A stretch of 32,337 nt of DNA from Flavobacteriales bacterium (GTDB taxonomy: Bacteria > Bacteroidota > Bacteroidia > Flavobacteriales > UBA7312): contig JAQWJZ010000043.1 of NCBI GenBank assembly GCA_029248105.1, forward strand, positions 1 to 32,337, read 5' to 3'. Positions within the stretch are counted from its first letter, which is position 1; each line of letters begins with the position of its first letter. Position numbers and translations under genes: made by a program. Below the pieces are notes generated by a model. The model made no database searches and had not been told where the DNA came from. It saw only the letters and a list, made by a program, of their open reading frames with translations. This document shows positions 1 through 32,337 of the stretch, piece by piece.

Positions 1-3000
1 GAATGTCTCCAGCAGGTAAAACGGCACTTAAGCCACTAGCAAGTAGTTCTCCATTCACATACCATTCATAGGTAAAGGATGGGTTAGGATTTGATACTGA
101 AAGAGTTGCTGCTGTATCACCATAACATAAAATATCATTTACTATAGAGCCTGAGGACGTATTGATTGCTGACTCAACAGGAGTACCAGCAATAATCTCT
201 ACAGGAAGAGGTAAACCACTACCGCTTAATGTTCCTGAACAACCATGCTCATCTGCAACTAGTACTTGATAAAACCCTGAACAAAGTGAAGAATCAATAG
301 CTAAACTATCTGTAGTGTATTCGGCAATTAGATTATTTTCTAAATCCAAGCTAGTAAAAGTGTAATTACCTATTCCGCCGAAAGCGGTGTATTTAAGGAT
401 ACCGTCACAAGAAGAAAACTCACCCGAGCAAGTTTCGTTACTTAGCTTTGTAATGGTATATATTAATTCTTCAGGCTGATATACATCTATCTGAGCTGTT
501 TTTGTACAACCATTAACATCTGTTACAACTACACTGGTTACGCCTTCAGATATACTTAAAAGTGTATTGGTATTTGAGGAAGAAATAAACTGTGTAATTC
601 CATCTGATGAATTCCAAGAATAATCATACGGCGCAAAGCCACCAGAATTTATAACTGTTGCCGAACCACTACCATCAGAATAGCAGTTTAACGAATCCGA
701 TGACAATTGCAATTCAAATGTCTCAACTAAAGGGATATCAATATTCAACGTATCCTTACATGCGTTATCATCTTCTACTATTACAGTATAGCTACCAGCG
801 TTTTTATTAGTTAAAACAGCTTCAACATCTCCAGTATTCCATAAGAAGGAGTAAGAGCTGTTTGTATTTAAGAAACCACCCGATGCAACTACTGAAACCT
901 CGCCAGTTGGAATGTTAAGACAATAGGCTGAAACCAAATGGCTAGTGTCTAGAACTAATGAATCTGGCTGATTAACAAATGCTAAAACAGAAGCTTCACA
1001 TAAATTATTATCGGTAACTGTTAAAACATAAGGAACGTTTGTCGTTGGTAAACCCGTTACTTCTTGATTTGAACTAAACGAATTTCCATCTAGACTCCAA
1101 TCGAAAGAGTATGGTGACGTTCCACCAGTAACATCACTTGAAATTGTTCCGTCTGCACCTCCATAACATTTAACGTCGGTACCTAAAACCTGTACTTTAA
1201 GAGGCTTGGGCTGATTAATTTGTATGGTATCAATTTCATAACATCCAAGTTCATCCTCAACCTTTACCCAATACTCACCGAAACTTTGATTAAAGATGGT
1301 TGTATTTGTACTTTGATTAGACCAACTATATACCAAATTCCCTGTTCCGCCTGTACTTAAAACAGTCGCACTTCCATCTGCTCCGCCATAACAAGAAACA
1401 GAATTTGAAGAAAGGGTATTTATTATAGGGTCATTTTCATTAATCATAATAGAATCTGAAATCACACAACCTCTTGCATCTGTAACGTCAACAAAATAAT
1501 TTCCTTGGGGTAATTGCTCAGCCACATCTGTTACATGACCACTACTCCACTGATAAGTATAAGGTTGAGTTCCTCCACTAACAATAACTTGGGCAGAACC
1601 TGTTGACTCGCCATAACAACTTATAATGGTATTGCCCATTTCAACAGTTAATGGAGATGCGGATTGCTCAAGTTCAATGCTAGTAGAAATTAAACAGTCG
1701 TTAAAGTCAGTAATTTCCAAATCATAAGTACCAGCACTCAAGTTATATAAGTAAGATGTAGAGGCGTCGCCTTGATTTGTCCATTTATAATTATATGGAG
1801 GTGTTCCACCACCGTTGACTGAAACTTGTATTTGCCCATCGGTTCCAGCATAGCATGTTATATCATCCGCTTCAACGGAAAAAGTAATTGGATTAGGCTG
1901 TTCGACAGATACTTCATCTGTTCCTTGACAACCATTGTCATCTTCTACCACAAGATAATATCCGCCGACAGGAACTTGAATGGAAGAATCAGAACCCACT
2001 AATTCATCAGTGCTAGAATTAAACCAGTAATATTGATATGAAGAATTGGAAAGATTACCACCAGTAATTGAGGATACTGAAACTGTAGCAGAGCTATCGC
2101 TATTACATAAAACATCTGTTGCAGTAGTTAAAACATTGATCTCGGGAGCTGATGAAGCTACGACTACATCTTCCTCTGTAACACAGCCATTACCATCTTT
2201 TATTACAATTTGATAAGTTCCATATTCAAGATTATAAAATTCATTTACATTATTAAAAGTGTTACCACCATCAATAGAATAAGTTATTGGAGCAACAGTA
2301 TTGTTTTCTGTAAAAAGAGTTATAGAGCCATCTTGATATCCACTACAACTAACTGGGTAAGAATATGTTTCTATTTGAAAACCTTCTTGATAACTAATAA
2401 ATAAATTCTGAGAATCAGAAGGGCAAGCGTTTACTCCTTCTACAACATAAGTATAGGTTCCAATCTCTGAATTTTGTGGATCAAAAATATCTGGTGCTAT
2501 TTCATTACTTGGATTATACCATACCCCACCTTCTTGAGGTACTCCATTTAATTTACTAAACATGCTAAAAGTTGGATCTCCTGAACATACTAAACTATAA
2601 CCCTCTATTCCTGCCTCTGGAAGTTTGTTTACATATAGGTTAACGAAAGAAGTGTCATTACATAAATCGTTAATACCGTAAGTGATATAAGAATAATCGC
2701 CTGTTGAATTTTCTACTAAATCCAAATTGGATGAAACAACAAGGTTATTTAAAAACCAGGTTCCACCCTCATCATAGTCATCACCCAAATATTCATTTAT
2801 ATCGATAATTTCTGTCCCATCAGTCACATCACATAAAAATATCGTACTGTCTTGCCCTACTGTACCAACCAAACCAGCATTGGTTGGTGAAAATGTTTGG
2901 ACCAAAATGGAATCAACATTTGGAATTGTTTCTCCTGTACATACATCAACTACAGAAATATAGTAATAAACAGCACCCGTATCTGGTGTTACTGTTAATT

Positions 3001-3799
3001 CTAAATCTTCACTTAAAATATTACCATATTGATCTGACCACACAACTGTACCTGTTGCTATTGGACTATAATCAATAGCATTAACAGTATAATCCGTAAA
3101 GTCGGCATTTGGAATAAACTCCCAACCTTCATCATCAGCTGTCCAATTTAATGGAAAGTTTCTGGGTTGAAGTAGAACAGGGTCATCAACTATCTCAAAT
3201 AATGTGCTGTTTTCATTAACTATACCTTGAATAGCTGCGCCACCATTCCAAGCCATACACAAAGGTTTTTCATCAATATGAATTTCTATTTTATTGGAAG
3301 TCTCAAAAATCTGAAGATATTGACCAACAATCAAATCATTACATGAGAACATTGGCATAGAACACCATACCACATAAAACACCCTATTTGGCGCAGCACC
3401 ATAGGTACCGTAGACAACGTTACCACCAACACTTGGATCAATATCGTGCCAAGGCGCCATAATTGCATTTTCAGGTAATTGACCCGCATTTGGAATTGCG
3501 TTATTTATCGTCCATGGTGAATACACCCCACCTTGTGCTAAATCAAAAGTAATGTACCCGTTGGCAGACAGAACGCATTGGTTGTAGGTGTTCCCATAGA
3601 AATTGAAATCAAAACCTAAATCAATAACTCCAGAATGGATATCATCAGTATTGATAAATGATGGGCTAATATTAGCTCCAGACGCTACAAGAGTTACATC
3701 TTCTCCAGAACAAAGAACAGTATCATTTGAGGTTATAAATTGTGACTGAACGTTTGCAAATGAAAATAAAAAAATAATAAACAGTAATTGATTTTTCAT
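1..3799 (-). CDS. Giant SprB-repeat surface protein, C-terminus cut by window edge
   Basis: The reading frame opens with ATG at 3799 and runs without a stop to base 2, so at least 1266 residues are visible and the C-terminus lies outside the window. I checked the phase at several points (about 750, 1385, 1610, 1847, 2096 and 2579) and it holds. It starts with a signal peptide (MKNQLLFIIFLFSFANVQSQ). An N-terminal beta-sandwich follows, with an LGFDFNFYGN stretch and a PENAIMAPWHDIDPS stretch, like NIDO-type domains of Bacteroidota surface proteins. From about residue 480 there are roughly ten SprB-type repeats of about 80 residues, each with a SCYGGADGSA-like head, a GGT-PY centre and a VTD-GC tail. 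SprB is the mobile gliding adhesin of Flavobacterium. A T9SS sorting domain is expected beyond the edge but not seen. The start lies 39 bases after the 1470-residue gene's stop, so the two are probably co-transcribed. Adhesin or gliding role is inferred. Confidence 0.85.
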   Translation of the reverse strand, partial: MKNQLLFIIFLFSFANVQSQFITSNDTVLCSGEDVTLVASGANISPSFINTDDIHSGVIDLGFDFNFYGNTYNQCVLSANGYITFDLAQGGVYSPWTINNAIPNAGQLPENAIMAPWHDIDPSVGGNVVYGTYGAAPNRVFYVVWCSMPMFSCNDLIVGQYLQIFETSNKIEIHIDEKPLCMAWNGGAAIQGIVNENSTLFEIVDDPVLLQPRNFPLNWTADDEGWEFIPNADFTDYTVNAIDYSPIATGTVVWSDQYGNILSEDLELTVTPDTGAVYYYISVVDVCTGETIPNVDSILVQTFSPTNAGLVGTVGQDSTIFLCDVTDGTEIIDINEYLGDDYDEGGTWFLNNLVVSSNLDLVENSTGDYSYITYGINDLCNDTSFVNLYVNKLPEAGIEGYSLVCSGDPTFSMFSKLNGVPQEGGVWYNPSNEIAPDIFDPQNSEIGTYTYVVEGVNACPSDSQNLFISYQEGFQIETYSYPVSCSGYQDGSITLFTENNTVAPITYSIDGGNTFNNVNEFYNLEYGTYQIVIKDGNGCVTEEDVVVASSAPEINVLTTATDVLCNSDSSATVSVSSITGGNLSNSSYQYYWFNSSTDELVGSDSSIQVPVGGYYLVVEDDNGCQGTDEVSVEQPNPITFSVEADDITCYAGTDGQIQVSVNGGGTPPYNYKWTNQGDASTSYLYNLSAGTYDLEITDFNDCLISTSIELEQSASPLTVEMGNTIISCYGESTGSAQVIVSGGTQPYTYQWSSGHVTDVAEQLPQGNYFVDVTDARGCVISDSIMINENDPIINTLSSNSVSCYGGADGSATVLSTGGTGNLVYSWSNQSTNTTIFNQSFGEYWVKVEDELGCYEIDTIQINQPKPLKVQVLGTDVKCYGGADGTISSDVTGGTSPYSFDWSLDGNSFSSNQEVTGLPTTNVPYVLTVTDNNLCEASVLAFVNQPDSLVLDTSHLVSAYCLNIPTGEVSVVASGGFLNTNSSYSFLWNTGDVEAVLTNKNAGSYTVIVEDDNACKDTLNIDIPLVETFELQLSSDSLNCYSDGSGSATVINSGGFAPYDYSWNSSDGITQFISSSNTNTLLSISEGVTSVVVTDVNGCTKTAQIDVYQPEELIYTITKLSNETCSGEFSSCDGILKYTAFGGIGNYTFTSLDLENNLIAEYTTDSLAIDSSLCSGFYQVLVADEHGCSGTLSGSGLPLPVEIIAGTPVESAINTSSGSIVNDILCYGDTAATLSVSNPNPSFTYEWYVNGELLASGLSAVLPAGDI

Positions 3800-3837
3800 A
3801 TTAAATAACGTTAAAAAATTAATTACTAATGAAGAAA

Positions 3838-6800
3838 TTATCTGTATATAGTTACAGAACCTTTTTCATTGTAAGAGGTTCCATCTTCACCAGTAGCATT
3901 GAGAACATAAAAATAAACACCTTCTGGAACTTCTAATCCATTCATAGAAACACCATTCCAAGTGTCGTTCGGATTGTCCATTTCGTAAATTTTATCTCCC
4001 CACCTATTGTAAAATATAGCATTTAAATCTACAATACCATAATTTTCGAAAGAAAAATCATCATTAATATTATCTCCATTTGGGGAAAAAGCATTGAATT
4101 CTACTATTCCTTGAACAGAGACTAATACTGAAATAGTATCAGAACAACTCCCATCAAAAACTTCTAGTACGACTTCATAATCACCCATTTCGGTAAATGT
4201 ATGCTGATAAGAATTCGTAGTAAAACCTTCGTAGAAATTAGAAGTCATATTATTACCATTAACCCACCATTGATTTAATGTCATATCAGAATTTTGGCTT
4301 ATGTCAATAAATTCGATATTGAAAGGTGCTGGCTGTGATACTATAGAGTGTGGACCATTAGCTCCTGGAGTATTAATAACCCAATCAGCAATTACTTCTG
4401 ATGGATCGACAAGAGTTTGATTAGCAGTAATTTCACAATCATTTTCATCAGTGATAGTTACACTGTATGTACCTGAAGAAAGAAAGCCAATATCTTCGGT
4501 GTTTTCACCATTTGACCAGTCAAAAGTATACGGTAAAGTTCCGCCAGTAATTGTTAAGTCAATATTACCATCATCAGAACCAAAACAACTTGGGTTTGTT
4601 GGTATCAGAGTAGGTACTGAAAACGGGGCAGGTGAAGAAACAGTTTCATTAATTGTTTTTGTACAATTGTTAGCATCTACAACACTTACTACATAATTAC
4701 CTGCAACAAGGTTTGAGAACACACCATTACTATTATTCGATACAGCCGCCCCTGTTAGGGTGTAATCCGAATAGGGTTGAGTTCCTCCATTAGCCACTAC
4801 TGTTATTCCTCCAGTATTATCACCATCACAATTAACACCTATTGAAGAAACAAGATCAATAGTTAATGGCGAAGGTTCAGACAAAATAATTTCAGACACC
4901 TCAGAAACACATCCATTAACATCTTCTACATATACAGAGTATGTATCAGCAGCAAGTCCATTAAAAACTCCAGTAGCATTGTCGGTAGATGCTGAAATAT
5001 AATAAGTGACGTAAGGAGTAGTCCCTCCTGAGCCAACAATTGTAATATTACCATTTGGCGCACCATTTGAATTATGACAATCTGGATTAGTAACACTTAT
5101 ATCTGCAATTACTGGAGAAGGATTAGCTAACTCTAATGAGAATACAGTATCGCATCCATATCTATCAACAACCTCCAGATAATATGTACCAGCATCTAAA
5201 GCATTTATACTAAAATCTAGAGAGCCGTTGTCATTCACAAGACCGTTACCATTTAAATTACTTGGAAACCAGGTATGATTATAGTCTGCTAATTGATCAT
5301 TATTCAAATATGGCGTAGCACCACTTACTGAAAGATTAATTACACCATTTGATTCATCTGTACATATTGGATTAGTACTGTTATTGATTAAAGAAAATGG
5401 ATCTCTTTCTTCAATAGTTACAGTAGGAGATGTTGCTTTGCAAAGTCCAAGTAAATAAGATGCTGTGACTTGAATATTACCAGCTGGCAGAGTATTCGAA
5501 GACGGACCTTCATCAAGAACGTTTAAAGAACTTTCTAAGTGCCAAGAATAATCAAATATAGGGTTTGAATTTAGAACAGAAGCGGTTGCATTACTTGAAC
5601 CATAGCAGTTAATAGTATCTGTCAAAAACAATTCATTGGTATTAATTTCAGCAGTTACTTCTACCCCATTATCTATGAAAAATGGATTAGGGTATAGTGA
5701 TGTTAAGTCGAAAATACCTTCGCAATTAGAAGCATCTGTAATTTGAATTTCCCAATTACTAGAAGTTAAACCAGTAATTGTTAGAGAATTCATTGTTTGT
5801 CCGTTGTCGTTGAACATAGAGTTCATATCCGTCCAACTCACATTATATGGAGCAACTCCACCAACAACCTCGACAACAACTGAACCATCGTCAGACGATG
5901 CGGTTGGACTGAAACAGGATTGGTTAACTAGGTCTGAAATCTGAAAATCTACTCGACTAGGACCATCCACAGTGAGCGTATAAACACCTTCGCAACCAAA
6001 TTCATCAGTCACAGTTACTGAATAATTTCCTTGCTGTAAAGCATCTACATCAGGTAGATTATTACCAGTTGCAGCACCACCATTCCATTCAAAGAAAAAG
6101 TCACAACTGTTATCAACATCACCACAACCACCTTCCATAGATATAGAAACTGTTCCATCGTTGTATCCGAAACAACTTGCAGGTGTAGATGAAGTGAATT
6201 CTTGCCAAGTAGCGACTAAATCAATTTCTACTGAAATTTGATCAGCACACAATCTACTATCGACAACAGTAACATCATATGTTCCAGAGTTCATATTTTC
6301 GATAGAACTGTATAATACGTCCTCATCTGTCTGACCTAAAACAGACCATACGAAATTATAATTATCACTTGAATTTGGCGTACCGCCAGATGCTGAAACC
6401 TGAGCCCAACCAGTATTAGATCCTAACAAATTGTTATTACAATAGGCTGGCTTTGTAGGCTGAGTGAGGAATAACTCTAATTTTGGCGGTTCTATAAGGT
6501 AAATTTCTGATTCCGATTCGCATCCATTTTCATCAGTTACCGTAATTTTATATGGATCTGAATAAGATTGATAATCAGGGTTAAGAGCTATATCATCAGC
6601 TCCTACACTGAAAGGTAAATCTGAAAGCGTTTGTAGTTGGTAAGGCACATCGTCTACCCATGGGTAATTCGGGTGACTCCACACAAAAGAATAATCTCCA
6701 GTTCCACCATATACATTTGATGAAAGTTCACCATCTGAAAGTCCATAACAACTAATTTCATCAGAAATAAAAGCATCAACAATAAGTTGGTTGGGTTGAT

Positions 6801-8250
6801 TTATTTCTATGCTAAAATCTTTAGAACAGCCTATACTATCAGTAACAACAACAGTGTAAGTTCCTATTGGCAAATCCGAAATAGATTGCTGAGTTCCGTA
6901 TGCTCCCCAATTGAAAGTGTAAGGCGCTATACCTCCCGAAGGATTAGCCATAGCAACTCCATCAGAGCCATTGTAACACGATGTTGAGTCCGATGTGAAC
7001 ATATTTGCAATAGAATCATTTGAGATGATAACTATTGAATCCATTTCTGGTATAGTACAAATCGCATCCAAAACAGAAACATAATACAGTCCTTCACAAA
7101 CATCTGAAAGTGTTGAAGTAAAATTATTTAACACACTATTATTGACATTGTTATTTATCGGGTTCATCAAAGAGTCCATCCACTGAACAGTGTATGAACC
7201 ATCATCTTCTGCAGTGCCATTAATAACCTCGAGCTGTAACTCACCATTACAATCACCATAACAAGGAATTCCAACACCATTAATTTCACCATTCGCAATT
7301 AGACTTAAATCAGCCCTTTCGTTTTGAACAAATATGGTTATCTCATCTTGAACAGTACAAAATTCATTTACTGCTACAATTGAAATTGTAGTATCTTCAT
7401 TAATTATTAAAGTGGTACTATCCAAGACAGATCCTGTACTCCAATTGAATGTGTTATACCATGTTGTATCGGCATGAATGGTTGTCGATTCTCCAGAACA
7501 CACTGAATAATCTTCTGGCAATTCAAAATCACAATCGGCAATTAACTTAAAATCATCTAATCCAAAGCCATAAGACAAAGGGAAACCGCCATCAAATGGG
7601 TTATCTAAACCATTGTTAAATACAAAAGCAAATCTAACATTTGGCTGATTATCCAACACATTTCCTAAATCAATATTAGCAAGTTGCCATGTTGTATCAG
7701 CGGATAATGGGCCCTCAACAAAAACCCAATTTGTTCCTTGATCAAGAGAGTAATATACTTCTGCGCCAAATTCAGTTTCAGTAGGCCCAGAGTACCACCA
7801 ATAAGACACATCAACTCCAGTGTATCCAATTGTACTGTAATCAGGACTAACAGCACAAATCAATTCTTGGTTAACACCAAATGCTGCATCTATGTAGGTT
7901 GCATTTAAAACTGGATTTATACCAAAGCCAGGATCTCCATCAATCGCTACAAAGGCAGCAGTATGAAGATAATTGCTATTGGGTTGATAACCTTGATCAG
8001 AAGTGTTACCGATATTTATTAAAAAACCATTAAAATCAACAAATCCACCGTCGTATTCGTCGTTAACGATAATTGTATTTTGGTCAGAACTAACCGTCCC
8101 CAAGAAAGGCACTATTTCATTTAAAGTCCAATCCATAGTTAAGGGATCTTCAAAATCTTGACTAATAAATACTTGTTGTGCTGTACTAGAGTAGGTTAGT
8201 ACTAAAAGAAAGCAAAACAAGGCTTTCATATAAATTTTAATGTTTTTCAT
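3838..8250 (-). CDS. SprB-repeat, PKD and T9SS type B sorting domain surface protein (1470 aa)
   Basis: This is a secreted multidomain protein. An N-terminal signal peptide (about residues 1-25, ending STAQQ) is followed by a MAM- or lectin-like beta-sandwich that opens with FISQDFEDP and closes near residue 240 with GLDDFKLIAD. Next comes an Ig-like stretch around CSGESTT, then about eleven SprB-type repeats with heads such as SCYNGSDG, SCFGYNDG and SCFGSDDG. A PKD-like domain lies at about 1300-1380. The last 86 residues are the gliding-motility-associated type B sorting domain (FNAFSPNGDNINDDF, NRWGDKIYE, EGVYFYVLNA). By family knowledge such proteins cross the outer membrane by T9SS and stay on the surface or are released. 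It sits between two proteins of the same kind on the same strand. An adhesive or gliding role is inferred, not shown. Confidence 0.9.
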   Translation of the reverse strand: MKNIKIYMKALFCFLLVLTYSSTAQQVFISQDFEDPLTMDWTLNEIVPFLGTVSSDQNTIIVNDEYDGGFVDFNGFLINIGNTSDQGYQPNSNYLHTAAFVAIDGDPGFGINPVLNATYIDAAFGVNQELICAVSPDYSTIGYTGVDVSYWWYSGPTETEFGAEVYYSLDQGTNWVFVEGPLSADTTWQLANIDLGNVLDNQPNVRFAFVFNNGLDNPFDGGFPLSYGFGLDDFKLIADCDFELPEDYSVCSGESTTIHADTTWYNTFNWSTGSVLDSTTLIINEDTTISIVAVNEFCTVQDEITIFVQNERADLSLIANGEINGVGIPCYGDCNGELQLEVINGTAEDDGSYTVQWMDSLMNPINNNVNNSVLNNFTSTLSDVCEGLYYVSVLDAICTIPEMDSIVIISNDSIANMFTSDSTSCYNGSDGVAMANPSGGIAPYTFNWGAYGTQQSISDLPIGTYTVVVTDSIGCSKDFSIEINQPNQLIVDAFISDEISCYGLSDGELSSNVYGGTGDYSFVWSHPNYPWVDDVPYQLQTLSDLPFSVGADDIALNPDYQSYSDPYKITVTDENGCESESEIYLIEPPKLELFLTQPTKPAYCNNNLLGSNTGWAQVSASGGTPNSSDNYNFVWSVLGQTDEDVLYSSIENMNSGTYDVTVVDSRLCADQISVEIDLVATWQEFTSSTPASCFGYNDGTVSISMEGGCGDVDNSCDFFFEWNGGAATGNNLPDVDALQQGNYSVTVTDEFGCEGVYTLTVDGPSRVDFQISDLVNQSCFSPTASSDDGSVVVEVVGGVAPYNVSWTDMNSMFNDNGQTMNSLTITGLTSSNWEIQITDASNCEGIFDLTSLYPNPFFIDNGVEVTAEINTNELFLTDTINCYGSSNATASVLNSNPIFDYSWHLESSLNVLDEGPSSNTLPAGNIQVTASYLLGLCKATSPTVTIEERDPFSLINNSTNPICTDESNGVINLSVSGATPYLNNDQLADYNHTWFPSNLNGNGLVNDNGSLDFSINALDAGTYYLEVVDRYGCDTVFSLELANPSPVIADISVTNPDCHNSNGAPNGNITIVGSGGTTPYVTYYISASTDNATGVFNGLAADTYSVYVEDVNGCVSEVSEIILSEPSPLTIDLVSSIGVNCDGDNTGGITVVANGGTQPYSDYTLTGAAVSNNSNGVFSNLVAGNYVVSVVDANNCTKTINETVSSPAPFSVPTLIPTNPSCFGSDDGNIDLTITGGTLPYTFDWSNGENTEDIGFLSSGTYSVTITDENDCEITANQTLVDPSEVIADWVINTPGANGPHSIVSQPAPFNIEFIDISQNSDMTLNQWWVNGNNMTSNFYEGFTTNSYQHTFTEMGDYEVVLEVFDGSCSDTISVLVSVQGIVEFNAFSPNGDNINDDFSFENYGIVDLNAIFYNRWGDKIYEMDNPNDTWNGVSMNGLEVPEGVYFYVLNATGEDGTSYNEKGSVTIYR

Positions 8251-8299
8251 TTTTAATGCTTATTAAAAAAGTAAATTTACTCATATACATAAGAATTTA

Positions 8300-8338
8300 C
8301 AAAAATATCATTTATATCTTACAAAACAGCCAAAGATA
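8300..8338 (-). promoter_or_regulatory. Candidate tandem promoter for the 1470-residue SprB-repeat gene
   Basis: On the minus strand two perfect TAnnTTTG elements lie in the 149-base gap: TATCTTTG (8338 to 8331) and TATTTTTG (8307 to 8300). The first has a TTTG 21 bases upstream. The TTTG inside the first element lies 23 bases upstream of the second, so it could serve as its -33 box. These fit the Bacteroidota pattern TTG, about 17-23 bases, TAnnTTTG. The nearer start would leave a leader of roughly 45 bases. Only short motifs in AT-rich DNA support this. Confidence 0.45.
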
Positions 8339-8399
8339 ACATTAATAGTACTACTAAAGCAAATTAGCTAAATTCTACTTCAACAAAGTTTTTAACACC

Positions 8400-9422
8400 C
8401 TAGAAAAATAAGCTAATTGAACCTTTTTTTTCATACAATTTACCATCAAAACCCGTGGCGTTCATATAATAATAATATACACCTTCACTTAAATTATCGC
8501 CGTCAAAACTTAAGCCATTCCATTCAAAACTAGGATCTGTCCAACTAAAAACCAACGCCCCCCACCTATTGAAAATCTTAACACTAAACTTAGAAATCGC
8601 ATTGTTTTCCACAAAAGAAAAGCTGTCGTTTATCCCATCTCCATTAGGACTAAATGCATTAAACATACCTTCCCAATCATCAATAGATAAGTCAAAACCT
8701 TGAACCTCAATTAAAATCGTTTTTTCATCTGAACAATCGTGCTCGTCAGTCAATTGTAAACTGAGGTTGTACGAACCTACTAAATCGTATACGTGCTGTG
8801 GATTAGCATCATAAGAAGATTCTCCATCATCAAAATCCCACTCATATACACCCTGACTACTATTATTTGTCAATTGGATTGTCAAGGGCACATCTCCAAT
8901 CGTTCTATCAACACTAAAATCAGCTGATAAATAAACGCTATCGGTCAATTGACAACCTTTAAAGTCTAAAACCTCAAAATCGTAAAATTGACTCGAACTA
9001 AAACTCACTATAGAATCAGTTGAAAACGTACTGTTTTTAGAATTTCTCCAATAGTATGAATACGGTTTTACACCACCGTCAACATCGGCTATTAGATTAT
9101 TTCCATCACATCTCAAATCCAAACTGAGTAAAGAAGGTTCTTTTATTTTAACGTTAATAGTGTCAGAACATAAATTAGCATCGGAGAGTATGACTTGATA
9201 AATTCCTGCATACAGGTTGGTGAAGCCATTTCCATTCACAACAACAGCTCCATTACTCAAACTAAGAGAGTAAGGCTGAGCAGCATTTAGAACATTTAAA
9301 TCAAAAGCTCCTGTGTTTTCGCCATTGCAATTGATATGAGTAGTATCAGAAATCTCTAGACTACACTGTGCAAAAGTTAAGCTTGCTAAAAAGACAGAAA
9401 ATAATAGTGGAATTTTACTCAT
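8400..9422 (-). CDS. Small secreted protein with PKD and T9SS type B sorting domain (340 aa)
   Basis: The start is taken at ATG 9422, which gives a clean signal peptide (MSKIPLLFSVFLASLTFAQ). The frame also extends upstream to a TTG at 9446, but that would add eight residues before the signal peptide. The mature part begins with one SprB-like repeat (head HINCNGENTGAFDL), then a diverged second unit around GGVKPYSYYW. A PKD domain follows (VYEWDFDDGE ... HVYDLVGSYNLSLQL). The protein ends in a type B sorting domain (FNAFSPNGDGINDSF, FNRWGALVF, EGVYYYYMNA). It is like a short version of the next gene downstream, with the same ending. This suggests a shared T9SS route and perhaps a shared surface structure. 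It is divergent from the uvrD-like gene. Confidence 0.88.
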   Translation of the reverse strand: MSKIPLLFSVFLASLTFAQCSLEISDTTHINCNGENTGAFDLNVLNAAQPYSLSLSNGAVVVNGNGFTNLYAGIYQVILSDANLCSDTINVKIKEPSLLSLDLRCDGNNLIADVDGGVKPYSYYWRNSKNSTFSTDSIVSFSSSQFYDFEVLDFKGCQLTDSVYLSADFSVDRTIGDVPLTIQLTNNSSQGVYEWDFDDGESSYDANPQHVYDLVGSYNLSLQLTDEHDCSDEKTILIEVQGFDLSIDDWEGMFNAFSPNGDGINDSFSFVENNAISKFSVKIFNRWGALVFSWTDPSFEWNGLSFDGDNLSEGVYYYYMNATGFDGKLYEKKGSISLFF

Positions 9423-9487
9423 AAATCGAAGCACTAAATTAATCAAATTTTAATGCTAAACAATATGTTGAAAAATGATTCAAATAA

Positions 9488-9521
9488 TTGACAAAATAAT
9501 TATATAATAGAATTAATTTTG
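9488..9521 (+). promoter_or_regulatory. Candidate promoter of the uvrD-like gene
   Basis: TAATTTTG at 9514-9521 matches the Bacteroidota -7 consensus TAnnTTTG exactly, with TTG at 9488-9490, 23 bases upstream. Transcription would start near 9527. The -7 element overlaps the first possible start codon (TTG 9519), which affects the choice of translation start. Confidence 0.45.
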
Positions 9522-11852
9522 AAGGATAATACACACAAACCCCATTTCATTTTGAGTGAACTTTTAAACGGATTAAATCCATCACAAAAACAAGCTGTCG
9601 AACACATAGAGGGGCCGCTAATGGTAATTGCTGGTGCAGGCTCTGGAAAAACTAGAGTATTAACATACAGAATAGCCAACCTTATAAATAGAGGTGTTGA
9701 CCCTTTTAACATATTAGCACTTACTTTCACCAATAAAGCGGCTAAAGAAATGAGGGAAAGAATTAATCAACTCATTGGAAATGAATCGCAAAATTTATGG
9801 ATGGGAACATTCCACTCTGTCTTTTCAAAAATTTTAAGATTTGAGTCTGACAAGCTAAACTACCCACAGAATTTCACTATTTACGATTCGGCAGATTCAA
9901 AAAATCTTCTAAAAAGCATAGTAAAAGAACTCAACTTAGACAAAGACATTTACAAACCTAATGTACTATTAGGAAGAATAAGCTCTCTCAAGAACAATCT
10001 TATCTCATACAAAGCATACCTTACCAATGCTTCTTTACAAGCAGAAGATGCTAGTAGAAAGTTAAACGAAATGGCAATGGTTTACAGAACCTATCAGAAT
10101 AGACTATTCACATCTGGATCTATGGACTTTGACGACCTATTGTTTAATACACATATTTTACTGCGCGATTTTCCCGAAACATTAAACAAGTACCAAAACA
10201 AATTTAAATACATCCTCGTTGATGAGTATCAAGATACCAACCAAGTCCAATACATGATTGTGAAACGTCTTGCTGCAATGAACGAAAACATTTGCGTAGT
10301 AGGCGATGATGCCCAAAGTATTTATGCTTTTAGAGGGGCAAATATTAAAAACATCCTAAATTTCAGAAATGATTACCCTGACTTTTCTTCAGTTAAACTC
10401 GAACAAAACTACAGATCGACACAAACCATAGTTAATGCAGCTAATAGCTTAATAAAACACAACAAAAACCAAATTGAAAAAACTGTTTTCAGTAAAAATG
10501 GAGTTGGTGAAATAATAAAGGTTTGCAAAACCATGAGTGATAATGAAGAAGGGCAAATAGTTGGACAGTCCATTTTTGAAACACAAATGAACAATCAATG
10601 TTTTTTCAATGAATTTGCCATACTTTACAGAACTAACGCTCAATCAAGGTCGTTAGAAGAGTCGTTAAGAAGAAGAAATATTCCCTATAAAATATATGGC
10701 GGATTATCGTTTTACCAACGCAAAGAAGTGAAAGACCTTTTGGCATACTTTAGAGTACTTATAAACCCAAGCGATGAAGAATCCTTAAAAAGGATTATAA
10801 ACTTCCCCGCAAGAGGAATTGGTAATACCACCATTCAAAAACTAATCGTTTGTTCTAGAACTAACAAAGTAAGCATTTGGGAATGTATAGAAAATCCTTT
10901 TTATCATTCAAGAATTGGAGTGAATAAAGGTACTCTTCAAAAACTAAATGCCTTTGCTCTTATGATGAACAGCTTCAAAGTACAACTTAAAGAAGACGCC
11001 TTTACATTAGCTGAATCAATTGCCAAATCAAGCACATTACTAAAAGAATTAGATAAAGACAAGACTCCTGAAGGGGTTAGCAGATACGAGAACGTACAAG
11101 AATTACTAAATGCCATTAAAGAGTTTGTTGAAAAAAACAAAAAAAGAGGCGAATCCATCTCTCTTGATTACTTCATGCAAGATGTAGCACTTATCACGGA
11201 TCAAGATAATGATGATAAGGACAATTTAAACAAAGTGACAATGATGACCATTCATGCTGCAAAAGGATTAGAATTTCCATATGTATATATTGTCGGACTT
11301 GAAGAAAACCTTTTCCCGTCACAATTAGCGGTACATTCAAGGGAAGAACTGGAGGAAGAAAGAAGATTATTTTATGTTGCCCTAACAAGAGCTGAGAAAA
11401 AAGTTCAACTTTCTTATGCAACAAGCAGATGGAGATGGGGGCAATTAATAGATTGTGAGCCTAGTCGATTTTTACAAGACATCAATGAAGATTATCTAGA
11501 TTGGCAATTCCAAACTAAAAAACAATTCCAATCACAAACAAAACCGAAACAATTTAAAGATAATACTAGAAATAACTATAATAAACCAAGCCGAACAAAA
11601 ACGAAACCTATACCAAAATTTAACCCTACGAATTTAACAAAGGCTAATTCAGCAATGAGTAAATTAGGCAGCCAAAACTCAAGGAACAATCATCTACAAG
11701 CTGGAATGCGAGTGAATCATGACCGTTTTGGACAAGGCAAAATTTTACAAATAGAAGGACAATCTGACAACAAAAAAGCCATAATTTTCTTTGATGGGAT
11801 AGGTCAAAAAACACTACTTCTAAAATTTGCCAAATTAGACATCATACCTTAA
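9519..11852 (+). CDS. UvrD/PcrA-type superfamily 1 DNA helicase
   Basis: ATP-dependent 3'-5' DNA helicase of the UvrD/PcrA/Rep family, acting in nucleotide excision repair, mismatch repair and clearing of stalled forks. All helicase motifs are visible: Walker A GAGSGKT (about 39-45), GTFHSVFSKILR, Walker B ILVDEYQDTN, GDDAQSIYAFRGA, EQNYRST, TIHAAKGLEFPYVY and RRLFYVALTRAEKK. The last 50 residues form the small PcrA-type tail domain (AGMRVNHDRFGQGKI). The length of 777 residues is normal. There is no early ATG in frame: the frame opens with TTG at 9519, and a second TTG at 9552 begins LSELLNGLNPSQ, closer to typical family N-termini. A promoter -7 element overlaps the first TTG, so 9552 may be the true start. 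I kept 9519 as the outer limit. Confidence 0.95.
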   Translation: MKDNTHKPHFILSELLNGLNPSQKQAVEHIEGPLMVIAGAGSGKTRVLTYRIANLINRGVDPFNILALTFTNKAAKEMRERINQLIGNESQNLWMGTFHSVFSKILRFESDKLNYPQNFTIYDSADSKNLLKSIVKELNLDKDIYKPNVLLGRISSLKNNLISYKAYLTNASLQAEDASRKLNEMAMVYRTYQNRLFTSGSMDFDDLLFNTHILLRDFPETLNKYQNKFKYILVDEYQDTNQVQYMIVKRLAAMNENICVVGDDAQSIYAFRGANIKNILNFRNDYPDFSSVKLEQNYRSTQTIVNAANSLIKHNKNQIEKTVFSKNGVGEIIKVCKTMSDNEEGQIVGQSIFETQMNNQCFFNEFAILYRTNAQSRSLEESLRRRNIPYKIYGGLSFYQRKEVKDLLAYFRVLINPSDEESLKRIINFPARGIGNTTIQKLIVCSRTNKVSIWECIENPFYHSRIGVNKGTLQKLNAFALMMNSFKVQLKEDAFTLAESIAKSSTLLKELDKDKTPEGVSRYENVQELLNAIKEFVEKNKKRGESISLDYFMQDVALITDQDNDDKDNLNKVTMMTIHAAKGLEFPYVYIVGLEENLFPSQLAVHSREELEEERRLFYVALTRAEKKVQLSYATSRWRWGQLIDCEPSRFLQDINEDYLDWQFQTKKQFQSQTKPKQFKDNTRNNYNKPSRTKTKPIPKFNPTNLTKANSAMSKLGSQNSRNNHLQAGMRVNHDRFGQGKILQIEGQSDNKKAIIFFDGIGQKTLLLKFAKLDIIP

Positions 11853-11853
11853 T

Positions 11854-11880
11854 TTGATATATAAAAAAAGCGTACATTCG
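11854..11880 (+). promoter_or_regulatory. Weak candidate promoter of the DUF4290-murA operon
   Basis: TTG at 11854-11856 and TACATTCG at 11873-11880 (one mismatch to TAnnTTTG) are 16 bases apart, in the 53-base gap before the DUF4290 gene. Transcription would start about 20 bases before the ATG at 11906. Weak match. Confidence 0.3.
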
Positions 11881-11905
11881 AACATTATAATTTTACATCA
11901 TATAT

Positions 11906-12532
11906 ATGGATTTAGAATACAACTCATCTAGAAACAAATTAGTCATTTCAGAATACGGAAGACACATTCAAAAATTAGTTGAACATGCAATGACAATAAC
12001 CGACAAAGCTGAAAGACAAAAGATGGCAAATGGCATTATCGAAATAATGGGGGAATTAAACCCACACTTGAGAGATGTTGTAGACTTCAAACACAAACTT
12101 TGGGATCACTTATTTGTCATTTCTAATTTCGACTTAGATGTAGAGTCTCCTTACGAAAAACCTGTTATCGAGAAACTTTTTGAAAAGCCCGAACCACTAA
12201 ACTACCCTAACAGCAAAATAAAATACAATCACTACGGAAAAGTAATCGAACTAATGATTTCTGAGGCCATCAAAATGGAAGACGATGACCTAAAGAAAAA
12301 GCTTGTCGTTGCTATTGCTAACCAAATGAAAAAATCCTACGTGAATTGGAATTTGGACACCGTTGAAGATGAAATCATTTTCAATCAATTATTAAAACTG
12401 TCCAATAATAAACTTTCTATTCCTGAGGGAACTGAGCTTTCTAAGTTTACACCAAACCCAAAGCAACAAAACCCTCACGCTAGAAAGAAGAAGAAAAATA
12501 ATAGAAATAATAGAAACCAACACAGAAACTAA
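11906..12532 (+). CDS. DUF4290 domain-containing protein
   Basis: I recognise this as the DUF4290 family, a Bacteroidota-conserved cytoplasmic protein usually found just upstream of murA, as here. Its 208 residues start MDLEYNSSRNKLVISEYGRH, are mostly helical and charged, and have no signal peptide or membrane segment. The last 20 residues are very basic (ARKKKKNNRNNRNQHRN), which suggests nucleic acid or ribosome contact, but this is only inference. The stop codon directly abuts the murA ATG (TAAATG), so the two are surely translated from one message. Function is unknown; conserved linkage to murA hints at a link with cell-wall synthesis or growth. Confidence 0.88.
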   Translation: MDLEYNSSRNKLVISEYGRHIQKLVEHAMTITDKAERQKMANGIIEIMGELNPHLRDVVDFKHKLWDHLFVISNFDLDVESPYEKPVIEKLFEKPEPLNYPNSKIKYNHYGKVIELMISEAIKMEDDDLKKKLVVAIANQMKKSYVNWNLDTVEDEIIFNQLLKLSNNKLSIPEGTELSKFTPNPKQQNPHARKKKKNNRNNRNQHRN

Positions 12533-13840
12533 ATGAGTTCATTTATAATTGAAGGCGGAAGAAGACTTAGCGGCGAAATTGAGCCTCAAGGCGCAAAAAA
12601 CGAAGCTTTACAGATACTATGCGCTGTTCTTCTATCACCAGAAAAAATCACAATCAATAACCTACCTGATATAGTTGACATTAATATCTTAATTGACTTA
12701 TTATCTGACTTAGGGGTCAAAATCCAAAAATTAAGCTCTAGCAGTTATACCTTTCAATCCGACGAAATAAATCTAGACTATTTAACCTCAGATGAGTTTA
12801 AAACAAAAGGCACTAGAATTAGAGGATCTATTATGATTGTAGGCCCTTTACTCGCCCGCTTTGGCAAAGGGTATATTCCAAAACCAGGAGGTGACAAAAT
12901 AGGAAGAAGAAGATTAGACACCCACTTCATAGGTTTTGAAAAGTTAGGAGCTGTATTTACATACGATTCAAAAGAAAGTTTTTACAGAGTAACAACAAAA
13001 GGGCTGAAAGGCACTTATATGCTATTAGACGAGGCATCTGTAACAGGAACTGCAAATATTGTTATGACCGCTGTAATGGCAAAAGGAACAACAACAATAT
13101 ATAATGCTGCCTGCGAGCCCTATCTTCAACAATTGTGCAAAATGCTTAATAGCATGGGAGCTAAAATCACTGGAATAGGCTCTAACTTACTTACCATTGA
13201 AGGTGTTGAATACCTTGGCGGATGTGAGCACACTGTGCTTCCTGATATGATAGAAATTGGCTCATTTATTGGGTTAGCAGCTATGACACAATCTGAGATA
13301 ACTATCAAAAATGTAAAGTACGATGAGCTAGGTGTAATACCAAATGTATTTAGAAAGCTAGGCATCAAACTTGAAAGAAGAGGTGATGATATTTTTGTGC
13401 CTTCTCAGGAAAGCTATGAAATTGAAAACTTTATAGATGGTTCAATACTAACCATTTCTGATGCCCCATGGCCAGGCTTCACCCCAGACCTTTTAAGCAT
13501 AATACTTGTTGTAGCAACACAAGCAAAAGGAAGCGTACTCATCCATCAAAAAATGTTTGAAAGTAGATTGTTCTTTACTGACAAACTTATTGATATGGGT
13601 GCTCAAATTATTCTTTGCGACCCGCACAGAGCTTCTGTTATAGGTTTAGACAGAAAATCTCCATTAAGAGCTACCCGAATGACCTCTCCAGATATTAGAG
13701 CAGGTGTTTCTCTTTTGATTGCTGCATTATCAGCTGAAGAAACTAGCACTATTGACAACATCAATCAAATTGATAGAGGCTATCAGAACATTGATGAAAG
13801 ATTGAACAAGCTGGGAGCAAATATTAAACGTGTAAACTAA
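12533..13840 (+). CDS. murA: UDP-N-acetylglucosamine 1-carboxyvinyltransferase, Cys-to-Asp type
   Basis: First committed step of peptidoglycan synthesis in the cytoplasm: transfer of enolpyruvate from PEP to UDP-GlcNAc. The 435 residues match the family length. Lys22-Asn23 (QGAKNEA), Asp319 (PGFTPDLL) and Arg415 (IDRGY) correspond to the known active-site residues K22/N23, D305 and R397 of E. coli. The loop that holds the catalytic Cys115 in E. coli (PGGC) reads KPGGDKIGRRRLD, so residue 121 is Asp. Natural Asp at this position is known in other phyla (for example Mycobacterium, Chlamydia) and makes the enzyme insensitive to fosfomycin. The start abuts the DUF4290 stop, and the thioredoxin-like gene follows after 4 bases. 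Confidence 0.96.
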   Translation: MSSFIIEGGRRLSGEIEPQGAKNEALQILCAVLLSPEKITINNLPDIVDINILIDLLSDLGVKIQKLSSSSYTFQSDEINLDYLTSDEFKTKGTRIRGSIMIVGPLLARFGKGYIPKPGGDKIGRRRLDTHFIGFEKLGAVFTYDSKESFYRVTTKGLKGTYMLLDEASVTGTANIVMTAVMAKGTTTIYNAACEPYLQQLCKMLNSMGAKITGIGSNLLTIEGVEYLGGCEHTVLPDMIEIGSFIGLAAMTQSEITIKNVKYDELGVIPNVFRKLGIKLERRGDDIFVPSQESYEIENFIDGSILTISDAPWPGFTPDLLSIILVVATQAKGSVLIHQKMFESRLFFTDKLIDMGAQIILCDPHRASVIGLDRKSPLRATRMTSPDIRAGVSLLIAALSAEETSTIDNINQIDRGYQNIDERLNKLGANIKRVN

Positions 13841-13844
13841 TACA

Positions 13845-14357
13845 ATGAGAACAATCAAAATTTTCTTAGCCTTAGCCTTTTTCATCTCAAACATTGACCT
13901 TAATGCTCAATCATTGAAAATAGGCGACAAAGCACCTGAATTGGCATACAACAGTCCAAAAGAAGAAGTATTAAAGTTATCCTCCTTAAAGGGGAAATAC
14001 GTTATTATTGACTTTTGGGCTTCTTGGTGTGGCCCTTGTAGAAGAGAAAATCTAAATTTAGTAAAGACCTATAACAAATTCAAAAAACAAAAATTTGAAA
14101 ACGGAAGTGGGCTTGAAGTATATAGTGTTTCTTTAGACAGAAAATTTAGTAGCTGGTTAAAAGCTATGACTGATGATAAATTATTTTGGGAATATCATGT
14201 CAGCGACCTTAAAGGGTGGCAATCTGATGGTGCTTCTATTTATGGTGTGCGCTCTATACCTCAAACCTTTGTCATTGACGGTGAAGGCATTATAGTCGCT
14301 AAGAACTTAAAAGGTGAAGAGTTAAACGCATTCTTAAAATCTAAAATAGCTAAATAA
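13845..14357 (+). CDS. TlpA/ResA-like periplasmic thioredoxin
   Basis: Small exported thiol-disulfide oxidoreductase of 170 residues. The signal peptide (MRTIKIFLALAFFISNIDLNAQ) is followed by an AhpC/TSA-Redoxin type thioredoxin fold. The active site is WCGPC with Cys62 and Cys65, after the strand IIDFWAS, and the cis-proline loop SIPQTFVID follows near residue 140. Family members keep periplasmic thiols reduced, for instance in cytochrome c maturation, or act as peroxidases; the substrate cannot be told here. It begins 4 bases after murA, so it is probably the last gene of that operon. The next 110 bases hold the grpE promoter. Confidence 0.9.
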   Translation: MRTIKIFLALAFFISNIDLNAQSLKIGDKAPELAYNSPKEEVLKLSSLKGKYVIIDFWASWCGPCRRENLNLVKTYNKFKKQKFENGSGLEVYSVSLDRKFSSWLKAMTDDKLFWEYHVSDLKGWQSDGASIYGVRSIPQTFVIDGEGIIVAKNLKGEELNAFLKSKIAK

Positions 14358-14391
14358 ATTGTCTTATCGCTTGAAGTAAAGTGTATTTGCT

Positions 14392-14402
14392 GACAAATTG
14401 TC
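14392..14402. promoter_or_regulatory. Palindrome upstream of the grpE promoter, possible activator site
   Basis: GACAA-A-TTGTC is a perfect 5-bp inverted repeat centred 30 bases upstream of the conserved GG of the sigma-54-like element. It could bind a dimeric regulator. A single copy is seen and no binding protein is known from the window. Confidence 0.35.
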
Positions 14403-14416
14403 TCCAATCAATAGTT

Positions 14417-14431
14417 TGGCACTTTTTTTGT
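14417..14431 (+). promoter_or_regulatory. Sigma-54-like (-24/-12) promoter of grpE-dnaJ
   Basis: TGGCAC at 14417-14422 and TTGT at 14428-14431 have the exact spacing of the sigma-54 consensus TGGCAC-N5-TTGC, with a single mismatch at the last base (T for C). Predicted transcription start is near 14442, giving a leader of about 26 bases to the grpE ATG. No CIRCE repeat is present and no good TAnnTTTG element was seen in this gap. Confidence 0.5.
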
Positions 14432-14467
14432 TTTAACACGTATCAAAGATTAATTTATATTTAAAAA

Positions 14468-14962
14468 ATGGCAAAGAAAAAGAAAGAAACTAAAAAAGAG
14501 GAAGAGGTAATTGTTGAAAAACAAGAAATTACAGTAGAAGAAAAATTTGCTGAACTCAATGATAAACACTTACGTCTTTTCGCAGAGTTTGAAAACTTCA
14601 AAAAGAGAACTGCCAAAGAACGAATGGATTTATATAAAACTGCTGGCGAAAGTGTTCTTACAGCTTTGCTACCTGTTTTAGACGATTTTGAACGCTCAAT
14701 AAAAGCCAATCAGAAACAAGAAGATGAAGGCGTCGTTTTGATTTACAATAAATTAAAAAGCACTCTTGAAACAAAAGGCCTAAAAGCAATGGACGACCCT
14801 ATAGGAACAGAATTAAACACCGACTATCACGAAGCAATAACTAATATACCTGCACCATCAGACGATATGAAAGGTAAAATTATTGATGTGGTAGAAAAAG
14901 GGTATTTTTTAAATGAAAAAGTAATTCGCTACGCTAAAGTTGTTGTAGCAAATAACGAATAA
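14468..14962 (+). CDS. grpE: Nucleotide exchange factor GrpE
   Basis: Co-chaperone that drives ADP release from DnaK. The 164 residues show the family plan: a very charged, lysine- and glutamate-rich start, a long helix (LNDKHLRLFAEFENFKKRTAKER), the LLPVLDDFERSI stretch, and the beta domain near the end (NTDYHEAITNIPA, VVEKGYFLNEKVIRYAKVVV). It precedes dnaJ by 3 bases, the usual Bacteroidota grpE-dnaJ pair; dnaK is not in the window. A sigma-54-like promoter with an upstream palindrome lies before it, which suggests stress-linked control. Confidence 0.96.
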   Translation: MAKKKKETKKEEEVIVEKQEITVEEKFAELNDKHLRLFAEFENFKKRTAKERMDLYKTAGESVLTALLPVLDDFERSIKANQKQEDEGVVLIYNKLKSTLETKGLKAMDDPIGTELNTDYHEAITNIPAPSDDMKGKIIDVVEKGYFLNEKVIRYAKVVVANNE

Positions 14963-14965
14963 TAC

Positions 14966-16093
14966 ATGAGCAAAAGAGATTATTACGAAGTACTTGGTGT
15001 AAGCAAATCAGCTAGCGAAAGTGAAATTAAAAAAGCCTATCGTAAGATGGCTATTAAATATCATCCTGATAAAAACCCTGACAATAAAGAGGCTGAAGAA
15101 AAATTTAAAGAAGCAGCAGAGGCTTATGACGTCCTAAGTAATGCCGAGAAAAAGCAACGTTACGATCAATTTGGCCATGCAGGAATGGGCAATAGAGGCG
15201 GCTTTGGTGGAGGTGGCGGAATGAATATGGACGACATATTCTCTCAATTTGGCGACATTTTCGGTGGCGGAGGCGGAAGCCCATTTGACAGTTTCTTCGG
15301 CGGTGGCAGTAGAGGTGGAACAAGAAGACACAAAGGCTCTAATCTAAGAATAAAACTTAAACTTAATTTAGAAGAGGTTGCTAACGGTGTTGATAAAAAA
15401 ATAAAAGTTAAAAAATTAGTTCAAGCTGAAGGAGTAACATACAACACATGCAGTAATTGCAACGGAACAGGACAAGTTACTCGAGTAACAAATACCATTC
15501 TAGGGCAAATGCAAACTGCTCAAGCCTGTCCTTCATGTGGTGGACTAGGAAAAACTATAGACAAAAGGCCAAGTGGCACAGATGCCAATGGCATGACACA
15601 AAAAGAAGAAGTCATAAGCATCAACATCCCTGCTGGTGTAGAAGATGGCATGCAGCTAAAAGTAAGCGGTAAAGGAAACGCAGCACCATTTGACGGATAT
15701 GCTGGAGATTTAATAGTACTCATAGAGGTAGAAGAACATAAAGACCTCAAAAGAGAAAATAACAATCTTCACTACGATTGTTATATTAGCCTTGTAGATG
15801 CCGTTCTTGGCAATGATGTTGTTATTCCTACCATTTCAGGCAAAGCAAAAATCAAAATTGAAGAAGGCACTCAAAGTGGCAAAATACTAAGGTTAAAAAA
15901 CAAGGGATTGCCATCTCTAAATGGTTATGGTAAAGGCGACCTGTTAGTCCATATAAATGTGTGGACACCACAAAAACTATCCAAAGAAGAACAAAAAATA
16001 TTTAATGGATTAAAAAAATCTGAGAATTTTATCCCTAAGCCTACAGCCTCAGACAAATCATTTTTTGAGAGGGTGAAAGATATGTTCAACTAA
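14966..16093 (+). CDS. dnaJ: Chaperone DnaJ with a reduced, one-centre zinc finger
   Basis: J-domain co-chaperone that delivers clients to DnaK and stimulates its ATPase. J domain at 1-70 with HPD at 33-35, then a Gly/Phe-rich linker (about 70-116), zinc-finger part and the two substrate-binding beta domains. Canonical DnaJ has four CxxCxGxG motifs; here only two are present, CSNCNGTG (Cys162, Cys165) and CPSCGGLG (Cys188, Cys191), so a single zinc centre can form. The outer pair is replaced by VQAEGVTYN before and [11 protein letters not shown] after. I believe related flavobacteria share this form, so it is lineage-specific rather than damage. Total length of 375 is normal. It lies 3 bases after grpE; the GH-like gene follows within 15-33 bases. 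Confidence 0.95.
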
Positions 16094-16108
16094 AACAATT
16101 TGAGTCAT

Positions 16109-17656
16109 ATGGCGTTAAAGTTAAAAATGGAAAAGATTTTAATCTTAATATGTTTTATGCTTGGCGCACAGTCTTACGCTCAAGAAGTAATATCTATGTC
16201 TATAGGACAATCAATGGCTGTACCTTTAATGGGCTACAACTCAGATATGTCAAACACCCCTAAATGGAGTGAGCCTGATTTTTCACAAGCTCTCAGAGAT
16301 TTGCATACAAAAACACTAAGATACCCAGGCGGTTCTAACAGCCTGTATTGGGATTGGAAAAAAGGCTGGACACTTTCATACAAACAATTAGTACCGAAAC
16401 TTCAAGAAAAAAAATTCACCTATTTAGGCAAACCCATTTCTGACGAGTCAGAGTTAAGAGAGCTTACAACACAAAACAGAAAATCAAATTCGTTTTGGAG
16501 ACAACTTTATCGCTACAATAAAAAAGAACATAAATACAATACCATAAATGAATTCTCTAAAGGGTTAAAAACCACACAATCTGTAGGGGTAATTACTCTT
16601 AACGTTATCACTAGTCATTTAGAAAAAGAGCTTGAGATGTTAAGAGAGGTCAAAAAAAATGGTATTGAATTAAAATATATTGAACTTGGCAATGAGGTAT
16701 ATGCTGAAAATTTACTTACTAAACACATCTATCCAACTGTTGATAATTACATTGACACATGCTTAAAATGGTCTGAAGCAATATGGCAAGAATTCCCTAA
16801 GGTACATATTGGCGTAGTTGGAGGCGACAAAAACAAAAGAACAAGGGAGTGGAACAAGAAACTATCTTTAGCACTTCAAGATAAATTCTCAGAAGAAAAA
16901 AAATCACAATTACATTTTATACTTCACTATTACAGTCATTTTAAACACCCTCAGTACAATTTAAACACATTAAATGGATACCAACAATTAGTTGCTTTTC
17001 CAAAAATGGATTTAGATTTTAAACTTAAAAATTGGAGGTGGAATACAACACAACCTTTTTCTACTTGGGTAACAGAGTTTAATATGCTAGAACAACAGCC
17101 CTACACCATCAACAACAAATGGGCACATGGTCTTTTAGTGTCTAGTCAGATTGATCAATTACTCAAAAAAACCCAAGCAGAAATGTTCCATTTTCATAGT
17201 ATAGGAGCAGACAAATATCCAGTATTTGCAGCCTTACAACTCATGAATAAAGACGACACTTACCTAAAACCAACGGCAAGTGGAATTGTAACATCGTTAT
17301 GGAATAAACTAACGCAAAATGCTGAGCATTTTTATCAAATTAAAATAATAACAAAACCTTGGATTCTTAGCTATGAGAAAAAAAATAAAGACAATCCCAA
17401 TAACTTAAGAGAAGAAAAAAGCATTACATTTACACCAATACACGCATACATTAGCTATGAAAAAGATAAAGTAAAACTTCTCATTGTCAATTTATCTGAA
17501 AAGACTTTAGTTACAGATTTAAATTCGGTTATGGCAGAGAGTAAGATGACACAATACTATGCAAAACCTAATGAAACAAAAGCGAAAGTCAAAAACCAAA
17601 CAGTAAATAATAAAGTTGAATTACTCCCCTACTCCATCAGTCTATTTGAAAAATGA
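16109..17656 (+). CDS. Secreted clan GH-A-like glycoside hydrolase family protein
   Basis: The frame opens with TTG at 16100 but the first ATG is 16109, and ATG 16127 begins a compact signal peptide (MEKILILICFMLGAQSYAQ); the start is one of the last two. The mature protein of about 490 residues looks like a TIM-barrel glycosidase. It has KTLRYPGGSNSLYWDWKKGW, typical of the barrel entry in arabinofuranosidase- or heparanase-like enzymes, then IELGNE with an Asn-Glu pair as likely acid/base, LHYYSH, and TWVTEFN with Glu as likely nucleophile, followed by a small beta domain. I cannot name the family (GH51, GH79 and GH39 are similar in plan) or the substrate. There is no T9SS sorting domain, so it is probably periplasmic. 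Its end overlaps the ABC ATPase start by 4 bases. Confidence 0.7.
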   Translation: MALKLKMEKILILICFMLGAQSYAQEVISMSIGQSMAVPLMGYNSDMSNTPKWSEPDFSQALRDLHTKTLRYPGGSNSLYWDWKKGWTLSYKQLVPKLQEKKFTYLGKPISDESELRELTTQNRKSNSFWRQLYRYNKKEHKYNTINEFSKGLKTTQSVGVITLNVITSHLEKELEMLREVKKNGIELKYIELGNEVYAENLLTKHIYPTVDNYIDTCLKWSEAIWQEFPKVHIGVVGGDKNKRTREWNKKLSLALQDKFSEEKKSQLHFILHYYSHFKHPQYNLNTLNGYQQLVAFPKMDLDFKLKNWRWNTTQPFSTWVTEFNMLEQQPYTINNKWAHGLLVSSQIDQLLKKTQAEMFHFHSIGADKYPVFAALQLMNKDDTYLKPTASGIVTSLWNKLTQNAEHFYQIKIITKPWILSYEKKNKDNPNNLREEKSITFTPIHAYISYEKDKVKLLIVNLSEKTLVTDLNSVMAESKMTQYYAKPNETKAKVKNQTVNNKVELLPYSISLFEK

Positions 17657-18543
17657 ATGTATTAGAAATACAAAACGTAAGTAAAGAGTACGGTAATAAG
17701 AAAGCTCTAAATTCTGTTTCGATAGAAGTCAAAGAAGGTAGAATATTTGGGCTTCTCGGACCCAATGGTGCAGGCAAGACAACTCTTATAAGAATTATAA
17801 ATCAAATAACAGCACCAGACAAAGGAGAAATACTGTTTAGTGGTGAAAAATTCAAAAGAAAACATATTCAAAATATTGGATATTTGCCTGAAGAAAGAGG
17901 ACTATACAAAAGCATGAAAGTAGGTGAACAATGCCTTTATTTAGCTCAGCTTAAAGGACTACCTAAAAATGAAGCCAAGCAAACAATTCATCATTGGTTC
18001 AAAAAATTAAATATGATGGGTTGGTTAAACAAGAAAGTTGAAGAACTCTCCAAGGGAATGGCTCAGAAAGTGCAATTTGTAAGCACCGTAATACACCAAC
18101 CTAAACTCATTATTCTTGACGAACCATTTACAGGCTTTGACCCTATAAATAGCGAAATAATTAAAAATGAAATTATTGCTTTAAAAGAGAATGGAAGCAC
18201 CATAATTCTATCAACACATAGAATGGAGTCTGTTGAAGAATTGTGTGACGATATAGCTTTGGTTAATAGTGGTGAATGCATTCTAAATGGCACCGTTGAA
18301 GAAATAAAACAAAATTTCAAAGAACATATTTTTGAAGTTAAATACAAAGGCCAATTGAAAGGTAATATTCAATATTTTGAAACGCTATCATCAAGCGAAG
18401 GCTATGCTGTTTTCAAAGCTCAAGACAAAGAATATACACATACACTTATCAAGCAATTAGTAGAGCAAGTTGATGTCATCAGTTTCAATGAAAAATTACC
18501 AACTATAAATGATGTATTCATTCAATCTATAAGCAATGAATAA
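17653..18543 (+). CDS. ABC transporter ATP-binding protein, NatA-like
   Basis: Cytoplasmic ATPase of an ABC-2 type exporter, 296 residues. Visible motifs are Walker A (GPNGAGKTT), the signature ELSKGMAQK, Walker B (LIILDEPFTGFDP) and the switch histidine (STHRM). The Q-loop region reads LPEERGLYKSMK, with Glu in place of Gln, as in the NatA/YhaQ group. The last 80 residues are the DUF4162-type tail found in that group. The start overlaps the GH-like gene (ATGA), and the end overlaps the permease start by 8 bases, so the two form one transporter. The substrate cannot be read from sequence; sodium, peptides or lipids are possible from relatives. Confidence 0.93.
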   Translation: MNVLEIQNVSKEYGNKKALNSVSIEVKEGRIFGLLGPNGAGKTTLIRIINQITAPDKGEILFSGEKFKRKHIQNIGYLPEERGLYKSMKVGEQCLYLAQLKGLPKNEAKQTIHHWFKKLNMMGWLNKKVEELSKGMAQKVQFVSTVIHQPKLIILDEPFTGFDPINSEIIKNEIIALKENGSTIILSTHRMESVEELCDDIALVNSGECILNGTVEEIKQNFKEHIFEVKYKGQLKGNIQYFETLSSSEGYAVFKAQDKEYTHTLIKQLVEQVDVISFNEKLPTINDVFIQSISNE

Positions 18544-19816
18544 ACTACTTTTAATAATACAAAGAGAGTACTTATCCAAAGTAAGAAAGAAGAGTTTCAT
18601 CATTATGACTCTGCTTACTCCTTTATTTATGATTGGGATATTTGTCATACCTACTTTATTGGCGATGAATAGTGACGACAAATCAACTGTTGCAGTTATA
18701 GACGAAAACAATTTCGCCGACTTAAAGTTTGTTTCTTCAAATAGTATAGAATACGTTGACTTGAACCAACTAGACTTTGAGCAAAACAAATCATCTTTAA
18801 TTGAGGTTTACAACTTTTTACTACACATTCCAAAGGTAGATTCTCTATCTCAAGTTGAAAATAATATAGATATCTACTCAGAAAATCAAATGAGCTTGTC
18901 TATTAAGCAAATTATTGAAAGTCATATCGACAAACAGCTGACCAATATTTACTTGAAAAGGAAAGGAATTGACCTCAACAAAATCAAAAATTCAGAAAGC
19001 AATACTTCTCTGAGAACCTTTATTGTAGGCGAAAATGGAGAGAATACTAAAGGAAATTCTGAGGCTAGTTTTGGCATTGGCTTAATAGGTGGATTTTTAA
19101 TCTATATTTTTATTTTCATGTACGGAACTATGGTTATGCGAAGTGTCATAGAAGAAAAAACAAACCGGATAGTTGAAATAGTTATATCATCAGTCAAACC
19201 CTTTGAACTAATGCTTGGAAAAATTATTAGTGTAGCGTTAGTGGGCTTAAGCCAATTTGCTATGTGGATAATTTTAGGGTTTGTATTTATATTGATCGCC
19301 AATGGCTTTCTTTCAACAGAAATAGATATCACCTCTTTGAATGCCCATGAGGGCACATTACAATCAGACATAAATGATTCACTAATGGCTCTACCGTTAA
19401 AATCATTACTCACAACATTTATTATTTATTTCTTAGGGGGGTATTTACTATACGGTTCATTATTTGCAGCAATTGGCGCTGCATCCGATCAGGAAACCGA
19501 CAGTCAGCAATTTATTGTTCCCATTACCATTCCATTAATTTTATCTTTTATTCTTGTTCAAATAGTTATTGACAACCCGCATGGTGGCTTGGCATATTGG
19601 CTATCCATGATACCTTTTACTTCTCCCATAATAATGATAGCAAGAGTTCCATTTGGAGTACCACTTCATGAACTTATACTTTCTATAAGTTTATTAATTC
19701 TCGGTTTTTTATTCACCACATGGTTAGCTGGAAAAATCTATAGAGTAGGCATTCTTATGTATGGTAAAAAAGCTAGCTACAAAGAATTATGGAAATGGAT
19801 AAAATATAAAGATTAA
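18536..19816 (+). CDS. ABC-2 type permease, NatB-like
   Basis: Membrane partner of the ATPase just upstream, 426 residues of the ABC2_membrane_3 type. It has one N-terminal membrane helix (FIIMTLLTPLFMIGIFVIP), then a large extracytoplasmic domain of about 140 residues, then at least five more helices from about residue 180. The conserved cytoplasmic loop EEKTNRIVEIVISS before the second helix group is diagnostic. The gene overlaps the ATPase gene by 8 bases. The phosphatase gene begins 3 bases after its stop, so the operon continues. Confidence 0.92.
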   Translation: MNKLLLIIQREYLSKVRKKSFIIMTLLTPLFMIGIFVIPTLLAMNSDDKSTVAVIDENNFADLKFVSSNSIEYVDLNQLDFEQNKSSLIEVYNFLLHIPKVDSLSQVENNIDIYSENQMSLSIKQIIESHIDKQLTNIYLKRKGIDLNKIKNSESNTSLRTFIVGENGENTKGNSEASFGIGLIGGFLIYIFIFMYGTMVMRSVIEEKTNRIVEIVISSVKPFELMLGKIISVALVGLSQFAMWIILGFVFILIANGFLSTEIDITSLNAHEGTLQSDINDSLMALPLKSLLTTFIIYFLGGYLLYGSLFAAIGAASDQETDSQQFIVPITIPLILSFILVQIVIDNPHGGLAYWLSMIPFTSPIIMIARVPFGVPLHELILSISLLILGFLFTTWLAGKIYRVGILMYGKKASYKELWKWIKYKD

Positions 19817-19819
19817 ACT

Positions 19820-20737
19820 ATGCAAGTAGCCATTATCGATTTAGGCACCAATACATTCAATTTACTCATTTGTAATAAGGTAGATGGAATTTTTAATACT
19901 GTTTTTAAAACTAAAATTGCAGTAAAACTTGGTGAAGGCGGGATTGACAAAAGCATCATTGCAAAAGCACCCTACCAAAGAGGTATTGAAGCACTGAAAG
20001 CCCACTTAAAGACAATCCGTGAATATGAAGTGGATAATGTTCGTGCATTCGCTACATCTGCAATTCGTTCATCAAAAAATGGACCTGATTTTGTTCAAGA
20101 AGTTTACGACAAGCTAGCTTTAAAAATTGAGATAATTGATGGAGATAAAGAAGCTGAATTAATTTACCAAGGGGTAAAAAAAGCAATTGATTTTAGTTCA
20201 GACAACAAGCTCATAATGGATATTGGGGGCGGAAGCACTGAGTTTATCATTGCCAACTCTGAAGGTATAAAATGGAAAAAAAGCTACAAACTAGGTGTAT
20301 CAAGACTTAAAGAAATATTTAAACCTAAAGACCCTATTACTAGTGAAGAAATAAAAGCCATTGAATCACATTTAAAAGTAGAATTACTCGATTTGACCGA
20401 AAACCTAAAAAAACACCCCTGCAATACACTTGTAGGATCGTCTGGCTCTTTTGATACATTAGTAGAAATGATAAGACATCATTTTGATAATCTTAAAGAA
20501 AATAAGCAAAGTCCGTCAAGTAAAATTAGCATGGATGAATACGATTGGGCTCAATCCTATTTGATTAAGAGCACATTATCTGAAAGGCTAAACACCAAAG
20601 GCATTATTAAAATGCGTGCAGATATGATAGTTATTTCAGCTATCTTCATCAACTATATCCTAAGAGAATTCGAAATAAATAAGATTATACAATCTAAATA
20701 TGCACTTAAAGAAGGTGCTATGAACGTCTATTTTTAA
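19820..20737 (+). CDS. Ppx/GppA family phosphatase
   Basis: Member of the ASKHA-fold Ppx/GppA family, which removes terminal phosphate from polyphosphate or pppGpp. The phosphate-binding loops are clear: [12 protein letters not shown] at the start and [10 protein letters not shown] near residues 134-143. The 305-residue length means only the catalytic two-domain core is present, without the C-terminal HD-like domain of long Ppx; this is the usual Bacteroidota short form. Sequence alone does not separate exopolyphosphatase from guanosine pentaphosphatase. It begins 3 bases after the ABC permease. Its TAA overlaps the TAA of the convergent alaS gene by 4 bases. Confidence 0.9.
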
Positions 20738-23328
20738 AGATAATCCTTTGCTTTTTCTAGCACAACAGGAATGCCAGAAGCATCTTTACCTCCAGCAGTA
20801 GCAAAAAATGCTTGACCACCACCTCCACCTTTTATTTCTTTAGACAACTCTCTAACCATATTACCTGCGTGTAAATCTTTGGACTGAGATAATTTTTCAG
20901 AAAGAGCAATGGTGAGGGTTACTTTACCGTCAACTTGTGATGCTAATACAAGCAGAAGGTTGTCATTGGACTTGGTAAGTTCGAAAGCCAAATTCTTTAT
21001 CGCTTTAGCATCTAAGTCAACTGATTTAGCAATGAAACGAACGCCATTTACCTCTTCAGCTTCTTTTAACAAATCATTTTTCAAATCGCCCGCCTTAGCA
21101 GAATTAAGTTGAGATATCTTTTTATTAAGCTGTTGGTTTTCTTCTATTAACTGACCAACTGACTTCAATACATCCTGTGTCTTTAGCAAAGACCCCAACT
21201 GATTGATAGCACTAAGTTTATCCTCATAAAAAGCAATGGCTTTATCTGCAGATATGGCCTCTACTCTTCTAACTCCTGAAGCTACAGCACTTTCCGAAAC
21301 AATTTTAAAAAGCCCAATATTTGCTGTCGATGGAACATGAATACCACCACAATGTTCTGCAGAAGTTCCAAATTTAATTACACGTACTACATCGCCATAT
21401 TTTTCTCCAAAAAGAGCCATAGCACCCATTTCTTGAGCTTTTTCAATGGGCAAATTTCGATGTTCTTCAAGCAATAAATTCTGGCGTATTTTATAATTCA
21501 CTTTATCCTCTACAAGCTTGATCTCCTGCGACGAAACTTTAGAAAAGTGTGAAAAATCGAAACGTAAATAATCAGCGTTAACTAGTGAGCCTTTTTGAGA
21601 AACATGTTCACCAAGTACTTCTCTAAGCGATTCATGTAAAAGGTGAGTTGCTGTATGATTGTTAGCAGTACTATTTCTTTTTTCTAAATCAACTTTAGCT
21701 AAAAAACTAGCTGAAAGATTAGCTGGTAATTGATTGCTAAAATGTACAATTAGGTTGTTTTCTTTTTTAGTGTCTAGAATCTGAATTGTTTCATTTTCGT
21801 TCGATAAAGTTCCTGTATCGCCTACCTGTCCGCCTCCTTCAGCATAAAAAGGCGTAAGATTGAATACTAATTGGTAAAACTCCTCTCCCTTTTGTTTAAC
21901 TTTTCTATATCTTACAATTTTAACTTTAGAATCCGTTTGGTCATAACCGACAAATTCTTCCACCTCATCGTCGTAAATCACTACCCAATCTTCTGTTTCT
22001 AAAGATGAAGCTTGTCGAGAACGGTTTTTTTGTTCCTCTAAAAACAAATTAAATTCATCAATACTTACTGCATACCCTTTTTCTTGAGCCAACAACTGAG
22101 TTAGGTCAATAGGGAAACCATAGGTGTCGTATAATTCAAAAGCATCTTTTCCAGAAACTATATTATTTTCTATAATAAGACTATCAAACCTTGCAATACC
22201 TTTATCCAGAGTCTTTAAAAATGAGTTCTCTTCCTCTTGAATAACTTTTTTAATAAGCTCAAATTGTGAATTTAATTCCTCGAACTGCTCACCCATATTT
22301 TGAACTAATATATCAACAAGCTGATACATGAAAGGCTCCTTAGCATCTAAAAAAGTAAACGCATAACGAACTGCTCTTCTCAATATTCTTCTAATAACAT
22401 AACCAGCGCCTGTATTTGATGGCAATTGACCGTCGGCAATAGAAAAAGAAACAGCTCTTAGATGATCTGCAATGACTCGCATTGCTATATCGTCTTTTTC
22501 ATCATCACCATATACTTTATTAGAAAGCAAGGCAATTTGTTGTATCAATGGTTGAAAAACATCCGTATCGTAATTGGATTGAACACCTTGTAAAACCATA
22601 CATAAACGTTCAAAACCCATACCAGTATCAACATGTGTCTGAGGTAATTTTTCAAGACTACCATCGGCTTTACGATTGTACTGCATAAACACTAAGTTCC
22701 ACACTTCAATAACTTGCGGATGATCAGCATTAACTAAGGTTTTACCGTCTACATTTTTACGGTCTTCATCTGAACGGATATCTACATGTATCTCTGAACA
22801 AGGACCACATGGACCAACGTCGCCCATTTCCCAAAAATTATCCTTTTTATCTCCATCAATAATACGGTCAGAATCAATCAATTTAGACCATATATTAAAG
22901 GCTTCTTCGTCTTTCTTGAGCTTATCTTCACTACTACCTTCAAAAACAGAAACATATAATCTATCCTTATCAATCTGATAAACATCGGTTAGCAATTCCC
23001 AAGCCCACTCGATAGCTTCTTTTTTAAAATAGTCGCCAAAAGACCAGTTACCAAGCATTTCAAACATAGTATGGTGATAGGTATCGTAACCAACTTCTTC
23101 CAAGTCGTTATGTTTTCCAGATACCCTCAAACATTTTTGTGTACCGCATACTCTAGGGTAATTAGGTATTGTGTTTCCTAAGAAATAATCTTTAAATTGA
23201 TTCATCCCTGCGTTGGTAAACATAAGGGTTGGGTCATCCTTCACAACCATAGGAGCTGAAGATACTGTATGATGGTTTTTACTTTCAAAAAAGTCTAAAA
23301 ACTGTTGACGGATAGCTATCGATTTCAT
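20734..23328 (-). CDS. alaS: Alanine--tRNA ligase
   Basis: Charges tRNA-Ala and edits Ser/Gly mischarging. All parts of the 864-residue enzyme are seen: class II aminoacylation core ([42 protein letters not shown]), the editing domain with HTATHLLH near residues 558-565 and CGGIHV, and the C-Ala domain with [14 protein letters not shown] near residue 835. Length is typical. The upstream 106 bases contain a promoter that overlaps the one of the divergent M23 gene. The 3' end meets the phosphatase gene with a 4-base overlap and no room for a terminator. Confidence 0.97.
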
Positions 23329-23382
23329 TTATTTCTATTTCAAATTCACACCCCCTTGTTAACAATAACCAGCGAGTAACCG

Positions 23383-23410
23383 TTTAATTTCTGCGAATTA
23401 ACTATTTTTG
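23383..23410 (+). promoter_or_regulatory. Candidate promoter of the M23 peptidase-merR operon
   Basis: TATTTTTG at 23403-23410 matches TAnnTTTG exactly, with a TTTA (23383-23386) about 17 bases upstream as an imperfect -33 box. Predicted start is near 23416, about 19 bases before the ATG at 23435. Confidence 0.5.
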
Positions 23411-23413
23411 TGA

Positions 23414-23448
23414 CAAATTTAGCCAAAATACCTTATGAAAAAGGCAAA
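23414..23448 (-). promoter_or_regulatory. Candidate alaS promoter, opposed to the M23 promoter
   Basis: On the minus strand TAAATTTG (23421 to 23414) matches TAnnTTTG, and TTTG (23448 to 23445) lies 23 bases upstream, inside the first codons of the M23 gene. Predicted start is near 23408, with an 80-base leader before alaS. It overlaps the plus-strand promoter almost completely. Confidence 0.45.
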
Positions 23449-24406
23449 GTATTTTTACGATAAAAAAACCCTTTCATTCAAGAGAATTGAAAAAACGTGG
23501 AAAACAAGAATTAAAAATATCCTCGTTTTTTTATCAGCCAGCAGCTTTTTTGGTTTATTAATGCTAATTGCTGCATTCAACTTTTTCGACAGTCCAAAAG
23601 AAAAAATGTTGAAAAGAGAATTAGACAAGTTAAAACTCGAGTATGAGTTAATGGACAAAAACCTTATTCAACTTTCTGCTGTTTTAGAAAATATTAAAGA
23701 CAGAGACGATAACATTTACCGTGTAATCTTTGAAGCTGACCCTATTCCGAACTCTATTCGTAAAGCAGGTATTGGAGGTGTAAATCGCTACAAAGAATTA
23801 GAAGGCTACGACAATTCAGACTTGTTAGTTTCTACTTCCAAAAAAATTGATCAGATTTCTAAACAACTATACATTCAGTCTAAATCGTTTGATGAAGTTA
23901 TAGAAATGGCTCTCAAAAAATCAGATATGATGGCTTCCATCCCCGCAATTCAACCCGTCAAAAATAAAGAGTTAAAACGAATAGCTTCAGGTTATGGCAG
24001 AAGAATAGATCCTTACTACAAAAAACCTAAGTTTCACTATGGTGTTGATTTTTCAGCACCTAAAGGAACCCCTATCTATGCTACTGGCGATGGTACTATT
24101 TCTAAAGTAAAGAAAAGTAGAAGAGGTTTTGGTAACCACGTTGTTATCAATCATGGCTATGGCTACGAATCACTATATGCTCACATGAGCAAATATACTG
24201 TTAGGAGAGGGCAGAAAATCAAAAGAGGTGATGTAATTGGTTATGTTGGTAGCACTGGTAAATCTACTGCTCCACACCTTCATTATGAAGTTCATAAAGA
24301 CGGAAAGAAAATTAATCCTGCTTATTATTTTCACAACGACTTATCTCCTGAAGAGTTTGACAGAATGCTAGAACTTTCTTCACAAGAAAATCAATCCTTC
24401 GACTAA
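23435..24406 (+). CDS. Membrane-anchored M23 family metallopeptidase
   Basis: LytM/M23 endopeptidase or divisome activator acting on peptidoglycan cross-links. The 323 residues comprise a cytoplasmic basic start, one membrane helix (about 28-50, ILVFLSASSFFGLLMLIAAF), a coiled-coil-like helix (about 54-90), and the C-terminal peptidase domain. Zinc ligands are intact: His201 and Asp205 in HYGVD, and His281 and His283 in PHLHYE, so it should be active. The family is near-universal in Bacteroidota, commonly just upstream of a MerR regulator as here: the stop and the next start overlap by one base (TAATG). Confidence 0.93.
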   Translation: MKKAKYFYDKKTLSFKRIEKTWKTRIKNILVFLSASSFFGLLMLIAAFNFFDSPKEKMLKRELDKLKLEYELMDKNLIQLSAVLENIKDRDDNIYRVIFEADPIPNSIRKAGIGGVNRYKELEGYDNSDLLVSTSKKIDQISKQLYIQSKSFDEVIEMALKKSDMMASIPAIQPVKNKELKRIASGYGRRIDPYYKKPKFHYGVDFSAPKGTPIYATGDGTISKVKKSRRGFGNHVVINHGYGYESLYAHMSKYTVRRGQKIKRGDVIGYVGSTGKSTAPHLHYEVHKDGKKINPAYYFHNDLSPEEFDRMLELSSQENQSFD

Positions 24407-24741
24407 TGCCGTACAAAGAAAAACCAATAGAAAAATTATATTACTCCATTGGCGAAGTGGCAAAAACTCTAAATGTAAATGTTTCCTTAATTCGATTTTG
24501 GGAAAAAGAATTTGACATTTTACAGCCAAAGAAAAACAAAAAAGGAAATAGAATGTTTACAACAGCAGATTTTGAAAATCTGAAGTTGATATTTCATCTA
24601 GTCAAGGAAAGAGGCTTCACTCTTGAAGGCGCAAAAAATAAACTCAAAGAAAATAAAGAAGATACTATCAATAATTTCGAAATTATTTCTAGGCTAAAAG
24701 AAATAAGAAGTTTCTTAGTAGAACTAAAAGAAGGGCTTTAG
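24406..24741 (+). CDS. MerR family transcriptional regulator
   Basis: Small DNA-binding protein of 111 residues. The winged helix is at the N-terminal half (YYSIGEVAKTLNVNVSLIRFWEKEF), with the wing around KKGNRMFTTADF and the helix LKLIFHLVKERGFTLEGAKNKL. There are no cysteines, so it is not a metal sensor of the MerR/ZntR type, and there is only a short helical tail for dimer formation. It is translationally coupled to the M23 gene. Its TAG overlaps the TAA of convergent mqnD by 4 bases. The targets are not visible. Confidence 0.9.
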   Translation: MPYKEKPIEKLYYSIGEVAKTLNVNVSLIRFWEKEFDILQPKKNKKGNRMFTTADFENLKLIFHLVKERGFTLEGAKNKLKENKEDTINNFEIISRLKEIRSFLVELKEGL

Positions 24742-25550
24742 ATTATATCTAAATTTGTAGTAGGTATTCCTTTTCTCTCAAAAAGATAACGAACAGATTG
24801 CCTCCCCTTTTCTCCTAAATCTAAAGAATAGGCATTAACATAAAGTTGAATATGACTATTCATAACCTCCACATCCATTTCTTGGGCATGTTGTTTGACA
24901 TAGTCTTGAGATTCCTCAGGGTTCTGAAAAGCAAATTCAACAGAACGTTTTAACACACGTTGAATTTTTTTGTGAACAGAAACTTCTAGTCGCTTAGAAG
25001 CTACAATTCCACCCAAAGGAATAGGCAATTGGGTTTGTTCTTCCCAATACTCTCCTAAGTCCATTATTTTTTCCAAACCCTTGTCTTGGTAGGTAAAACG
25101 ATTTTCGTGTATGATAACTCCAGCATCAACATCACCATTCAAAACAGCTTCTTCTATTTCAGAAAACAGCAATTCTTTGGTATTGGTATTATTGGGATAT
25201 GCTAATGAAAATAAACTGTTTGCGGTAGTGTATTTGCCAGGGATAGCTACAAGTGATTGGGCATTAAATGAATCTAATTTATTTTGTTTAACAATCAGTA
25301 GAGGCCCGCATTTCTCACCTAAAGCTGAGCCAGAACTTAATAAGGCATATTCCTTATAAACATTCAAAAACGCATTAAACGACAGTTTTGTTACGTCTAT
25401 ATCGTGATTTAAAGCCATTTTATTGAGTGCCTCTACATCATGTAATTGAACTTCAAAATCCAAACCTTCAGTATCCACTTTATGATGAACCATAGCGTCA
25501 AAAATAAAGGTGTCGTTTGGACAAGGTGAATAAGCTAAACTTAATTTCAT
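24738..25550 (-). CDS. mqnD: 1,4-dihydroxy-6-naphthoate synthase
   Basis: Late enzyme of the futalosine route to menaquinone: it converts cyclic dehypoxanthinyl futalosine to 1,4-dihydroxy-6-naphthoate. The 270 residues have the periplasmic-binding-protein-like fold of MqnA/MqnD but no signal peptide. The start SLAYSPCPNDTFIFDAM is the signature of MqnD and separates it from MqnA. Further conserved parts are VTKLSFNAFL, SGSALGEKCGPLLI and IPGKYTTANSLFSL. It overlaps mqnB by 4 bases (ATGA), which fits a shared pathway. mqnA and mqnC are not in the window. Confidence 0.94.
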   Translation of the reverse strand: MKLSLAYSPCPNDTFIFDAMVHHKVDTEGLDFEVQLHDVEALNKMALNHDIDVTKLSFNAFLNVYKEYALLSSGSALGEKCGPLLIVKQNKLDSFNAQSLVAIPGKYTTANSLFSLAYPNNTNTKELLFSEIEEAVLNGDVDAGVIIHENRFTYQDKGLEKIMDLGEYWEEQTQLPIPLGGIVASKRLEVSVHKKIQRVLKRSVEFAFQNPEESQDYVKQHAQEMDVEVMNSHIQLYVNAYSLDLGEKGRQSVRYLFERKGIPTTNLDII

Positions 25551-26122
25551 AGGGAAGATAAAAAATGATGTAACTCTATATTCAAACGCTCTACTGCTTT
25601 TTCAACATTCCAATTGGACTTATTTCTTTTCTCTACATAATTAGAGATAGAACGAATTTGAACACAAGGAACATTGGCTTCATGACAAGCTAACATACAA
25701 GCAGCTCCTTCCATACTTTCTATTTGTGGGTTAAGCCTATGAACAATCTTCATTATGGAGAGATCATCACCGTGAACTGTATTAACGGTAATACCCCTTA
25801 CTGCCTCTAAATGGGTTCTGCTAGGCATTTGAACCTTGTATTGCATTTCAAGATTCATCTCTTCAGGTGTTAAAAAACGATTTCCATCTTGAGCACCTAA
25901 CTCAGATAAAAAATCTTCACTGACTTCCACAACATCGCCAATATTCAACGATCTATTGAAAGAACCGGCAATACCTGCATTTATAACTAAATCGTAGGGT
26001 TTAGATTGTAGTGCTTTGCTAACAGCAATAGCAGTAGACACCATACCTATACCTCCGACAAGATGATTGTCGCAAGCGATGGTAAGCTCTTCTTTTGTAG
26101 CCGTAACAATTAATACATTCAT
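25547..26122 (-). CDS. mqnB: Futalosine hydrolase
   Basis: Nucleosidase that releases hypoxanthine from futalosine in the alternative menaquinone pathway; it belongs to the MTA/SAH nucleosidase (PNP/UDP phosphorylase) fold. Seen in the protein: the start MNVLIVTATKEEL, GGIGMVSTAIAVSKAL, NAGIAGSF, VEVSEDFLSELGAQDG and IESMEGAACMLACHE with the catalytic Glu. The frame extends upstream to a TTG at 26176, but I choose ATG 26122. It gives the family N-terminus, and a perfect TAnnTTTG element ends 4 bases before it, so the message may be nearly leaderless. The downstream gene is mqnD, overlapping by 4 bases. Confidence 0.93.
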   Translation of the reverse strand: MNVLIVTATKEELTIACDNHLVGGIGMVSTAIAVSKALQSKPYDLVINAGIAGSFNRSLNIGDVVEVSEDFLSELGAQDGNRFLTPEEMNLEMQYKVQMPSRTHLEAVRGITVNTVHGDDLSIMKIVHRLNPQIESMEGAACMLACHEANVPCVQIRSISNYVEKRNKSNWNVEKAVERLNIELHHFLSSL

Positions 26123-26126
26123 AGTA

Positions 26127-26134
26127 CAAAGATA
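26127..26134 (-). promoter_or_regulatory. Promoter -7 element of mqnB-mqnD
   Basis: TATCTTTG on the minus strand matches TAnnTTTG exactly. Transcription would start at or within a few bases of the mqnB ATG (26122). No clear -33 box was seen. The element lies in an inverted repeat, ACAAAG (26126-26131) and CTTTGT (26142-26147), which may be an operator or chance. Confidence 0.45.
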
Positions 26135-26158
26135 CCAATTCCTTTGTGTAAAAGGTCG

Positions 26159-26166
26159 TATATTTG
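26159..26166 (+). promoter_or_regulatory. Promoter -7 element of the pterin operon
   Basis: TATATTTG matches TAnnTTTG exactly and lies 20 bases before the ATG at 26187, giving a leader of about 15 bases. A TTTG at 26143-26146 is only 12 bases upstream, too close for a standard -33 box. It is divergent from the mqnB promoter, 24 bases away. Confidence 0.42.
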
Positions 26167-26186
26167 CCATTCTCAAATGAAAAATA

Positions 26187-26600
26187 ATGATTTACCTAAC
26201 TAGAAGAGAACGATTTAATGCCGCCCACATGCTATGGAATGAAAATTGGGACGAGCAAAAGAACATTGAAGTTTTTGGAAAGTGTGCTAATAGAAATTGG
26301 CATGGGCATAACTTTGAATTGTTTGTCACAGTAAAAGGTGAAGTTAAACAAGATACAGGTTTTGTAATTAACCTTAAAGATTTAGCGAAAATTGTTAACG
26401 ATAAAGTCATTGATAAATTAGATCATAAAAACCTAAACCTAGATGTGGATTTTATGAAAGGCAAAATGGCATCTACTGAGGTTTTAGCTATTGCTATCTG
26501 GGAAGAATTAGATACAGACATTACTAATTTAGGTGCCACATTACATAGTATTAAAGTACAAGAGACAGAAAATAATTTTGTTGAATATTTTGGAAAATAA
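26187..26600 (+). CDS. 6-pyruvoyltetrahydropterin synthase-like protein (PTPS-II type motif)
   Basis: Tunnelling-fold enzyme of COG0720, acting on 7,8-dihydroneopterin triphosphate, the product of the next gene. The 137 residues carry His14, His39 and His41 as zinc ligands and Cys33 as the catalytic residue. The spacing is C-x5-HGH (CANRNWHGH), as in mammalian 6-pyruvoyltetrahydropterin synthase, not the C-x3-HGH of bacterial QueD. Other parts also follow the mammalian protein: DTGFVINLKDL, LDHKNLNLDV, STEVLAIAIW and VQETENN. So 6-pyruvoyltetrahydropterin is the likeliest product, and automatic labels as queuosine QueD may be wrong. folE follows after 3 bases. Confidence 0.88.
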   Translation: MIYLTRRERFNAAHMLWNENWDEQKNIEVFGKCANRNWHGHNFELFVTVKGEVKQDTGFVINLKDLAKIVNDKVIDKLDHKNLNLDVDFMKGKMASTEVLAIAIWEELDTDITNLGATLHSIKVQETENNFVEYFGK

Positions 26601-26603
26601 GAT

Positions 26604-27194
26604 ATGACCGCTTACAAAAAAGAAGAACATTATAACACTGAAAATATAGACTCTTTAAAGGGGCATTACTCTAAAGTATTGGAATTGATAGGTGAAGACC
26701 CTTCTAGAGAAGGTTTGTTAAAAACACCTGAAAGAGTAGCCAAAGCAATGCAATTCCTTACTCAAGGATATGACGTTGAAGCCACAGGTATATTAAAATC
26801 TGCTATGTTTTCTGAAGATTACAGCCAAATGGTTCTTGTTAAAGAAATTGAATTTTATTCCTTGTGTGAACACCATCTATTACCCTTTTTTGGAAAAGCA
26901 CACATTGCATATATTCCTAACGGGCATATTGTAGGCCTAAGCAAATTACCTCGAGTTGTCGATGCATTTTCTAGAAGACTACAAGTTCAGGAAAGGCTGA
27001 CAAACGAGATAAGAGATTGTATCCAAAACACATTAAAACCAAAAGGGGTTGCTGTTGTTATGGAAGCTCGTCATTTGTGTATGCAGATGAGAGGAGTAGA
27101 AAAACAAAGCTCTTTAACCACTACATCGGCTTTTTCTGGTGCTTTTCTAGAAAGTGAGAAAACCAGATTAGAGTTCATGAATTTAATACGATAA
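26604..27194 (+). CDS. folE: GTP cyclohydrolase I
   Basis: Converts GTP to 7,8-dihydroneopterin triphosphate, the entry to folate, biopterin and queuosine routes. The 196 residues end with the standard catalytic core: zinc ligands Cys88 and His91 in [16 protein letters not shown], and Cys159 in [13 protein letters not shown], plus [23 protein letters not shown] and the final [11 protein letters not shown]. It is the zinc-dependent FolE1 form. It is placed 3 bases after the pyruvoyl-tetrahydropterin synthase-like gene and 9 bases before fabD, so it is in one operon with its likely next-step enzyme. Confidence 0.97.
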
Positions 27195-27203
27195 ACAACT
27201 ATT

Positions 27204-28088
27204 ATGAAAGCATACGTTTTCCCTGGTCAAGGGGCACAATTTCCAGGAATGGGCAAGGATCTATACGATAATTCCGGCTTAGCTAAAAACTTATTCGAAA
27301 AAGCCAATGATATTCTAGGCTTTAGAATTACAGATATTATGTTTGAAGGTGAAAAGGAAGAACTTACCCAAACAAAAGTTACTCAACCCGCCATATTTCT
27401 GCACTCGGTTATACTTGCAAAAGTATTGGGTGATAAGTTCAATGCCGATATGGTCGCAGGACATTCTCTAGGCGAGTTTTCAGCCCTTGTTGCTGCCAAC
27501 TATATGAATTTTGAAGATGGATTAAACCTCGTTTACAAACGTGCCTTAGCAATGCAAAAAGCATGTGAACAAAACCCATCAACTATGGCCGCTATTTTAG
27601 GGCTCGAGGATAGTGTTGTAGAAGAGCTTTGCAAAACAATTGATGGAGTGGTGGTTCCTGCAAATTACAACTGCCCCGGTCAGCTCGTTATTTCTGGAAG
27701 CAACGAGGCAATAGCCGAAGCCTGTCAAAAATTAACTGAGGCTGGTGCTAGAAGAGCTTTACAACTGCCAGTAGGTGGAGCATTTCATTCACCCCTAATG
27801 GAACCCGCACAAATTGAACTAGCTGAAGCCATAGAAAACACCCCTTTCAAGAAGGGTGACTGTCCTATTTATCAAAATGTAACAGCCCAAGCTGAAACTA
27901 ACCCAAGCGAAATAAAAAGTAATTTGATAAAGCAATTAACCGCATCCGTCAGATGGACTCAAACCATGAAACAAATGCAAAATGATGGCTTAATATCTGT
28001 TACCGAAGTTGGACCTGGAAAAGTATTGCAAGGTTTATTCAAAAAAATGGATAGAGCTTTAGAAACAGAAAGTGCTCAAATACTATAA
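27204..28088 (+). CDS. fabD: Malonyl-CoA:ACP acyltransferase
   Basis: Transfers malonyl from CoA to acyl carrier protein for fatty-acid synthesis in the cytoplasm. The 294 residues are of usual length. The nucleophile is Ser88 in GHSLGEF, with Arg113 in YKRALAMQ and His195 in GGAFHSPLM; the oxyanion-side motif FPGQGAQFPGMG is at the N-terminus. It comes after folE by 9 bases, a functional mixture common in packed operons. Its end overlaps the end of convergent cpsB-type gene by 6 bases. Confidence 0.97.
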   Translation: MKAYVFPGQGAQFPGMGKDLYDNSGLAKNLFEKANDILGFRITDIMFEGEKEELTQTKVTQPAIFLHSVILAKVLGDKFNADMVAGHSLGEFSALVAANYMNFEDGLNLVYKRALAMQKACEQNPSTMAAILGLEDSVVEELCKTIDGVVVPANYNCPGQLVISGSNEAIAEACQKLTEAGARRALQLPVGGAFHSPLMEPAQIELAEAIENTPFKKGDCPIYQNVTAQAETNPSEIKSNLIKQLTASVRWTQTMKQMQNDGLISVTEVGPGKVLQGLFKKMDRALETESAQIL

Positions 28089-28820
28089 AGTGTGATTTTT
28101 TAAGGTGCCACTTTCCACCAACTTGTGCCAATACTTGTTAGTGAAACACTTAGAATATAGACTCGCCTGATGCAAATTATGGCAATCGGTGCCCACATAA
28201 TCAACCATGTTATTGTCGATTAGTTTTTCTGCCATTAGCCTAACCGGTTTGCCATAAAAGCCTAATAAAGAAAGTAAGTTTATCTGTAAGCTTAATGAAC
28301 GTGTTTTATAGGTTTTTAAATCCTCGAAACTCATAAAACCATATCTCTCTGGATGAGCTAAAATAATTTTATATCCAGCTAATTGTAATTTGAAAATAGT
28401 TTCCCCAAAATTCGGTGGAGCTGAAATGAAAGACGTTTCTATTAGAATTTGATTATCGCCCATTGTAAGGAATTTCTCGCCAGCATCTACTTTAGACTCA
28501 AAGTCAAAATCAATGTAATATTCTGCTGCTGCAGAAACCTCAACATCAACAGATTGTTTTTTTAACTCGCCTTGCAAATCTTTCAATCCTCCAAGAATAA
28601 TATCAGGAGTATTTCTATAAAAATCGTGCATGACATGAGGCGTAGTAATGACTTTCTTAAAGCCTAAAGAATGTATTTTCTTTACAAGTTCGACAGAAGT
28701 TTCTAAATCAGGAGATCCATCATCTATACCCGCTATCATATGAGAGTGCATATCACAACCCAAAGACTCAAAGGTTATAGGCTCGAGCGACCTTTCTTTT
28801 CGCTTAAAAAATGAGAACAT
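28083..28820 (-). CDS. PHP-domain tyrosine-protein phosphatase, CpsB/YwqE-like
   Basis: Metal-dependent phosphatase of the CpsB/CapC/YwqE family, which removes phosphate from the tyrosine kinase that controls capsule or exopolysaccharide export. The 245 residues form one PHP TIM-barrel with metal-binding motifs CDMHSHMIAGIDDG (His25, His27), TTPHVMHDFY, ILAHPERY and VGTDCHN. There is no signal peptide, so it is cytoplasmic. Its ATG overlaps the rfbB stop by one base, which links it with nucleotide-sugar synthesis and supports a role in polysaccharide control. The kinase itself is not in the window. Confidence 0.9.
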   Translation of the reverse strand: MFSFFKRKERSLEPITFESLGCDMHSHMIAGIDDGSPDLETSVELVKKIHSLGFKKVITTPHVMHDFYRNTPDIILGGLKDLQGELKKQSVDVEVSAAAEYYIDFDFESKVDAGEKFLTMGDNQILIETSFISAPPNFGETIFKLQLAGYKIILAHPERYGFMSFEDLKTYKTRSLSLQINLLSLLGFYGKPVRLMAEKLIDNNMVDYVGTDCHNLHQASLYSKCFTNKYWHKLVESGTLKNHTL

Positions 28821-29866
28821 TATTGATATTGCTTTTGATAATAATTTTGATACTCTCCAGAAGTAACATTATCTAGCCAATCTTGATTGTTAAGATACCA
28901 ATCAATTGTTATTTCCAAACCTTCTGCAAATTGTAAAGAAGGCTCCCAACCTAACTCTTTTTTAATTTTGCTGGCATCAATAGCGTAACGCTTATCATGA
29001 CCAGGCCTATCTTTAACATAGGTAATTAGCTGCTCTGAACTCCCTTTTTCTCTACCCAACTTACTATCCATGATAGAGCATAGTAGTTTTATCAAATCAA
29101 TATTTGTCCATTCGTTAAAACCGCCAATATTGTAGGTATCACCCACTTTGCCATTATGGAAAATGTTATCAATAGCTCTTGCATGATCAACAACATATAA
29201 CCAATCACGAGTAAACAAACCATCACCATAAACAGGTAAAGATTTGTTATTTCTTATGTTATTGATAAACAAAGGAATGAGCTTTTCTGGGAATTGATTT
29301 TCTCCGTAATTATTTGAACAATTAGAAATCATAAATGGAAGTCCGTAAGTATTACCATAAGCCCTTACGAAATGGTCAGAACTTGCTTTTGACGACGAAT
29401 ATGGCGACTGCGGATCGTAAGCGGTAGTTTCTAAGAAAAAGCCTTCAGATCCTAAAGACCCATATACTTCATCTGTAGAAATATGATAAAATAATTTACC
29501 ATCAAAATTGTCATTCCATAAATTTTTAGCAGCGTGAAGTAAATTAAACGTTCCAATAACGTTGGTTTGTATAAACTCCAATGGATTAGTAATGGAACGA
29601 TCCACATGAGATTCAGCAGCTAAGTGAATGACACCATCGAATTGGTATTGAGCAAATAATGTATTGATATAATTTGAATCTACGATATCTCCCTTTTCAA
29701 ACGTATAGTTAGGTTTACCTTCAATATCCTTGAGGTTTTCTAGATTTCCTGCATAGGTCAGTTTGTCTAAATTGACAATCTGTGTTTCGGGATATTTATT
29801 TACAAATAACCTTACTACGTGAGAACCAATAAAACCTGCTCCTCCTGTAATTAAAATCGTTTTCAT
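28820..29866 (-). CDS. rfbB: dTDP-glucose 4,6-dehydratase
   Basis: NAD-dependent short-chain (extended) dehydrogenase that makes dTDP-4-keto-6-deoxyglucose, precursor of rhamnose and other deoxy sugars for surface glycans. Visible are the Rossmann motif TGGAGFIGSH, HLAAESHVDRSI, STDEVYG with the Thr-Asp-Glu catalytic triad, YSSSK with catalytic Tyr and Lys, and NCSNNYGENQFPEKLIP. The length is typical. The frame can begin with GTG at 29869, but ATG 29866 (MKTILITGGAG) matches the family start and is chosen. A TAnnTTTG element lies 20 bases upstream. Confidence 0.95.
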   Translation of the reverse strand: MKTILITGGAGFIGSHVVRLFVNKYPETQIVNLDKLTYAGNLENLKDIEGKPNYTFEKGDIVDSNYINTLFAQYQFDGVIHLAAESHVDRSITNPLEFIQTNVIGTFNLLHAAKNLWNDNFDGKLFYHISTDEVYGSLGSEGFFLETTAYDPQSPYSSSKASSDHFVRAYGNTYGLPFMISNCSNNYGENQFPEKLIPLFINNIRNNKSLPVYGDGLFTRDWLYVVDHARAIDNIFHNGKVGDTYNIGGFNEWTNIDLIKLLCSIMDSKLGREKGSSEQLITYVKDRPGHDKRYAIDASKIKKELGWEPSLQFAEGLEITIDWYLNNQDWLDNVTSGEYQNYYQKQYQ

Positions 29867-29885
29867 CACGCAAAATTTATCTTAA

Positions 29886-29893
29886 CAAAGGTA
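29886..29893 (-). promoter_or_regulatory. Promoter -7 element of rfbB-cpsB-type operon
   Basis: TACCTTTG on the minus strand matches TAnnTTTG exactly. Transcription would start near 29880, leaving about 14 bases before the rfbB ATG. No convincing -33 box is visible at 17-23 bases. The 97-base gap also has to hold the promoter of the divergent plus-strand gene, where only an imperfect TATCTTCG (29910-29917) was seen. Confidence 0.4.
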
Positions 29894-29963
29894 ATCAATA
29901 AATCTATCATATCTTCGTTAGTAATTGCGTTGATAATAATTAACTTAGCATAAAATTTATCAA

Positions 29964-30701
29964 ATGAAGTTTTCATCTCTTTTCCTTTTACTGTTAATTA
30001 CGGTACAGCTAAACGCACAAAGTGAAGGTAGTAAAGAAAAAATAGTTTTTATTTCTCCTTTCTATGAACTTCAATTTCCTTTTGGAGATATGAAAAACGA
30101 CTATGGCATCAACTCTAGTTTAGGACTTGATGTATCACTCATTAACAGTAAAAATATATACCTATCATTGAGCGGATCATTTTTATTTGGAAGCCAAGTC
30201 AAAGACACTACTATACTAGATCATTTGATGGATGACAATTATAATATCATTGATGAAAATGGTCAAATTGCTGAAATTATACTTAGCGAAAGAGGCTTTA
30301 ACACTACTTTAAAGCTAGGATACCTATATCCTATTTTACATCAAAGTTCAGGCTTACTTGCTTATGCTTCTGTTGGCTTTCATCAACACAAAACACGTAT
30401 AGATGTCAAAAACTCTACTGTACCTCAGCTCGATGAGGAAAGTAAAAAGATGTATGACCAATTGACTAATGGGCTCAGCACATCTGCATTTATTGGCTAT
30501 TTAAACATTAGTGATAAAAGCGGTTTGCATTTTTATGCCGGTATGGAATTAACAAGAGCTTTTTCATACAATCAAAGAAGTTATAATCATATTGTTGGAG
30601 GCCCTATTAATGATTTAAGAAACGACTCCTTCTTAGGTTTAAAATTTGGCTGGATAGTGCCTATCAAAAAGCGTTCCACCAAAGAGTATTATTATTTTTA
30701 A
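29964..30701 (+). CDS. Secreted, probably outer-membrane beta-barrel-like protein
   Basis: I do not recognise the family with certainty. The 245 residues open with a signal peptide (MKFSSLFLLLLITVQLNAQ). The rest alternates short beta-strands ending in aromatic or polar residues (YELQFPFGDM, IYLSLSGSFLFGS, NTTLKLGYLYPIL, LLAYASVGFHQH, LHFYAGMELTRAFSY, FLGLKFGWIVPI), the pattern of a small outer-membrane barrel. It ends in aromatic residues (YYYF), as barrels often do. It is 3 bases upstream of the Kdo transferase gene, so a role in envelope or LPS assembly is possible but is inference only. Confidence 0.72.
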   Translation: MKFSSLFLLLLITVQLNAQSEGSKEKIVFISPFYELQFPFGDMKNDYGINSSLGLDVSLINSKNIYLSLSGSFLFGSQVKDTTILDHLMDDNYNIIDENGQIAEIILSERGFNTTLKLGYLYPILHQSSGLLAYASVGFHQHKTRIDVKNSTVPQLDEESKKMYDQLTNGLSTSAFIGYLNISDKSGLHFYAGMELTRAFSYNQRSYNHIVGGPINDLRNDSFLGLKFGWIVPIKKRSTKEYYYF

Positions 30702-30704
30702 TAG

Positions 30705-31901
30705 ATGAATCTTGTTTACCAAATACTCATTCGTCTGTATAAAATACTCATTTTAGTTGTAAGTCCTTTTTCTAAAAAAGCCAAACAATGGGTACAAGGA
30801 AGAAAAAATTTAATAGCAAGACTTCCTAGTGGACTAAACAAAGATATCATTTGGTTTCATTGCGCTTCATTAGGCGAATATGAACAGGCTAAACCCTTAA
30901 TAAACAGCATAAAATCAACTAGCAAAAAATACAATATACTACTTACTTTTTTTTCACCTTCAGGTTATTTAAACGCTGGAAAAAATAAAAATGTTGACTT
31001 CAAAAGTTATATTCCCCTTGACACACTTTCAAATGCTAATAAATTTATAGAACGAGTAAATCCTAAATGTGCCATTTTCATAAAATCTGAACTATGGCCT
31101 AACTTTTTTGACATACTAAACAAAAAATCCGTTCCTATATTCGTAGTTTCAGCCATCTTCAAAGCAGAAAACTACCTGTTTAAACCCTATGGCAAATGGC
31201 AACTAAATATACTCCGTGGCGTCACACATTTTTTTGTTCAAGACAAGAACTCCAAAACTTTATTACAAAATAATGGCATCACTCAAGTTAGCGTTAGTGG
31301 TGATAACAGATACGATAAAGTTATTGAAAACAGCTTAAACCCTCAAGAAATACCCTTAATAACATCATTTAAAGGCTCTAAATCCCTTGTAGTGGCTGGA
31401 AGTACATACAAGATAGATAGTGAAATGCTAATTAACATTAGCAAGAAAATGCAAGATGTAAAATTCATTATTGCTCCTCACAATATAGATTACGCTAATG
31501 AATTACAAAATGAAGGTCTTCTTTATAGCCAAGCCAATGAAAAAAATATAAAAGATCATTCAATCTTAATTATTGATAACATAGGAATACTTTCTCAACT
31601 ATATCAATACGCTTCAGTATCTTATGTTGGAGGTGCTTTTGGAAATGGATTGCACAATATACTTGAGGCATTAGCTTTCGGATCTATTGTAATATTTGGT
31701 CCTAAATACCATAAATACAAAGAAGCAAAGGATGCTATAGAAAATGGCATTGCTAGAAGTGTAAGCAAAGAACAGGAACTTGAAAAATCTATAGAGTACT
31801 TCATTAACAACAAAACGGATAAAAAAGAGGTTTTAGCGTTTTGTGAGAAAAGAAATGGAGCTAATGAGCTAATTATAAAGCGACTAAAAGCTTCTATTTA
31901 G
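30705..31901 (+). CDS. waaA: 3-deoxy-D-manno-octulosonic acid transferase
   Basis: Also called KdtA. It transfers Kdo from CMP-Kdo to lipid IV-A at the inner membrane, an essential step of LPS core synthesis. The 398 residues show a short hydrophobic N-terminal anchor, the acceptor-side domain with IWFHCASLGEYEQAKPL (Glu as likely base), KSELWPNFF, and the GT-B donor domain with VAGSTYKIDSEMLI, APHNIDYA and YVGGAFGNGLHNILEALAFG. This is glycosyltransferase family 30 and typical length. The gene follows the barrel-like gene by 3 bases. A hairpin terminator lies about 200 bases after the stop. Confidence 0.95.
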   Translation: MNLVYQILIRLYKILILVVSPFSKKAKQWVQGRKNLIARLPSGLNKDIIWFHCASLGEYEQAKPLINSIKSTSKKYNILLTFFSPSGYLNAGKNKNVDFKSYIPLDTLSNANKFIERVNPKCAIFIKSELWPNFFDILNKKSVPIFVVSAIFKAENYLFKPYGKWQLNILRGVTHFFVQDKNSKTLLQNNGITQVSVSGDNRYDKVIENSLNPQEIPLITSFKGSKSLVVAGSTYKIDSEMLINISKKMQDVKFIIAPHNIDYANELQNEGLLYSQANEKNIKDHSILIIDNIGILSQLYQYASVSYVGGAFGNGLHNILEALAFGSIVIFGPKYHKYKEAKDAIENGIARSVSKEQELEKSIEYFINNKTDKKEVLAFCEKRNGANELIIKRLKASI

Positions 31902-32098
31902 TCATTTTTCACACCTTTTAAATTCATTTATCGGTAAATATCCCTATTCATCCAAGTAATTTCATTGGTCGTCAAAAACCATGATGCTACATTGGAAAAA
32001 GTACCCTTTCTTTGACATAGAAAAAAACAGAGCTTACTTCCTAATCTTAATGGATTGATTTCGTAGAAAATCGGTTTATAGCAGATTATCCCTTAGAC

Positions 32099-32126
32099 AA
32101 AAAGCACCTAGAAATAGGTGCTTTTT
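32099..32126. terminator. Perfect bidirectional rho-independent terminator
   Basis: AAAAAGCACCTA, loop GAAA, TAGGTGCTTTTT: a 12-bp stem with no mismatch, flanked by A5 and T5 tracts, so it can work in both directions. On the plus strand it could end the waaA transcript about 200 bases after the stop. On the minus strand it could end a gene entering from the right. Confidence 0.85.
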
Positions 32127-32244
32127 ATATGTTTTTTTAAATGCCTAGCATCGGATTACATTTTAATTTTTAAAGCCTAGCATTAGTAAAGCGTTGCGAA
32201 TTATCTTCATTAACTACTGCTAATACATAAAGCGAGATTTTTGG

Positions 32245-32276
32245 CTATTGTAGTGGTCACCTAACCACCGCAATAG
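32245..32276. repeat. Imperfect hairpin, 13-bp stem
   Basis: CTATTGTAGTGGT, six-base loop, ACCACCGCAATAG. On the plus strand the stem has one G-U wobble and one A-C mismatch. No T-run follows in either direction, so it is less likely to be a simple terminator. It begins just after the possible minus-strand stop at 32278. Confidence 0.5.
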
Positions 32277-32277
32277 T

Positions 32278-32337
32278 TTAAAGCTCTTCTTTACAAGCAA
32301 AACACTCGGATTCTTTAAAAGAAAGTAATAAAAAACC
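32278..32337 (-). CDS. Possible C-terminal end of a gene entering from the right (partial)
   Basis: On the minus strand the frame from 32337 reads 19 codons (GFLLLSFKESECFACKEEL) and then TAA at 32280-32278. The composition is plausible for a protein tail with two Cys, and hairpins follow at the right place for termination. With only 19 codons this is weak and the product cannot be named. Confidence 0.2.
   Translation of the reverse strand, partial: GFLLLSFKESECFACKEEL

Follow-up and report, generated by a model that had tools for sequence, protein, structure and literature searches.

A sigma-54 promoter and an adjoining dyad before grpE-dnaJ suggest enhancer-dependent control of chaperone genes by an orphan PspF-like activator in Bacteroidia

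The psp stress regulon of E. coli is controlled by PspF, a receiver-less AAA+ activator with a C-terminal Fis-type helix-turn-helix (HTH) that also represses its own expression. Heat-shock genes can likewise be placed under sigma-54 activators, as at the sigma-54 promoters of ibpB and rpoH in E. coli and in the HsfA-lonD system of Myxococcus. These cases concern single genes or depend on a response regulator, and in none does an orphan activator govern chaperone genes throughout a class. HrcA/CIRCE and sigma-32 act on the same target genes as the system described here, in which, however, HrcA is absent and control appears to be positive, through RpoN.

The closest described system is that of Flavobacterium psychrophilum, where start-site mapping assigned groESL, lon, dnaK, grpE-dnaJ and htpG to the sigma-54 motif SM4 and the same genes share one co-expression cluster, B254 (PMC9723704). 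According to the main text of that study, its conditions did not include plain heat shock, none of the three candidate activators of the species is assigned to the chaperone set, and no enhancer is described (PMC9723704). A computed survey of sigma-54 regulons across phyla, published in 2025, reported promoters enriched before DnaK/GroE chaperone genes in Bacteroidota; it is built on a promoter matrix and, in its available text, names neither an enhancer dyad nor an activator (PMC12316311). Sigma-54 chaperone promoters in Bacteroidota are therefore already published (PMC9723704, PMC12316311). In the open-access literature, to which our search was confined (subscription papers lay outside it), we found no report of the enhancer, its phasing or the activator assignment, and no named regulator for these promoters. 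The locus analysed here shares with F. psychrophilum, as far as the published main text goes, the sigma factor, the five operons and a -24/-12 element before each (PMC9723704). What is added is a genome with a single activator, a shared dyad, helical phasing of that dyad, and its occurrence on the activator operon.

We analyzed a 32,337-nucleotide stretch of DNA from a Flavobacteriales bacterium (the window), whose features are collected in Table 1. A preliminary description had noted a near-perfect sigma-54 element before grpE-dnaJ. In this element the conserved GG lies at 14418-14419 and the -12 TTGT at 14428-14431; the spacing is that of TGGCAC-N5-TTGC, and the sole departure is the change of C to T in the -12 box. 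The element ends 36 bp 5' of the grpE start codon, and the predicted start of transcription lies 25 nt 5' of the ATG. The exact sigma-54 pattern occurs once in the window. With up to 2 mismatches allowed there were 4 matches against 6.6 in shuffled sequence, and it is the exact match alone that is notable. Genome-wide (1.74 Mb in 46 contigs), TTGGCAC-N4-TTTG[CT] has two exact matches, one before grpE and one before dnaK, where 0.36 (zero-order Markov) to 0.73 (first-order) were expected. Note that the chance estimate is a Markov estimate, the reversed-pattern control being too lenient as it contains CpG; genome-wide statements here are based on pattern searches, family searches and sequence stretches. 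The sigma-54 element before grpE is genuine and goes beyond chance.

Table 1. Features of the grpE-dnaJ upstream region and operon, in window coordinates.
Feature	Position	Strand	Remark
Doubtful weak half-site AAATAAATTGTCT, 52 bp upstream of TGG	14352..14364	+	PWM p=0.0055 per position
Dyad of 13 bp, enhancer-like: TGACAAATTGTCT (consensus TGNCANNNTGNCA), centre ~-46	14391..14403	+	PWM p=3e-5 per position
Sigma-54 -24/-12 element TTGGCACTTTTTTTGT	14416..14431	+	One of two exact genome matches; conserved class-wide
Predicted transcription start	14443	+	Inferred from -24/-12 geometry
grpE, first gene of controlled operon	14468..14962	+	PF01025 E=5.6e-37
dnaJ, second operon gene	14966..16093	+	PF01556, PF00226, PF00684

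The preliminary description had also reported neither a good TAnnTTTG box nor a CIRCE element. An exact TAnnTTTG is indeed absent at the promoter, and a search of the genome for HrcA found none, on which ground control by CIRCE/HrcA was rejected. A generic sigma-70 scan yielded only near-chance sites. The view that sigma-54 control of heat-shock genes is unusual stands by comparison with E. coli and Bacillus but not within Bacteroidota, where it had already been reported (PMC9723704). Overall, the earlier interpretation is partly supported.

The genome encodes one RpoN with all three sigma-54 domains. A profile search with PF00158 returned a single strong match, the sigma-54 activator; the other matches were weak and comprised a ClpC-like protein (matched twice) and two more. 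The activator has 384 residues and contains the AAA+ domain with GAFTGA, Walker A and B motifs and lid, followed by a Fis-type HTH; no receiver domain was found in it. It scored 275.5 bits against the NCBIfam model of PspF (TIGR02974), far below the cut-off of 443.55, and is thus like PspF in layout and outside the PspF family. The likeness would extend to a stress regulon and self-repression, as proposed here, whereas the targets are cytosolic chaperones and the linker between AAA+ domain and HTH is longer, with a conserved helix of its own. In this otherwise variable linker (L125:12038-13192), residues ~278-300 form the conserved segment E/D-[IL]LYKVLFDMKKD..DLKKLV, the helix being written E/D-ILYKVLFDMKKD; it may be where a regulator, for example a chaperone, docks. 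The presence of RpoN and of exactly one competent activator, together with GG...TTG spacing kept class-wide before grpE, strongly supports the sigma-54 reading that the preliminary description had put forward. Two findings which that description had named as refuting it, a genome without rpoN and a lack of conserved spacing among relatives, were thus not made.

The palindrome GACAA-A-TTGTC (14392-14402) lies within the 13-bp dyad of Table 1, which was scored with a position weight matrix (PWM) built from the grpE dyads of other genomes (two-fold symmetry r=0.90). As a pattern alone the dyad is at chance level in the window (4 matches, 2.6 expected), so its significance comes from position and conservation. 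The weak half-site further upstream was excluded from the evidence. A second dyad-like site, GGACAATCTGACA (+ strand, PWM 12.3), occurs at 11757-11769, ~137 bp before an ORF at 11906; it falls within the end of the preceding helicase-like gene, no accompanying sigma-54 element was noted, and it is probably due to chance. Directly after dnaJ, an ORF (16100-17656, 518 aa) possibly encodes a secreted glycoside-hydrolase-like protein, with no NCBIfam match.

Across Bacteroidia, the sigma-54 motif (score at least 8/9) was present in 95 of 112 grpE upstream regions (85%), compared with 6% of shuffles. The dyad TGNCA-N3-TGNCA (at least 7/8) stood 11-13 bp upstream in 76 of the 95 regions bearing the motif, with gaps of 11 (8 regions), 12 (48) and 13 bp (20) and at most 4 at any other gap. 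Both elements were found in 77 of 78 grpE loci of named Bacteroidota with enough upstream DNA, the dyad (same threshold) being 12 bp (69 loci) or 13 bp (8 loci) before TGG. When 119 whole genomes were searched for dyad plus promoter with no gene named and gaps of 8-16 bp allowed, 19 matches were obtained. Eighteen preceded grpE (8), dnaK (3), htpG (3), trxA (2), hsp20 (1) or secA (1), with gaps of 10-13 bp, and the remaining one fell inside an unrelated gene. Judged by this conservation, the palindrome before grpE belongs to the same element as the sigma-54 promoter. The trxA sites come from two genomes of one genus and the secA site from one genome (L106, L107, L112); the regulon may reach beyond chaperones. 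In some flavobacterial metagenome-assembled genomes (L029, L031, L037, L049) the grpE promoter reads TGGCAAACAATTTGC, with a spacer different from the TGGCAGTACTTTTGC of Flavobacteriaceae.

The position of the dyad was further analyzed at groES. A usable TGGCA...TG element was present in 35 of 49 groES upstream regions, and 28 of these had a dyad scoring at least 5, compared with a mean of 2.2 dyad sites in shuffled regions. The gaps were 11-13, 22-23, 32-34, 42-45 and 64 bp, with none between. Their best period was 10.45 bp (R=0.90, p<=2e-4), and counting each gap once left this result in place; the shuffles and period tests model common descent incompletely. Since ~10.45 bp is the pitch of B-DNA, this phasing places the dyad on one helix face relative to the promoter. 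Same-face placement at several distances, phased at 10.45 bp, is the positional behavior of an enhancer, and enhancer function is the best explanation of these sequence patterns. By the same measure, the grpE dyad appears as the first position of the phased series, despite its closeness to the promoter. That closeness had been remarked upon in the preliminary description, which suggested another role for the palindrome. The proximity is confirmed; the other role is not, an activator site being favored because most of the class keeps the dyad at one position upstream of grpE, and because at other chaperone genes it lies whole helical turns further out.

Within the source genome, sigma-54 elements also precede lon (TTGGCACACTTCTTGC), groES (TGGCACACTTTTTGA) and htpG (TGGCATAATTATTGC), as weaker copies than those before grpE and dnaK. 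Applied to these promoters, the matrix provides an independent test, being derived from other genomes. It identified strong dyads before dnaK (gap 42 bp), groES (42 bp) and htpG (54 bp), with per-position p values of 3-6e-5; the lon dyad (43 bp) was weak (p=2.6e-3). The dyad is common to the promoters of the set, as is typical of an enhancer, lon being the weak case. A search for ClpB matched a ClpC-like protein (MDSKFSPRLNEVLSFSREEALRLG), which is without a sigma-54 element. The best explanation is that dnaK, groESL, htpG and, more weakly, lon form one protein-folding stress regulon together with grpE-dnaJ.

The strongest dyad in the stretches of the genome that were scanned, TGTCAATTTGGCA (8/8), precedes miaB, which opens the activator operon, by 47-60 bp and lies just 5' of the sigma-A -7 box TAATTTTG. 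The activator gene (EBP) lies in the order miaB-EBP-lptE-TPR-secG-groES-groEL, and in 33 of 57 genomes, counted by hand, groES follows it on the same strand at a distance of ~2-4 kb. Among the 31 genomes with a readable miaB start region, 20 have a perfect dyad before miaB (null 1.1%) and 25 a PWM score of at least 10 (null 2.9%). A perfect TAnnTTTG follows the dyad in 21 of these 25, mostly 15-20 bp away, placing the dyad on the -33 box. A dyad that covers the miaB-EBP -33 box implies PspF-like self-repression; by this analysis the activator probably represses its own operon.

These data allow the grpE dyad to be read in more than one way. It could be the operator of an HrcA-like, chaperone-titrated repressor that blocks the sigma-54 promoter, with the activator acting elsewhere or without binding DNA. 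The site before grpE is indeed very close to the promoter (centre ~-46) and at a nearly fixed distance, as for a repressor, and the dyad over the miaB-EBP -33 box also resembles an operator. However, before groES, and before dnaK, lon and htpG of the source genome, the distance from dyad to promoter is 22-64 bp and follows whole helical turns, as for an activator, and a repressor so far upstream would need another mechanism. HrcA is absent, and the activator carries a Fis-type HTH whose recognition helix is nearly invariant. We consider repression through the dyad unlikely.

The activator reading, in which the dyad serves as enhancer, raises the issue of which protein binds. An orthologue of the miaB-linked activator is present in about 114 of 119 genomes (E <1e-95, versus 1e-74 and weaker for paralogues), and its recognition helix LGISERTLYRKI hardly varies among 20 orthologues. 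Most relatives carry several sigma-54 activators, and five genomes (G036, G050, G052, G059 and G100) are without a clear orthologue. Before grpE, several of these five retain the sigma-54 element; in G050 and G100 the dyad is kept as well. Binding by a transcription factor other than the miaB-linked activator is nevertheless improbable, as the source genome has this activator alone and yet keeps the dyads, the strongest of those scanned preceding the activator's own operon. These sequence relationships point to the miaB-linked orphan activator as the protein that probably binds the dyad. Of five genomes without RpoN, two (G031 and G106, both fragmented assemblies) keep both elements; only some of the other three had usable grpE upstream DNA. 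Where a clear activator or RpoN is missing, the assembly is in most cases fragmented or incomplete, which may account for the absences. A reduced genome of 0.49 Mb (G025; C1, L384, L390, L237) has kept rpoN and exactly one activator, the orthologue. It has a perfect dyad before grpE, where the -24 element is not recognizable, and a sigma-54 scan in which 30 loci were read gave no site between genes, its reversed-pattern control being CpG-biased.

Finally, it is highly improbable that the conserved TGGCAGTACTTTTGC represents a sigma-A promoter, with TACTTTTG as the -7 box TAnnTTTG and the TTTG of the dyad as the -33 box: many Flavobacteriaceae elements do hold an exact TAnnTTTG with TTTG ~21 bp upstream, but all six TAnnTTTG positions are in register in only 10 of the 95 class-wide promoters, in which the sigma-54 GG, CA and TTG are nearly invariant, the window copy is without TA, and start mapping in F. 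psychrophilum, as given in its main text, puts grpE, dnaK, groESL, lon and htpG in the sigma-54 motif class (PMC9723704). Outside Flavobacteriaceae the match that underlies the sigma-A reading of TACTTTTG is minor, and the reading was discarded for that reason. The Flavobacteriaceae sequence, containing TAnnTTTG as well, might be a dual sigma-54/sigma-A promoter.

We conclude, with a probability of roughly 0.8, that grpE is preceded by a sigma-54 promoter and a dedicated enhancer for the orphan AAA+ activator of this genome. In the mechanism we propose, RpoN-containing RNA polymerase would form a closed complex on the -24/-12 element of the grpE-dnaJ promoter. The activator, as a dimer or oligomer, would bind the dyad on the same helix face as the promoter, and its ATP hydrolysis would drive open-complex formation. 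The same pair of promoter and dyad would control dnaK, groESL, htpG and, more weakly, lon. By binding the perfect dyad over the -33 box of its own miaB-EBP sigma-A promoter, the activator would limit its own synthesis, as PspF does. We infer that heat or unfolded protein is the inducing signal, perhaps sensed through chaperone feedback on the activator.

Taken more broadly, it is reasonably likely that a single orphan PspF-like activator serves as master regulator of DnaK and GroE throughout the class Bacteroidia, and perhaps throughout the phylum. It would replace HrcA and sigma-32, read the helically phased TGNCA-N3-TGNCA before sigma-54 promoters and repress its own operon, and would probably be held in check by the induced chaperones. 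The whole-turn placements from about -45 outward offer a natural series on how near to the promoter an activator may sit. If the proposal is true, it comes down to one conserved protein and one 13-bp site, testable in any tractable species. Members of Bacteroidota, a major phylum represented in gut, marine and soil habitats, would then run a general cytosolic stress response by an enhancer-dependent sigma factor, rather than by a repressor or a heat-shock sigma factor.
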